Below are positions 1 to 64,000 of a stretch of DNA of 64,000 nucleotides, one piece after another. The position numbers and the translations under genes were made by a program. The stretch comes from an uncultured Candidatus Poseidoniales archaeon (GTDB lineage: Archaea > Thermoplasmatota > Poseidoniia > Poseidoniales > Thalassarchaeaceae), in contig CACOAW010000008.1 of NCBI GenBank assembly GCA_902625325.1, forward strand, positions 1-64,000, given 5' to 3'. The stretch's first letter is position 1. Each line of letters begins with the position of its first letter. Below the pieces are notes generated by a model. It ran no database searches, was not told the DNA's origin, and saw only the letters and a list, made by a program, of their open reading frames with translations.

Positions 1-2
1 GG

Positions 3-539
3 GGAGCACAAATTTTCCTATTGATAATAATCGGCATGGAGGCGGACTTTGGGGACATCTCGACCGGAGCAGCCGGTATCGGTGTGTTGTACATGGCTCG
101 TGGGTTCGGCAGCGGCTTCGGCCCGATCGTGACCCGGCCTCTAATGACAGTCACCCGGTACATGCCGTACATCATCGGACTTTCCCTGGGTGGAGCTGGC
201 CTACTCTACGTCGGGGTCTCACAAGCCGAATGGGGGATGTGGACGCTGGTCCTAGTTTTCTTTAGCCATGGCTGTAGCGGAATTTCATGGGTTTTCAGCA
301 CAACCCTGCTGCAGCGCAGGACTGACAACGACTGGATGGGGAGGGTTGCTGGCACTGACAACCTGATAATCGTGCTGACCATGGGGGTATCCACCATTGC
401 TGCTGGGATCATACTCGAGGAGGAGCTGTTGACGCTGAGGGATCTCCTACTGGCGACTGGGTTGGTGCAGTTGTCAGTAGGTGCGCTCTGGCTCCTATTG
501 GCCTCTCCTAGGGAGAGGGAGTTCATTAGTGGGAATTAG
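3..539 (+). CDS. MFS-type transporter, C-terminal part (5' end cut by window edge)
   Basis: Frame is open from the window start; multiple hydrophobic helices with an MFS-like segment (GAAGIGVLYMARGFGSGFGPIV...). Confidence 0.6.
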   Translation, partial: GAQIFLLIIIGMEADFGDISTGAAGIGVLYMARGFGSGFGPIVTRPLMTVTRYMPYIIGLSLGGAGLLYVGVSQAEWGMWTLVLVFFSHGCSGISWVFSTTLLQRRTDNDWMGRVAGTDNLIIVLTMGVSTIAAGIILEEELLTLRDLLLATGLVQLSVGALWLLLASPREREFISGN

Positions 540-1414
540 GCTCCAATTTCATTCCACCAAGCCAACATCCCTAATCCCACTGAGGGTGCCATGGACCAGG
601 AAACTGCTCTAATCCAACTGACATAATTAGGTCGAAGTAACTCTGAAGACCACATTTCAATTTCAGAATTAATTTTCTCAGTGATTCTTATTGAGACTTC
701 TTCCTGAACATACTGGGGGAATTCGATTACCGATTTGATACTTTGAGTAATCATTTTTCCAAAGCCGCCTAGAATTGGCATGACATTGTCTTTGACGACC
801 TTTGGAGTCTTTCTACTAGCCTTATCTGAAACGGATGAGAAGACCCCCCTCATCCAAATGAAATACTCCAGTAACTGTAGATATTTTCTAGGAGAATTAT
901 CGTTGACAATTTCCCAGGAGCTCGCCTTGGGTATGTTCTTCGTCCATTTCTGGATTTCCGACTGCATGAAGTCAAGTAGTTCCTGAAACTTGTCCAATCC
1001 TTCGTCCAGTGTTATTCGAATTTGTATCACACGATATATCGATCTAACTGACCAAGCCAGCAGTAGAACGGCTGCAAGGAATTTTACCCAAGGATAATTA
1101 TCCAAATCTTGGAAGGTCAACTGATTGAGTCTGAATAAATAAAAAACTGGTAGGGAAAGTATAGCTGGAAGAAGTATCTTTGATACCTCAAAGAATAACC
1201 AAGAATACAACCTCGGAATTTCTAACTTGCCGATTAGTCGTATAGCATCTATTGCCTGCCTCTCAGGAACCATCTTACGAACTCTAAGGTAGGGAGAGAT
1301 AAGTAGCAGGATTTGGATAATCGTGGGTACGATGATTGCCACGAACGCGAAATCACGCAATGAGGTGGGAGGAAACAGCGAGGGCAGTGCCGTCAACAGA
1401 GCTTCCAGCACCAT
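536..1414 (-). CDS. hypothetical membrane protein
   Basis: 292-aa ORF with at least three hydrophobic segments; no recognised family. Confidence 0.55.
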   Translation of the reverse strand: MVLEALLTALPSLFPPTSLRDFAFVAIIVPTIIQILLLISPYLRVRKMVPERQAIDAIRLIGKLEIPRLYSWLFFEVSKILLPAILSLPVFYLFRLNQLTFQDLDNYPWVKFLAAVLLLAWSVRSIYRVIQIRITLDEGLDKFQELLDFMQSEIQKWTKNIPKASSWEIVNDNSPRKYLQLLEYFIWMRGVFSSVSDKASRKTPKVVKDNVMPILGGFGKMITQSIKSVIEFPQYVQEEVSIRITEKINSEIEMWSSELLRPNYVSWIRAVSWSMAPSVGLGMLAWWNEIGA

Positions 1415-1445
1415 TGATTACACGACCAGTGATAGGAAGTTGAAT

Positions 1446-1862
1446 CTATTGATATGATTTCCAGAAGCGCTTATTCCACCTCTTCTGCTTCTTCTCAAGA
1501 AGGTATCTCGACTTGGAAGCAGTTGTTTGGTCGTGGCATCCCTTACAAAGCTCTACAACGTTGCCTGGGTTATCCATCAGATCTAGTTGGTTGGTCTTCT
1601 TCGCATGACCACGGCTGATTATGTGATGCCACTCTGTGTACCCAGTGTGCCCGCAAATTCTGCACTCGTGCTGTTTGATTGGATAATCTGATTCTGGTAC
1701 TCGGGGAGTCTGGGTCCTGGATTCGATAAGCTTCGGCCCTGTTGGTGGGTTTGCGTAGATTTTCTCTATGTCCCTGGTTATCTGAATAATCCCAGTAATC
1801 AGGGATGTGGTCGCCATTGCGAATGCCGCTGCCCGGAAAAGCAGACGGTCATTGGAGTTCAA
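1446..1862 (-). CDS. HNH endonuclease-like protein with N-terminal hydrophobic segment
   Basis: CRICGHTGYTEWHHIISRGHAKK...NVVELCKGCHDQ is a zinc-bound HNH signature; N-terminal AAAFAMATTSLITGIIQI. Confidence 0.7.
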   Translation of the reverse strand: MNSNDRLLFRAAAFAMATTSLITGIIQITRDIEKIYANPPTGPKLIESRTQTPRVPESDYPIKQHECRICGHTGYTEWHHIISRGHAKKTNQLDLMDNPGNVVELCKGCHDQTTASKSRYLLEKKQKRWNKRFWKSYQ

Positions 1863-1866
1863 TCTC

Positions 1867-2055
1867 TCACCTCAGTTCCTCTCTCTGCTGACTTACCCTG
1901 TCGGAAATCGTTTGGACCATCTGATCTGTCATCTCGCACGCAATTCTTCCATATTTCCTTCCAATGCCATATCCTGCCCCACCCATTGCAGCTACCGACA
2001 TGACCTCAAACGCTGACCAGGCTACCCCAAGGGTCATTCCAATTACTGGTATCAT
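1867..2055 (-). CDS. small Gly-rich membrane protein
   Basis: 62-aa ORF with a hydrophobic Gly-rich segment; start overlaps the upstream stop (ATGA). Confidence 0.5.
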   Translation of the reverse strand: MIPVIGMTLGVAWSAFEVMSVAAMGGAGYGIGRKYGRIACEMTDQMVQTISDRVSQQREELR

Positions 2056-2243
2056 GACTTCTTCCTCCTAGTTGTTTTTGTCTTGTCTTCGACTACTATT
2101 ACCTCATACTGGTCAATATTTGCTCTATCCTGTCCATCTGCGAACATGTGGTAATGGTGCCTGAAGCTACTTACTGCAACCCCCACCATGAAACCACCAA
2201 CTAAAGCCGCTATTCCATTTACTATCATATTCATATCATTCAT
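2052..2243 (-). CDS. small membrane protein
   Basis: Start placed at MNDMNMIVNGIAALVGGFMVG, overlapping the upstream gene stop. Confidence 0.5.
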   Translation of the reverse strand: MNDMNMIVNGIAALVGGFMVGVAVSSFRHHYHMFADGQDRANIDQYEVIVVEDKTKTTRRKKS

Positions 2244-2523
2244 TCTCCCTTTCTTCGGCCTCTCCCTTGCCCGCTTTGCCCTTGGCGATTCGCACAGCGC
2301 TCTCGCTGATTGTGCCAACCACGTTGCCCGCTGTCTCCACTGTCACCTTGGTCACCTCTCCGGTCGCATCCACGATCGCACTGATCGCACGACCTCCTCC
2401 CACTGCTAGGTGGACAACCGTGTCCTCTCCCGCGTTCACTAGTTCCTTCACTGCGGAGGAGAACTCGTCGATGAGCGAGCTGAGTCCCTTGGTCACGTTC
2501 TCTACTGGCTTCGGTCCGGCCAT
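2236..2523 (-). CDS. small amphipathic hypothetical protein
   Basis: 95-aa ORF in a tightly coupled minus-strand gene string. Confidence 0.5.
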   Translation of the reverse strand: MAGPKPVENVTKGLSSLIDEFSSAVKELVNAGEDTVVHLAVGGGRAISAIVDATGEVTKVTVETAGNVVGTISESAVRIAKGKAGKGEAEERENE

Positions 2524-2588
2524 GAAAATCCCGAAAGGGGGATGGGGTATAAGGAACGGAGTGGGTTCTTAGGGGGTTAGTTGACCAC

Positions 2589-2936
2589 CTAAATTATATC
2601 ATCTGAGGGTAGGTAGAAGAATGACTCCGGATATTCTCCCATCCTCTGTCCGAGTTGGATCATCCTCCCTATGTCGGACCTCCACATCCTGCCGGACTCT
2701 GTAATCTCCCAATGAACGACGGGATGACCCCCGCGGCCTACCTTGCCCGAGTCAATGATATCTATCAATTCGGCTTTTTGCATGGAATCCAAGTGACCTC
2801 TGAGCTCCTTACGATCTATTCCCGTGGCCCTCTCTATCCTCACTAGCCTCTTCGACTCATGACCCTTCGATTTCATCCTCGATAGGTAGAGAAGGATACG
2901 ATAGAGAGTGACTGGATAGTCTCGCTGTTTTCGCAT
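2589..2936 (-). CDS. winged-helix (MarR/PadR-like) DNA-binding protein
   Basis: VRIERATGIDRKELRGHLDSMQKAELIDII...WEITESGRMW wHTH-like pattern. Confidence 0.6.
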   Translation of the reverse strand: MRKQRDYPVTLYRILLYLSRMKSKGHESKRLVRIERATGIDRKELRGHLDSMQKAELIDIIDSGKVGRGGHPVVHWEITESGRMWRSDIGRMIQLGQRMGEYPESFFYLPSDDII

Positions 2937-3126
2937 CGGAATCCATTTCTCCGCAAGTGATTTTTGATATTAAATATACTATATGTGGATGTGAATACAC
3001 CAATAATGGGATTGATATCTTAACCTAAAATCCTCACAATTCCACTCTAACGGTTCAATTCTTCCGGCTTAAAAATTAGATTCTTTTACCATAGAAACTA
3101 AAGGGTGCCGATTTTCTGATTAGATT

Positions 3127-4416
3127 ATGAAAATCCCGGTGACTGTGTTAAATTGCGTTTATTGTGCAACCCATCCAGATCACCCTGGATTTCACTATGT
3201 AGGTGAAACCTCGAAATCGGCAGAGGCTAGATGGAGGAAACACATCAGAGACGCACTGGACGGTGCAAGAGATAAGTTCCACAAAGTGATTTTTGAAACA
3301 ATTAGGAAATATGCAACGGAAGAGAAAATTCCTGATCGGTTCGGATTCAAGATTAGGGTCTTGCATGAATGCGAGACAAAGGAAGAAAGATGGGAAAAGG
3401 AGCGAATGGAGATTGGAAATTATGACGCGATAAATAGTGGCTGGAATACAAAAGAAGGCCGTAGATACAGAACTCATAAGAAGGTCAAAAGTGTCATTTT
3501 CCCCAGGAACCGTGGAAAAATAGAGTTTTATGAGGTGGATGATATCCACAAGAAATTGGGCGTTTCAAAATATACTTTTGACGCTTTTCTAAGAAATACG
3601 GGCGACATTGAAAGGTCAGCAGAGAAATCCTTGGATGCAACGGAGATAACTCAGCACAAGTGGTTTGTTGAAGGACATAGCGACAAGCCTTTCAGGCATT
3701 TGGCGGATCTAGAGGAGGGAGGGGAAATGTCATTCCTAAACCCACAGAAACTGACAAAGGCGTCAATTCAGGAAAGGCGGCAGAGATATCAAAAGGAAGG
3801 TGACACAATTAAAGAAAAGAAAACGGAGTTCTTAGATCAAATAAAGACCATGATTCGAAAAGAAGTCCTCCAGGTAGAAAAGAGGAAGTTCTGGAAGGAA
3901 CCTATCGTCCTGAAGCATGTCCTAGAAGATGGCAGGTCTATCGATGAAAGAGCGCCTTTCGGTGAATTGTATTATAGGTTGAAATCCATGGGCAAGGGGA
4001 TCAGCTACAATGGCGAGTCCATTCGCCGTTACAACACCATATTAGGGAATTTGAGGAATGAGAATCGTGATTGGTCGAATGAAGCTGCGTTTGGTTTAGT
4101 CGTCCCCCCTTGGTATCAAAATGCTGACCGGCTGGTAAAGCGTGAGGGGTACGAGTATTACCCCAAATTAAAGGGGGAGAATAAGTGGATAAGTATGAAC
4201 AAAAAGAGGGAAGTGCCAATTGTCGACGAGGATTTGAAAATCGTATTCAGAGGAATCTCTTCCATTCCCGCTTACGCGAAAGAGAAGGGAGGCCCCAATT
4301 TTCCGAAGATTGACACGAGGACCATTCGAGGTGTTTTGGAAGACGGGGTTGGTATCTATTCCTTTCTTAAAGACCGTATGAGACAACATAATATTGATCT
4401 GCAAAAAGCGGATTAA
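3127..4416 (+). CDS. GIY-YIG nuclease-like domain protein with long unknown C-terminal region
   Basis: N-terminus VYCATHPDHPGFHYVGETSKSAEARWRKHIRDA...ERMEIGNYDAINSGWNTKEG resembles a GIY-YIG core (YVG, R, E, N). Confidence 0.6.
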   Translation: MKIPVTVLNCVYCATHPDHPGFHYVGETSKSAEARWRKHIRDALDGARDKFHKVIFETIRKYATEEKIPDRFGFKIRVLHECETKEERWEKERMEIGNYDAINSGWNTKEGRRYRTHKKVKSVIFPRNRGKIEFYEVDDIHKKLGVSKYTFDAFLRNTGDIERSAEKSLDATEITQHKWFVEGHSDKPFRHLADLEEGGEMSFLNPQKLTKASIQERRQRYQKEGDTIKEKKTEFLDQIKTMIRKEVLQVEKRKFWKEPIVLKHVLEDGRSIDERAPFGELYYRLKSMGKGISYNGESIRRYNTILGNLRNENRDWSNEAAFGLVVPPWYQNADRLVKREGYEYYPKLKGENKWISMNKKREVPIVDEDLKIVFRGISSIPAYAKEKGGPNFPKIDTRTIRGVLEDGVGIYSFLKDRMRQHNIDLQKAD

Positions 4417-4447
4417 TGTATATTAGGGCCCCCCAGAAAGGGTTGAT

Positions 4448-4975
4448 ATGCCGTGCACCATTGAGGTTGTGGGTTACCGTGACCAAGACATAGATTCTGT
4501 GGTCGAGAGCCTCAAGGATGCCCTTGTCGGGATAGAAAAAACTCTAGATGCGGATATTAAGGGCGCGATTTCCGGTTCTGATATCGATATCGAGAAGCGG
4601 GACAAGTACGTTTTCTGCACCGTCGGAAAGATAGGCGTCTCGATTTGCTCTGGCCACATTGATGGTGTTTTTGCCAAGCTCTTCAGGGCGTACTCCCTTT
4701 ACAGGAGTGGGGAAATATCCTCCTTGGTCCTGATTGCAAAAACAGCAACTGAAGCATGGTGGAATAACCAGGAGGCGCAGAACAAGAAAGGGATGCCCTT
4801 GACCCTCAGCGATGGGAATAGACAGAACTGGGACAAGGCCAGAAAGGCCATTGAAAGCGCTGAACACTGGTACGATCTACCTATTACCGCGATCATCATT
4901 GAAAGGGAAGTTTCCTCCAAGGGGTTCTCTGATTTCAAGGAAGATAGGGCAGCAAAGAAGGAATTCTGGACATAG
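4448..4975 (+). CDS. BglII/BstYI-like restriction endonuclease homologue candidate (catalytic residues uncertain)
   Basis: Convergent with the adjacent methyltransferase; GKIGVSICSGHIDGVFAKLFRAYSLYRSGEISSLVLIA resembles the BglII/BstYI core pattern GVEIQFGK...AKF..F...G.I.VGVEIV. Confidence 0.4.
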   Translation: MPCTIEVVGYRDQDIDSVVESLKDALVGIEKTLDADIKGAISGSDIDIEKRDKYVFCTVGKIGVSICSGHIDGVFAKLFRAYSLYRSGEISSLVLIAKTATEAWWNNQEAQNKKGMPLTLSDGNRQNWDKARKAIESAEHWYDLPITAIIIEREVSSKGFSDFKEDRAAKKEFWT

Positions 4976-4977
4976 CG

Positions 4978-6009
4978 CTAGTAATCGAAAACGCTTCTTG
5001 ATTTCTGAACCTCATCCTCCGACTCGTCAGAGGTTTCTGCTGTCTCCTGGGCCCCCTCTATGAAGTCCAGCTCCCTAATAGTCCACTTCCTCTGAGAAGG
5101 GGGAAGTCTCTCTGAGGCCCACCTGAGCATCTCGTTCATTCTCTCCTTCCCAATGTTTGCCCTTACTGTGTCGAAGGACTGATCCTGGTCGATGCTATAC
5201 TCCTCCTCCACGTAATCTCGAATGAAATCGGTCTCCTCGGGCCAGTATTCCTGGGTCTCCTCGTTCATATCACAACCCCAACCCAGCCTACCCGTGGCCA
5301 GAGCTGCCTTCGCAGTTGAGAATGTCCCAGAGAAGGGGTCTACGACCAGGTCTCCAACATCGGTTGTGGACCTTATGATTCGCTGCAGTAACACCTGGGG
5401 TATCTGATTTGAGTAGTCTGACTTCTCTTTGTTTACGTTCTTTGTCAGATTTATCTCCCACCAGTCATACAGCGAGCAGCCCCTTTTCCCATCCTTGATT
5501 AGCTGAGCCACCCTCCTATCCCAGGGGTTCCGGTAAGGCCGGATTATCCTCTTCGGATAGAACTTAGGCTCTCCGCCCTCGTCTTTGACTAGCCAGAGAA
5601 CAGTCCTGCTTGCTCTTGTCCAGGCCCTATTTGACATCCCGATATTACTGGGATATACCCATGTCAGCCATTGCCTGAACTTCCACCCAGTTTCCATTAT
5701 CATCGACCACATCTCTGCTATGGCTTCAGGGTAGTGAATCATGAAGAAGTGGGCCGAGTCGGCGGCTGCCTCGTATGAGGAGACTAGCACTTCTCCTATC
5801 ATTCTATGATAGTCGTCCTTCTTTAGACGATCACTTACATTGCCGTAATTATGACCTATGTTGTAGGGTGGGTCGGTTAGGAAGAGGCTTGGAGAGTGGC
5901 CATCTGGAATTCCAGACCTAAGTACTTCAGACGAGTTGCCGACATGGCAATAATCATCTCGACTCCATTGTTTCTTTGGCATTAATCTCGCTGTAGTGGC
6001 TGGAACCAA
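4978..6009 (-). CDS. beta-class DNA (N4-cytosine/N6-adenine) methyltransferase
   Basis: LTDPPYNIGHNYGNVSDRL (motif IV) precedes DLVVDPFSGTFSTAKAAL (motif I); motif order IV to I. Confidence 0.9.
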   Translation of the reverse strand: MVPATTARLMPKKQWSRDDYCHVGNSSEVLRSGIPDGHSPSLFLTDPPYNIGHNYGNVSDRLKKDDYHRMIGEVLVSSYEAAADSAHFFMIHYPEAIAEMWSMIMETGWKFRQWLTWVYPSNIGMSNRAWTRASRTVLWLVKDEGGEPKFYPKRIIRPYRNPWDRRVAQLIKDGKRGCSLYDWWEINLTKNVNKEKSDYSNQIPQVLLQRIIRSTTDVGDLVVDPFSGTFSTAKAALATGRLGWGCDMNEETQEYWPEETDFIRDYVEEEYSIDQDQSFDTVRANIGKERMNEMLRWASERLPPSQRKWTIRELDFIEGAQETAETSDESEDEVQKSRSVFDY

Positions 6010-6096
6010 GGTACATAGTATTGATCATCGTCGTTAAAATCTGCTTTTCTCGAAAATATTAGGTCATTTAATGAATAAAAACACTAGTGACGCCCC

Positions 6097-9000
6097 ATGC
6101 CTCACCCTGACTCTGCAGATACCACCTTCTTACAGTTCTTGGAAAAGGGAATCAGACTGCCGGATTATCAGAGGGACTTCGCTTGGGGGAAGTCCCAGAT
6201 GATGCAACTCTGGGAGGATCTTCGGGCACATCTCTTCGCTAATTCCCAGACCCTTGCAGATGATGTGATCTCGAAGTATTATCTGGGCTCGATAGTGGTT
6301 GACAATCATGCAAAATTCCCCTACCTTGTTGATGGGCAACAGAGATTCACCACCTTGACCCTGATAGCCTGTGCAGTTCGGGATGCATTGATTACATCGG
6401 GATTCGTCGATCAGGCGTTCGAAATCCATAATTCCCTAATCGTCGATATTAGCAAACTGGCTGATAAAAGCAAGAGGAACAGATTCGAGTTGTTTGACAT
6501 CCCCCCAGGACAATCTCTCTCCTACGAAAAGAGGATTTCACCCTACAGGAGAAGGCTAGTAAACATACCAACGGGCTTAGTCACAGCGGCTTCCGAGAAG
6601 GGCGCTTCGCGGATAATGCTCGACAGGGAAGAGTCCGGCCAATACACGTGGACGTTGGAGGAGAGCGAGCCATGGAGCGTAATGGTGGTGGATGGTAGTG
6701 AGCGTATGTCCTACTCTCATCCCGTGGATATCATTCACAAATATGGAAAAATGATCAGGGGCGGAAACGCCCCCCCATACATACCCTTGAAGAAACCTCT
6801 GAAAGATGATATAGCGGGAGGTCTGAAACTGATACTCGAGAACAATGTAAGATCTGCCACTCTTGATTGGAACCCCCTCTCAATTCCTAGGAGCGCTAGC
6901 GAGAAGCAGAATCAGAACCTGCTTCAACATAGTGAAATATTCCACCACACATACAGAGACTTCTATCGCCAAGTGAGAAGAGATGCCGAGCACATGATTG
7001 ACGGCGAGAAGAGATTCTGGCCCACAGACGGATTCTCGGAGGATCAAACATCGACCACTCTGAGACTAGAACGTTCCTTTTCTAGATGGGTGGGTTCCCT
7101 ACAGCATTGCGGCAGGCTACCACAGAAGGGTGAAGTTATCACTTTCCATCAAGAGGTTGTCTCAAAAAAGGAGTGGCCAAGTGATGAGGAACTCCTCAAG
7201 ATAATGGAAAACAATGGCGCGGAGAGTGCCGAAGTGGAGTGGAAGGGCTGTTTCAGATATCCCATCGTTGGAGATAAAATCAGAAAGAACTCACAGATGA
7301 TGAAATGGGCTTGTACCAAAGCCGTTGCCAGCTTTTTGAATACTCGAGGGGGTTTCCTATTCATCGGAGTAAGCGATAAGACTGGAACGGCAACGGGAAT
7401 CGCGAACGAGAATTACAAAAACCCAGACGACGCGATCATGGTGGTTAGCCAATACCTCAAACAGAAACTGGGGACTGATGTTGGGACATACATAGACGGC
7501 AGGGTGATCAAGGCGGAGAATTATGCGGAGGTGCTGTGCATCAAGGTCTCCAGGGCGCCGAAGTTCTTCGAGATGGATTACATGCTCTTCGATGACAAAG
7601 ACGGAGCGATAAGGAAGAAGACGGTGAGGAAGGGGGCATTCTTCGTGAGGAATCCCGGTGAATCAGTGGAATTGAAAGGAGACCAGATCACCAATCACAA
7701 GAGCCTGATGAAGCAGGAGCCTATCGAATACAACCTCGTACCCTTCCGTGTCGAGACAGAAAATATCTCTCTCGATGCGGCCTCGAATAACCTCCATAGC
7801 CTTTCTGGACGTGTTATTGATGGGGATATCCCGGAAAGTGCCATCTGCTCTATCCCGTATCTGGAGCCTGGCCAGGAGTGGGAAGGACACCTGGACAGCG
7901 AGGATAAGAGAGCCACGGAACTGCTGAATCTAGTTCAAAACTGCATCTTCACCAGGATCAGCTTCGAAGGCGACCCGAAGGGGGCAATCAGCCATTTCAT
8001 GCTGACCAATGATGAGACAAGATTCTCTGCGCTTACTGCCTATGACTTGGTTTCGGCCTTCACCCAGAGGCTCATCTCGACAAAGAAGGGCGAAAGAATG
8101 ACCCGGAAGCAGCGCCAAATCAAAGAGAAGTGGGAGAGCATCTCGCGTGACCTGTACCTGGCTGCCGGGAAAGATGACAAGGAGATAGGCGACTTCTTCG
8201 CAGACTGGCTACTGAGCACAACCAGAACGAAGACTCCCAGCAAGAGGTTCACGAAGGCCCAGTCCTGGGAAGGCATCAACAACGAGTTCAAGAAAATGAC
8301 CTCCCCCAAGGGCGAGTACGACTACGATAGGATGCTTGAGTTCTACTCTGAGATGGTCGAATACGCCCTCGTCTACATCAGGGCGACCAACACCGACTCG
8401 GAATACTGGGCGAGTCATCCCTACAACTCCGCGGGATGCAGGGACGAGAGGAACTACCTAAAAATCATCAAATCCGGGCCAGGAGCTCAGAGGCAGCACA
8501 TAGCCCCTTACATGGCACTAGTGCACTCCCTAGAGAGTCAGGAAGTCCAAGACAGGGGAGTAATAAGCGGATTCCTGAAGAACTACAACTACATCATACT
8601 GAGATACCAAACTCTGCCAAAGTTCGTCGGGAGTGGGAAATCTGGCGTGACCGGCGGGGACATTTACGCCAAGATGACAGGGGCGGATAGTTGGATCCAG
8701 AAAATCAAGGACGCGGACTTGACTGACGAGGCCCAACGCCTCGAGATACAAGACCTGCCGCTGAGCCTGATCCAAGTCGCTGATGACGCGGAAGGAATCT
8801 TCCGATGGGAAGCATCGGGCGATCTGAACTTCGGCGGGACGCTCGAGAGCGCCCCCATAAAGCACCTCCTATTCAGCGCAGAGAGGGCCCTTGAGAACAC
8901 CCGCAGCCCCAGTATGTCGAGGCTGCACCAGCAAGCTGCCAGGCCCCAGGTCGAGCACGTGCTCCCGAAGAACGCGAGCAGGCTCGACGAGAGGTACTTC

Positions 9001-9258
9001 GACAAGCAGGAGCCAACAGAGGAGCACGCGAAACTAGTATTCGCATTTGGGAACCACTGCCTGCTCTCGGACTCGCTGAACTCCAAGGTGAGGAACAAAC
9101 CACCTACAGAGAAGATGAAGCATTATCGTGATGAGTTCACTACTGCTCAACAGGTGAGGGGGATACTCCGAGAAAGGGGCAGGTGGGAAGAGGAGGAGAT
9201 CAAACTCAACTCGAAGAGCCTGACGGGTGCGATTGTCTCTTTCTACAGTCCAGAATGA
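6097..9258 (+). CDS. DUF262 - AlbA_2 (Schlafen-like) - DUF1524 (HNH) fusion protein, GmrSD-like
   Basis: DUF262: LPDYQRDFAW and LVDGQQRFTTLTL. AlbA_2: AEVEWKG...AVASFLNTRGGFLFIGVSDKTGTATGI. DUF1524: VEHVLPKNAS...FGNHCLLSDSLNSKVRNKP. Confidence 0.85.
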   Translation: MPHPDSADTTFLQFLEKGIRLPDYQRDFAWGKSQMMQLWEDLRAHLFANSQTLADDVISKYYLGSIVVDNHAKFPYLVDGQQRFTTLTLIACAVRDALITSGFVDQAFEIHNSLIVDISKLADKSKRNRFELFDIPPGQSLSYEKRISPYRRRLVNIPTGLVTAASEKGASRIMLDREESGQYTWTLEESEPWSVMVVDGSERMSYSHPVDIIHKYGKMIRGGNAPPYIPLKKPLKDDIAGGLKLILENNVRSATLDWNPLSIPRSASEKQNQNLLQHSEIFHHTYRDFYRQVRRDAEHMIDGEKRFWPTDGFSEDQTSTTLRLERSFSRWVGSLQHCGRLPQKGEVITFHQEVVSKKEWPSDEELLKIMENNGAESAEVEWKGCFRYPIVGDKIRKNSQMMKWACTKAVASFLNTRGGFLFIGVSDKTGTATGIANENYKNPDDAIMVVSQYLKQKLGTDVGTYIDGRVIKAENYAEVLCIKVSRAPKFFEMDYMLFDDKDGAIRKKTVRKGAFFVRNPGESVELKGDQITNHKSLMKQEPIEYNLVPFRVETENISLDAASNNLHSLSGRVIDGDIPESAICSIPYLEPGQEWEGHLDSEDKRATELLNLVQNCIFTRISFEGDPKGAISHFMLTNDETRFSALTAYDLVSAFTQRLISTKKGERMTRKQRQIKEKWESISRDLYLAAGKDDKEIGDFFADWLLSTTRTKTPSKRFTKAQSWEGINNEFKKMTSPKGEYDYDRMLEFYSEMVEYALVYIRATNTDSEYWASHPYNSAGCRDERNYLKIIKSGPGAQRQHIAPYMALVHSLESQEVQDRGVISGFLKNYNYIILRYQTLPKFVGSGKSGVTGGDIYAKMTGADSWIQKIKDADLTDEAQRLEIQDLPLSLIQVADDAEGIFRWEASGDLNFGGTLESAPIKHLLFSAERALENTRSPSMSRLHQQAARPQVEHVLPKNASRLDERYFDKQEPTEEHAKLVFAFGNHCLLSDSLNSKVRNKPPTEKMKHYRDEFTTAQQVRGILRERGRWEEEEIKLNSKSLTGAIVSFYSPE

Positions 9259-9276
9259 TATCCAAGAGGCGAACTC

Positions 9277-9855
9277 ATGTCCATACATACTGAAGCGGTT
9301 AAAAATTGGCTTATTGGAGAATACAGTGACGGAGGTCTACCAGACAAATTAATTGAGGAGTGTAGGCAATTCCACATATTTACCGAGGAAGATTTGCAGT
9401 TTAGTTCATACTATCACATCAGAAAGTTCTTTGCAACAGACCATGTTGACAAAGAAGACTACTGGCGGGTTTTCAACAAGAAATACCTCAAGACTTCAGA
9501 GAAAAGAGGGAAGTATCCTGACCTTACTCTCCGGAGAGGGGGGAATTCTGTTATTTTAGTCGAATTGAAGCAGGCAGTAGGCCGAGATGTGACTGCAGGT
9601 GATATAATCGCTGACGTCGAAAAGTTGACAAGGATCGGAGGGGATAGGGACCTGATAGCCCTGTACACATGCGCCCTATCGGATGAAGAAGGCAGGGAAA
9701 GAGAACGATATATTCGGAAAGAAACGGAAGGAGTGGCGAATATGGGCAAGCTACACCTAGTCAGAGTTTCTGTGGGCGCTTCTTTTGAAGACATTGCATA
9801 TCTAGACGGTTTTCTTGAAAGGCACAAAGAATTGGGAAGGAGGTCAGATCGATAA
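9277..9855 (+). CDS. PD-(D/E)XK superfamily nuclease
   Basis: KYPDLTLRRGGNSVILVELKQAVGRD: PD...ELKQ catalytic pattern. Confidence 0.7.
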   Translation: MSIHTEAVKNWLIGEYSDGGLPDKLIEECRQFHIFTEEDLQFSSYYHIRKFFATDHVDKEDYWRVFNKKYLKTSEKRGKYPDLTLRRGGNSVILVELKQAVGRDVTAGDIIADVEKLTRIGGDRDLIALYTCALSDEEGRERERYIRKETEGVANMGKLHLVRVSVGASFEDIAYLDGFLERHKELGRRSDR

Positions 9856-11426
9856 TGCCCGATGATGATATACCTGCTGAGATTCAACTCCGAGGGAGTT
9901 GGGATTCAATGCCAATTGAGGAAAAAAGGGGTCTTTTCGAACGTACTGCACAACGTTACAGTTACGATCTTTACATATCAAAAGAGAACCAGCCCGATGA
10001 ATGGCAACAATTTTCTGAAAAAATTATTGACGAATTTATGGGCTCAATAGATGAAGCCGAAATATCCGCTGAACTCAGTAGAGTGATTGGATCTACCCAA
10101 TTTTCAGAAGAAGAATTTGAAAACGGCGATGATTATGGAGGAGCTCCAACTAAGGACACCCTTCACAATCTCGCATACCCACTTGAGGCTCATAAAGCGA
10201 TGGCTGAACTCATTGACAACATCATTGACAATTATATTACGAATATAAAGAATGAAATCATTTTTAATGATCTGGAAATAACTATCCAAATTTATTACAA
10301 AAAAAATCAGCACCATTATATCCTAATCCGGGAGAATTCTGGAGGGATTAGTAAGGCTAAATGGAATGCCATTAACACACCAGGGATTAGCATGGAAAAT
10401 GACAATGCAGTAAGTACGTACGGCCAGGGAACCAAGATATCCCTAGCAGCCCTTGGCAGAAATAACAGCATCTGTACTAACCATATTACAGAACAGCATC
10501 CAGTTTATTTCCGATATAGTCCAACCTATTATGACCCGGGAAATCAGGATTGGAAAGTTGTTCCTAAGAAGATTACTGGGGGGTGGGTATATGAGAGTCC
10601 GGGTTGTACAGAATATCACATAGGACAGTCAAATATCCCCGGGGAAGAAACCTTCCTAACAGAAAAGGGCCAGGTGTTCGGCATTTCACAAAACGACGAA
10701 GAATATGAGCCAATCTGTGGAATTCATCCCATTAGACATCTCTGCCATTGGTTTGGCTTAATCTACTCTAAGCAATTCGAAGTAATTAAACAGCTCGGGC
10801 GAGAATATAATTTCGAAATTATATCGCCTGTAGAAGATAAACCACTACGTGTTTTGCCAATAACAATTGATTCTTACGAAGATATTTCGTTAGGCCTAAG
10901 TTATCCCGAAGGAGACGAAATTTACAATGTCATATCCAATCATACACAACGGAAGCCTAGAGACTGGTCATTTATGCAAAATGTCATGATCGAACCGCTG
11001 TATTGCGAAACTAGAATCCAGATGCCTGTTTCGCAGGCAGGAAAAACAAGGGATCTGGATCTTTCTGTCAAAGTCCTTGTTGGTATGACAAGCAGCGTCT
11101 GGAGAGAAGACTCAGGGGCTTGGTTATGGGGCAATAACAGACTATTTGCTCAGAGCGTCTCGAAGGAAATATTCGGTTTGGGTACCAATCGATCAATCGA
11201 TGGCAATACAACAGGCAGGGTTTTCCTGTTCGTCGAGCTCGAAGCAGAAAACCCCAGAGATATACCCTGGGGCGCGCCGATAAAATGGGCATACAACCCA
11301 GAGCACCCAGTGTCAAAGAAGCTAGCATCAGAGCTTCGACTTATAGCTTACAGATATCTAGAGATTTCAAATCGGCTCTACGGTTTAACAGAATGGTATG
11401 AAAGTAACGTGGTTATTGAGGAATAA
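9855..11426 (+). CDS. GHKL ATPase (MORC/Hsp90/MutL-like)
   Basis: N-box AMAELIDNIIDNY, G1-like ENSGGISKAKW, G2-like STYGQGTKISLAALG; start overlaps the upstream stop. Confidence 0.75.
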   Translation: MPDDDIPAEIQLRGSWDSMPIEEKRGLFERTAQRYSYDLYISKENQPDEWQQFSEKIIDEFMGSIDEAEISAELSRVIGSTQFSEEEFENGDDYGGAPTKDTLHNLAYPLEAHKAMAELIDNIIDNYITNIKNEIIFNDLEITIQIYYKKNQHHYILIRENSGGISKAKWNAINTPGISMENDNAVSTYGQGTKISLAALGRNNSICTNHITEQHPVYFRYSPTYYDPGNQDWKVVPKKITGGWVYESPGCTEYHIGQSNIPGEETFLTEKGQVFGISQNDEEYEPICGIHPIRHLCHWFGLIYSKQFEVIKQLGREYNFEIISPVEDKPLRVLPITIDSYEDISLGLSYPEGDEIYNVISNHTQRKPRDWSFMQNVMIEPLYCETRIQMPVSQAGKTRDLDLSVKVLVGMTSSVWREDSGAWLWGNNRLFAQSVSKEIFGLGTNRSIDGNTTGRVFLFVELEAENPRDIPWGAPIKWAYNPEHPVSKKLASELRLIAYRYLEISNRLYGLTEWYESNVVIEE

Positions 11427-11452
11427 TAGTCTTTAGTTTGGAGTGGATTATA

Positions 11453-12796
11453 ATGTCATACGGAAAAAAATCAATTCATTTTAAAATTGATGAAAAATGC
11501 AAGGTGGAGCTTCTTTACGAATTAGGAGATGTGGTCCCAAAATCAGATGATCCCACCCCTCTGGCCAAGGTTGAGATAGATGGAGAGGAGAAAATATTCT
11601 ACATGCCCATTAGTAGACTTGACTCCAAGGTAACATATTCTGTCGAATTAGATGATGAATGCATTGTAGACCCCCAAGAAGATGAAGCAGTTCTCATACT
11701 AACTGTCGAACTAGATGGTATTCGCACAATTGGTTCCAAGGAGACCCCATTAGATAGAGGAAATATTCCTGAACAATTTAGAACTAGAGTCGGAGATAAA
11801 ACATTGACAAACGATTTTGTAGAATTATTAATCAAGAAAAAGGATGGGAATGTTTCAGAAGAGCAATTCATAAATGCTACCAAATTAGAATCTCTTCAAA
11901 CATTAGAGCCTGTCAATGAGGAAGGGGGCGACGCTGCCGAGGAGGTCGAGGGAGAGGCTGACGACGAGGTCGGTGGCGATGCTGGGGGGGTCGAGGGAGG
12001 CACTGACGACGAGGGCGATGGCGACTCTGACGATGAGGAAATTCTCGATATACGGGCTCTGCTTGAACTCGAGAACGATGATGAAGAGACAGTCGAATTA
12101 ACCACTACGGTAGTCACTGGCCCTATGAATAAGATCGATTTGGAGAGAACTGCGATTTCATATCACCGACGAGGGGATATTTCTGAACCTGATACCGATA
12201 AGTTGGTTCAGCGAATCATAGAAGATGCAATTGAAGAAAATTCTTCAAAACGGATTGATACGAGCCCTTCCCTTGAATCTCTTGAAATAGATGATGAGAC
12301 CAATGAATGGTTGGAAAGTAATAATGTCCAAGATATGAGATCTCTACGTACAAAAATGATTGATACGGAATCGGATTTTACACAGAATTTGATCGATGTT
12401 TATGTGGCATTGGTTAGAGAAGATTATGTTGAGAGGATGGAATTGGGAACGACCGTCGAGTCAAAAGATCAAGTTGACGATATACTTGGCGACAAAGAAA
12501 AATTATTGCATTTTTATGAGTCAGTGGAATCCGATATTCCAGGTGAAGAGATAGAAGAACTCGCTCAAGAATTTGAAAATCTAGGGGGCCGTAATAAGAC
12601 TAGGTTGAAAACTCTTAGACGGAAAATCATTGAGTGTATTGTTGATTTAAAACCAATGCTTAGTGAAGGGATAGAAGGCGAAGAAGAAGTGTCTAGGAAA
12701 CAAGATGATGCACACAACTTGTATCAAGGATTCATGGAATTCTTGGAAAAAATTGATTCTTTACTCAATAGTGCTGATAATGTAGAGTCGGGCTAA
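11453..12796 (+). CDS. acidic hypothetical protein, putative operon partner of the GHKL ATPase
   Basis: ORF immediately downstream in the same orientation; low-complexity Asp/Glu/Gly linker. Start chosen at MSYGKKS; the ORF is open from 11438. Confidence 0.7.
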   Translation: MSYGKKSIHFKIDEKCKVELLYELGDVVPKSDDPTPLAKVEIDGEEKIFYMPISRLDSKVTYSVELDDECIVDPQEDEAVLILTVELDGIRTIGSKETPLDRGNIPEQFRTRVGDKTLTNDFVELLIKKKDGNVSEEQFINATKLESLQTLEPVNEEGGDAAEEVEGEADDEVGGDAGGVEGGTDDEGDGDSDDEEILDIRALLELENDDEETVELTTTVVTGPMNKIDLERTAISYHRRGDISEPDTDKLVQRIIEDAIEENSSKRIDTSPSLESLEIDDETNEWLESNNVQDMRSLRTKMIDTESDFTQNLIDVYVALVREDYVERMELGTTVESKDQVDDILGDKEKLLHFYESVESDIPGEEIEELAQEFENLGGRNKTRLKTLRRKIIECIVDLKPMLSEGIEGEEEVSRKQDDAHNLYQGFMEFLEKIDSLLNSADNVESG

Positions 12797-12852
12797 TTAG
12801 ATTCTTCGATAAGAACATTAACTATGCTATACCTAATTGAGAAGGGTGTGTT

Positions 12853-13593
12853 TTATCCAGTAACTTTCTCGATGCAGGAGTTAATCGTTGAGCCATCAGA
12901 TAATCGATAGTAGTCCTCTCCTTTTCTGAAAACAGTTGCCCTACCAAACAGGCAACCAGTGGAGCCATACCACTTCAGGAAACTTCCCTCCCACATCCCA
13001 AGCACAGGGGTGTCGCTGGTTCGGTGGTACTCCGCTATCCTCTGGGCCCTGGACTCCCCGTAGTGCTCGACTAGCTCGTCACCGTCCATGAAGCGTATCT
13101 TTCCGGGATGGTAGTGCGGGTTGATCTGGAAAGGCACGATGCCGAGGGAGTCGAAACTGGGTGGCAGAGTGATGGGCATGTCGTTGGTGGTCATCATCGT
13201 GGGGCTCGCGACGTTGGCCCCCGCGCTGACACCTAGGTAAGGCACCCCGGACAGGACCCTGTCCCTGATTGCCTCCACCAACCCTCTCTCATGCAGCTCC
13301 CTGATCAGGAGGAACGAGTTGCCCCCTCCGATGTAGATGCCCTGCATTTGATTGACCGCCGCAAGCGGGTCTCCCAGAGACTCTATGCCAACCAGCGTCG
13401 GCCCCCCAGGGCCCTGGAACTCCTGCATCCTGGATGTGTAGGAGGAGTGGTCGTGCGAGGCGTACGGTACGAACAGGACGCTGTCGCAATCCCGGAAGTG
13501 GGCTGCTACCAGATCGCGGTAGGTCTGCCTCCGTTCATCAGTGGCAATGCCACCGCTGCCCAGTAGTACGCTGATGGGGGGGCTGTCGCCCAT
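12853..13593 (-). CDS. pepE: peptidase E-like (S51 alpha-aspartyl dipeptidase)
   Basis: IYIGGGNSFLLIRELHERG and PYLGVSAGANVASPTMMTTNDMPI...NPHYHPG. Confidence 0.85.
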   Translation of the reverse strand: MGDSPPISVLLGSGGIATDERRQTYRDLVAAHFRDCDSVLFVPYASHDHSSYTSRMQEFQGPGGPTLVGIESLGDPLAAVNQMQGIYIGGGNSFLLIRELHERGLVEAIRDRVLSGVPYLGVSAGANVASPTMMTTNDMPITLPPSFDSLGIVPFQINPHYHPGKIRFMDGDELVEHYGESRAQRIAEYHRTSDTPVLGMWEGSFLKWYGSTGCLFGRATVFRKGEDYYRLSDGSTINSCIEKVTG

Positions 13594-13651
13594 GGTCGCG
13601 TGGTGGGGCCGACGTGACTTGAAGTGCTCGTCTTGGCAGGCGTGGCAGCAG

Positions 13652-14893
13652 TCAGGCCGTCTGCTCTTCGATGTGGGACGCTCGCTTGCTGGCCAGGCCG
13701 ACGGAAGAGTAGGCCGCCCACCACATCTCCTCGGACATGCAGCGCCTGGTCTCGGAGACCCTCCGTTGCAGTTCGGAGTCGCTGGAGAGGCATTCGGAGC
13801 CGGCTATCCTGGCCTCAAGGGACTCCAGCTCCGAGCATACGGTTTCGTGCCAACCCGAGACCTTCCTGTCCCATCTCTCCCTGGTCTCCCTGTCGTTCCT
13901 CTCCCAGTGGGTCTCCCTGATGCCTGTCTCCTTCTCGTTCGAGTCCCTCTCAATGTCGAGGGCGCGTTCCCTCTCACGCCTGAGTTCGCGCGCTCGCATC
14001 TCTTCCCTCTCCCTGTGCTCCCTCTGGTCGTCAGTCTCCCGGATGCCGGTCTCCCTCTCGTTGGCGTCCATCTGCGCCTCTATTTCCTCCCTATCTTCCC
14101 TCTCTTCGTCCGTCTCCCTGATGCCGGTCTCCCTCTCGTTGGCGTCCCGCTGCCTATCCAGTGCCGCCTTCCTCTCCCTTTCCTCCCTAACTTTCGTTAT
14201 CGTATCCCGGACATCTGTGCCAGCGAAGAAATGGGACATCGGTCCTGGGCCTGAGTTCCTGATCATGACCATCGCGTAGACGAAGTCCGTGGCAGTCGCT
14301 CTCCGCCCTACAAGGCACACGCGTCTGGCATCCTCGTACCAGTTGGCGTGCCACTGTGGAGAGACGTACAGCTCCAGGTGGTCGTTATTGCTCCTTATCT
14401 TCTGGCTGACTGTCTTGTTCACGTCAATGATTAGCGAGACTCCGCCGAACTCCGTGCATAGAAGCCCCCTCTCTGGCACTGTCCAGTGCTTCCTCCCTGC
14501 CTCCTTGCTGATCTCGCCTACCAGGAGGCCGAGTCCCTTCGTCTCCGGCTCGGTCATGATGCTGATTACCTGAGGCTTGATCAGGCTCGATACCGCGTCC
14601 GTGACGTTCGAGACGACCTCATCGGTCTCCCCTATCACCTCCTTGACCAGCGAGACTACGTCTTCTAACCTGGGTCTGGAGGGGAAGCCAAGTTCCTCCT
14701 CCGTCTCGTCAATTTCCTCCTCGGCTGCCACTACCTCAGTGGCCTCGAAGCTCTCCTCCGCTGGCCTTTCTGGAGCCCTAACCCGAGTCCTGAGGACGGG
14801 TGGAGGGGTTGGTTTCGACGGCGTCCTGCTCGAGTTACGGAGCGAGCCGAATACGTTCTTTGGAGCAGCTTTCCTCCTCCTACGTCTCTGCAT
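13652..14893 (-). CDS. hypothetical protein with charged repeats (NERETGIRET)
   Basis: Overlaps the upstream caspase-like gene by 14 nt; three copies of (N)E(R/K)ETGIRET. Confidence 0.7.
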   Translation of the reverse strand: MQRRRRRKAAPKNVFGSLRNSSRTPSKPTPPPVLRTRVRAPERPAEESFEATEVVAAEEEIDETEEELGFPSRPRLEDVVSLVKEVIGETDEVVSNVTDAVSSLIKPQVISIMTEPETKGLGLLVGEISKEAGRKHWTVPERGLLCTEFGGVSLIIDVNKTVSQKIRSNNDHLELYVSPQWHANWYEDARRVCLVGRRATATDFVYAMVMIRNSGPGPMSHFFAGTDVRDTITKVREERERKAALDRQRDANERETGIRETDEEREDREEIEAQMDANERETGIRETDDQREHREREEMRARELRRERERALDIERDSNEKETGIRETHWERNDRETRERWDRKVSGWHETVCSELESLEARIAGSECLSSDSELQRRVSETRRCMSEEMWWAAYSSVGLASKRASHIEEQTA

Positions 14894-15575
14894 TCGAAAA
14901 CCCCCTCGATATTGAGAACACGTCGAGACTCCTTATCTCGTCTCCAAGGGCCCTGAGCATGGAGGCGACCTCGCGGTCGCCGATCTCCTCGTCCAGGGGG
15001 GCGAAGACCGACCCTATCCTGTCATTCTCCAGGAAAGGCTCCGAAACCGTGCTTGCGAAGCAGCACGGAAGGACGACGAGAAGGTTCCTGCCTGGCAGGG
15101 AGCCCAATTCGGATGCGGCGTCGCTGGCAGTGACGGATCCTCCCCCCCGCTCATCCTGCAGGTACGGAACCGGGCCACGGCTCCCGTGGGTCAGGATTAT
15201 GACTATCGAAGGCAGGTAGTCCAGTTGTCCGAAGACGCTTCTGCCCGAGGGGGCGTTCAATGACTCCGAGAACGCCAGTTCTATCTCGAGCCTCCGCCTG
15301 AGAACGGCCCTCTCGACCACGGAGCTTGGCTTGGAAATTGACCACGCTGCCAGGAAGCTGGTTCTGAGCAATGTCATCGAGGCGTGTATCAGATCGGCGA
15401 CGCCCTGGTGGTCGGGGTTCCTGAGTATATCGTCCGCATTGCTGGCTCCGATGCAAAGCAAGCCCAATCTGGGGAATTCCGATATTTCGGACCAATCGGC
15501 CAGAAGGCGGGCCATCTGCCGGCTAGATTCCGCCGCCTCCCTCTCTATCGCCAGGTTCCTCTGCTCCGCGTTCAT
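14880..15575 (-). CDS. caspase-fold / CHAT-like cysteine protease candidate
   Basis: SIVIILTHGSRGP (His) and NLLVVLPCCFAST (Cys) about 41 residues apart, each after a hydrophobic strand. ATG at 15575 overlaps the upstream stop (ATGA). Confidence 0.5.
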   Translation of the reverse strand: MNAEQRNLAIEREAAESSRQMARLLADWSEISEFPRLGLLCIGASNADDILRNPDHQGVADLIHASMTLLRTSFLAAWSISKPSSVVERAVLRRRLEIELAFSESLNAPSGRSVFGQLDYLPSIVIILTHGSRGPVPYLQDERGGGSVTASDAASELGSLPGRNLLVVLPCCFASTVSEPFLENDRIGSVFAPLDEEIGDREVASMLRALGDEIRSLDVFSISRGFSNAET

Positions 15576-16162
15576 TCCATCCCCTCCGGAACCTCCAGAA
15601 GTGCCAGTATCTCCTCTTCCAGTTCTACCCCCTCCGAGCTTAGCGACATCACGACCCCTAGACCGAACATCGTCAGCTGGGAGCCTCCCTTCCCATCGTC
15701 GGAGACGAGCTGGTGAGCAGTCGACATACTTCCGTCGGTGTCGAACTGGGTGACTGCCAGCAGGCACGGGAAGCTGAGTCCCGTGACTATGGAAAGCCTG
15801 GCAGCCAGATGGGCGTTTGGGACCTGGTCCCCCGCACCTACTGCGCTGGCGTCCCTCGCCGCGTCCTCGTCCCTGAGATGCTCGGGCACGAACATGGATG
15901 ATGCCATTACCAGGAAGCAGGAAAGGTCGTATATCGGCCTCCTCCCTACTCTGCCGCTGTAGTATTCCTCTGCATTTTTCTTTATCAGTAGCTGTGTCTC
16001 GTAGATTATCTGAGAGTTCCTGACGTAAGACGAAAGCTCGGAGTCGTAGTTCTCATCGATGTCCTTCTTCTTGGTATCGATATATCTGGCCAAGTGGTTA
16101 GTCAGAGTTTCATTCAGGTAGAATGAGGATCTTCTTTCATCTATTCTCATTTTATGTCCCAC
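15572..16162 (-). CDS. hypothetical protein, first gene of the caspase-like operon
   Basis: 196-aa ORF translationally coupled (ATGA) to the caspase-like gene. Confidence 0.65.
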   Translation of the reverse strand: MGHKMRIDERRSSFYLNETLTNHLARYIDTKKKDIDENYDSELSSYVRNSQIIYETQLLIKKNAEEYYSGRVGRRPIYDLSCFLVMASSMFVPEHLRDEDAARDASAVGAGDQVPNAHLAARLSIVTGLSFPCLLAVTQFDTDGSMSTAHQLVSDDGKGGSQLTMFGLGVVMSLSSEGVELEEEILALLEVPEGME

Positions 16163-16427
16163 CTCGAATCTTAGGAACTACAGGAAAGCAAAGAAGGCCC
16201 TTCGCATCTGATCGAGTTAACTCAATTAACGCGCTTGTTTGAGGTAATTTTCCTTTACTCGTTATTTGTGAAATAGATGAATTAACGCCTAACAATCTCT
16301 TAATTTTTTTAGTGACAAAAACGATGTATTGCAAAACAATTCGAATAAAAGAAAATTCCGTCACCTCGGGTCCCTCCTCTGCTCCCTACCATGAGGAATA
16401 GGGGTACTTAAACCGAACACTTTGGAA

Positions 16428-17498
16428 CTAGTTCGCCAGGGAGTCGTCAAGGCGCTTGGCCACGGTCCTGATCCTCCTCAGAGTCCTGTCTGCCTTTCGC
16501 ATGACCCTGATTGAGACCGATTCTCCGTCCGCACCTGCGACCCGATAGCCGTAGGGAGTCCTGCCGCCGAGTTGGTTCATCAGGATCCTCTGATCCTCCA
16601 CAGCTACGGGCTCGAGTATCTCTCTGACGGAGTCTATGCTGAGTGACCCTTGGCTAACGCCTTCGATCAGTGCTTCAGACACTGTTTCCTCCAGCCTCCC
16701 AAGGCCCCCACGGGTCATCAGCCAGTCTGGACCTCGGGCGTCGTGTTGCCTAGTCAGTCCGGCAAAAACGTCCTGCGGAAGCCTATCCACCATCGGGGCT
16801 CTCTCTATCACTTGCGCGGCCCTCATCCTCTCCAGGACCGTGCTAACCCTTCCACGGCTCTCAGACAGCCTATCGGAGAGAGCCATTAGGGTGATGGGGG
16901 TGTGGTTCGAGCAGAGCTCGACGAGGATTTCTCTAGCCAGTGACTCGCCTGCCCGCTTGCTCTCCCCAGCCAATCCCAGGTCCGCAACCAATGCGGATGT
17001 CGTGTCGCCGTCATCGATTGGCCCGGGCTCGGCTATCCTGATTGTTAGCGGGTGATCTTCGTCCTCTGCGTCTATCGCCATCCTGGTCTCCGACGCCTCC
17101 ACCATCCCATCCAGCTCAGAGAGTCTCAGTCCTAGGATGGCCTTGGCCTGGGACTCTACCAGCGTGGCCGCAGCTTCCATGGAGCCTCCCCGGAGGACGT
17201 ATCTGTGCCACTTCCCGTCGACTTGGGCTGCCACGAGTCCGCTCTGCCTGAGCTTGCGAACCTGGTGGTGTATCGCAGTATTGGAGATCCCTGTAAGGTC
17301 CCCCAGATCCTTCGAGTCCCACCCGCGTAGGGGCGATTCAAGAAAAGAATCCATCATTATCCGATGGAGGGCACCGGACTCGTCAGTAACCGATCTCCTG
17401 ACCACGAGTCCCATGGAGTCCAGCAACCAGTCCAGCAGGACATCGGAGTCATTGCTGCCTGTCGGCATGGGGCGCTCGTTGAGCCTCAGGGTAAACAC
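16428..17498 (-). CDS. winged-helix transcriptional regulator (ArsR-like N-terminus)
   Basis: DLGDLTGISNTAIHHQVRKLRQSGLVAAQVDGKWHRYVL HTH pattern; second HTH-like region in the middle. Confidence 0.7.
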   Translation of the reverse strand: MFTLRLNERPMPTGSNDSDVLLDWLLDSMGLVVRRSVTDESGALHRIMMDSFLESPLRGWDSKDLGDLTGISNTAIHHQVRKLRQSGLVAAQVDGKWHRYVLRGGSMEAAATLVESQAKAILGLRLSELDGMVEASETRMAIDAEDEDHPLTIRIAEPGPIDDGDTTSALVADLGLAGESKRAGESLAREILVELCSNHTPITLMALSDRLSESRGRVSTVLERMRAAQVIERAPMVDRLPQDVFAGLTRQHDARGPDWLMTRGGLGRLEETVSEALIEGVSQGSLSIDSVREILEPVAVEDQRILMNQLGGRTPYGYRVAGADGESVSIRVMRKADRTLRRIRTVAKRLDDSLAN

Positions 17499-17553
17499 AG
17501 TGACATCCGCGGATTTCGAGGCTCAAGAGCCTTGGCTATGCGAAGGAGTTCGA

Positions 17554-18219
17554 TTAGGCCATTTGCTGGCGAATCTCAAGCCACGGGTAGTCCACGTTCG
17601 AGATGCCGAGCGACTCCAAGTGAGGGGCCAGGGATAGGCTGCCCTGGTTGACGATGCCTCTCTTTCTCAGAATCCCTATCGCGGAGTTCACAGATGTTCT
17701 GGATTTCCCTATTTCCCTCGCGAGCTGGGCTTGGGAGGGCGGGTTGGGGGAGTCATGCAATGATGTCACTATCTTCCTTTGGACGCCTGACAGCCCAATC
17801 GGGAGCATGTGAGCTGCGATCGAGTGGTCGGTCACTCCAGTGCCGGAGAGAATCTCCACCTGGGCTGGTGCACCCGCAAAATACCCCATCCTTCCGTTAA
17901 CTGGAACTATGGTGACAGACTTCTCGTTTACCAGAACCCGGAGATGGTGCCTTAGAGTCCCGTTCGCGGCTCCAAGAGCCTCCTGCAGGGCCCTGTAGTG
18001 GATTCCTGGTGACGTTTCCAGGGTTCTCAGGATCTTCCTCCTGAGAGGGTGTTCCCAATCGTGCTCGCGTGGTGCAGATAGCGTCCCTCTTGTGAGTGGT
18101 GCGAAGGGCACCAGCGCTGCCAGACCTGTCGAGGCTGCCAGCACAGCGGCCATGGAGTCGGCAATCCACGGGTAGGTCTCGCGGAGCTGCCTCAGGATTG
18201 CCATGACGCCCTTCAGCAA
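17554..18219 (-). CDS. double winged-helix regulator with N-terminal hydrophobic segment
   Basis: HPLRRKILRTLETSPGIHYRALQEALGAANGTLRHHLRVL and LSGVQRKIVTSLHDSPNPPSQAQLAREIGKSRTSVNSAIGILRKRGIV. Confidence 0.7.
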   Translation of the reverse strand: MLKGVMAILRQLRETYPWIADSMAAVLAASTGLAALVPFAPLTRGTLSAPREHDWEHPLRRKILRTLETSPGIHYRALQEALGAANGTLRHHLRVLVNEKSVTIVPVNGRMGYFAGAPAQVEILSGTGVTDHSIAAHMLPIGLSGVQRKIVTSLHDSPNPPSQAQLAREIGKSRTSVNSAIGILRKRGIVNQGSLSLAPHLESLGISNVDYPWLEIRQQMA

Positions 18220-18265
18220 ATGCAGGCTTTAACCTTGCAGGGTCCGTTGAGTCGTGGATGCTCTT

Positions 18266-18727
18266 TCAGACGCTATGCCTGATCACGCGTCCCCTGTGTA
18301 CCTTCATGTAGGCAACTAAGGGTCCAAGCAAGCGTCCGGCATCTCTTCCATGAGCAGTCAAGCGATACGTCACTTTGACCGGAGAGGTTGTCTCCACGAC
18401 CCTGTCCACGAGCCCCGTCTCGACGCACTTCGTGAGCTTGTCTGAAAGCGTTCGCGATGATATCCCTCTGAGCAGCTTCCTGAGCTCGTTGAACCTGCGA
18501 GCACCCGCCACGTACAGGCAGCAGAGAATCTCGGTGGTCCATCTGGAGCTGAAGATGTCGAAGCTCTCGACGGCAGCGTCAACCTCCCACTCTATGTCCG
18601 GCTCACCATCGTAGTATGACTCAAAGATAGACCGGATCTGTCTCCCGTCATCCATCACGGCCTCGATCACTTCATTCACTTTCTTGTAGTCCTCATCTGA
18701 GATTGCCATCGGCTTCTTATTCGTCAT
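18266..18727 (-). CDS. HxlR-family transcriptional regulator
   Basis: SRWTTEILCCLYVAGARRFNELRKLLRGISSRTLSDKLTKCVETGLVDR...VTYRLTAHGRD. Confidence 0.85.
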   Translation of the reverse strand: MTNKKPMAISDEDYKKVNEVIEAVMDDGRQIRSIFESYYDGEPDIEWEVDAAVESFDIFSSRWTTEILCCLYVAGARRFNELRKLLRGISSRTLSDKLTKCVETGLVDRVVETTSPVKVTYRLTAHGRDAGRLLGPLVAYMKVHRGRVIRHSV

Positions 18728-19032
18728 GGTGTTATCAAGTAGTTAGAATGGTATCTAGTGTATAAACCACACCATAATGCGATCGCGGATACTTGAGCAT
18801 TAATATGGGTCAGTTTGCTGGTTTTGATTAGTAGGTGTAAAAAAAGCACTAACTTTAAAGAGGAAAGCATAGATGGACAAATGGTTGGAACAATGGATGA
18901 GCGAACTGATGGATGCCTGGGAAGAAGAAGAGAAGGAGGATCTCTGAATGAGCCTATTCGAGATTGTAGTACGAGCCATGGCCGATTGCAGAGCCCCCCC
19001 ATGGTCAGAATATCCGCGAAGGAAGTGAGCGA

Positions 19033-19173
19033 ATGGTCATGAGTGGGTTGCAGGGAGTATCTGCATGCCCTAGCTGCGGGTCTCCATGCCTGGTCTACCG
19101 AGAGTACCTGACTCCGGAGCTTAGGACTACTTCATGCATGAAGTGCGGGGTGGTATCACTAACGGTGGCCTAG
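19033..19173 (+). CDS. small zinc-ribbon protein (46 aa)
   Basis: MVMSGLQGVSACPSCGSPCLVYREYLTPELRTTSCMKCGVVSLTVA: CPSC...CMKC. Confidence 0.45.
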   Translation: MVMSGLQGVSACPSCGSPCLVYREYLTPELRTTSCMKCGVVSLTVA

Positions 19174-21278
19174 GCTCCGATGTAATTGGGCCTTCTTCCC
19201 TCAGTGAGCGCGGAGAGCCCCTCCAGGGCATCCTTGGTCGAGAATATCCGATCTAGGGAATCCAGCTCCGATTGCAGGCCTGCTGCCAGGTCGGTTACCA
19301 TGGCCTTGTCGAGGAGTTCGCTGGAGAGCCCGAGCGCCACTGGCGCGGCTCTGGATAGCGACTTCATCTGGCGTGCGACGTTCTTGTCCTCGGGATCGAA
19401 GCCCTCCGGGACCTCCCCGGATAGGAGGGCCTCCATGTTCTCGTCAGAGAAGAAGGCCCGTGACATCTGGGCGACCGGGTGGCTTTGGTCCGAAGGCGCA
19501 CCTGGATACTTGTTCTCCGGCTTGCCCTGATTCGACAGAGCCCTGACCGTTGCTGTGGCCTCGGATGCATCCACTAGGTGGGTCACCAGACCCAGTGCGT
19601 TGGCTGTTCCTGCATCGATGAAGTTCCCCGCGAGGACAGCGAACCTAGCAGCCTCTATGCCACAAATCCTCGGGGTCCTCTGCGTTCCACCGAGCCCGGG
19701 GTATATCCCGATTGAGTTCTCAGGGAATTTCATCGATGTCTTGTCGGTACCGATCCTGTAGTCGCAAGTCATAGCGAGCTCGAGCCCACCCCCAAGCGTG
19801 ATTCCGTTCGTGAGAGCGATAGTGGTGTGGGGCGATGCCTCGATTGAGTCGAAAACACGATGTCCGTCCTTGGTGAAGGAATCTATCTCGGTGAATGAGT
19901 CTTCGTTGATCTTGTCCACGAAGAACTTGACGTCGGCACCCGCCACGAAGGCCTTCCCAGCGCCTTCGAGCACTATCGTGTTGATGTCCTGCCTCCCATT
20001 GAGCTGGTCTATGGCCTCACCGAGCTGCCTGACAACATCGACGTTTAGCGCATTCATGGCTTCTGGCCTGTTGATCAGGACTGTCGCGATGCCGTCCTCG
20101 ACATCGACGTTGACGAAATTAAATTCGAACGGCTCTGCCCTCTCGGAGAACCACGCGGGCAAGTCCAGTTGTGCGAGTTGTGCGTAGTCTCGTGCCATTC
20201 TCGCAGCCTCTTTCACGCCTACGCGGTTGGCCAGTTCGAACGGGCCCTTGCCCCACCTGAGACCGACCTTAGCGCCCCTATCGACGTCTTCGATGCTGCC
20301 AACTCCTTCGCCTACTATCTGGGATGCGACACAGAAGGTCTGTCCCATCATCCTCTCCCTGATTAGGCGGTAGGTCTCCTCGTCGCAGTCCGAGTCATCC
20401 CCGATGTCCCAAGATGCCCCAGAATCGGCTATTGCAGTCATGTTCTCGGGAGCAGCGAAGCGAGGTGTTGAGAGCTGTTCGGATAGGTAGTTGCTTGCAT
20501 GGACCGCAATGGCTGGCCCGGTCAGATTCATTAGTCCGAAGGGACCAAGTCCGATCCCGTACTCTGAGATACAAACACTGTCAATCTGAGCAGCACTGGC
20601 TACGCCCTCCTCCAGTAGCCTGCATGCCTCTCCGAGCCAGGGAACAAAACCCCTATTCACTATGAAACCAGGAGAATCTAGGCTTCGAATAATCACCTTC
20701 CCCATGGTCTTGCAGTACTGATCAACTTTTTCCAGTGTCTCCTTGGATGTGGTCTCTGCAGGGATTATTTCGACCAATCTATTCTGAGCAGGGTGGAAAA
20801 ACCAGTGCAACCCAACGAACCTGTCCTTCCTCTCCACCTGTTGAGCCAGCTCGTTCACGGAGAGGCTGGAGGTGTTGGTGGCGAGGATGGTGTTCTCGCC
20901 GCATATTCTGTCGAGGCTGGAGAATATCTCCTTCTTGAGCTCGAAGTCCTCGAAAACGGCCTCTATTACCAGGTCAGTGTCCTTGGATATGTTCTCGTGC
21001 CCTACGACTCCCTCGATCCTGGACTTGATTTCCTCCGTCTGTTCGGGGTTGAAAATGCGTCTTTCTACCGCATCATTCAGCTTCCTCTCGATGGTCTCGT
21101 GGCCCCTTTGAACCCACTTCTCCTCTCTATCGACCATTTGGACCGAGAACCCCTCAGTAGCGCTTTTCTGAGCAATTCCTGAACCCATATTCCCAGATCC
21201 TAAGACCGCAATATCCCTAATCATGTGGTAGCGGGAGTACCGGTCTGAGATAATTGCAACGGAGGGCCGCTCAGTCAT
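19170..21278 (-). CDS. 3-hydroxyacyl-CoA dehydrogenase / enoyl-CoA hydratase fusion
   Basis: DIAVLGSGNMGSGIAQKSATEGF (NAD-binding), HWFFHPAQNRLVEIIP, then crotonase core KAFVAGADVKFF and GGGLELAMTCDYRIG. Start at 21278 (ATGA overlap) or 21224 (MIRDIAVLG). Confidence 0.92.
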   Translation of the reverse strand: MTERPSVAIISDRYSRYHMIRDIAVLGSGNMGSGIAQKSATEGFSVQMVDREEKWVQRGHETIERKLNDAVERRIFNPEQTEEIKSRIEGVVGHENISKDTDLVIEAVFEDFELKKEIFSSLDRICGENTILATNTSSLSVNELAQQVERKDRFVGLHWFFHPAQNRLVEIIPAETTSKETLEKVDQYCKTMGKVIIRSLDSPGFIVNRGFVPWLGEACRLLEEGVASAAQIDSVCISEYGIGLGPFGLMNLTGPAIAVHASNYLSEQLSTPRFAAPENMTAIADSGASWDIGDDSDCDEETYRLIRERMMGQTFCVASQIVGEGVGSIEDVDRGAKVGLRWGKGPFELANRVGVKEAARMARDYAQLAQLDLPAWFSERAEPFEFNFVNVDVEDGIATVLINRPEAMNALNVDVVRQLGEAIDQLNGRQDINTIVLEGAGKAFVAGADVKFFVDKINEDSFTEIDSFTKDGHRVFDSIEASPHTTIALTNGITLGGGLELAMTCDYRIGTDKTSMKFPENSIGIYPGLGGTQRTPRICGIEAARFAVLAGNFIDAGTANALGLVTHLVDASEATATVRALSNQGKPENKYPGAPSDQSHPVAQMSRAFFSDENMEALLSGEVPEGFDPEDKNVARQMKSLSRAAPVALGLSSELLDKAMVTDLAAGLQSELDSLDRIFSTKDALEGLSALTEGRRPNYIGA

Positions 21279-22480
21279 CCGCTTAGGATTTCTCGGATCC
21301 TCCGAGCGTGGGCCTCGGGACCCAGGTCGAGCTGTGATATCCTCTCCCTGCCCCTGGCTGCCCACTCATCACGAATACGCTGGTCTGAGGACTGCAGAAG
21401 TGCATTGTGCCAACCCTCGATGTCAGTACGGCCGATCAAGCGTCCGTTCTTCCCGTCCTCGATAGTTTCACGGAAGCCCCCCTCATCCACGTACAGTGCG
21501 GGGGTTCCCACTGAAAAAGACTCGATTGGGGTAAGTCCGAAGGACTCTTTGTGAGCCATGCTAACCACCGCCCTTGCCCCTCGCATCAGGCTCACAAGTT
21601 CGGGTGAGCTGAGTCGGGGGGCAGACCAGAAGTCCACTCCAATTGACTCTGCATGGGACCTGAGCAGCTCTATGGATTCACTGTCGCCTCCTCCGACTTG
21701 GGCGAGGGAGAGTCCTGACCCTGATAGCATGGAAATCGTCTCCCAAGTCCCCTTGACGAAGGACGCCTTGCCCACCGTCACGACGTAGTCCCCTGATCCC
21801 GGGTAGGGGTTCTCGGGATCTCCAGATCGGTCCTCTGGGAACTCTTGGACGTCTACGCATGGCCAGAGAACCCCGGCTTTAATCCCGTAAACCTCCATCG
21901 CTCTCTTTGCTATGAAGTTGGAGTTGCCGCTGACTGCAGAGCCCTCCCTGGACATCAGGTCCATAATGAGCGCCTTGTCTCTCGACCTGGCCCTGGAGAG
22001 GGCGGCATTGGTGAGCGTGAGGTTCCTCCTGGGGGATCCGTCCACGCGTCTGTGGAGAACGTCCTCGTACAGCCCCCGATGTGGCTCCAGCAGATGCAGG
22101 TGGACCCTCAGGCCAGGGGGGACGTGGTCGAGGATAGGCAGGCTGCCGTCTCCGCTTACGAGGTGAAGGGCCATGGCGGAGGTCATGGCATCCTCAAGCC
22201 CATTGCAAGACCCCCATGCCCGTGATGCCGAGTCCCTCCCGGAATCCAGGATGGTGGAAAGTGCGTCTCTTGGAACCTCCCAGTCACTCTCCGGAGTGAT
22301 GAGGCCGATTTCGTTGGTGGCGCAGACCTCGACGAGCTCAGGGGATGGCTGGATAGTGGCCATGGTGACGCTGAATAGCTCGTTCAGCGACGGTAATATC
22401 CGAATCAGGTCTCTCTCTGCCCCTCCCATCGGGCCAAGCACCCCCTTAGCTACCAGAAGTCTCTCCCTGGAGCCTGACAA
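21275..22480 (-). CDS. glycosyltransferase, GT4-like
   Basis: YVVTVGKASFVKGTWETISML...MRGARAVVSMAHKESFGLTPIESFSVGTPALYVDEGGFRETI. Confidence 0.85.
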   Translation of the reverse strand: MSGSRERLLVAKGVLGPMGGAERDLIRILPSLNELFSVTMATIQPSPELVEVCATNEIGLITPESDWEVPRDALSTILDSGRDSASRAWGSCNGLEDAMTSAMALHLVSGDGSLPILDHVPPGLRVHLHLLEPHRGLYEDVLHRRVDGSPRRNLTLTNAALSRARSRDKALIMDLMSREGSAVSGNSNFIAKRAMEVYGIKAGVLWPCVDVQEFPEDRSGDPENPYPGSGDYVVTVGKASFVKGTWETISMLSGSGLSLAQVGGGDSESIELLRSHAESIGVDFWSAPRLSSPELVSLMRGARAVVSMAHKESFGLTPIESFSVGTPALYVDEGGFRETIEDGKNGRLIGRTDIEGWHNALLQSSDQRIRDEWAARGRERISQLDLGPEAHARRIREILSG

Positions 22481-23581
22481 TTACACTCCCCCCCTAGCGG
22501 ACAATGCGGAGGTGTACGCCTGGGAGAGGGCGTCCCCCTGCGCCTGTGGACTGAGTTCCTCCCTGATGTGGTCGATCAGCGACTGGTCGGGACTTCTTGG
22601 CTTCCCTTCCCTTGCCTTCCATTTGGAGTGTGCCTCGGCAATCGCATCCGCCCAGGATGAGACATCGGAGTCGAGGAGGCACCTGTCGGGTATCACTTCG
22701 TTGTGGGCTGGAAAGTCAGCGGCCAGCACTGGACATCCCGAAGCCATGGCCTCGAATGGCGGGTATCCGAACCCCTCTGAGACGCTTGGAAACAGAAGTG
22801 CCTCTGCTGCTTGGTATGCTGCAACGATCTGGTTCTCGTCCATAGCGGTCCGGGAACCTATGTGTAGAATCTCTATGTCATCCGAGATCTCGCTGGGCAG
22901 CGATGATTCCACCTCGTCGAGGAAGCCCAGCCTCTTACGGGGGTCATCGCTCCCCACCGTTATCAGAAGGCACTTGGAAGGGTCGTGCTTCTCCAAGATT
23001 GCGTCTATCGGAACGGGATTCGAACTCGGGTCCCAATAATCGACGTCTATCTTGTGTCTGACCAGCGCAGTGGGCTTGCCCGGGAATACGCGGTTGACCT
23101 CCGACTGGGTCATCTCCGAGATGCAGATTATCAGATCTGCCCTGGCGAGGCCCTTTCGAAGCCTACTCAGGTCCATCCTCCTGAATATCCCCGGGCTGCG
23201 GTCCCCGATGGGCACCCCTTGGATGACCTTTGGCTCCAGGTGGAACATGTCATGCACGGTCACGACGACGGGGATTTTAGACTCGCTTGGGACCAAATGA
23301 GCCTGCTCCTGGTCGGTGATGTGGAGCAAATCAGCTTCGGATGCGTTCGAGCCTGACGATACAGCCGATGCGTGGCGCATCCTCTTCAGAATCCGTCCGA
23401 CTGCTGAGGAGGGTGCCTCGTGCTCGATTATGCGCGTCAATTCCCACCCGTCGGCAAGTGAGTCTCGCAGAGTACCGGCCAGTGCGTGATGGGCTCGTCC
23501 TAGTCCGGAATCGGTGGAGAGGGCAGCCCCTCTGGCCAGTATTACGCGCTTGCCCACGTTAGGACCGGAGAGTGAGTGCAT
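22481..23581 (-). CDS. glycosyltransferase, GT4-like
   Basis: LLITVGSDDPRKRLGFLDEV...AAEALLFPSVSEGFGYPPFEAMASGCPVLAADFPAHNEVIPD; start set to MHSLSGPNVGKRVILARG by alignment with the divergent paralogue. Confidence 0.85.
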   Translation of the reverse strand: MHSLSGPNVGKRVILARGAALSTDSGLGRAHHALAGTLRDSLADGWELTRIIEHEAPSSAVGRILKRMRHASAVSSGSNASEADLLHITDQEQAHLVPSESKIPVVVTVHDMFHLEPKVIQGVPIGDRSPGIFRRMDLSRLRKGLARADLIICISEMTQSEVNRVFPGKPTALVRHKIDVDYWDPSSNPVPIDAILEKHDPSKCLLITVGSDDPRKRLGFLDEVESSLPSEISDDIEILHIGSRTAMDENQIVAAYQAAEALLFPSVSEGFGYPPFEAMASGCPVLAADFPAHNEVIPDRCLLDSDVSSWADAIAEAHSKWKAREGKPRSPDQSLIDHIREELSPQAQGDALSQAYTSALSARGGV

Positions 23582-23692
23582 AATAACGGAGTTGGGGATA
23601 TGATGCCCGAAAACCGATGGCATCCCCCTAATGAGGCAGTGGAGCCAGGTGTAGGCATCCTCGTTTATTATCCTGAGAGCTGCTCGGTTTTC

Positions 23693-24745
23693 GTGTTCAG
23701 GCGGGTTGTGCTTGCCAGTGGCTCCAAGGGAGACTCCGGTTACGGAGCCAATCACCCGGTGGTAGAGTGGTTGCTGGACAGGGCCAAGACCCCGGGATGG
23801 ACAAGGGCATCCACGGTCATCACTGATGCTAGTTCGCGCTCGCACGCTAAGAAGATTGCGAACTCCATCGAGGAGGCTGGTGCTGATCTACTCCACATAA
23901 CCAACCAGTTGGATGCTGGGATGGTCCCGACCAAGAGCGTCGAGTTCCCCGTTGTGGTTTCGGTCCACGACCTCTATGACTTCCGTCCGAGGGCAATCGA
24001 CGCTGGAGACGTTCCGGTGCCCCTTGGCGACCGCTTCCCGTCATCCGCGAAGTCCAGGCTCCTATCCTCCTGCAAGGAGGGGATGTCCAGGGCGGACATG
24101 CTTCTCTGTTCTTCGAATAGGACCCTGCTCGAAGCGCGAGAGATGTTCCCGCAGACCCGTTGCGAGTTAGTCAGGGACTCGGTTGACGAGTCCTTCTGGA
24201 ACCCTAGGAAACTCAGGGACAGGGAGGTTCTGGGCGACGCCGGAGGGGACGAGGGCAAGTGCCTCATCGTGTCAGTTGGAGAGAAGGACCCTCGGTGGAG
24301 ATCCCAGTTCGTCGACGAGGTCATCTCGATGCTGCCTGAGGATGTCAGGGAGGACATCCTCCTGGTCAAGATTGGATCGGGCAAGGTGGATCTGGAGAGG
24401 GTGGCCACGTACTTGCAGCATGCGGAGTGCCTGCTGTATCCGGGAGTGAGTGTCGGCTTCCAGAGCCCCCCTCTTGAGGCGATGGCTGCGGGTTGCATTG
24501 TTTTAGCATCCAATTTTCCTCTGCATGACGAGTACCTCCCTCCTAGGTCCCTTCTGCCTGCGACCGATCCTGACCACTGGGTCTCCGCAATAGTGGATGT
24601 GCACTCGGAGTGGGCCCGTGCAGGGGGAGTTCCCCGGCTGCCCGATGAGGAGCTAGTTTCGATGGCAGGGTCGTTCGGCAGGGAAGCCCACGGGGTGGCA
24701 CTCGCGAGGGCATACGACCTGGCATTGGGAAGCGTAGAAAGGTGA
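23693..24745 (+). CDS. glycosyltransferase, GT4-like, paralogue of the divergent gene
   Basis: CLIVSVGEKDPRWRSQFVDEV...HAECLLYPGVSVGFQSPPLEAMAAGCIVLASNFPLHDEYLPP; GTG start inferred from alignment with 22481..23581. Confidence 0.8.
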   Translation: MFRRVVLASGSKGDSGYGANHPVVEWLLDRAKTPGWTRASTVITDASSRSHAKKIANSIEEAGADLLHITNQLDAGMVPTKSVEFPVVVSVHDLYDFRPRAIDAGDVPVPLGDRFPSSAKSRLLSSCKEGMSRADMLLCSSNRTLLEAREMFPQTRCELVRDSVDESFWNPRKLRDREVLGDAGGDEGKCLIVSVGEKDPRWRSQFVDEVISMLPEDVREDILLVKIGSGKVDLERVATYLQHAECLLYPGVSVGFQSPPLEAMAAGCIVLASNFPLHDEYLPPRSLLPATDPDHWVSAIVDVHSEWARAGGVPRLPDEELVSMAGSFGREAHGVALARAYDLALGSVER

Positions 24746-24763
24746 GCGATTCGAGGGCTCGAT

Positions 24764-26056
24764 ATGGAGGCGCAAGAGGCTGCGAACGCTCGCCGCCATG
24801 ACATAGACTGGTTGCGCGTGATACTGTTCGCGCTCCTGATTTGGTTCCACTACGCCGTGTTCTCGCTTTGGCAGCTGGAGGGTTCCAGCGGGGGCATGGA
24901 GGCGTTCAACCTGGTCCTATTCTTCGTCCTCGCCGTTATGCACCAATGGCGTCTAGCGGCGCTGTTCTTCATATCCGGGGTGGGGACGGCATTCGCATTC
25001 CGAAGGCGAAGCTGGAGGGTGTATCTGAACGAGAGGGGTATCAGGCTGGGCATTCCGCTGCTCTTCGGCGTCTACGTACTGTGGTTCGGGATGTTCGATC
25101 CGATAGAAACCACGCGCTTGCTATTCACGATTTTTCCGGGAAGTGAGGAAATGCCTTATGCTCATCTTTGGTTCATTTTTAATCTCATAATTTACTCTGT
25201 CATCCTTACGCCAATGTTTGCGCACATCAGGAAGAATCCCGACAGCGGGGTTGTGTCATTGACGAGACGGATGCTGAGGATGCCAGCGGGAATAGGCCTC
25301 ATGCTGTTGCCCGCACTGGTACTATCTGCCAATGCGATCCTGTTCAAGCCATGGGCTTTCGGGGAGGTGGGGATGTGGTGGGAGTTTCCCCGCTATCTGT
25401 TGTACTTCGTGTTCGGGTACCTGATGATCGCGGCCAAGGAGGAATACTTCCCCGCCCTGGACAGAATCAGGGTCCCCGTGACCATAATCACCCCTCTCCT
25501 ATCAGTGGTATGGTTCGTGGCAGGGGAGGCCAGTGGCGTTCCGAATGTCAATGAGGGGGGTTGGGCGGACATGGGGCACCCTGCATTCTCGCTATCGGCA
25601 ACTCTGGCATCCCTCGTCCAGTCCTTCCACGCGTGGTTCTGGTGCCTGTTGGTTTTCTCCTGGGCTTCGAGGTTACTCAACCGGCCGAGCAAGTGGCTTT
25701 CTTACCTCAACGAGGCTGTTTATCCGACGTACATAGTCCACATGCACCTGACGTTCCTCCCGATCGTGATCCTGCCGATGATGGGAGCGGGTTACTACCT
25801 CGGGCTGACGGTCGGGACTGCCATGGTGATGGTCGGTGTGATGGTGTGCTTCGAGGTGGTCAGGAGGGCCCGATTCGCGAGGCCCCTATTCGGCATCAAG
25901 GGAGGGAGGGAGGAGGTCGTCAAGCTGTGGCCGTACAACCAGACGGAGGACGACAGCCTCAGGACCGTGCTCTCCCTATGTTTCCACGCCCTCTCCCTCG
26001 CTGTCGTTTTCGTATTGTATGTCTTCCTAATCTCGGCAGAGTGGATAGGTGGCTGA
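24764..26056 (+). CDS. acyltransferase 3 family membrane protein
   Basis: RRHDIDWLRVILFALLIWFHYAVF and later PSKWLSYLNEAVYPTYIVHMHLTFLPI; polytopic. Confidence 0.85.
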   Translation: MEAQEAANARRHDIDWLRVILFALLIWFHYAVFSLWQLEGSSGGMEAFNLVLFFVLAVMHQWRLAALFFISGVGTAFAFRRRSWRVYLNERGIRLGIPLLFGVYVLWFGMFDPIETTRLLFTIFPGSEEMPYAHLWFIFNLIIYSVILTPMFAHIRKNPDSGVVSLTRRMLRMPAGIGLMLLPALVLSANAILFKPWAFGEVGMWWEFPRYLLYFVFGYLMIAAKEEYFPALDRIRVPVTIITPLLSVVWFVAGEASGVPNVNEGGWADMGHPAFSLSATLASLVQSFHAWFWCLLVFSWASRLLNRPSKWLSYLNEAVYPTYIVHMHLTFLPIVILPMMGAGYYLGLTVGTAMVMVGVMVCFEVVRRARFARPLFGIKGGREEVVKLWPYNQTEDDSLRTVLSLCFHALSLAVVFVLYVFLISAEWIGG

Positions 26057-26154
26057 TTGTCCCGTTCCCGGACCTCGATTGATCAAGAGAATTGAAATGC
26101 CCCTGGAGTCGCGAGTGCGATGTTCGGATATTCTCCGGACGCCTGAGTGATAGA

Positions 26155-28896
26155 ATGAGAAACCCCTTCGATAGAGCCACAGCGATAAGCATTGAACACC
26201 CGAGGAAGGTACTCGCGATTGGCTTCGTGTCGACTCTCCTACTATCGTCAATGGCCATGTTCCTGGAGTTCGATAACTCCGAGGATGCCTTTTTCCCCGA
26301 CAACGAAACGGTGAGGCTGCTCGACGAGGTTGAGAGCGAGTACCAGGCCAGCATAGACTTCGTGCGCATAATCGTAAGGAGCGACACGGGGCTCAGCGAT
26401 CCTGGCACTTGGTCGCATTTGGGGGCCATGGAGTCCCTTCTCCTCGGCAACGACAACCTGTCGTCCCACTCATATCCACTCTTTGGCGGACAGCCCAACA
26501 CCGGTCCGGCGAGCTCGGCAATTTCATGGATGAAGTACCAGAGCATGGATAGCAATCGAGATTGGATCGAGAGGATGAAGTCTGGAATAGAGTTCCTGGT
26601 CAACAGCGACGATGCCAACTACACCTCGGCGAAGTCAGAGCTGGAATCCTCCATCCTGATGATACCATCACCGAGCCAGGTGACCCCTCTGGAGCTCGAC
26701 GACTGGGATTTCGAGAACGTTGATGACTGGTTTCCCAGACTCCTCGAGGGGGAGAACATCTCCGATGAGCTATCCGGAATAATGCTCGCATCGCAGGCAA
26801 TGACGAGCGAGAACCAGACGAGATCGGCGGACATGCAGATGCTGAACGGGCAGATAGCGGGATCCGTAGCGCCCTTGCTGGGCTACCAGTCAGTCGACCT
26901 CTCCTCGGCCATCACGGGCTCGATTCCGAGCGACCACGATGAGCCCCTGACTAGCGAGGGGCCCTTCCTGGTGTCAATGGCGATAACGACGGACCCGGAA
27001 GACCATGATGGCCTGACCTTCGACGCGATACAGGCGAAGGTGGTTGGCTGGGCCCAGGAGGTCGAGGGCGGGGTGAGGGAGAGCGGAGACGACTCCTCGA
27101 CGGTGTTCTCGTTCTCGCAGTTCCAACAAGGACAGAACGCGAACCTAGGTCTGGAGCTCGCGATACTGAACTCGGCCTCCCTGCTCATACTGGGATCCAT
27201 ACTCTACTTCACATTCAGGAGCCTCAGAGACACTGCCTTCGTGTTAGGGCTAACAGTCATGGGGATAGGTGCGACATACGGTACCTCGGGGATACTGACC
27301 GAGCTCGGAGTCGACATGACCTTCAACGCGGCAATGAACTCTATACCCGTTCTACTGCTTGCGATCGGCGTCGACTACGGGCTCCACGTGGTCAAGAGGG
27401 TCAGGGAGGAGTACCTGGAGGAGTCGGGGGACTCCGAGAGCAGGGTGATGGAACTCAGCAATGAAGCCAGGAGGAAGGCGATCAGGTCTGGGACCACCCT
27501 GACATCGATAGCGCTCCTAATCGCGATCTTCACGGACATGGTCGGATTCCTATCATTCAGGCTCTCGAGCCAGCAGTTCCTGGTGGTCTTCGGGACAGTT
27601 ATCGCCATCGGGCTCTTCTACGTGTACCTGTTCAGCATCACCGCCCTTCCCGCCCTTTTGACGGTAGTGCCCCCGAAGAACATGGTCCTCGGCAAGTGGG
27701 TGAAGGTCGAGAGGAGCCCACTGATAGAGAGGATAGGCTCCCTGTCTGACAGCCCCATGGTCGCGGTCGTCGGGGCCATCCTCCTCACCTTGCCGATGGC
27801 GAGCGGGATCAGCCAACTGGAGGTCGGCTTCGACACGAGGGACAACTTCGACGACTCCGTCCCGGTGGTGGCCGACTTCGTACTGATAAGCGACGAGTTC
27901 CAGAGTAGCCCCGCCCCGATATACGTGGTGGTGGAGGGCGATGTTGTGTCCGAGGAAGGCAGGCAGGCGATTCGGGACGTCATAGGGGTGCTTGACCAGG
28001 ACCAGCGTGTCACGGTCGTCATCTCAGACCTGTGGTCCACGCTGGACTCGACTAGGGGATCCGACCCCGAACTCGCCTCGCTGATGCTCTCGGTGGAGAA
28101 TGGGGAGGATGGGGCCTGGTCCTCCCTCAGGGAATGGCTGACTGGTACCGACGCGGGCAGGGACGTATCATCCGGGCTCCTGGCCGGGGACGGGCAACAG
28201 ACACTGGTCAGTTTCCAAGCAGCAACCCTGGACTGGTCCGACACGAACTCGTTCGAGAGGAACCTTTCCGCCGGACTTTCGGCATCCGTGTCCGGGTCAG
28301 GCTTCACCGCCGACCTCAGTGGCAGGTCCCTGATACTCGCACAGATAACATCCGACGTGGCCGCGGCCGCGGTCCTGTCCACGGTGATCGTCGCAGGCGT
28401 CATCCTCCTGATGCTCGTCACGATACACACATTCCGAACCCGGAACCTCGGCCTGGGCGCGGCGAGGGGTGTCGTGACATGGATCCCGCTCCTAGCCGTC
28501 GTTGCTTGGGTGTATGGGGTAATGGGGATAACGGGCTATGAGCTTAATTCCCAGACGGTCACCATCGGCGCCCTGACCCTGGGGCTTGGGGTAGACTACG
28601 CTATCCACATTTCTACGAGGATAGAGGAAGAGGTCGAGAAGAATCCTGATGGCTTGCCCTCGGAATGGGCCACGGCCTCGATATCGACCACCGGCCGGGC
28701 TATGGCCGGAGCTGCGGTCACGACCGCAGGCGGCTTCTCTGTGCTGAACCTCTCCTCACTGGTGCCACTCCAGCTGTTCGGCCAGGCGTTCGTGGTCGCC
28801 ATCACACTCGCCTTGCTCGCGAGCATACTCCTGCTTCCTTCCCTTTATACCAACCTGATGATGTGGGAGCGAGGCAGGCTCGACAGTGGCTCGTAG
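26155..28896 (+). CDS. RND/MMPL-family exporter
   Basis: Two-fold repeat with MNSIPVLLLAIGVDYGLHVVKRVREE and TVTIGALTLGLGVDYAIHISTRIEEE. Confidence 0.88.
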   Translation: MRNPFDRATAISIEHPRKVLAIGFVSTLLLSSMAMFLEFDNSEDAFFPDNETVRLLDEVESEYQASIDFVRIIVRSDTGLSDPGTWSHLGAMESLLLGNDNLSSHSYPLFGGQPNTGPASSAISWMKYQSMDSNRDWIERMKSGIEFLVNSDDANYTSAKSELESSILMIPSPSQVTPLELDDWDFENVDDWFPRLLEGENISDELSGIMLASQAMTSENQTRSADMQMLNGQIAGSVAPLLGYQSVDLSSAITGSIPSDHDEPLTSEGPFLVSMAITTDPEDHDGLTFDAIQAKVVGWAQEVEGGVRESGDDSSTVFSFSQFQQGQNANLGLELAILNSASLLILGSILYFTFRSLRDTAFVLGLTVMGIGATYGTSGILTELGVDMTFNAAMNSIPVLLLAIGVDYGLHVVKRVREEYLEESGDSESRVMELSNEARRKAIRSGTTLTSIALLIAIFTDMVGFLSFRLSSQQFLVVFGTVIAIGLFYVYLFSITALPALLTVVPPKNMVLGKWVKVERSPLIERIGSLSDSPMVAVVGAILLTLPMASGISQLEVGFDTRDNFDDSVPVVADFVLISDEFQSSPAPIYVVVEGDVVSEEGRQAIRDVIGVLDQDQRVTVVISDLWSTLDSTRGSDPELASLMLSVENGEDGAWSSLREWLTGTDAGRDVSSGLLAGDGQQTLVSFQAATLDWSDTNSFERNLSAGLSASVSGSGFTADLSGRSLILAQITSDVAAAAVLSTVIVAGVILLMLVTIHTFRTRNLGLGAARGVVTWIPLLAVVAWVYGVMGITGYELNSQTVTIGALTLGLGVDYAIHISTRIEEEVEKNPDGLPSEWATASISTTGRAMAGAAVTTAGGFSVLNLSSLVPLQLFGQAFVVAITLALLASILLLPSLYTNLMMWERGRLDSGS

Positions 28897-28945
28897 GCTC
28901 TGGCAATAACAACCACTTAAAAAGAAAGAAAACGGGATATGGCCT

Positions 28946-29647
28946 ATGCTCCGGGTTACAGACCTCAAGAAAGGGTTCGGCTCGGGTAGCAGGAGATTGG
29001 AGGTTCTGAAGGGCATCAACATGGACGTCGAGGCGGGTGAGCTAGTCAGCCTGATGGGACCCTCCGGCTGTGGGAAGTCCACCCTACTTTCAATTCTGGG
29101 TGGGTTGCTTGAGGGCGACTCAGGAGAGGTGTCCCTTGGGTCATTCCGGTACGGGACCAAAACCCCAAGCCAGGTTGTAGACGTGAGGAGGAGCGGAGTG
29201 GGCTGGATTTTCCAGGACTTCCATCTCGTGGAGAGGCTGGACGCCTTGGACAACGTGGCGTTCAGCCTGGAGCTCTCTGGAGTTTCATCCTCAGAGGCGG
29301 AGTCCAGGGCCATGGACGCTCTGATGAGAGTCGGGCTCGCAGACCGGATGAACTTCATTCCGGATCAGCTTTCGGGAGGACAGCAACAGAGAGTCGCTAT
29401 AGCCAGAGCAATAGCAGGGTCCAGACCACTAATACTCGCTGACGAGCCCACGGGGAATCTTGATGTAAAGAGCGGTGAGGAGGTAATCAAGCTGTTCAAG
29501 GACCTATGTGCGAATGACGGACTATCCGTCCTGATGGTCACCCATGACCCTATGCTCGCGTCGATGGCTGACAGGATGTTGCTCCTGAAGGACGGAGTCA
29601 CCGCTGCCTCGGACATCCGTTCCGCCTGGGGGATAGAGGAGGAGTGA
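28946..29647 (+). CDS. ABC transporter ATP-binding protein (LolD/MacB type)
   Basis: Walker A GPSGCGKST, signature LSGGQQQRVAIARA, Walker B PLILADEPTGNLD. Confidence 0.95.
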   Translation: MLRVTDLKKGFGSGSRRLEVLKGINMDVEAGELVSLMGPSGCGKSTLLSILGGLLEGDSGEVSLGSFRYGTKTPSQVVDVRRSGVGWIFQDFHLVERLDALDNVAFSLELSGVSSSEAESRAMDALMRVGLADRMNFIPDQLSGGQQQRVAIARAIAGSRPLILADEPTGNLDVKSGEEVIKLFKDLCANDGLSVLMVTHDPMLASMADRMLLLKDGVTAASDIRSAWGIEEE

Positions 29648-32600
29648 AGATGGTTGAGGGAAATGAAGACCATAGGGACAGGATAGACCCGATCACTGGC
29701 ACCAGGACCGGTGAGGTCTCGGATACCGGAACGGTTCAAACGGCATCTGACGCTACCCCGGCCACAGCTGTCTTGAACCGGATAGGGGCTTACCTCAACA
29801 CCGGCCACAACCCCGTCATACTCATCGGACTGGGATTCTCGCTGTTGTTCCTGGCCACTGCCGGGTCGGAGCTAGCATCCAACAGCTCTCTCATATCGGA
29901 GATAGTCCCAACCATGATACTATCCTGGGTGATGCTAGCCATACTGATAGTCCTCGTAATCTCCACGAAGAGATTCGGAGGACTACTCTACAGGGCGATA
30001 GAGCCGATAATAGTCCCTGGAACGGGGCGGAAGAAGGACAATGAGCCATTTTCCCCGTATGAAATGGCTTCCGATTGGTACAAGTCCTTCCGATCAAGGT
30101 GGCTGGCCGCCCCGAACAACATCTCCATGGCGATGAGCAGTGCCTGGAGAGGCAGGGAGAGGGGGTTAGCGATATTCGCAGGAGTATTCCTCTCATCGCT
30201 GGTAATCACCACAGTGCTCGCCTACGCAGTGGGGCTGAACCAAGCCTTCTTCGCATTCTCCCTTGAAGGTGACGAGTTCGATGCGAAGGTCGACTTCCAG
30301 TCCGACCCAGAAGGCTCCTGGGCAGGCAGGACGAACGACTCCGCAGCTTGGGAGTCGCTCTGCGACGAGTTGGTCGAGATGGAGGAGTTCGCGGATTGCG
30401 GGCTGGTGTTCGGGAGGCAGGGCCTTCGCCTGTCGGGTTTCTTCGATGAGGGGTTCGCCGCTCCGCAGCCGTTGAACGTCATGGCAGTGAACAGCCAAGA
30501 CGGAGAATGGTCGAACGTGAGTTGGGATTTCCCGGAGGCGACCGAGAATGGGCCCCCGATCAACTCTGACAGGATAATCAGGTTCTACGGAGACGGAGTC
30601 TGGGACGGCGAGCTGGGGGACAGGCACGCCAAGTCGGTAATCTTCGGCCAGTGGCCCTCTACACCAGAGGACGCGTCCGCCAACAGGACGGTTGTTCTAC
30701 CATCCAAGATAGCCAGCCAGGCGGGGGTGGTCGTCAACGACACAATCGACTCTCTGACCTTCTCATACGTCACTGCCACCTACATCGGAGAGGACGTGGC
30801 GCAGGGAGCCTTGGAGTGCCAGACCGACTTCGACCTCTCCTTCGAAACGGAATTCCCCCTGCTGTTCTGCAAGGAAAACATCACGGTCACCGACCTGACA
30901 ATATCCGCGATCTACGAGGAGGGGGACTTCGGGAACCCAACTCTCCTCTTCCATCCGCTAATGGTGTCCGACTCCGTTCTGAGCCCCGCGCAGAAGACCA
31001 CCCTGATGCAAAGCGACCACGGTTACCTGGGAATGGCCGTCGACAGGACTGAGATACCCACTGCCTCTACCAGGGCCGCCACGGGCTGGCTATCGGACCT
31101 CAAGAGCTCCCTCGAGAGCATCAGGGTCTCAGTCGACGTGATCGACCCGTCCACGGGGGAGCCCACCGGGGAGACCGAGAGGGTCTCGCTTCCTCGTGAG
31201 TTCACCGTCATGGAGGGTTCGAGCGCGGTCGCGGTCTCTATAGAATACAACGACATCATCTCCGGCACCATAACGTTCCTCAACATATTCCTCGGAATCA
31301 TACAGGTCTTCGACTACATACTCGTGATACCAATAGTGGCGCTCTCCTTCGTGGTTCTGGTGTACGGACTCGTACTATCACTGGAGCAGCGCAGGAGGGA
31401 GGTCGCCATCCACAGAGTGATTGGTGGCACAGAGGCTACGCTCTCCCGGATGATGGTGCTAGAAATCTACGCCATTGGGACGGTCGCGTGGCTACTGGGC
31501 TTCGGCCTGGCCTCATCGGCGGTGGAGGTCGTGCTGAGGGCGGTTGGGTTCCTCAGGTTCACCGATGCCGGCGACATAGACGTGGACCCGGTCCTGAGCT
31601 TCGGCTCAACCTTCGTGGTCACACTGCTCACAGTCGGCCTGTCCTACTACTACGGCAAGAACAGGACCAACGACTTCCTGAGCCTTGAGATAGACGAGGG
31701 AGTCCGCAGGGTGAGGAAGGAGAAGGAGCCCAACTACCTGCTTCACTGGGTCCTCTTCGCGGTTGGCGCGCTCGCTTACGTAGAGAGCTGGATACAGAAC
31801 AGGGGTGGATTCTGGATATGGGACGGCGGCAGGGGAGGGGGGATTATCGAGCCGTTCATACCGAACGCCACAATCCAGCTCCTAGGGCCCTTCTTCCTCT
31901 GGATAGGAGGTGCACTGGTCCTCTCCAGGCTCGGTGCCGCGGGACCACAGATACTCAACAAGGTGGTGGGTTGGTCTCCGGCCATCTCGGACATAAGGAG
32001 GGGTTTGAGTGGCTCGGGTTCCAGCCAATCCGTTAGCAGACTGTCCCTAATCATGTTGTTGACCCTTTCAATCGTAACCCTGGCAGCAGTCCAGGGTCAC
32101 ACAGGGACGGTGGTCGACGAGCGGACGACGGACGCGCAAAACGGTGCCGACCTAAGGGTCCAGTTCGACACAGGCTACACGGAGCAGGAGGCGATGGCGC
32201 TCGTTATGAGCTCGATAACCAGCGTCGGCGACTCGGATATAGAGCAGATCAAATCGATGACATCAGTGGGGAGCATCCTGGTCACCAACAAGGACGGCGG
32301 TGGGAACTACCCCGTCTGGGTTGTGTTCGATGGTCACGAGGACACGCTGCTCTGGGACGAGCAGGCGTTACGAGGGGACGACCCCAGCGAGGTAGCGGAT
32401 ATCCTCAGCCAGGGCGGATACCTAGCGGGGTCTGAAGCCAGGAACCAGCTGGAGAGGCCCTCTACGGGCAGTCCCCTCACGCTGCAGTACAGCTACTTCA
32501 CAGAGGGCGCTTTCGGGCTACCGGAGAGGGTCGGCCCGTCCGAATCGGTGGTGAACTACGCCGGAAGGTTGGAATGGGTCCCGGGCATATCTGCCGCGGA

Positions 32601-33276
32601 GGTGGACAACAGCCTTGTCATCGGCGAGAAGACCTACAACGAGCTGGTCGTCAACCTGACATCGGAGGTCTACAAGTCGACATCATGGATGTTCGACCTG
32701 TGCGACCAGTCCACCAAGGGCTGTGCCAACGCCCTGGAGCTCCTGAGCGCCGACATGAGGAGCATCGAGGGCGTAATATCGGCGCAGGACTGGTCGAGCG
32801 CCCACGAAGGCAACGAAAGAAACGGGGGGCTCATATTCGGAACCCCGGGACTGCTCAGCATGATGTTCGTAGTCGCCGCGCTCGCTTCGGTGTCCTCTGC
32901 GTTCGTGTTCCTGTCGCTCGTGCTAAGTCAGAGGAAGAGGGAGCTGGCCATCCTCCAGGCAATCGGAGCGAGCCCCAACCAAGTCGTGAGACTGGTGCTA
33001 TTCGAGATCATGTCCATCCTGCTCGTCAGCATGGTACTGGGCATATCGCTTGGGCTAGCGGTCGCGGAGTCATTCAACGGCTTCTTCGGCGTGTTCGGGT
33101 TCATATTCCAACTGTTCCTCGGACAAAGCGCGCCGATAGACAGGGACCTGGTGTGGCCGTGGGCCGAGCTCGTGCTGGTCAACGGCATGGTCCTGGCAGC
33201 CGTGGTCCTGTCCCTTCTCTTTACGACGAGGAGGGCACTGGGAGCGGACCTGGCCACGGTGCTGAAGGGGGAGTGA
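29644..33276 (+). CDS. ABC transporter permease, FtsX/MacB-like, double-unit (1210 aa)
   Basis: Two FtsX-like TM modules (VVLVYGLVLSLEQRRREVAIHRVIGGTEA and FLSLVLSQRKRELAILQAIGASPNQVVRLV) with extracellular domains; starts at the ATPase stop. Confidence 0.9.
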   Translation: MKMVEGNEDHRDRIDPITGTRTGEVSDTGTVQTASDATPATAVLNRIGAYLNTGHNPVILIGLGFSLLFLATAGSELASNSSLISEIVPTMILSWVMLAILIVLVISTKRFGGLLYRAIEPIIVPGTGRKKDNEPFSPYEMASDWYKSFRSRWLAAPNNISMAMSSAWRGRERGLAIFAGVFLSSLVITTVLAYAVGLNQAFFAFSLEGDEFDAKVDFQSDPEGSWAGRTNDSAAWESLCDELVEMEEFADCGLVFGRQGLRLSGFFDEGFAAPQPLNVMAVNSQDGEWSNVSWDFPEATENGPPINSDRIIRFYGDGVWDGELGDRHAKSVIFGQWPSTPEDASANRTVVLPSKIASQAGVVVNDTIDSLTFSYVTATYIGEDVAQGALECQTDFDLSFETEFPLLFCKENITVTDLTISAIYEEGDFGNPTLLFHPLMVSDSVLSPAQKTTLMQSDHGYLGMAVDRTEIPTASTRAATGWLSDLKSSLESIRVSVDVIDPSTGEPTGETERVSLPREFTVMEGSSAVAVSIEYNDIISGTITFLNIFLGIIQVFDYILVIPIVALSFVVLVYGLVLSLEQRRREVAIHRVIGGTEATLSRMMVLEIYAIGTVAWLLGFGLASSAVEVVLRAVGFLRFTDAGDIDVDPVLSFGSTFVVTLLTVGLSYYYGKNRTNDFLSLEIDEGVRRVRKEKEPNYLLHWVLFAVGALAYVESWIQNRGGFWIWDGGRGGGIIEPFIPNATIQLLGPFFLWIGGALVLSRLGAAGPQILNKVVGWSPAISDIRRGLSGSGSSQSVSRLSLIMLLTLSIVTLAAVQGHTGTVVDERTTDAQNGADLRVQFDTGYTEQEAMALVMSSITSVGDSDIEQIKSMTSVGSILVTNKDGGGNYPVWVVFDGHEDTLLWDEQALRGDDPSEVADILSQGGYLAGSEARNQLERPSTGSPLTLQYSYFTEGAFGLPERVGPSESVVNYAGRLEWVPGISAAEVDNSLVIGEKTYNELVVNLTSEVYKSTSWMFDLCDQSTKGCANALELLSADMRSIEGVISAQDWSSAHEGNERNGGLIFGTPGLLSMMFVVAALASVSSAFVFLSLVLSQRKRELAILQAIGASPNQVVRLVLFEIMSILLVSMVLGISLGLAVAESFNGFFGVFGFIFQLFLGQSAPIDRDLVWPWAELVLVNGMVLAAVVLSLLFTTRRALGADLATVLKGE

Positions 33277-33279
33277 AGC

Positions 33280-34266
33280 ATGGACGAGATACTCAGAGCG
33301 AACTCCCTGTACCACATCTACGAGTCCAATGCCGAAGACGGAAACGTGGTCGCTCTCAGAGGCCTCAGCGTCTCTATTGGGAAGGGTGAAGCAGTGGCCG
33401 TAGTCGGTCCCAGCGGATCTGGGAAGTCTACCCTGCTCAAGATCCTAGGAGCGTTGCAAAAGCCCTCTGCAGGGTCAGTGGAAATCGCAGGCCGCAGGGT
33501 CACTAGGCTCACGGGCTCCGAGCTGGTGTCCCTCAGACAGAAGATGGTTTCGTTCATCTTCCAGGACTCGAACCTACTCCCTCACCTAAACGCCCTGAAC
33601 AACGTTGCACAACCGCTCCTGCACCAGGGCCAGCTCGCGAGGCCCTCAAGGAAGAAGGCACAAGCACTACTCGACAGACTAGGCGTTGGGGACAGGGCCC
33701 TAGGCATGCCAGAGCAGCTCTCTGGCGGAGAGCAGCAGAGGGTTGCAATCGCGAGAGCGTTGATCACAGAACCCAAACTGATTCTGGCCGACGAGCCCAC
33801 AGGGGCTCTCGACCCGATAACGAGCAGGGAGGTGCTCGCGCTATTCAAGCAACTCCACAAGGAGGATGGCGTCGCCTTCCTCCTCGTCACACACAGCAAG
33901 GAGGTCGCGGCATTCTGCGAGAGGTCCCTGGAGCTGAGGGAGGGGCGGTTCATCGCCCAGCATGGTGGAGACGTGGACATAGCGGACCTCTCTGACTCCA
34001 GGGAGCTGATAGTGGATGACTCCGGAACCGTTACGCTCCCCCCTGACGTCCTACTGGAGATAGGGGGGCCAGGAAGATTCGAGCTGCCCGAGGTGTCGAG
34101 GGACCTGCTCCACCTGGAGAGGGTGGAGGACGAGCGCATCTACGTCGGCGGTGCGGGTACGATGCAGCTCTCCAGCACCTGCCCCGCATGCTTCCACCAG
34201 TACGGGGACAGCGACGAGCAGCTCTGCCCGGAATGCGGTAGCAGCAGGCCGATGGTTCAGACCTGA
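33280..34266 (+). CDS. ABC transporter ATP-binding protein with C-terminal zinc ribbon
   Basis: GPSGSGKST, LSGGEQQRVAIARA, LILADEPTGALD; C-terminus CPACFHQYGDSDEQLCPECGSSRP. Confidence 0.93.
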   Translation: MDEILRANSLYHIYESNAEDGNVVALRGLSVSIGKGEAVAVVGPSGSGKSTLLKILGALQKPSAGSVEIAGRRVTRLTGSELVSLRQKMVSFIFQDSNLLPHLNALNNVAQPLLHQGQLARPSRKKAQALLDRLGVGDRALGMPEQLSGGEQQRVAIARALITEPKLILADEPTGALDPITSREVLALFKQLHKEDGVAFLLVTHSKEVAAFCERSLELREGRFIAQHGGDVDIADLSDSRELIVDDSGTVTLPPDVLLEIGGPGRFELPEVSRDLLHLERVEDERIYVGGAGTMQLSSTCPACFHQYGDSDEQLCPECGSSRPMVQT

Positions 34267-35276
34267 GGTAGGGAGAAGTTCTGCGGCTTGGCTATTCCCA
34301 AGTCCCTCGGCAGTTCCCTTGTCTTCTCCGGTAGGGTCACCGGCATCATCTCCTTCCCGATGAGGGCGACCCTGCTCTCCCTCCTATCTGACAGAACCTC
34401 CCTGCCGACCATCGGGGCCAGCTTGCGGGAGAAGTCCATGACCTCGTTATGGCTGGGCATGTTGTTGATCGACAAATTGTTCCTGCTGTTCCCGACGAAG
34501 ACGTACCCCTTGGCCTCGATGAAGTCCGGGTCAGCCAGGTTGTCGAGCCTCGCGTAATCCTCGTGGTAACCTAGTGACTCGTTCTTGATCAGGGTGTGTC
34601 GGCACACGGTTCTGGTGTCCAGGCTCGGTAGCAATTCTAGAGTCTGCTCCAGCTTGTGGAATGCACCTTGGTCGAACTTCGGCTTGCATATCCTGTCGAA
34701 TATCTCCTTGTTAGGAGCGTCGACGCTCACGTACAACTGGGTCGGGAGCGTGTCGAGCCTCTCGATTACCTTCGGCAGGCTCCCGTTAGTCACCAGGAAT
34801 GTGCTTGTGCCGTGTTGGTGGCAGATGTCTAGGAACTCACCGAGCCGGGAGTAGAGAGTGGGCTCCCCATTCAGGGAGATGGCGACATGCTTCGGGTTCT
34901 GGGCCTCCAGCCACTTCTCCCGATCAGCCTTCGGGTTGCCTCCGTATCCGGTCAGGAGCCTCCTGTGCCCGCGCACGGATTCAAGGTACAGCTCGTAGGG
35001 GTCATCGTCGATCTTGTTGAGCGTGTCTGAGTGGGGCTCCCTCCAGCAGTACGTGCAACCCAGGTTGCATGTGTCCACATTGGGTGCCATCTGCATGCAG
35101 CCATGGCTCTCGATGCCGTAGAATGTGCCTTTGTAGCAAGAGCGATCGTTGACAAGGGACTCCTTTGTCCAGTGGCAGACCTTGACGCCACCGTGCTCGC
35201 CGACTAGTTGGTACCTCTGCTTGGAGAGCCGGCTGGCTATGATAGGGTCGATCTTCGTAACCGGGCTCTGGACCAT
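34257..35276 (-). CDS. taw1: 4-demethylwyosine synthase (radical SAM, TYW1/Taw1)
   Basis: CMQMAPNVDTCNLGCTYCWREPHSD radical SAM motif; HVAISLNGEPTLYSRLGEFLDICHQHGTSTFLVTNG. Confidence 0.9.
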   Translation of the reverse strand: MVQSPVTKIDPIIASRLSKQRYQLVGEHGGVKVCHWTKESLVNDRSCYKGTFYGIESHGCMQMAPNVDTCNLGCTYCWREPHSDTLNKIDDDPYELYLESVRGHRRLLTGYGGNPKADREKWLEAQNPKHVAISLNGEPTLYSRLGEFLDICHQHGTSTFLVTNGSLPKVIERLDTLPTQLYVSVDAPNKEIFDRICKPKFDQGAFHKLEQTLELLPSLDTRTVCRHTLIKNESLGYHEDYARLDNLADPDFIEAKGYVFVGNSRNNLSINNMPSHNEVMDFSRKLAPMVGREVLSDRRESRVALIGKEMMPVTLPEKTRELPRDLGIAKPQNFSLPQV

Positions 35277-35319
35277 GTTCTGCGGGCTCGCAGGGTCGAT
35301 TAGTAGACTTGAATGATTC

Positions 35320-35961
35320 CTAGCCGTACCTGACGCCCGTTCCGTATGCGAATATCTCCACGGCCTTGGAGCCCTTTGGATTGGAAGGAGGGGTCATCTC
35401 GGCGGTATCAATCCTCACGTTCAGCACATCTTGCCAACCGGCTATTTGGGCCTGCTCCCTCAGCCTCTGCTTCGCCTCTGCCCTCCCGACTGAAATGACC
35501 CTGTGCATTACGTCTACCCTCCCTCCGAACAGTTGGTTAATTCTGGCGATGAGCAACTGCCAATGGCTCGGGGAGTACACGAAACTTGCGTAGACGAGGC
35601 CAGACTCGGAGATCCCCCCTATTATGTTGGCACCCTTGAGGGTGGAAAGGGGGTCCTTGCCAAAGTGCTCAATCGAGGCACTCTCCCTCTGGACGATGTC
35701 GTCCATGCGCTTCCTCATGTTGCTCTCGCTGAAGAAGACCCCGTAGAGGAACATGACTGGAGTTACGACCGTCCACAGGATGCCGAATACGACGAATGGG
35801 AGGATAATGAGGAAAATCGGGCCGAGGCATAACAGAGCCGCACCGGAGAATGGCTCGGCTTCCTGGCCCTCCGTCTGGCCCAGGGCGACGCTAGAGAACA
35901 TCAACACCGTCATCAGCAATGATGCGGTAATCGTCCCCACCCTGGCGTCTATAGATCGCAT
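35320..35961 (-). CDS. membrane protein with YbjQ/UPF0145-like C-terminal region
   Basis: VLNVRIDTAEMT...AVEIFAYGTGVRYG resembles the YbjQ C-terminus. Confidence 0.6.
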   Translation of the reverse strand: MRSIDARVGTITASLLMTVLMFSSVALGQTEGQEAEPFSGAALLCLGPIFLIILPFVVFGILWTVVTPVMFLYGVFFSESNMRKRMDDIVQRESASIEHFGKDPLSTLKGANIIGGISESGLVYASFVYSPSHWQLLIARINQLFGGRVDVMHRVISVGRAEAKQRLREQAQIAGWQDVLNVRIDTAEMTPPSNPKGSKAVEIFAYGTGVRYG

Positions 35962-35973
35962 GCGACCACCTGT

Positions 35974-36309
35974 CTACTCGACCAGTACCGCGGTGCCGTA
36001 TGCGAATAGCTCAGAGGCTCCGGCAGTGACAGCACTGGTAGCGAAACGGACGTTGACGATCGCATTGGCTCCACGCGCCTGGGCGTCCGCGACCATTCTT
36101 GCGATAGCCTCGTTCCTGGACTCCTCCAGTAGCTCGGTGTAAGCCCTGAGCTCGCCACCACCGATGTTCTTGAAGAGCGCCCCGATGTCCTTCCCAATGT
36201 GCTTGGCCCTCACCGTGGAGCCACCAACGACTCCTAGGTTCTGTGTGATGACCTTGCCTGCTATGGTCTCGGTGTTGACGACCATTATTCCGTCTCTTAT
36301 GTGCTGCAT
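35974..36309 (-). CDS. YbjQ/UPF0145 family protein
   Basis: VNTETIAGKVITQNLGVVGGSTVRAKHIGKDI...ARGANAIVNVRFATSAV...ELFAYGTAV. Confidence 0.88.
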   Translation of the reverse strand: MQHIRDGIMVVNTETIAGKVITQNLGVVGGSTVRAKHIGKDIGALFKNIGGGELRAYTELLEESRNEAIARMVADAQARGANAIVNVRFATSAVTAGASELFAYGTAVLVE

Positions 36310-36340
36310 GACGTTCGCTAGCAGCAGAGGGACTTGAAGT

Positions 36341-36991
36341 TCACTCCTCGGTCGAGTGGAAGGCCGAGGGCACCTCCAGCTTGGTGGGGGGACGGGTCTT
36401 GTAGGATATCAGGACGAGTCCGGCCGCTAGTATTGCCTCGCAGAACAGGACGCCACCATATGAGGCGATCTTGGTGAAGGCCGCGACCCATTGCATCTCT
36501 TCCATGGGGATCGAGTCATAGAACTGGTCGCTCCAAGACATGTATGAGTGCACCGTGTATATCTGTGAGACGGCGTGTACACCGACCCAACCCCATGCAA
36601 GTGCGAGCGCTGTCTTCCTGTCCTCCGCGCTCCACATCAGCAGCGCCGTGGGTATGGAGAGAAGGAACAGGAGGGCTGAGAATGCAGCGCCGACGTCCCA
36701 GAGGGGCATCTCCGCCATCTGTGATATGTTGTCGATGAACTCCTCGCATTCCTCCCTATCTGGATCCTCCGCACACAGCTCCTCGGAGTCTAGGCTATCC
36801 ACCATGGACTCCATCACAAACCCCCCGAACGCCAGTGAAACCGCGCCCAGCAGGGAGGACAGGCCAAGCACCCCGATGAATATGGCGCCCCCCTTGAGCC
36901 ACCATGGCGATGGAGCTTCGATTTCCGCATGGGAGACCTGGATGCTGCCAATCACATTCGTGGGATGGGGTCGACCCCCAAAAGGGCTCAC
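36341..36991 (-). CDS. hypothetical membrane protein
   Basis: 216-aa ORF with about four hydrophobic helices. Confidence 0.6.
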   Translation of the reverse strand: MSPFGGRPHPTNVIGSIQVSHAEIEAPSPWWLKGGAIFIGVLGLSSLLGAVSLAFGGFVMESMVDSLDSEELCAEDPDREECEEFIDNISQMAEMPLWDVGAAFSALLFLLSIPTALLMWSAEDRKTALALAWGWVGVHAVSQIYTVHSYMSWSDQFYDSIPMEEMQWVAAFTKIASYGGVLFCEAILAAGLVLISYKTRPPTKLEVPSAFHSTEE

Positions 36992-37437
36992 TCCATGGAG
37001 CCCATCTCAATCCTTTCATCTGACCTGATCATGGTGTGAATGCACTGCCTCGAAGGATTGACTATGAAGCCTAGCCTGAGGAAGTTCCTGCCCAGGATCA
37101 TCCTGTGCTTTAGCTGCGACCTGTCTGCGAGGCACATCTCGACATCGAAGTCCCTAGACGCAATCTCGATGGTCGTCCTGATCACTGGACGCAGCGTCTC
37201 GTGGCCTCCTGTGTCCCTTATCCTCCTCCACTTGTCGATTGGCCTCTCGAACCACTTGCCTTTCTCCTCGAGCTTGAACCGTATCCTGCTCTCGGGGACT
37301 GACTCGATGATCTCGATATCCGCTGCATGAAGCGTGTTGGACCACGCACCGGTGTCAATCTTCGCGAGCACGGGGGCCCTCTGTATCTCTGGGAGCCCGA
37401 CCCATTCCCTCCATCCAACGACAGCCGGCCTAATCAC
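36988..37437 (-). CDS. retropepsin-like 'ATP-dependent zinc protease' family (PF05618-type)
   Basis: VGWREWVGLPE...VLAKIDTGAWSNTLHA...RSQLKHRMILGRNFL. Confidence 0.8.
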   Translation of the reverse strand: MIRPAVVGWREWVGLPEIQRAPVLAKIDTGAWSNTLHAADIEIIESVPESRIRFKLEEKGKWFERPIDKWRRIRDTGGHETLRPVIRTTIEIASRDFDVEMCLADRSQLKHRMILGRNFLRLGFIVNPSRQCIHTMIRSDERIEMGSME

Positions 37438-37687
37438 GCTCTCACCGAGGTCGAGGGCATAAGCGTCATTCTTGAATCAAACGGTATCTTTTGGCATAAT
37501 TCGGATAGCAGAAATCTCCAATGGCGAAAACACGCCTTGATAACCCATACGTCCATCGTACAACTTATGATTAGAATGATTTTGACTATGTTGATTGGGT
37601 CATACGCTGGTATCGCTATCAGCGTCATGAGCTTCTCGGCGTTCATGGCGTGAATGGGCCTCTTGCCGACCTCGAGGGCGATTTGAC

Positions 37688-38638
37688 ATGGGCATGCTTG
37701 TAGAAGGAAAGTGGACAGACAGGTGGTATGACACCGAGTCTACCGGAGGTCGCTTCGAGCGCAAGGACTCGTCGTTTCGGAACTGGATCAAGGCCGACGG
37801 AAGCACGGACTTCGAGCCTGAGAGCGGAAGGTACCACCTCTACGTGTCCCTTGCTTGCCCCTGGGCACATCGAACCGTGATCTACCGCCGCCTCAAGGGA
37901 CTGGAGGAACACATCACGATTTCAGTGGTCAACCCGATCATGCTTGAGAACGGGTGGACGTTCGAGGAAGGGGAGGGAGTCATCCCCGACACCGTGAATA
38001 ATGCGGAGTTCCTACACCAAATCTACACGACGGCAGAACCCCGATACACAGGTAGAGTGACAGTACCCGTGCTGTGGGACCGTTCTCGCCGGACGATTGT
38101 GAACAACGAGAGCTCCGAGATCATACGGATGTTCGATGAGGAGTTCGGGCAGCTGACCGGGCACGGGCCCTCATTCCGTCCACTCGATCTGGAGAAGGAA
38201 ATCGACTCACTCAACGACCGGATATACACCGGTTTCAACAACGGCGTGTACAAAGCCGGTTTCGCGACGAGTCAGGAGAGTTACGACGAGGAGGTTGTGC
38301 GAATATTCGAGGTATTGGATGAGGTGGAGGAGATACTGGCAACGAACCGCTACCTGACCGGAGACCGGGTGACAGAGGCCGATTGGCGCTTTCTACCGAC
38401 CCTTCTTCGCTTTGACCCAGTGTACGTTGGACACTTCAAATGCAACCTACGCCGAGTAGCCGACTACCCCAATGTCCACAATTACATGGTCGACCTGATG
38501 AAGACTTTCGACCTGGCGGATACGTTCAATCTCGACCATGTAAAGCACCACTACTATGGCTCTCACCCGACAATCAATCCCACGCTTATCGTGCCGCACG
38601 GCCCCGAGCAAGACCTAGGCCTATTCTCGCCGAATTGA
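37688..38638 (+). CDS. glutathionyl-hydroquinone reductase-like GST (YqjG/ECM4 family)
   Basis: GRYHLYVSLACPWAHRTVIYRRLKGLEEHI; SVVNPIMLENGWTF; VTVPVLWDRSRRTIVNNESSEIIRM. Confidence 0.88.
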   Translation: MGMLVEGKWTDRWYDTESTGGRFERKDSSFRNWIKADGSTDFEPESGRYHLYVSLACPWAHRTVIYRRLKGLEEHITISVVNPIMLENGWTFEEGEGVIPDTVNNAEFLHQIYTTAEPRYTGRVTVPVLWDRSRRTIVNNESSEIIRMFDEEFGQLTGHGPSFRPLDLEKEIDSLNDRIYTGFNNGVYKAGFATSQESYDEEVVRIFEVLDEVEEILATNRYLTGDRVTEADWRFLPTLLRFDPVYVGHFKCNLRRVADYPNVHNYMVDLMKTFDLADTFNLDHVKHHYYGSHPTINPTLIVPHGPEQDLGLFSPN

Positions 38639-38663
38639 TTTATTCTGGGTCCGAATAGCACAA

Positions 38664-39161
38664 CTAGAGATTATCCCCTTTTCCCGTCGGAGGAGGTCGG
38701 TATTGTGGATCACAACGGGAGCTTCCGCTCTTGTCTGCTCCTTTGTTCGCCGTCCATTTCCATCCCGAGCCCTCGAAGATTCCGCATTTTCTTTCGTCGT
38801 AGAGCTTCGTATCATGGAGCCAATGATCCGGAGGATAAAGCTCCTCAATCACGGTCCCCTTCAGTCGCTGGCTGTGGTTTATCCTGTTCTGCAGTGCTCT
38901 CCCAGTATGCCCGCCACTGTCTCCCCAAACGAATCTGAGTTTTAGCGCCTCCTTGGATTTCTTGAATTCGGAGTTCCTTTCCTTGAAGCTCTTGAGGGCA
39001 TCAGGATCAGTTACTCTTCTTACTCGCTTCTCTTGCTTCTTGGTCGACTTCCTAGGGAGGACCATGTAGTCACGGTAGAAGCGAAGGAAATTAATCCCGC
39101 TTATGGTCACCTCTGGCAGGTGTGGGGTCGAGGACCCGCCATCTAGAAGCAGGTGAGTCAA
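38664..39161 (-). CDS. hypothetical protein
   Basis: 165-aa ORF; no recognised family. Confidence 0.4.
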   Translation of the reverse strand: MTHLLLDGGSSTPHLPEVTISGINFLRFYRDYMVLPRKSTKKQEKRVRRVTDPDALKSFKERNSEFKKSKEALKLRFVWGDSGGHTGRALQNRINHSQRLKGTVIEELYPPDHWLHDTKLYDERKCGIFEGSGWKWTANKGADKSGSSRCDPQYRPPPTGKGDNL

Positions 39162-39227
39162 AGGGTAGCGTGTGAACGGTATAGCAGTCAGTCGGTATCT
39201 GTGACTCGCATAGAGGTCAGAGAGTCG

Positions 39228-39246
39228 GCCCTAGCAACCCATTGAG
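39228..39246. repeat. short intergenic repeat GCCCTAGCAACCCATTGAG (copy 1)
   Basis: One mismatch to 42396-42414; followed by hairpin TCAGAGGG/CCCTCTGA at 39259-39287. Confidence 0.7.
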
Positions 39247-39369
39247 GGTAGGTTATGCTCAGAGGGGTGCTTGCCTAGTCCCTCTGAATGTTACTGGGGT
39301 CTGAGGGTTGCTTTGAAACGCTTTGAATGTTATCAATTGAATTAAATATTGACATAAGCAACGAAAATT

Positions 39370-40350
39370 GTGTTCTGCCCCCAATGCGGCGATGAGTCTT
39401 CTGACAAAGATAAGTTCTGCAGAAGTTGTGGAGAGGCACTGAAGGTAGGAGGCGGAGAGGAGGCAATAGTTGAGTCGACGGCACTAACAGAGGAGATACA
39501 AGTAGTTAGAAATGAGATGGAGGGGCAGTCCAAGAAGCCTTTCTATTGGTTATTAGCAGCGGCAGTTTTCTGGTTTATCGCAATTAACCCAGCACAAGGA
39601 AATTTCCTTGGATTAACTTATCTGGATCTGGCTCTGCTCGATTGCGGCGATTCAGATTCTGGCAGTTCAAGCGGTTTTGACTTCATCGATGATTTTGGAG
39701 ATGACTTGGATGAAGCATGCAGAGATATCAGGGGAGAGTCCCAGATACTGGTAATCTTCGGAATAACTGCGATTATCTTCCTTATTCGGATGGCAACGAA
39801 AAAACCCAACTTTGATCGTCTCGATCAAAGAGGAGGTGGAAAAGAGGATTTTCAAAAATTACAGAAAAAGGCATCTAGTCAAAGAGCTAAAGAGAAAGAG
39901 CAAAAGAGAAAGCGGGAAGTCTTTGGAATCAAAAAGAAGATTGCGGATTTGGAGGCAGAATTATCTGAATCCAAAACACAATGGGAGCTAAATGAGCAAG
40001 AGTGGGACGATATTCAGAAGTCGATTTCCGAAAGGAGGAGCGGTTTCACTAGACTGTCCGTAACCAGCGTCGTCTCGGGCTCATTACTAGGGGGCGCGAT
40101 ACTGCTGGCTAGCGCTGTTAGGCTCCACATCCCCGAAACCAGGCTTCATGACTACTTCACGTGGACCTTGTATGCCTCATGGGCGCTTCCTGTCATAATG
40201 TGGGTCAATCTCGCTTCAAAGCCCATACTCCCCAAAGACCACCATCTTGCCATACTAAGTGAAAAAATCGCCTCGAAGGAGGGTGAATTGTCAGATCTAG
40301 AAATTAGGCTTAGGGGACTAAGGAAGCCAACCGGGGAAGAGGAGGAATGA
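39370..40350 (+). CDS. zinc-ribbon membrane protein with coiled coil
   Basis: GTG start; FCPQCGDESSDKDKFCRSCGEALK; hydrophobic segments plus Lys/Glu-rich coiled coil. Confidence 0.7.
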   Translation: MFCPQCGDESSDKDKFCRSCGEALKVGGGEEAIVESTALTEEIQVVRNEMEGQSKKPFYWLLAAAVFWFIAINPAQGNFLGLTYLDLALLDCGDSDSGSSSGFDFIDDFGDDLDEACRDIRGESQILVIFGITAIIFLIRMATKKPNFDRLDQRGGGKEDFQKLQKKASSQRAKEKEQKRKREVFGIKKKIADLEAELSESKTQWELNEQEWDDIQKSISERRSGFTRLSVTSVVSGSLLGGAILLASAVRLHIPETRLHDYFTWTLYASWALPVIMWVNLASKPILPKDHHLAILSEKIASKEGELSDLEIRLRGLRKPTGEEEE

Positions 40351-42350
40351 AAATGGAAAGAAGAATAATGAAGGCTCAATATTGCGTGTTTTGGTTGTGC
40401 GTCATCTTGACTAGTGCGTCCATGCCTGCGACACTAGATCATTCAGAGAAGGAGCTTCCAGAAGAGCTGAGGAAGGACACACAGGCAGATGAGTATGGAC
40501 ATTGCAGCGGTATGGATATGTGCATCACAGAGATAAACCTTCAATGCGCCCCAAGGGTACTTTACACATATTACCCAAATAGTGGTTGTTATGGATTCAG
40601 ATATTACAACTACAGCGGGGGAAATTTCCAAGGATTGCATTTTGCGGAAGAATTCCCCTGGGGCCCTTGGGTAGAGTTGCACAACCCGACCAATGAGGCA
40701 ATAAATATCAGCAACTACTATTTCCAATTTAACCTAGACGAGTCGGACAGGGAAGGAAACGCTTCGATACCAATTTGCAACGAAGACTCTGTTGTGAACG
40801 ACTCAGAATGGAGCGGTGATGATTTTTACTGTGACAGCGATTCAAGAAATGGTGCAGGACCTTGGACATTAATGGATAACCCTCTCAATCAATCTCCGGA
40901 TTATGATCCGTTCATCGTCCAGCCAGGTTCCTATGCGGTAATCAGAGTATTGTATGTTTGTCATTCACTAGACTGCAACCCTGATTTTCGCGGATCGACG
41001 TTGTACCCTCTCAATGAAAATCCAGGTTGGAGGAGGTTTTTGGATCTGAAGAACCCCTCGGGTAGCACCATCCAGACTCTAATTATCGATGAAACATGGA
41101 ATATTGAAGCAGGATTGTACTGCACTGGCTCTGAAAACAATCCGGGTGGGCCCGCTACCCTCGCAGAAGGCTGCTCGGGGTGGTACGGGGGTCAATTTTC
41201 GAATACTTCCCTGTACTTCAATCACAATTGCGGTATTAATAGCATAAGCGGCCATTGCTTCGAATCCCCCGGCCCAATCACCCCATGGGGGGTCCAATAC
41301 GTTTGGAACTGGCACTATCCTGAAAACTACCTCGAGATTTCCAATATGAATGATGTAGGTGACCCAATCATACCTTGTCCGGAGTGCGGTAGCTGGGGCA
41401 CCGACTCTGATGGGGACTGGGTTGGCGACCAAATCGACAACTGCCCCTCATTTGAGAATCCCAACCAGAGCGACTTAGATCTTGACGGAATAGGAGACCC
41501 TTGCGATGACGATACAGACGGGGACGGGGTGGAGAATCAGCTCGACGCGTTCCCTCTCAACGAATCGGAGTCCTCGGATTCAGACGGAGATGGTGTCGGA
41601 GACAACTGGGACGTTTGCAGTGGGTACGACGATTCCATCGATGCGGACCTTGACGGCACGCCTGATGGGTGCGACTCCTTTGTAGATACGGATGATGACG
41701 ATGACGGCGTTTTCTCCGAGTACGACCTCTGTCCAGACACGGGCCTGAACTACGTTGTAGACTCAGATGGATGCAGCCCAAATCAGCTAGACAGCGATGG
41801 TGACGGAGTAATGAACGATCAAGACATCTGCCTCGGGGATGATAGGGTGGACGAGGACTCCGACGGTATTCCCGATGATTGTGATGAAATTATCGACACG
41901 GATAGAGACGGCGTATCCGATTCAACTGATAAGTGCCCCTCATCCAACGATTTGATTGATGTAGATGAGGACGGAATTCCCGACGGATGCGACCCCCTAG
42001 TAGATAGTGATGGGGACGGCATAGCCGACGATTCCGATGCATGCCCAGGGGACGACGACTCAATAGACATCGACTCCGATGGCATCCCCTACGGTTGTGA
42101 CGAGTTGATTGACACTGATGGCGACGGTGTCCCGGATCTCGAGTACAGCGGGAGAACTGAGGGATTGGGATGGGATAGGTGCGAGGGACATGACGATAAC
42201 CTCGACGATGATAGGGACGGCATACCCAACGGGTGCGACAGTTTCCAGCTTAGTGTTAGAACAGAGCGACTGATGCAGCAACACTTCATAGCCTCAATAG
42301 CAGTACTAGCAGCCTTTGCTTTTGTTTTCTCCAGAATGCTGGATAAATAA
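40347..42350 (+). CDS. secreted, membrane-anchored protein with lamin-tail-like region and thrombospondin type-3 calcium-binding repeats
   Basis: Signal-like N-terminus; GPWVELHNPTNEAINISNYYF (LTD-like); many DxDxDG repeats; C-terminal TM HFIASIAVLAAFAFVFSRML. ATGA overlap with the upstream gene. Confidence 0.8.
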   Translation: MKMERRIMKAQYCVFWLCVILTSASMPATLDHSEKELPEELRKDTQADEYGHCSGMDMCITEINLQCAPRVLYTYYPNSGCYGFRYYNYSGGNFQGLHFAEEFPWGPWVELHNPTNEAINISNYYFQFNLDESDREGNASIPICNEDSVVNDSEWSGDDFYCDSDSRNGAGPWTLMDNPLNQSPDYDPFIVQPGSYAVIRVLYVCHSLDCNPDFRGSTLYPLNENPGWRRFLDLKNPSGSTIQTLIIDETWNIEAGLYCTGSENNPGGPATLAEGCSGWYGGQFSNTSLYFNHNCGINSISGHCFESPGPITPWGVQYVWNWHYPENYLEISNMNDVGDPIIPCPECGSWGTDSDGDWVGDQIDNCPSFENPNQSDLDLDGIGDPCDDDTDGDGVENQLDAFPLNESESSDSDGDGVGDNWDVCSGYDDSIDADLDGTPDGCDSFVDTDDDDDGVFSEYDLCPDTGLNYVVDSDGCSPNQLDSDGDGVMNDQDICLGDDRVDEDSDGIPDDCDEIIDTDRDGVSDSTDKCPSSNDLIDVDEDGIPDGCDPLVDSDGDGIADDSDACPGDDDSIDIDSDGIPYGCDELIDTDGDGVPDLEYSGRTEGLGWDRCEGHDDNLDDDRDGIPNGCDSFQLSVRTERLMQQHFIASIAVLAAFAFVFSRMLDK

Positions 42351-42395
42351 TCGAATCAACCGGTAACTATGTGTCGTTTGCATCACAGTGGGTCC

Positions 42396-42414
42396 GCCCT
42401 AGCAACCCACTGAG
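42396..42414. repeat. short intergenic repeat GCCCTAGCAACCCACTGAG (copy 2)
   Basis: One mismatch to 39228-39246. Confidence 0.7.
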
Positions 42415-42445
42415 AACCCTATGACTAGCCCGCTGGTCAGTGGGT
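42405..42445. repeat. inverted repeat ACCCACTGA / TCAGTGGGT
   Basis: Perfect 9-bp arms at 42405-42413 and 42437-42445 with a 23-nt loop. Confidence 0.7.
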
Positions 42446-42465
42446 ACCCTCTGACAACACCTGCT

Positions 42466-42873
42466 TCACTCTTCAGAGACTCCGATACCTGTCCACTCTT
42501 GCGTGGATGCCAGTAGTGTGACCGGAATGATCAGCACCCAGATGATAGGGCCTATCACGTCCAGCCAAGCATAGCCGCTGGACTCCATCTCCCCGGTGAC
42601 GGACCCAATGACGGCTGGAAGTACCAGCAGGTAGAGCAGTGATGGCAGCAGCATAATCCTCCGACCGTTCTTGCCCTCTAATCTCCAGGAGAGGGCGAAG
42701 ATGCCTCCGATCACGAGCACGATTGCCAGGAATCCCATGCTTTCCTCTATTTCCAGGGCAATCCAAACATGCAGTAGAGCCCATCCTATGTTTGCCAAAG
42801 CCACGTTCTTGTGGTCTAGTATCCTACTTGTCATGGAAAAATGACATTGAATCGGCTCTATGATTCTTCCCAA
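42466..42873 (-). CDS. small hypothetical membrane protein
   Basis: 135-aa ORF with several hydrophobic helices. Confidence 0.5.
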   Translation of the reverse strand: MGRIIEPIQCHFSMTSRILDHKNVALANIGWALLHVWIALEIEESMGFLAIVLVIGGIFALSWRLEGKNGRRIMLLPSLLYLLVLPAVIGSVTGEMESSGYAWLDVIGPIIWVLIIPVTLLASTQEWTGIGVSEE

Positions 42874-42935
42874 CCACTAACCAGCAAAGAGGTCAGAGGG
42901 CACGGATAATGAAGGGGGCATTATGAGGATGGAGA

Positions 42936-43487
42936 CTACCAAGGGAACTTGGCAGACCACAAAAATAGGTCATTGATTATGACTTGTATGCCGAGCAACG
43001 TAGAACCCGTCAGCATGAATCCAGCACCTTCGACGTCATCTTGCCATGCTCCGTAGGCTATCAGGATGAGCAGAATATTCCCAACGGAAGCCAGAGCCAA
43101 AATTCCCACTACCAAGAACGGTGTCCAGAGGTACGAGTTGTTCATGTGGAAGATAGTGCTGTCTATCCAGAGCATGGATGGAATCAAAAAAAGTGCGTAC
43201 GCCACTAGGAGCCTAGAAGCACCGTTCCCATCGGATTCCCCCCAGGGCCATCTGAAGGAGTCCACCGTTATGGTATCGAGTTTGAACAACGCGACCCACC
43301 AGTACATCAGAAACCCCACTGCTGCTAGAAACATGAATGGGACAATGTATGCAATCCAAGAGTCTGGTATACCGCCCCAAAGAGAAGCCCCATTGTCAAT
43401 CCTAGAGAGTGCGTAAACATATGAGACTAACACGAGCGGTCCTGAGATGAAAGTGAAGATTCGAACAAAATCACGATTGACTTCCAC
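42936..43487 (-). CDS. hypothetical membrane protein
   Basis: 183-aa ORF with several hydrophobic helices. Confidence 0.55.
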   Translation of the reverse strand: MEVNRDFVRIFTFISGPLVLVSYVYALSRIDNGASLWGGIPDSWIAYIVPFMFLAAVGFLMYWWVALFKLDTITVDSFRWPWGESDGNGASRLLVAYALFLIPSMLWIDSTIFHMNNSYLWTPFLVVGILALASVGNILLILIAYGAWQDDVEGAGFMLTGSTLLGIQVIINDLFLWSAKFPW

Positions 43488-43613
43488 ATGTATATCATAG
43501 GACTCCGCCCCTTAATGACTTGTATGGGACTGTGGTATACTGGTCAGTGGGTTCTCAGAGGGTTTCTCTGAATTATGCAATCGTTGAAGTACGGGCCTCC
43601 ACGCGTATCCCTA

Positions 43614-45071
43614 ATGGCACAGATTGAGACAGCACTCAGTTACGACGACGTTCTCCTACTGCCAGCAGAGTCAGCAGTTCTTCCTGCTGAGGTGGATTTG
43701 TCCACAAGACTGACCACCGGGATATCTCTCAACGCACCGATAGTGTCAGCTGCCATGGACACAGTTACAGAAGCCGAGATGGCAATAGCCATGGCCCAAA
43801 GCGGAGGCATAGGCGTGATACACAGGAACATGCCAATAGAGGAGCAGGCCGTCGAGGTTGACAAGGTCAAGAGATTCGAGTCCGGGCTTGTCCTGGAGCC
43901 CGTCACTGTTGATCCCGATATGACTGTTGGAGAGCTTCGCTCTTTGAAGGACCAGTACGGTTTCTCCGGTTTCCCGGTTATCAACGGGGATGGGGGTATC
44001 GTGGGGATGGTGACCAACAGGGACATCAGATTCGTCGAGGATCCCAATACCGAGGTCTCGAAGGTGATGACTACTGACCTGATCACGGTCCCAGAGCATG
44101 TCGACATGGAGGAAGCCAAGAGGCTGCTCCACCAGCACAGGATAGAGAAGCTGGTCGTGGTGAACGAGGGAGGAGGTTTCTCCGGTCTAATCACCGTGAG
44201 GGACATCAACAGATCCAGGGACAACCCACTGTCCTGCAAGGACGCCATGGGAAGGCTCCGCGTGGTTGCAGCCACGGGGACCGGTGAGAAGGGGATACTG
44301 AGGGCATTGGCAATGTTCGAGGCCGGGGCCGATGCAGTCGCTGTTGATACCGCGCACGGCCACTCTCACGGGGTTCTGGATACTGTTCGTACTATCAGGG
44401 AACAGGCCGGGGCCGATGCTCAGATTATCGCGGGTAACGTAGGGACCCCAGAAGCAGCTGGTGCTCTGATAGACAGCGGGGCGAACGCAGTCAAAGTAGG
44501 AATCGGGCCGGGCTCGATATGCACTACCAGGATAGTGACGGGAGTCGGAGTCCCCCAATTCACCGCAGTGATGAGCGCCGTCGAGGCGTGCGCCGAGAGA
44601 GGCGTCCCAGTAATCGCGGATGGGGGCATAAAGTACAGCGGTGACATAGCCAAGGCAATCGCATCTGGAGCCGACTGCGTGATGGTCGGATCGCTCCTAG
44701 CCGGAACAGACGAGTCCCCGGGAGAGACTATACTCTACCAAGGGAGGACCTACAAGCAGTATAGGGGGATGGGTTCGCTCGGAGCAATGAGCAAGGGCTC
44801 ATCTGACAGGTACTTCCAGTCCTCACAGGGAGACACGAGGAAGTACGTACCAGAGGGAATCGAGGGGAGGGTCCCGTCCAGGGGTCCGGTCGACCAGGTC
44901 CTATACCAACTGATGGGGGGACTGAGGAGCTCGATGGGATACACAGGAAACTCAACAGTAGGTGAGATGAAGAGCGAGTGCAAGTTCGTCCGCATCACCA
45001 ACGCAGGACTCTCCGAGAGCCACGTCCACGATGTGGAGATCACCAGAGAGGCTCCCAACTACAGGAGGTAG
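43614..45071 (+). CDS. guaB: inosine-5'-monophosphate dehydrogenase with CBS domains
   Basis: [33 protein letters not shown] pair [45 protein letters not shown]. Confidence 0.97.
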
Positions 45072-45599
45072 ATGATGGAGCAATTGGTTCTTGGAGGGGG
45101 TTGCTTCTGGTGCACAGAGGGTGGCCTGCTAGGCCTCAAGGGGGTTCACGAGGTCGTCCCCGGTTACAGCGGCGGACATGTAGACAATCCCACTTACGAG
45201 CAGGTATGCGGGAAGAAGACAGGTCACGCAGAGGTCGTTAGAGTCACCTTCGACCCCGAAGTGATCCCCAGGATGACGCTTCTGAGGGTTTTCCACACGC
45301 TCTTCGACCCCACCCAGCTGAATCGCCAGGGAAATGACATCGGCCCTCATTATCGCAGCATCGTCCTATACGCGGACGAGGGTCAAAAGCAGGATGCCGA
45401 GGCGGCGATAGAGGAGGTCTCCCAGTACTACGACGCCCCTGTGGTCACGGAGGTGGTCCCACTGGAGAAGTTCTGGCTGGCGGAGGACTACCACCACGAC
45501 TACTTCGCCCGAAACGGATCCTCCAATCCGTACTGCGTAGCAGTCGTGGCACCGAAAATCGCTAAGGCAAGAGCCCGTCACGCGGAATTATATGAGTGA
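45072..45599 (+). CDS. msrA: peptide methionine sulfoxide reductase MsrA
   Basis: LGGGCFWCTEGGLLGLKGVHEVVPGYSGGHVDNPTYEQVCGKKTGHAEVVRVTFDP. Confidence 0.95.
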   Translation: MMEQLVLGGGCFWCTEGGLLGLKGVHEVVPGYSGGHVDNPTYEQVCGKKTGHAEVVRVTFDPEVIPRMTLLRVFHTLFDPTQLNRQGNDIGPHYRSIVLYADEGQKQDAEAAIEEVSQYYDAPVVTEVVPLEKFWLAEDYHHDYFARNGSSNPYCVAVVAPKIAKARARHAELYE

Positions 45600-46647
45600 G
45601 GTCGAGCTCAAGCCGGAGCCCTGGGCGTTCCACCTCCTGGGGCTAATCACACCACTGCTAGCAATCTCAGGAAGCATCCTCGGCGTCCTGGAGGACCAGG
45701 TCTTCGTCGCTATGGGCGTCGTCTTCGTCTGGGGAGTAGGTCCGATCCTCGACATCGTGATGGGCGAGTCTGAGGTAGCTCGTCCCCCGAGGGAGTCCGG
45801 GACCCCGTTCGAGGTCTTGCTGTGGGCTCACGGAATACTGCAACTCGTTGTCGTAGGGACCTTCTTCTGGTTCGCTGCCAGTGAGGGCCTGACCCGGTGG
45901 CTGGTCATCGGGGGCCTTTCCTCGGGTTTGAGCGCTGCCTCCTCGGCGATAGTTACCGCCCACGAGCTCGGGCACAAGAAGAGAGGTAGCCCAGGATGGA
46001 GGTTAGCAAGGGTCCTGCTCTTCTCGGTAAACTACACCCACTTCACCTACGAGCACAACCACGTCCACCACAAGTGGGTCAGTACGGACAAAGACTCCGC
46101 ATCCGCGAGGGCCGACCAAGGACTGTGGTCGTTCTGGCTGAGCACCATCCCTGGGCAGTTCACATCATCGGCGAGGGTGCACAGCAAGAGAGGGAGGACG
46201 GGCCTCAAGAATCCCACGTACCGCGGCCTGATGCTCCAAATCGCCACTCTGCTCTCGATCGCCCTGATACCTGGTTGGATGGGGTGGTTCGATGGAATCC
46301 CCGTAGCCGTGGGATGGCTGGTTCTGTCCGCCATAAGCATCCTGACACTGGAGTACGTGAACTACATCAGGCACTGGGGCCTTAGGAGGGCGGAGGGCGA
46401 GAGGTTCGCGAAGGAGCACTCTTGGAACACCGAGGCGCGCTGGTCCAGATGGAGCTTGCTCGAGCTGACCCGTCACTCCGATCACCACCTACGCGCCAGC
46501 GTGCCGTTCTGGAAGCTGCGAACTTACGATGCTACGCCCACGCTCAGGTGGGGCTACTACGCCTCCTGGTGGCCTTGCCTGGTGCCTCCCATCTGGAACA
46601 GGGCGATGCGAGACAGGCTGCCGGAAAACCAGCAATTGTCTGGGTGA
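45592..46647 (+). CDS. AlkB-like alkane hydroxylase / membrane fatty acid desaturase superfamily
   Basis: Histidine boxes HELGHK, EHNHVHHKW and LTRHSDHHLRA, with HWGLRR, in the AlkB arrangement. Confidence 0.82.
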   Translation: MSEVELKPEPWAFHLLGLITPLLAISGSILGVLEDQVFVAMGVVFVWGVGPILDIVMGESEVARPPRESGTPFEVLLWAHGILQLVVVGTFFWFAASEGLTRWLVIGGLSSGLSAASSAIVTAHELGHKKRGSPGWRLARVLLFSVNYTHFTYEHNHVHHKWVSTDKDSASARADQGLWSFWLSTIPGQFTSSARVHSKRGRTGLKNPTYRGLMLQIATLLSIALIPGWMGWFDGIPVAVGWLVLSAISILTLEYVNYIRHWGLRRAEGERFAKEHSWNTEARWSRWSLLELTRHSDHHLRASVPFWKLRTYDATPTLRWGYYASWWPCLVPPIWNRAMRDRLPENQQLSG

Positions 46648-46690
46648 TTCCACAGCAATTCTCAATAATGCACCGATTGGGAACTCGGTC

Positions 46691-47128
46691 GTGGTGCCAG
46701 AATCCCCGGAGCCTGCCTCACCGAGCACGACGTCCGCGCTGATTCACACCGGCCTCCTGTCCGTGGGACTGAGCAACCTGTTCTGGAAGGGCAGCGAGAT
46801 CAGCGCCAACCCGGACGACAGGGTCCTGATACTGGCGATGGGACTGTTCTGCCTTGCAATCCCCTTCCAAGGCCTGTACATCCTCCTGTCCAGGATGATC
46901 AGGGAGTACGACTCGTCTGCGAAGATGATCGTGCCGGATTCTATACTCAGGCTTGCATCAATTTGCGAGATGGTGAGCTACGCCTGCGGAATCACTGGGT
47001 TCTGCCTCATGCTGATGAGGACCTCTGCCATCCTAGGAGTGGTGCTGCTGTCCTCCGCCGTCCTCGTTATCGTAATGGCGAGGACTGCCATGATGAAGGC
47101 CTACGAGGTCAACCAGACCGCCTACTAG
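46691..47128 (+). CDS. small hypothetical membrane protein
   Basis: Hydrophobic ORF; start uncertain (GTG at 46691 or 46694), the longer ORF frame overlaps alkB-like gene. Confidence 0.5.
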   Translation: MVPESPEPASPSTTSALIHTGLLSVGLSNLFWKGSEISANPDDRVLILAMGLFCLAIPFQGLYILLSRMIREYDSSAKMIVPDSILRLASICEMVSYACGITGFCLMLMRTSAILGVVLLSSAVLVIVMARTAMMKAYEVNQTAY

Positions 47129-47161
47129 AAGGATATTCAAACCGGATTCCGTCGGGGAATC

Positions 47162-48070
47162 ATGCTTGAGGATCCGATGGGTTACGGAGACAGGGACAAG
47201 GGTCCTGACACTGCGATACTGACGCTGCTGTTCCTGGTGTTCTCCCTTCTCTTCATCTCTAATTCTGGGGCTCTGGAGACATCCCAGACGCAATATCAGG
47301 TCGCCACATCAGAGGTCGTTCCTGATGCAGCCCTATTGGCCTTCAGATTCGCCTGTTGCATCCTGGTAATCGTCACCCTAGGATGGGTAGCACTGAACCC
47401 CGAGGGCAGCTCGGACTTCCCCCTGTACTTCAAGGAAAGGGAGGTAAGGCCGAGGGATGTGGTGGGTCCGACCCGGCTGGCCGCGTTCACGATGTGGCAC
47501 TTCGCATTGATCGGTGTCAGCTTTGCGGTCTCGGGTGCAGCCACCTGGATTCATTCCTCGGGCGGTACCGTACCGGAGTGGATACTGATATCATCCCCCA
47601 TCCTGTTCTCTACTTCATTTGCGTCCGCGATTCTGGTCACATGCGTCATAACCTTCCAAATCGTTCCGGATAATCTGGCCAAGGGCCTCCCTGTCGACCG
47701 TCTCTTCACTTGGTACGAGATAGTGATGCACAACGGGAACGTCGCTCTGATGGGATTCTCCCTCCTGGTAAACGGAATGCATGTAGAGTGGAGCTTCATA
47801 GCATTCCCAACGGTATTTGGGATAGCCTACGTCGCATGGGCTGCCATCTATGCCAACTTCATCGAAGGGGTGTTCATCTACGAGTTCATGGATTACAGGA
47901 AGAGGGGGGCCCCTCTGATCTACCTGGGCCTTCTTTCGTTGCAGGCCTGCTTCTTCGTGGTTGTTCTGGCTTTGGACAGGGTCGCCGAATGGAGCACTCC
48001 GGCTGGGGTGCTACTGGTAATCGCGTTAACCTGGCGAATCAGTATGGTCAGGGAGCCCAGTCAGGGGTAG
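47162..48070 (+). CDS. hypothetical polytopic membrane protein
   Basis: 302-aa ORF with about eight hydrophobic segments. Confidence 0.65.
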   Translation: MLEDPMGYGDRDKGPDTAILTLLFLVFSLLFISNSGALETSQTQYQVATSEVVPDAALLAFRFACCILVIVTLGWVALNPEGSSDFPLYFKEREVRPRDVVGPTRLAAFTMWHFALIGVSFAVSGAATWIHSSGGTVPEWILISSPILFSTSFASAILVTCVITFQIVPDNLAKGLPVDRLFTWYEIVMHNGNVALMGFSLLVNGMHVEWSFIAFPTVFGIAYVAWAAIYANFIEGVFIYEFMDYRKRGAPLIYLGLLSLQACFFVVVLALDRVAEWSTPAGVLLVIALTWRISMVREPSQG

Positions 48071-48696
48071 AGACGCCTCTGAGACCATTCTTCGCCGTGC
48101 CTCTCCAGTACAATTCTCTCGTGAAGCCTGCTCGGCCTCCCCGACCAGTACTCAACCCGGTGGACCGTTATTCTGAATCCCCCCCAGTGCGGCGGGAGAG
48201 GGACCTCTTCCCCCTCGAACTTCGACTCGAACTCCTCGAACCTCTTCCTCAGGTCGTCCTTGGAGTCCATCTCCCGGCTCTGTGAGGAGGCCCATGCTCC
48301 GATCCTGCTCTTCCTGGATCTGCTGTGGTGGTAATCCTCGACCTGCGATCTCTCCATCTGGTACGCGTTGCCCTCCATCCTGACTTGCCTTTCCATCTCC
48401 GGCCACCACATCGTGACCGCGACGGAATCGCACCCCGCGATTTCGAGTGACTTGTCGCTCTCGAGATTCGTGAAGAACCCAATCTCGTCCCCCTCCACCA
48501 TCTTCAGCAGTACCATCCTGCTCCTGGGGGACCCAGAGGGGCTGACTGTCGAGATGCTCATCGCGTTTGGCTCCACCAGGCCCCTCTCCTTGGCCTCCGA
48601 TATCCACAAGTCGAGTAGGGAGAGTGGTTGCCCGGGGTCATCGATCTTTATTTCGCCCCCGTCCCTGTAGTCGACGCCCTTCCTGTAGTCTCCCAT
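48061..48696 (-). CDS. pdxH: pyridoxamine 5'-phosphate oxidase
   Basis: PNAMSISTVSPSGSPRSRMVLLKMVEGDEIGFFTNLESDKSLEI...RKSRIGAWASSQS...PHWGGFRITVHRVEYW. Confidence 0.93.
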   Translation of the reverse strand: MGDYRKGVDYRDGGEIKIDDPGQPLSLLDLWISEAKERGLVEPNAMSISTVSPSGSPRSRMVLLKMVEGDEIGFFTNLESDKSLEIAGCDSVAVTMWWPEMERQVRMEGNAYQMERSQVEDYHHSRSRKSRIGAWASSQSREMDSKDDLRKRFEEFESKFEGEEVPLPPHWGGFRITVHRVEYWSGRPSRLHERIVLERHGEEWSQRRLYP

Positions 48697-48725
48697 GAGC
48701 CTCTAAAGGGGGAGTAGCATATGTA

Positions 48726-49145
48726 TTGGTGTCTATGTCATTTCCCGGAGTGAATTGTCTAAATGTCGGATTCCGAGCGGAGAGTATGGGATGGGCGTTC
48801 GATGCTGGCAAGATCGCCCTGACCGCCCTGATCATCTTCTCCATCGCCCAGGTCTCGGAGAGGAGCACGCTGATGGCCGCGATCCTGGCATCGATTCCCA
48901 TTGTGACCGTCCTCTCGATGATGATGATGCACCACGAGGGTCAGACGGCCTTGGAGATATCCGGTTTCGCGAAGGACATAGTCTGGCTCCTGATTCCTTC
49001 CCTCCTGATGTTCATCGTCATGCCTTGGCTGATAGAGTCCAGGAGCTGGGACTTCTATCCCGCACTGGCTGCTGGGCTAGCATGCACAGTCTCCGGTTAC
49101 TTCTTGATGATTCAGATGATGGATAGATTCGGACTATCTTCCTAG
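48726..49145 (+). CDS. small membrane protein, DUF3147-like
   Basis: ALTALIIFSIAQVSERSTLMAAILASIPIVTVLSMMMMHHEG...DIVWLLIPSLLMFIVMPWLI; start could be internal (MGWAFDAGK). Confidence 0.65.
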   Translation: MVSMSFPGVNCLNVGFRAESMGWAFDAGKIALTALIIFSIAQVSERSTLMAAILASIPIVTVLSMMMMHHEGQTALEISGFAKDIVWLLIPSLLMFIVMPWLIESRSWDFYPALAAGLACTVSGYFLMIQMMDRFGLSS

Positions 49146-49153
49146 GTGATTCA

Positions 49154-50137
49154 ATGTCGGTCCTAAACGTCGCTCTTATTGGCTCGGATGAGCTTGCAAG
49201 GAAGCTAGGGAAAAAGGGAGATTCTAGGGACATCGATTCCTATGTCCACAAGGAGACTAGGGATGATGAAATTAGAGTGATTTCCATGCTAAGGCCACTG
49301 AAATTCCCAGATAGCATAAGGCCGTTACTAAGCGTTCTTGACGTTGCGAGGGCAGGAATACTGGAGATTAGCGAGTTAGGTGCTTCGACTGGGGAGGCAA
49401 TGGTTGCATTGGGCTGTGCCGGGATTTCTCGAGGCAAAGCGATAATTTCGCCTAAAGAGGGGTCCTGGATAGACCCCGATCAAGTCAGAGTAATGCTGGA
49501 CCAAGCTGGGCTGTCCGAATGGGGCATTGTGGATGGAGGGGTTGACGAGCATGCTTTGAGGGGTTATCTTTTCCAAGTTCAAGATGAGATGGAGTCCACA
49601 GGTGACCAATCTTCATCACCGCTGATACTACCTGTAGACCAGCACTTCAACGTGAAGGGAGTAGGTCTCGTTGCCATCGGGTACGTTCAGTCTGGTAGTA
49701 TCAGAAAGCACGATGATGTTGTAATTTTGCCTGCGGATGACATTGGGGTGGTCAGGTCCCTGCAGGTGATGGATGATGACGTCGAGAAAGCGATTGAAGG
49801 CGATAGGGTCGGAGTAGCGTTGAGAAATCTGAGAGAGCAATCACTCCACAGGGGGTGCATGATATGTATTCCAGACCAAGGGGGACTGATCAGTCAAGGG
49901 GTCTCTGTTTTCGAAATGACACCGGCACCATTCCAGAAGAAGACACTCGCTGTCGGAGAGGTAGTTCACGCCTCCTCGGACCTGCAGTTCTGTGTGGGCA
50001 GGGTCTCCTCGGTAGAGGGCAGTTCGGTCACAATAGAATGGGGGTCTCCTTTATGGGTAAGGACGGATGGAGGTTCAAAGATACTGATCGTACAGTTGGA
50101 TGCGACCCCGATGAGAATCATTGGTTCAGTCAATTGA
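49154..50137 (+). CDS. EF-Tu/SelB-like protein with degenerate GTPase domain
   Basis: Domain-II-like VDQHFNVKGVGLVAIGYVQSGSIRKHDDVVILPAD...AIEGDRVGVALRNL; N-terminal domain lacks recognisable GxxxxGKT, DxxG and NKxD. Confidence 0.7.
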   Translation: MSVLNVALIGSDELARKLGKKGDSRDIDSYVHKETRDDEIRVISMLRPLKFPDSIRPLLSVLDVARAGILEISELGASTGEAMVALGCAGISRGKAIISPKEGSWIDPDQVRVMLDQAGLSEWGIVDGGVDEHALRGYLFQVQDEMESTGDQSSSPLILPVDQHFNVKGVGLVAIGYVQSGSIRKHDDVVILPADDIGVVRSLQVMDDDVEKAIEGDRVGVALRNLREQSLHRGCMICIPDQGGLISQGVSVFEMTPAPFQKKTLAVGEVVHASSDLQFCVGRVSSVEGSSVTIEWGSPLWVRTDGGSKILIVQLDATPMRIIGSVN

Positions 50138-50299
50138 CTAATCCTGACCAACCTGATTTGTCTGGGCCTCGAAACACTCGAGGCAAATGGCCTTAGCACC
50201 CGGGTACCTGGAGCCATAAGGATCCCCGCACCTCAATTCCCCATTCCCGTCACCCAGGGCTGGTATGATTCTACGACACCCGGGCAGCATGGGATGCAT
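50138..50299 (-). CDS. small zinc-binding protein (about 53 aa) candidate
   Basis: MHPMLPGCRRIIPALGDGNGELRCGDPYGSRYPGAKAICLECFEAQTNQVGQD: four Cys in ribbon-like spacing; ORF open further upstream to 50479. Confidence 0.45.
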   Translation of the reverse strand: MHPMLPGCRRIIPALGDGNGELRCGDPYGSRYPGAKAICLECFEAQTNQVGQD

Positions 50300-50491
50300 G
50301 AAAACCTCGGAGCTTCTAGAGGCGGTCGAGGAGGAACGACTCACCTGAGCCACACTATTCCCATAATCGGAAAATATTAGGTCTTTTCCTACTGGAGTCC
50401 TGCAGTCGAGCGATTCCGGACATCCCGCTTGATTCGGCCTTTCCCGCTTAATATACTTCAGAGAGTATTCTGCTGTCATGGAGGACAGAAC

Positions 50492-50710
50492 TTGAGTGCG
50501 ATTACGACCTTAGTCCAGATCGCCGATAGGTTCGGCCACACCTCTGCAATGATGACCAGGGAAGAAACTCTGGATGCAGTCGCAGAGAATGATGGCGCAT
50601 GGGTCTTCAATGGAAATGGACAGATGGTCCAGCCAGCAGATCTGGCTGAGGCTGATTGGTCGACCGTTGGGACCGTGCGCATTGTGCCTGGACTTGTCGG
50701 TGGACTGTGA
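50492..50710 (+). CDS. ubiquitin-like (beta-grasp) modifier candidate, 72 aa, C-terminus ...GLVGGL
   Basis: TTG start with GGAGG at 50480-50484 seven nt upstream; sequence pattern compatible with a beta-grasp fold; C-terminal Gly-Gly-Leu; followed by E1-like and JAB-like genes. Confidence 0.6.
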   Translation: MSAITTLVQIADRFGHTSAMMTREETLDAVAENDGAWVFNGNGQMVQPADLAEADWSTVGTVRIVPGLVGGL

Positions 50711-50783
50711 TGTAGATCACGACCGACGACGGAGATACGCAAACCCCTGCTGGAAATTTTCATCAGGGTCAGAGGGAGGTGTA

Positions 50784-51461
50784 ATGATGAAGAGTGAGAA
50801 GACTGGGGTTACACTGATTGGAGTAGGCGGGATAGGCTCCAACTTATTGGGGAGCATCGCACCTGCAATATCCTCAGGACCGTTGGTAGAGTCTCTCGGC
50901 GGAATTAGCCTTAGAGTCATGGACTCCGACACAGTGGAAGCGCGTAATCTACTGATGGGGCAGCGATTCCGCCAATCCGATGTCGGCAAGAAGAAGGTCG
51001 ATGCGATCAGAGATGCGGTAGTTGATTTCGAAGGTGGCCTCCTGGATGTTATTTCAATCCCGAAAGATGTCAGAAGCCCCGCTGACATTCCCGATTCTGA
51101 TATCGTGATAGTCTGTGTAGACAATATGGATGCAAGGAGAGTAGTGCACCGAATGGAGGCTCCCTGGTTGGATCTCAGGTGCTCTGGAGACGGGTATATT
51201 GCGATCGACCATAGGGTGGATAGGGGCGTCTTGGCGACTCTGACAGAGGGTCAGAACGGGCATGGTTCATGTCAGCTGGAGGGTTGGGAGTCGGGGTTCG
51301 TCCAGTCCGGTTATATTGCTGCGGCCGCACATGGTTACCAATGGCTGATCGCAGCACTTAGGCAGATGGATGGGATTGCCAGTTCAACGCTTCCGAATCC
51401 TCGCTCCTCAAGCGTTACATTCGGCATTCTTGGAAATCTCGCTTTGGAGGGGGTAGTTTGA
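50784..51461 (+). CDS. E1/ThiF/MoeB/HesA-like adenylyltransferase
   Basis: GVTLIGVGGIGSNLL nucleotide motif, LRVMDSDTVEARNLLMGQRFRQSDVGKKKVDAI, DSDIVIVCVDNMDARRVVH. Confidence 0.85.
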   Translation: MMKSEKTGVTLIGVGGIGSNLLGSIAPAISSGPLVESLGGISLRVMDSDTVEARNLLMGQRFRQSDVGKKKVDAIRDAVVDFEGGLLDVISIPKDVRSPADIPDSDIVIVCVDNMDARRVVHRMEAPWLDLRCSGDGYIAIDHRVDRGVLATLTEGQNGHGSCQLEGWESGFVQSGYIAAAAHGYQWLIAALRQMDGIASSTLPNPRSSSVTFGILGNLALEGVV

Positions 51462-52006
51462 GCCAGTGCGATTCCCGCATAGAGGGTTCGGTGGACCCCG
51501 TATTCCACAAGCCTAGGGACGTTTACCATTCCATAGAAAGAGGGGAGCTTGAGTCAGCTGAGGTTCTTGAGACCATAGCTGCATTGGCTGTGGCAGGTTT
51601 CCGAGGGGAGAGCGACAAGTGGGAGCCTCTCTGGAAGATAGCCGACCAAATGAAGAAAGAGGTGAGTGTGCTAGTCGACCGAGATGGAAACATATGGGTA
51701 GACATTGGAACAAGTGGAGAGGTCAGACTGGCCCCTGCTTTCGGTTCCATAGCTCCTTACCAGCTATGGCTCCATACTCATCCTTTTTCGGCATACGCAA
51801 GTTCTACGGATAGGGAAACTCTGGCTTGCTGCTCGATGATTCTGGAGCAGGCAATAGTCCTAGGACATGACCATCTGGTTTGGATGAGGAGGGACTACTC
51901 AGGCAATCATAGAACGCTGGAAGCGGAAGGTCCACTCTCTACATGGACGACCGACGAGGACATAATCACCTATGATTCGATGCTGGAGGGTTACGATGTC
52001 GAGTAG
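51458..52006 (+). CDS. JAB/JAMM (MPN) metallopeptidase-like protein
   Basis: LWLHTHPFSAYASSTDRETLACC: HxHP...SxxD; TTGA overlap with the E1-like gene stop. Confidence 0.75.
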   Translation: MSQCDSRIEGSVDPVFHKPRDVYHSIERGELESAEVLETIAALAVAGFRGESDKWEPLWKIADQMKKEVSVLVDRDGNIWVDIGTSGEVRLAPAFGSIAPYQLWLHTHPFSAYASSTDRETLACCSMILEQAIVLGHDHLVWMRRDYSGNHRTLEAEGPLSTWTTDEDIITYDSMLEGYDVE

Positions 52007-52235
52007 GATAGATAAGGCTGTGAGTAGGTTGAAGAGGCTTGCCGCAAAATCGAGCGACGAAGATAGTAGGATGAGTGTGAATTCCATGATAGAGGCAGTG
52101 GTCGGGCCTGGCTATGACCAAGAGCTAGAGGCACTAGTCTCGATGGCCCTGAGCTCGTCATCAGAAGCAATGGATCTAGATCAGATTGCAATTGGCATCC
52201 TTTCCCTAGATGATTGGAGAGTCGAAAATTCCTAG
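51996..52235 (+). CDS. small helical hypothetical protein (79 aa)
   Basis: MSSRIDKAVSRLKRLAAKSSDEDSRM...; start overlaps the JAB gene stop; no Cys. Confidence 0.55.
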   Translation: MSSRIDKAVSRLKRLAAKSSDEDSRMSVNSMIEAVVGPGYDQELEALVSMALSSSSEAMDLDQIAIGILSLDDWRVENS

Positions 52236-52467
52236 GTCAGCTCGGACGGGTGCACTTTCTAGACACATAGTTTATAGACAGTCCATACAGACTCTCAATG
52301 CCGCCGAAATTAACCTCCTTCCTGGTATCCATTAAGGGGAAATAGTAGGCAAATTGGACTCCGGATGGTTATCCATCTGGTAACCTCTAAGGGCCGTCGG
52401 GACGCCTTGTGGTGCTCCTGTGTTTGGAGTGATTCAACAAGGAAAATTACGATGTTTAGGGAGATGA

Positions 52468-53445
52468 TTGAGTTTGGGTAATGTAAAGAAAGGCGGTAGA
52501 AAGCCTGATGACATCAGGTGCGATTTTTGTGGATCGAGCGATCTGAAGGATGATTACGAGGTTGGGGAGGTTGTGTGCAATGATTGTGGCCTGGTTGAAT
52601 CCGGTAAATTGCTGGACCCGGCAGGACATTCCAGATTTGGGGAAGATGCTCACAACACTAAATCCTCAGGGCTTGGTTCCAGCATTGGAAAGGGGAGAGG
52701 CCCTAGATCGATAAGAAGAGCCGCCAAGAAGAACAAGCCGAAGAAGAGCTACCTGCAGCAGTTGTACTCACTGGTTGACGAGGTTGTCCCGGAAGGAAGG
52801 ATTAGAGACTCCGTGAAGGACCTCCTGAAGAGATATGACGAGGAGGAGAAGAAACTCTGGAGGCTGCGAGGAAAACTCCGTGGTGACGGGACCCCTGTTT
52901 ACAGGCAAAAGACCCTGGTTGCGGGGGCTATCGCGGCACTGAACATCGCCTACATCCCCAATGAGGCGGGTAAAATCAAGGAGAGATGGCGCATAGACCA
53001 CATTGACTTCGTGAAATCCAGGAAGCGTTTTAGGAACTACATCGCCAGTAATTTCGGGCCAACCGACAGAGAAGGGGTTCGGAACCAGAGACGGAGAGAG
53101 ATACTGCATAACCTAGGGAGGACCAGAGACATTCTCGCTGAGAGTGTCGGCTGGGATATGGCGACAGCTGTATATGAGGAGGCTATTGAAGAGCTGAAAG
53201 AGCACTACGAGCCTGTAGAGGATGATCAAGAGGAGCCTGTGGGTGCCATTCAGAATACCAAGTACGGGACCAAGAGCTCGGAAACCGCAGCATGGGAGGC
53301 TACCCTTGTCGCGATGATCGAACTCGGGCTAGCGGGCTCGATGAGATGGCTGGAAAGGAGGGTGGCCCCGACCTCAGGAGGGAATCTCACCAGCAGGTAC
53401 ATTAGACGAGCAGCTGCACTGGCAAATGGCTCCGAAGAGGAGTAG
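52468..53445 (+). CDS. tfb: transcription initiation factor B (TFB)
   Basis: RCDFCGSSDLKDDYEVGEVVCNDCGLVESGKLLDPAG zinc ribbon, B-reader-like linker GLGSSIGKGRGPRSIRRAAKKNKPKKSY, and cyclin-like repeats. Confidence 0.88.
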   Translation: MSLGNVKKGGRKPDDIRCDFCGSSDLKDDYEVGEVVCNDCGLVESGKLLDPAGHSRFGEDAHNTKSSGLGSSIGKGRGPRSIRRAAKKNKPKKSYLQQLYSLVDEVVPEGRIRDSVKDLLKRYDEEEKKLWRLRGKLRGDGTPVYRQKTLVAGAIAALNIAYIPNEAGKIKERWRIDHIDFVKSRKRFRNYIASNFGPTDREGVRNQRRREILHNLGRTRDILAESVGWDMATAVYEEAIEELKEHYEPVEDDQEEPVGAIQNTKYGTKSSETAAWEATLVAMIELGLAGSMRWLERRVAPTSGGNLTSRYIRRAAALANGSEEE

Positions 53446-53447
53446 CC

Positions 53448-55358
53448 TCACGTAATGTGTTCGTCTGTCCCGGGTAGGAGGTGGCCTATTCCGGGGTTCA
53501 TGCGCTCCCAGTAAACCCATATTGGATCCACGATTACTCTTACTCTGCCATTGGCCATCAATCTCGGCTCAAGCATCTCTGATATCTCTTCTACTGCCCC
53601 TCCCAGTTCCCTCTCGCCGGTACCTAATCGGATGTATATCCTGGTGACGCCCCTGACATTCTCTTCGTCTCTGTCCCTTGTCCACCCTGCGGCATCCAGC
53701 ATCCTGTACAACACCAGCCGATCCGTGATGTTGCGTGTCGAGAATGTCGTTTCACAGTCGTCGAATGTGACATTCGGCATACCATCCCGATTCATGGCCG
53801 TGAATGTCAACCGGCTACCCAAGGGGAGCCGGAGGAGAACAGAGAAGAGGCGGGGGAACGATTCCGTCACCCTGCGCCTTTCCTGCTCTACCGTGTTGGC
53901 CCGCAGAAGCTGACGTAGCTCCATCGCTCTGTTGTGCATTTGGACCTCTGGATGAATTGGATCACGGGGGCGATTCCTCCGGATATGCTGACTCAACGTG
54001 TTGATGTGCCTTTGACTCACCATGTCATCCAGTAGAGATAGGGTGATGGAACCCAAGGCATCCCCGAGGACCAGTCGCCTGAGCTGGGGCGTCTCAACGA
54101 TGCAAATGGAGTCGTTGTGGAATGCCATTCGCTGTCTCATTCGTGCCCATCCATTCCCGAGATGCGCCTGACTGGTGTCTCGATTACCTAGGCCTCTGAC
54201 AACGAATCTAGTGTTGTGACCCCCTTTTCCGGGTTGTATTGCGTATCTCAGACCGCTGGTACCCTGGACTACAATGCGGTCCGACTCCAAGTCAAGGCTT
54301 GCTCTCTCGTTGTTCTCGATGACCTCCCTGAGGAAGCGCATACCGTTGATGTCGCTCCCTCTAACACTGTTCATCCTAGTTTCGGCGAAGATGTGCTGTT
54401 GAAGGGTCCGCAGTCTCTTGTTGTCTTCGTGGTCGATTGGGCTTAGTACCCAGGTTACCACGGTCTCCCATGTCCTTGGGTCGCTCTCCAGCTCGATACG
54501 CTTCCAACCAGTGTCTCTCCTGACCCTCAGAAATAGCTTACCGCTCCTTTCAACTATTGCCACCGGGACTTTGAGGTCCTCCGCTCCCATTCTCCTGGTC
54601 GCCTTATTCCCTATTGAGTCCCACCTGGAAAGCCACTCTGTCCCTCTGAATGTGCTTTTCATCGGGTACCGGGGCCTCAACCCCGGTGACCGTCGTCGCA
54701 ACATCTCCATCATCATGAACTCGTCAACGACGTTGAAAGCCACCACTTGCGATGCAGGATGAAGAATTGGCGAGTCCGGGCCACCACCTCTGGGTTGCAT
54801 CCTCATCTGGGTTGCTGCCAGATCAATTGAACGCAGAAGCTGCTTCCACTGGGTCCTAACCGAAATTCTCGGATGGCGAGAGAGTATCTTGTTGAGGCCC
54901 CTGTATGGAACTCGGCATGGGTGCCCATCGACGAAGAATGTCCCTGCTGCGAAAGACACGTGGGTTCCATCCGGCAGGATCCCTCCTCTAGCTAGTCTTC
55001 TGGAGACGGAATCCTCAATTCTGTGCGTCCTCCAATGCAATATTGCCTCCATTTCTTCATCGGATAGCTCCCACCTTGGAGGTTCTCCGAAGGTCCATTC
55101 CGATTCCTCTTTCAAGCAAGGGAAGGGTTCTGGGTTGTTTTTCGAACCGAAAGCTCGTAGTCTCCTCCATATCTGTTGAATGTTGCTGGTGGGGTTTTGT
55201 AGCTCCTGCCGGAAGCTGCTGATAACGTCCTCGTCTTGGATTACCCCGGTAAGCTGACCTGCGATGTGAGGGGCGATCAGTCGACAAGTGTCGCACATCT
55301 TTCCATCGCACTCGACCTCCTTGCAGCACTCACAAAGGAGGTCCTCTCTGGATGTCAT
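53448..55358 (-). CDS. large hypothetical protein with N-terminal Cys cluster
   Basis: LCECCKEVECDGKMCDTC; RIVVQGTSGLRYAIQ motif shared with the adjacent upstream gene; ATGA overlap with it. Confidence 0.75.
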   Translation of the reverse strand: MTSREDLLCECCKEVECDGKMCDTCRLIAPHIAGQLTGVIQDEDVISSFRQELQNPTSNIQQIWRRLRAFGSKNNPEPFPCLKEESEWTFGEPPRWELSDEEMEAILHWRTHRIEDSVSRRLARGGILPDGTHVSFAAGTFFVDGHPCRVPYRGLNKILSRHPRISVRTQWKQLLRSIDLAATQMRMQPRGGGPDSPILHPASQVVAFNVVDEFMMMEMLRRRSPGLRPRYPMKSTFRGTEWLSRWDSIGNKATRRMGAEDLKVPVAIVERSGKLFLRVRRDTGWKRIELESDPRTWETVVTWVLSPIDHEDNKRLRTLQQHIFAETRMNSVRGSDINGMRFLREVIENNERASLDLESDRIVVQGTSGLRYAIQPGKGGHNTRFVVRGLGNRDTSQAHLGNGWARMRQRMAFHNDSICIVETPQLRRLVLGDALGSITLSLLDDMVSQRHINTLSQHIRRNRPRDPIHPEVQMHNRAMELRQLLRANTVEQERRRVTESFPRLFSVLLRLPLGSRLTFTAMNRDGMPNVTFDDCETTFSTRNITDRLVLYRMLDAAGWTRDRDEENVRGVTRIYIRLGTGERELGGAVEEISEMLEPRLMANGRVRVIVDPIWVYWERMNPGIGHLLPGTDEHIT

Positions 55359-57106
55359 TCTCCTTCCCCACCCATTCCCTCTGGGAAATTACGCACGTTC
55401 TCCAGCATCTCCTGAATGGTAGAGCCAGACCATCGAATTCCGTTTTCCTCTGGGGCCTCGTAAGGGGGGTCGTCGAACAAATCAGGAGGCATCTCCTCGA
55501 AAACAACATCGGGTTCCTCCTCCATAATGTCCGGGGTTGGTGGGTCCTCTTGCCAGAACTCTGGATCCGGCTCTGGCTCCTCGAACATATCGCCTTCCTC
55601 AAACATCTCAAAGTTGCTTGAGACGCACTCCCACCAGGCATCGAGGTCCCCATTGAATTCGAAGCTCTCGTTGGTGAACTCGCATACGCGCAATAGTTGT
55701 TCAACGGTGAAGATGCTGTTCCTCGAGGTAGTGTCATGCCTTAGGGCTAGAACATAGCTAGCACAAATGTCACCTGCTGGCAAATCGATGCCACAGACCT
55801 TCTGTGAATCTATGCAAATCATGATCCCTTGACACCCTGGCTTGGAGATATGGGCCTTGCTCGGGTATGCGGTTACGTAGAACTTTACTCCATTTGAAGG
55901 GAAGCCTTCGATGTGATATGCTAGACCTGAGGTGCCGGTGACCCATATCCCAGAATGCTCGCCCGACTTCGTCATAGCGGCCTCTGAAGAGGAGCTTGGT
56001 TCCAATGAGTCGATTGTTTCCCTTAGTAATCTGGATGACTTCATCTGCGGAGGCGAGGGTGTCCACTCCGAGCTCATTGACTCCCAGACCCAGAACAGGT
56101 GCTTCGCGAAGTTCGCGCCCTCAGTCCCCTCCGGGAACATAAGAGAGTGGATAAGGCACCTCCATATCTTAGGATTTACAGATACTGGAATAGTCGTTGG
56201 AGTCCCCGACCTCAGGATTATCATTCTGAGCCTGAGCCTCTCATCAACTACCAGTCTTGGATGGATTGTGACGCGATGTAACCTTCGGAATTCCTTCTCA
56301 TCCGCTCTTCCGATTATCTTCTGCCATTCTGAGGAGGCCTCCCCGCCAAATCTGGAAATTACCGTCGGGGATGTCCGCGCGATGTATCCAGGTGAGCGAT
56401 TCAATGAGGGGTCCCTCCCAGAAATCATCGATATCGTGTGCAGGAAGGGGTGTGGTTTTGCTCCGGGGAATTCCATAGTGATAGCGTTGCTAGGTGCATC
56501 TATTGCATCCCAGCCTCGACTAAGGAGATGCTGTGGCCATGATTCTGGAGGGAGGTTCAGAGGCATCGTAACGCAGCAATTACTCATCGCGATAAGGAGC
56601 TCCTTCCATGACCTGATGGCGCCTACCCTCTCCGAGTTGGATAGCCAATCGCAGATATCCGCCAATGGCAGCGGCCCCTTGAGCTTTTTACCGTCAATGT
56701 CCATTTCCCCATCTGGTGCTACGTTCAGATGACTCAGTTCACCGAAGTTAGGTATGGGATATGAGCCCATAAGCATCCTCTCACTCATCGATATTTCCAA
56801 TCTGGCACGGTCCCACCTATCTGAGACGTGCAAGGAGAGGTTACCAACACCCCCACGAGATGACTTGAATCCGTCGGGGAGGCTGTTCTCGTTGAACCTC
56901 TCGGCTAGGGCTAGGGTCATCTGTTCGGAGGATAAGCCCCTTGCATGATCTATGAATCTGCTTGCTGCCTCCCTATCCTCCAATGTAGGGATCTGAGAAG
57001 AATCGAGAGCGAGGAATGGCATTTGCAAAGCCATGCATGCTGAGCATTTTTCCTGGGATTCTGAAGGGGCATCCAGGCCGCACCAACCCTTGCAAGGAAC
57101 AGGCAT
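55355..57106 (-). CDS. large hypothetical protein with N-terminal Cys motif, divergent paralogue of the downstream gene
   Basis: CKGWCGLDAPSESQEKCSACM; GIWVTGTSGLAYHIE motif. Confidence 0.75.
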   Translation of the reverse strand: MPVPCKGWCGLDAPSESQEKCSACMALQMPFLALDSSQIPTLEDREAASRFIDHARGLSSEQMTLALAERFNENSLPDGFKSSRGGVGNLSLHVSDRWDRARLEISMSERMLMGSYPIPNFGELSHLNVAPDGEMDIDGKKLKGPLPLADICDWLSNSERVGAIRSWKELLIAMSNCCVTMPLNLPPESWPQHLLSRGWDAIDAPSNAITMEFPGAKPHPFLHTISMISGRDPSLNRSPGYIARTSPTVISRFGGEASSEWQKIIGRADEKEFRRLHRVTIHPRLVVDERLRLRMIILRSGTPTTIPVSVNPKIWRCLIHSLMFPEGTEGANFAKHLFWVWESMSSEWTPSPPQMKSSRLLRETIDSLEPSSSSEAAMTKSGEHSGIWVTGTSGLAYHIEGFPSNGVKFYVTAYPSKAHISKPGCQGIMICIDSQKVCGIDLPAGDICASYVLALRHDTTSRNSIFTVEQLLRVCEFTNESFEFNGDLDAWWECVSSNFEMFEEGDMFEEPEPDPEFWQEDPPTPDIMEEEPDVVFEEMPPDLFDDPPYEAPEENGIRWSGSTIQEMLENVRNFPEGMGGEGE

Positions 57107-57141
57107 CAGTAGTAATTGTACTTCTGGACTATATGAAGCGG

Positions 57142-58128
57142 CTAGGGAGTGGCGATTGGGCCCTCATAAGCAAGCTCCTGGAGGTACTTGGCAACCCTGT
57201 TGCCCAGCTTTATCTGGTCGTGTTCGGAGTGAAGCTCGACGCGCATTGCCGATGCCCCTGGCAGCCCCTTCGTGAAGGAAACCGCGTGTCTCTTGAGGTT
57301 CTTGATCGGCCTGCCACCGTAGAGTTCCCTGCTCAGCTCCAGATACCTGTTCCAGCACCATAGCCTTGCGACCTTGTCGTCTCCATCCCCCCATGGTGGA
57401 CCTTCCTCAAGCCAGCCGAGGTCCCGCTTTATGTCGTGGAAGATGGTGGGTCTCCCAATCGCCCCCCTTCCAATCATTAGTCCGTCGGCACCGGTCTTTT
57501 CCAGGCAGTCCTTCGCTGAGGATGCCGAGGTCACGTCCCCATTGGCTATCACTGGGATACTCAGCTCTTCGGCTATCTCCCTTATCTGCGACCAGTCTGC
57601 CTCTCCGGAATATCGCTGTCTTAGGGTCCTGCCATGAACGCAGACCCTCGCAACGCCCTCATCCTCCAGCCTCTTGCATATCTCCAGAGCCGTATTGGGG
57701 CCGCTTCCGGTCCCGAGCCTCATCTTGACAGTGATGGGGGTGCCCTCAGATGCCTCTATGCATTCTCTGACCATCTGGACTACTCGGTCTGGGTCCCTCA
57801 GGAGTGCTGCACCTGCATCGTTCTTGCAGACCTTTGGGGCAGGACAGCCGAAATTTATGTCAATCGAATCAGCACGCTCTCTAAGCATCTCGACCGTCTG
57901 CACCATCTCATCATTGTCGCCTCCGAAAATCTGCGGTATGAAAGGAGACTCCCTCTTATCGCTCTCAAGTTTGAGCCATGAGTAAGTATTCTTCCTAGTG
58001 AGGCCGGATGCCGCTGTGAATTCCGTAACGGTAAAATCAGCGCCGCATTCCTTAGCGAGAATCCTGTATGCCAGATCCGTAACCCCCGCCATGGGAGCCA
58101 GAAATAGGGGATACCGGGGAGTATTCAT
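57142..58128 (-). CDS. dus: tRNA-dihydrouridine synthase
   Basis: PLFLAPMAGVTDLAYRILAKECGADFTVTEF; DINFGCPAPKVCKNDAGAALL; RVCVHGRTLRQRYSGEADW. Confidence 0.93.
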   Translation of the reverse strand: MNTPRYPLFLAPMAGVTDLAYRILAKECGADFTVTEFTAASGLTRKNTYSWLKLESDKRESPFIPQIFGGDNDEMVQTVEMLRERADSIDINFGCPAPKVCKNDAGAALLRDPDRVVQMVRECIEASEGTPITVKMRLGTGSGPNTALEICKRLEDEGVARVCVHGRTLRQRYSGEADWSQIREIAEELSIPVIANGDVTSASSAKDCLEKTGADGLMIGRGAIGRPTIFHDIKRDLGWLEEGPPWGDGDDKVARLWCWNRYLELSRELYGGRPIKNLKRHAVSFTKGLPGASAMRVELHSEHDQIKLGNRVAKYLQELAYEGPIATP

Positions 58129-58171
58129 TGGTCGTTGGAATACGTAGTTGCCTTTGAGGACGACGCCGCAC

Positions 58172-58789
58172 TCAGAAGGTGGATTCCCAATCGTCTACAT
58201 TCTCCGCTAGTTCGAACTCCAGGTCCGATTTCAGGGTTCCCTTGATCTTGAGCATCTCCCGTGCCAGTAGCCAGTAGACCAGGGCCAGCGATCTGCGGCC
58301 CTTGTTGTTGGCGGGAAGTGCCAGGTCGACGTTCCTCAGTCTGTTGTTAGCATCGCATATGGCAACGACCGGGAGGCCTGACTTGACCGCCTCCGATAGG
58401 GCCTGGGAGTCTGCTGCTGGGTCGGTCACCATAATCACCTCGGGCTCCATGTACGTCCTCAGCCTTGGGTTGGTCAGGGTTCCGGGGATGAATCGGCCGA
58501 CGATGTGCTTCGCACCGATCGACTGCGCGAACTTCCTTGCTGGCCTCTGTCCGTACTGCCTTGCACTGACGACCAGGATCCTGCTTGGCTCGTAGTGGGA
58601 GAGGAACTTGGAGACCACGCGAATCCTCTCATCCGTCTTTTTGACGTCGATGATGTGCAGGCCACTGCTGTCCTGGTGCATGGTGTCCAGGAACTGCTTC
58701 ATGTCCGCGGACTTCTGGTTTGTACCGATGTGCACTGCGTGCCTCTCGTAAACATCTGGCGACACGAGTGGTGTTGCGGTTTCCGTCAT
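58172..58789 (-). CDS. rpsB: 30S ribosomal protein S2 (uS2), archaeal type
   Basis: [65 protein letters not shown]. Confidence 0.95.
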
Positions 58790-58862
58790 TCGGTTTCCTC
58801 AGCAGCGCGGCCACCTGCCTTTGGTTGATAAGCGCTGCGCAGGGCCATTGGCCTGCTGAATC

Positions 58863-59492
58863 TCAATCCTCGAGCTCTGAGAGGAACGTGCACTCCTTCT
58901 CGCCGTTCTCGTAGACCTCGTGGGAGCTCGGGAAGTGGACGCAGGGCTTGGTGATGGTCGCGTACAACTCGAATGAGTCGTGGAAGGACAACTGCTCCAC
59001 CGGCGTGGTAATTCCCCAGCCCCTCGCCTCTACTTCCAGTATCCATGTCCCCTCGATGAAGTCGATCTGCCAGTCGTAGGGCGCCTGGAAGTCCTGTGTC
59101 GCCCTGACCTCCCAGAATGGGTTGCCCCCGGATTCCTTGGCTCCCGGCTCCCAGAGCCTGGCTTCCACGTACCTGACCTGGTTGGTCTCGTTCCCGATCA
59201 GGTCCTCAAGGGTGCTGGAGTAAGGGAACTGGGCCCTGAAGTTGATGCTGAGCGATGAGACAGTCTCGTCGAAGACGATGGTGGTCTCGTTCTGGTAGAG
59301 TACCGAGTCGAGCTCGGTTCCTGTCTCGAACATCTCTGTCCAACCTACCGTGACATCCTGGTTGATGTGCTCCGGAGGGTCCCTCCAGCTCTCCATCACC
59401 TCACGCTGAATGGATAGCGCCAAACAGCCGCTGCTCATCATCGAGAGCGCCAGCAGAGCGCATAGGGAGAGTGCTGTACGGGACCCGGCCAT
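58863..59492 (-). CDS. putative lipoprotein
   Basis: Signal-like ALSLCALLALSMMSSGC lipobox-type N-terminus. Confidence 0.6.
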   Translation of the reverse strand: MAGSRTALSLCALLALSMMSSGCLALSIQREVMESWRDPPEHINQDVTVGWTEMFETGTELDSVLYQNETTIVFDETVSSLSINFRAQFPYSSTLEDLIGNETNQVRYVEARLWEPGAKESGGNPFWEVRATQDFQAPYDWQIDFIEGTWILEVEARGWGITTPVEQLSFHDSFELYATITKPCVHFPSSHEVYENGEKECTFLSELED

Positions 59493-59646
59493 TGAAACAC
59501 GGGGGCACTACTACGTATTCAACTCGTGTGTTGGATGGTGCCTCTCGGTACTCATAGGGTACGTCAACGCCGTAGCTCGGTCACCCTTTGTCGTCATTGA
59601 GGCGACCATTCGTGTCGGGGTTCGGAAATGAATCTTCTAGTCGTGT

Positions 59647-61302
<1,656 letters not shown>

Positions 61303-61306
61303 TTGT

Positions 61307-61642
61307 TCACCCCATTACCTTTGCTTGAATATCTTCTTGGTTTATCAGGAGGTAGTCGTTGTCCATCCACTCCATCTTCGTACCACTGTACTGCCTGAAG
61401 ATGACCCTGTCCCCGACGGCGACGCTCTTGGCGTCAGGACCGACGGCCTGGACCCTGCCTATGTTCATCTTCTCCCTTGCTTCCTCCGGAAGGAGAAGAC
61501 CTGATGCGGTCTTCTCGGGGGCGTTCTCCATTGCTAAAAGCACCATTTCTCCGATTGGTTCTATTCCTACTTCCATGAAGTTCATCTCCAATTTGTGATG
61601 CTTCGAATTTTTGGACCGTTTTAAACTAAACGAATGCGCCAT
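61307..61642 (-). CDS. groS: co-chaperonin GroES
   Basis: VGIEPIGEMVLLAMENAPEKTASGLLLPEEAREKMNIGRVQAVGPDAKSVAVGDRVIFRQYSGTKM; start likely internal (MNFMEV). Confidence 0.92.
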   Translation of the reverse strand: MAHSFSLKRSKNSKHHKLEMNFMEVGIEPIGEMVLLAMENAPEKTASGLLLPEEAREKMNIGRVQAVGPDAKSVAVGDRVIFRQYSGTKMEWMDNDYLLINQEDIQAKVMG

Positions 61643-61669
61643 CCTGCCAACGGAGGCGGAATTTTCTCG

Positions 61670-62521
61670 CTACTCTTCCTCTTCTGCGCGGGAGTTACGT
61701 TCCTGAAACTGCTCGAATGCGACTGGCAGTCCGAGGATTAGAAGGATCAACAGAGTCAGTGAGTACCAGGACCTCGGGGTGACCTCCTCCCAGTTCCCCG
61801 ACGTGATGAGCTTAATCGATCCGATCCAAGGAACCTCGGAGGAGGCTATCCCCACTATCCACTCTTCCTTGACCGCCTCTACCGGCTCGTTGTTCGAGTC
61901 CCTCATACCTGAGGCAGGGCCGTTGGAGCTTACTCCGGACTGGTCGATCATGCAGCCATCGGCATTGTTGTCCCCCGATGTCAGAAAGCCGGAGTGAATT
62001 GGCTCCCAGTCGTCAATCCTGAGGTTGTAGCTTCCATGGAACGAGGAGCAAGGGATGTCCAAAGTCCAAGTGACCGTCTGGACGTTGCGGAGGGTAGTTC
62101 CCGGGACATCCCAACCAGAGCCGTTCTGCACGACCTCGAGCAGGGCCCTGTGTATCACGGGCGTGTCGAGTCCCCCGTTCTTGCTGAAGATGATGACGTC
62201 CCCGGGGGATCCATGGGACTCGTAGCCGAAGTTCTCGTTGCCTGCTTCTGTGGCCTCGACGAAAGTAATGACATCCGCCCTGTTCTTGTTCATGACCAGA
62301 ATCAGGTCACCTGGGTCAATCGCGCCGACGGAGCCCTCCTCGTCATGCATCATCGACCCGGACTCGACGACCACCATCGGTGGGAAGGAGCCTGTGGAAA
62401 TCCACATCGAACCCAGTAGTAGGACCACCAATCCCAGTGCTAGCGACCCTTCTCTGACTAATGGACTGACTGTCAGGGTGTCCGAACTATCAGAGTCTGA
62501 GTCCGGGGCTTCCTCCGACAC
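61670..62521 (-). CDS. signal peptidase I, S26B-type
   Basis: VVVESGSMMHDE (catalytic Ser), GSPGDVIIFSKNGGLDTPVIHRAL (catalytic His); TM segments at both ends. Confidence 0.88.
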   Translation of the reverse strand: MSEEAPDSDSDSSDTLTVSPLVREGSLALGLVVLLLGSMWISTGSFPPMVVVESGSMMHDEEGSVGAIDPGDLILVMNKNRADVITFVEATEAGNENFGYESHGSPGDVIIFSKNGGLDTPVIHRALLEVVQNGSGWDVPGTTLRNVQTVTWTLDIPCSSFHGSYNLRIDDWEPIHSGFLTSGDNNADGCMIDQSGVSSNGPASGMRDSNNEPVEAVKEEWIVGIASSEVPWIGSIKLITSGNWEEVTPRSWYSLTLLILLILGLPVAFEQFQERNSRAEEEE

Positions 62522-62522
62522 C

Positions 62523-63002
62523 TCATTCCTCCTCGGAACTTCCTATGGGCTGTACTCGCGAGGATGTGAGTGAGGCGTACTTCCTTGGGACCTTGATTCC
62601 CAGGCTCTCGTAGTGCCCCTTTAGGCTCGACTGGAAGCCCTTGCCCAGCAGGTCTGCAGCGATCTCCGCCTCCCTGGTCCTCCTCATCACCTCGGCTCGG
62701 GAGTCCAGGGACAGGATCTCGCTCAGGGTCTGCTTCTTCTCGTAGAAGTAGAAGAACTCTGGAGTGACGAAGAACAGAGCTATCGCGCCGCCGATGAGGC
62801 CGACCCAAGTCAGTGTGATCATGCTCTCCGAGGCCTCGCTCGCGTAGTCCATGAAGAACAGCAGTATGAACGAGTAGAGGGACGCGGCAAGGCAGAATAG
62901 CGTCATGAATGTGTAGGCCTGGTAGTGGTACTCGCTCTGCGACCGCCACCACCTCTTCAGCGGGCCGGGGCTCTTGGTCTTGCGTTGTGCCATGCTAACC
63001 AC
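62523..63002 (-). CDS. hypothetical membrane protein
   Basis: 159-aa ORF with two TM segments. Confidence 0.6.
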   Translation of the reverse strand: MVSMAQRKTKSPGPLKRWWRSQSEYHYQAYTFMTLFCLAASLYSFILLFFMDYASEASESMITLTWVGLIGGAIALFFVTPEFFYFYEKKQTLSEILSLDSRAEVMRRTREAEIAADLLGKGFQSSLKGHYESLGIKVPRKYASLTSSRVQPIGSSEEE

Positions 63003-63091
63003 CGCGAAACACTCCCCTTGTTAGTCCCTTTCGTAGTTTGGAATCCGATCCCGGGGGCAATCAATATCGGCGTTCCCCCGTTGGGTGGGGC

Positions 63092-63637
63092 ATGCTCGTG
63101 GGTCTGACTGGTCGCAATGCGTCAGGCAAATCGACATTCGTCGAGTGGTTCTCGGCCAAGGGCCTCAGGAGCGTATCGTGCTCAGACTCGATACGGTCAT
63201 GGCTCGCGGAACAGGGGATGGATTCGACGAGGGAGGCACTTATCGAGGGCGGTCGTGAGCTCAGAAGGCAGGGTGGAGGGGGAATACTCGCAGAGATGCT
63301 GCTCGAGATCCTGGATGGCGAGGACGCAGTGGTGGATTCTATCAGGACACCAGCCGAGGTGAGGGCCCTCAGGGAGAGGGGGGACTTCTTCCTGATCGAG
63401 GTTAGAGCGGATCAGGAGGCCCGCTGGGAGAGGATGAACCAGCGAGGTAGGTCAGGCGACCCTCTCGACAAGGAGGTCTTCCTCAAGCAGGAGGAGGCCG
63501 AGGCCAGCTCGAAGGACGAGGCTGGCCAGGCCCTGGATGCCACGGCGGAGATGGCGGACATCACCATAGACAACGACGGTACCCTCGAGGAGCTGGAGAT
63601 GAAGCTGCAGGAAGTCTGGTCTGATCTATCCCGGTGA
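63092..63637 (+). CDS. P-loop nucleotide/dephospho-CoA kinase-like protein
   Basis: LVGLTGRNASGKSTFVEWFSAKGLRSVSCSDSIR; start set at MLVGLTGRN. Confidence 0.75.
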   Translation: MLVGLTGRNASGKSTFVEWFSAKGLRSVSCSDSIRSWLAEQGMDSTREALIEGGRELRRQGGGGILAEMLLEILDGEDAVVDSIRTPAEVRALRERGDFFLIEVRADQEARWERMNQRGRSGDPLDKEVFLKQEEAEASSKDEAGQALDATAEMADITIDNDGTLEELEMKLQEVWSDLSR

Positions 63638-63698
63638 CAGCAATTCGGACATGTCCCGATGACACAACTCCAAATATCCATTGTGAGCAATTCGACTC

Positions 63699-64000
63699 AT
63701 GGGCACGGCGATTGTCTGGCTGAGGAACATCCTGAGGATTCACGACAACCCCCTACTCGATTGGGCCTGCGCGTCGGATGAGATTGACTCGGTCATCCCG
63801 TTGGTCGTACTTGACCCGGCTCGAGGAATTGAGGAGGAGGGCGGGCTCAGCCCCAATCGAATGAGGTTCCTCTACGATTCGATTGTAGACCTGGGCGACA
63901 GGCTGGAAAGCGAGTATTCCGCCGGACTGATGGTACTCTATGGCAAACCAAAGAAGGCAATCCCACTGATTGCCGAAGAGCTCGGGCCAGGGGCATGGCT
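63699..64000 (+). CDS. cryptochrome/DNA photolyase family, N-terminal part (cut by window edge)
   Basis: TAIVWLRNILRIHDNPLLDWACASDEIDSVIPLVVLD. Confidence 0.85.
   Translation, partial: MGTAIVWLRNILRIHDNPLLDWACASDEIDSVIPLVVLDPARGIEEEGGLSPNRMRFLYDSIVDLGDRLESEYSAGLMVLYGKPKKAIPLIAEELGPGAW

Follow-up and report, generated by a model that had tools for sequence, protein, structure and literature searches.

What do two large, cysteine-bearing proteins do beside the genes of a ubiquitin-like (Ubl) conjugation system in a Poseidoniales archaeon, and do they belong to that system at all? The window, by which is meant the whole 64,000-nucleotide stretch of DNA that was analysed, contains these two proteins, termed here A and B, in a module that also encodes a Ubl, an E1-like enzyme, a JAB peptidase, a small protein and a relative of the transcription factor TFB.

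The Ubl module

50138–57141, the whole module of 7.0 kb (Ubl, E1, JAB, 87-aa protein, TFB-like protein, A and B)
50492–50710, plus strand, ubiquitin-like protein of 72 aa with a TTG start and the tail ...PGLVGG-L
50784–51461, plus strand, E1-like ThiF-fold protein of 225 aa (Pfam ThiF, 5e-15) with the invariant pair S162-C163
51458–52006, plus strand, JAB/JAMM peptidase of 182 aa with invariant E..HTHP..S..D (from the alignment; Prok-JAB is matched in relatives)
51972–52235, plus strand, 87-aa protein, kept behind JAB in several genera
52468–53445, plus strand, TFB-like protein with a TFIIB zinc ribbon; its cyclin part is strongly diverged

The Ubl has no confident match in Pfam, ThiS being the best at E 0.044, and its tail is a GG followed by one residue in eight of ten relatives. 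Cys163 of the E1 is invariant in all 14 aligned sequences, two PRTRC-type ThiF proteins among them, and the closest NCBIfam model is PRTRC_ThiF, at 52.3 bits against a cut-off of 144.75. The JAB protein keeps an intact JAMM motif in the alignment. A 327-aa protein at 49154–50137 of the window is related to the translation GTPases (SelB/EF1A) and resembles them only beyond the G domain.

Proteins A and B

53448–55358, minus strand, protein A, 636 aa
55355–57106, minus strand, protein B, 583 aa
55355–55358, minus strand, 4-nt ATGA overlap of the B stop and the A start
55284–55334, minus strand, N-terminal CECC...CDTC motif of A, metal-binding-like
57035–57094, minus strand, N-terminal motif CKGWC...CSAC of B
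53829–54395, minus strand, core domain of A, residues 322–510
55592–56089, minus strand, core domain of B, residues 340–505
54102–54104, minus strand, codon of the invariant Cys419 of A
55814–55816, minus strand, codon of the conserved Cys431 of B

The two genes are coupled, with B first and A second, and both reading frames, their lengths and their ATGA overlap are as an earlier note on this DNA had described them. The same is true of the N-terminal cysteine motifs, CECCKEVECDGKMCDTC starting at residue 9 of A and CKGWC...CSAC at residue 5 of B, and of the convergent arrangement with the TFB-like gene, the end of which (53445) faces the 3′ end of A (53448). The proposal that A and B are diverged paralogues with a common core was borne out by BLASTP, which aligns them across some 400 residues at E = 1e-8 and thus beyond chance. 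Moreover, a single domain profile finds A (E = 4e-43) and B (E = 2e-40), although both proteins are members of that profile, such that their retrieval is a consistency check.

Neither A nor B has a match in Pfam, NCBIfam, PHROG or among PDB sequences. In other words, the family that the earlier note could not recognise is still without a name, and the clear match to a known, unrelated family that it had listed as a refutation was not found. Family and PDB sequence searches with the core domain, with the short types of the family and with c40 (see below) yielded nothing usable. Designed ‘Cake’ propellers, which came up with low PDB E-values, were rejected as the sum of many weak repeat copies, each with E > 100.

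From their sequence, the N-terminal cysteine motifs presumably bind zinc, giving each protein a zinc-finger-like part. A RING normally requires eight ligands, and A and B show a four-cysteine motif only; in a search for a RING or zinc-finger E3, RING family matches did not rise above noise.

A core domain with a single conserved cysteine

The shared segment reported earlier proves to be part of a core domain of some 160 aa. Across 57 cores, which share about 20% identity, G-x-S-G-x-x-Y, C-I, G-D and a later D are the only positions that are nearly universal. The core cysteine is kept in all 56 of the rows that are readable at this position, while cysteine occupies at most 16% of the rows in every other column of the core; a single conserved cysteine in the domain is also what is seen in E2 enzymes. 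By strict pattern, 41 of 50 relatives carry paired N-terminal CxxC...CxxC motifs, and several of the remainder have near-variants.

Relatives were sought in 195 Poseidoniales genomes, where the family comprises full-length relatives of A, relatives of B, short versions of ca 350–545 aa that adjoin Ubl genes (type C) and truncated B forms of ca 245 aa (type D). In a phylum-wide genome search, relatives were confined to Poseidoniales among the matches listed, and the metagenome-assembled genomes that carry related genes are named Ca. Poseidoniales and Thalassarchaeaceae. The coupled B–A order recurs in genera g1, g3, g5, g6, g9 and g11. In a tree of the 57 cores, a branch of moderate support (83/68) sets all A-type rows, which come from both Poseidoniales families, apart from types B, C and D. 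Since all A cores fall on one side, the A/B split would predate the divergence of the two families, provided that the drawn root is right, which supports the ancient duplication that had been suggested. Further core-domain proteins of ca 250–300 aa occur in the second Poseidoniales family, away from E1 and from A (for example G002:C1:625525-625914 and G022:C4:199270-199671).

Association with the Ubl module

Across the 195 genomes, the core domain and the E1 occur together in 94, the core alone in 13, the E1 alone in two and neither in 86. The 13 core-only genomes are incomplete, and the two E1-only genomes (G094 and G101) both carry c40, a homologous protein within the operon, such that all 96 E1-positive genomes hold the domain. 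A phylogenetic profile independent of the Ubl operon, which the earlier note had named as a refutation of its proposal, was thus not found. When occurrences were permuted 500,000 times within genera, holding genus frequencies fixed, the joint count had a mean of 79 and a maximum of 89 and never reached that observed; the relatedness and incompleteness of the genomes limit what the P value of this procedure can mean but leave the one-sided pattern unaffected.

Some genomes encode the c40 protein, of some 230–250 aa, between Ubl and E1 or as a fusion behind Ubl. It bears the core motif W..ICL....WPGD..., and its match to the core profile has an hhalign E of 1.9e-11 and a score of 76, where 23 control families score 19 or less. 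The core domain or c40 is found within 8 kb of the E1 in at least 26 genomes, and in other lineages a core protein stands directly beside Ubl, E1 and JAB (L089–L091, L097 and L105), that of L105 being directly upstream of a Ubl-Ubl-E1 fusion. Two fusions may be recorded here: a c40 core protein fused to Ubl and adjoining E1 and JAB (L104:8762-9841, G094), and two Ubl domains ahead of an E1-like domain in one protein (L105:7180-8418, G127).

Of 12 genomes sampled in the genus, four carry the block of the window. A close relative, G042, has an empty site, in which the whole 7.0-kb block is missing and the flanks abut; its dihydrouridine synthase and EF-like genes overlap by 4 nt, these being the genes that the block separates in the window, and its flanking genes are 73–80% identical to those of the window. 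The block has therefore been gained or lost as one unit. Its ends show no obvious target-site duplication.

The earlier note had suggested that A and B form a heteromeric complex, possibly on the adaptor or target side of the Ubl system. Co-occurrence and the empty site uphold the link to that system, and we consider it very probable that both proteins serve the Ubl module. With regard to a complex, what was seen is the conserved coupling of B and A. As for an adaptor or target role, a Ubl-carrying, E2-like role is at least as likely, given the invariant cysteine and the E2-like order of secondary structure described below.

Resemblance to E2 enzymes

In several respects the core resembles an E2 (UBC fold, Pfam UQ_con). 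Its invariant cysteine has hydrophobic flanks, ICI here as against ICL in E2s, and its genes are partnered with those of Ubl, E1 and JAB, a genetic partnership that E2s also have with Ubl and E1. In the predicted structure of the B core (pLDDT 86.7, pTM 0.83), DSSP gives the order helix a1, four-stranded meander, cysteine and helices a2, a3 and a4, in other words the helix and beta meander before the cysteine and the three helices after it that characterise an E2. Residues 334–486 of A show the same E2 element order, in a comparison of order only, with three-dimensional packing left aside. Between the core cysteine and the end of a2 there are mostly 25–28 residues, a spacing similar to that in UBE2D3, for which we count 27.

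In other respects A and B differ from E2s. They have large extra regions and N-terminal cysteine pairs, and an HPN-like histidine beside the core cysteine is absent, the sole column with histidine in more than 30% of rows being core position 66, far upstream. Fold matches are weak. In the Foldseek search of A, E2s take PDB ranks 1–3 and about 20 of the best 50 rows, all with E > 1, but these rows are mutually related and amount to few independent events; the best PDB E is 1.1 and TM values on E2s do not exceed 0.36. The first named match in a viral library is likewise an E2, at E 1.1, while for the isolated B core E2s appear only at ranks 31 and 45, after unrelated folds.

Profile comparison gave no support. 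With hhalign, the core or c40 scored 10–14 against eukaryotic E2s and Prok-E2_D, which is the level of the controls, whereas the two E2 sets match one another with a score of 37 (the sequences of the eukaryotic set were entered by hand, and aligned as expected). Pfam E2 families did not match A, B or the core, and no UQ_con or Prok-E2_D protein scored above the Pfam cut-off in the genomes searched. The core family may work like an E2, but its membership of the E2/UBC family is unsupported by profiles, and it is not filed as an E2 in view of the profile comparison and the weak fold matches. Given the invariant cysteine, the E2 element order and the failure to find known E2 families, an E2-like Ubl carrier is nevertheless the reading that we favour.

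The TFB-like gene and other genomic partners

In the window the TFB-like gene sits between the Ubl operon and A, and A adjoins such a gene in both Poseidoniales families. The profile of the TFB-like family matches the TFIIB zinc ribbon with E 4.5e-8 and the TFB cyclin domains weakly. In many genomes A lies with TFB-like and AddA/B-like genes, far from E1, and other genera have a conserved block in which A is joined by a thioredoxin-like gene, the TFB-like gene and AddB/AddA-like genes. This arrangement suggests the TFB-like protein as a candidate partner or target. In L078, L084, L085 and similar loci, the genes of the conserved block are PTH2-like, beta-eliminating-lyase-like, A, thioredoxin-like, TFB-like, AddB-like and AddA-like. 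The thioredoxin-like gene had been grouped with the core family by single-linkage clustering; this is taken to be an artefact, as the gene has no direct match to A or B. A role in defence was set aside, PADLOC having matched only generic E1 and helicase models.

Proposed role and alternatives

Tentatively, A and B are regarded as two dedicated members of a Poseidoniales-specific family that belong to the Ubl-E1-JAB conjugation module and would most likely do the job of an E2 there. In such a scheme, the E1 would activate the Ubl and hold it on its own conserved cysteine, from which the Ubl would move to the invariant core cysteine (Cys419 of A, Cys431 of B). A or B would then hand the Ubl to a target, steered by the zinc-finger-like N-terminal part and the long flanks, with the TFB-like protein as a candidate partner or target in this transfer. 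JAB would both trim the Ubl precursor, which ends in GG and one residue, and take the tag off. A and B probably act as a pair that is made from a single coupled transcript. The pairing, the thioester chemistry and the substrate are what we infer from these data, and the E2-like catalytic role is put forward with corresponding reserve. A more specific form of the proposal, which we think rather unlikely, is a lineage-specific cysteine transferase, unrelated in sequence to known E2s and with its own zinc-finger region, that replaces the E2 (and perhaps the E3) step, with the A–B pairs specialised for different targets and one of them linked to TFB.

A and B could instead be non-catalytic receptors, scaffolds or main targets, with the E1 alone loading and transferring the Ubl, as has been described for SAMPs, the core binding E1 or Ubl and the cysteine being structural. 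This is a serious possibility, albeit not a probable one: both proteins are large, with long non-core regions, they lack an E2 profile match, and the co-occurrence and common block fit equally well. Moreover, SAMP conjugation in other archaea is reported to be E2-independent (PMC11354881), which means that the Poseidoniales module does not have to include an E2. Against it, the cysteine is, besides two Asp, the sole near-universal reactive side chain at ca 20% identity, and the compact c40 sits within the operon, between Ubl and E1.

The recurrence of A beside the TFB-like gene in both families, often with AddB/AddA-like genes too and with the E1 operon elsewhere, together with the zinc ribbon retained in the TFB-like family, would also suit proteins that act chiefly with the TFB-like protein in transcription, or with an AddA/B-like nuclease, the Ubl machinery being a co-travelling regulator. 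We regard this as improbable, since genomes retain the core only if they retain the Ubl E1, apart from the 13 exceptions in incomplete genomes, and paralogues without the neighbours of A adjoin E1/JAB. Least probable is that the genes are chance neighbours or passengers of a mobile island that do not cooperate. The patchy distribution and the empty site of G042 are what an island could leave behind, but the association survives several gene orders in two families, including adjacent paralogues and Ubl fusions, and co-occurrence persists where the genes are unlinked; taken with the empty site, this makes mere proximity unlikely.

Relation to known systems

The PRTRC, or class 6d, operons consist of Ubl, Prok-E2_D, JAB and ThiF (Iyer et al. 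2006, PMC1779556). The Poseidoniales module shares with them the Ubl, a JAB with intact JAMM and a ThiF-like E1 that is closest to PRTRC_ThiF and has the same invariant Ser-Cys. It differs in that Prok-E2_D is found in none of 12 genomes tested here, in that its E1 stays below the PRTRC cut-off, and in that A, B, c40 and the TFB-like gene do not belong to the PRTRC set. Archaeal systems that have E1, E2 and E3 are described from Aigarchaeota and Asgard lineages (PMC5654768); as in the Ub-E1-E2-RING-Rpn11 clusters of Caldiarchaeum and Asgard archaea, the Poseidoniales operons combine a Ubl, an E1 and a JAMM protease with further proteins, but the E2 and RING of those clusters are recognisably eukaryote-like (PMC5654768), and no such E2 or RING is recognisable in the Poseidoniales module. 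With the SAMP/UbaA system of Euryarchaea the module shares activation of a Ubl by an E1-like enzyme, although the E1 of the window is not UbaA (23.4 bits against a cut-off of 450). The bacterial BilABCD system has Ubl, E1, E2 and JAB within one operon (PMC11354881), a gene set that, compared by description only, resembles the module; the CEHH motif described for BilB was not seen here.

What is new is a lineage-specific component inside a known kind of system. If the proposed role is correct, the Poseidoniales, archaea of the surface ocean, would have in this Ubl-E1-JAB module, with its dedicated family of cysteine-bearing proteins, an archaeal solution apart from the others, and one that offers a defined test of whether the E2 step arose more than once or diverged past recognition by sequence. 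The recurrence of the TFB-like gene also prompts the question whether archaea control transcription initiation through such tags.

Possible viral relatives

A tblastn search of phages with A and a short relative found nothing. The best Foldseek matches of A are two unnamed viral proteins in BFVD, A0A516LSW3 and A0A516M0H5 (416 and 441 aa), which, at E 0.02–0.03, are possible viral relatives.
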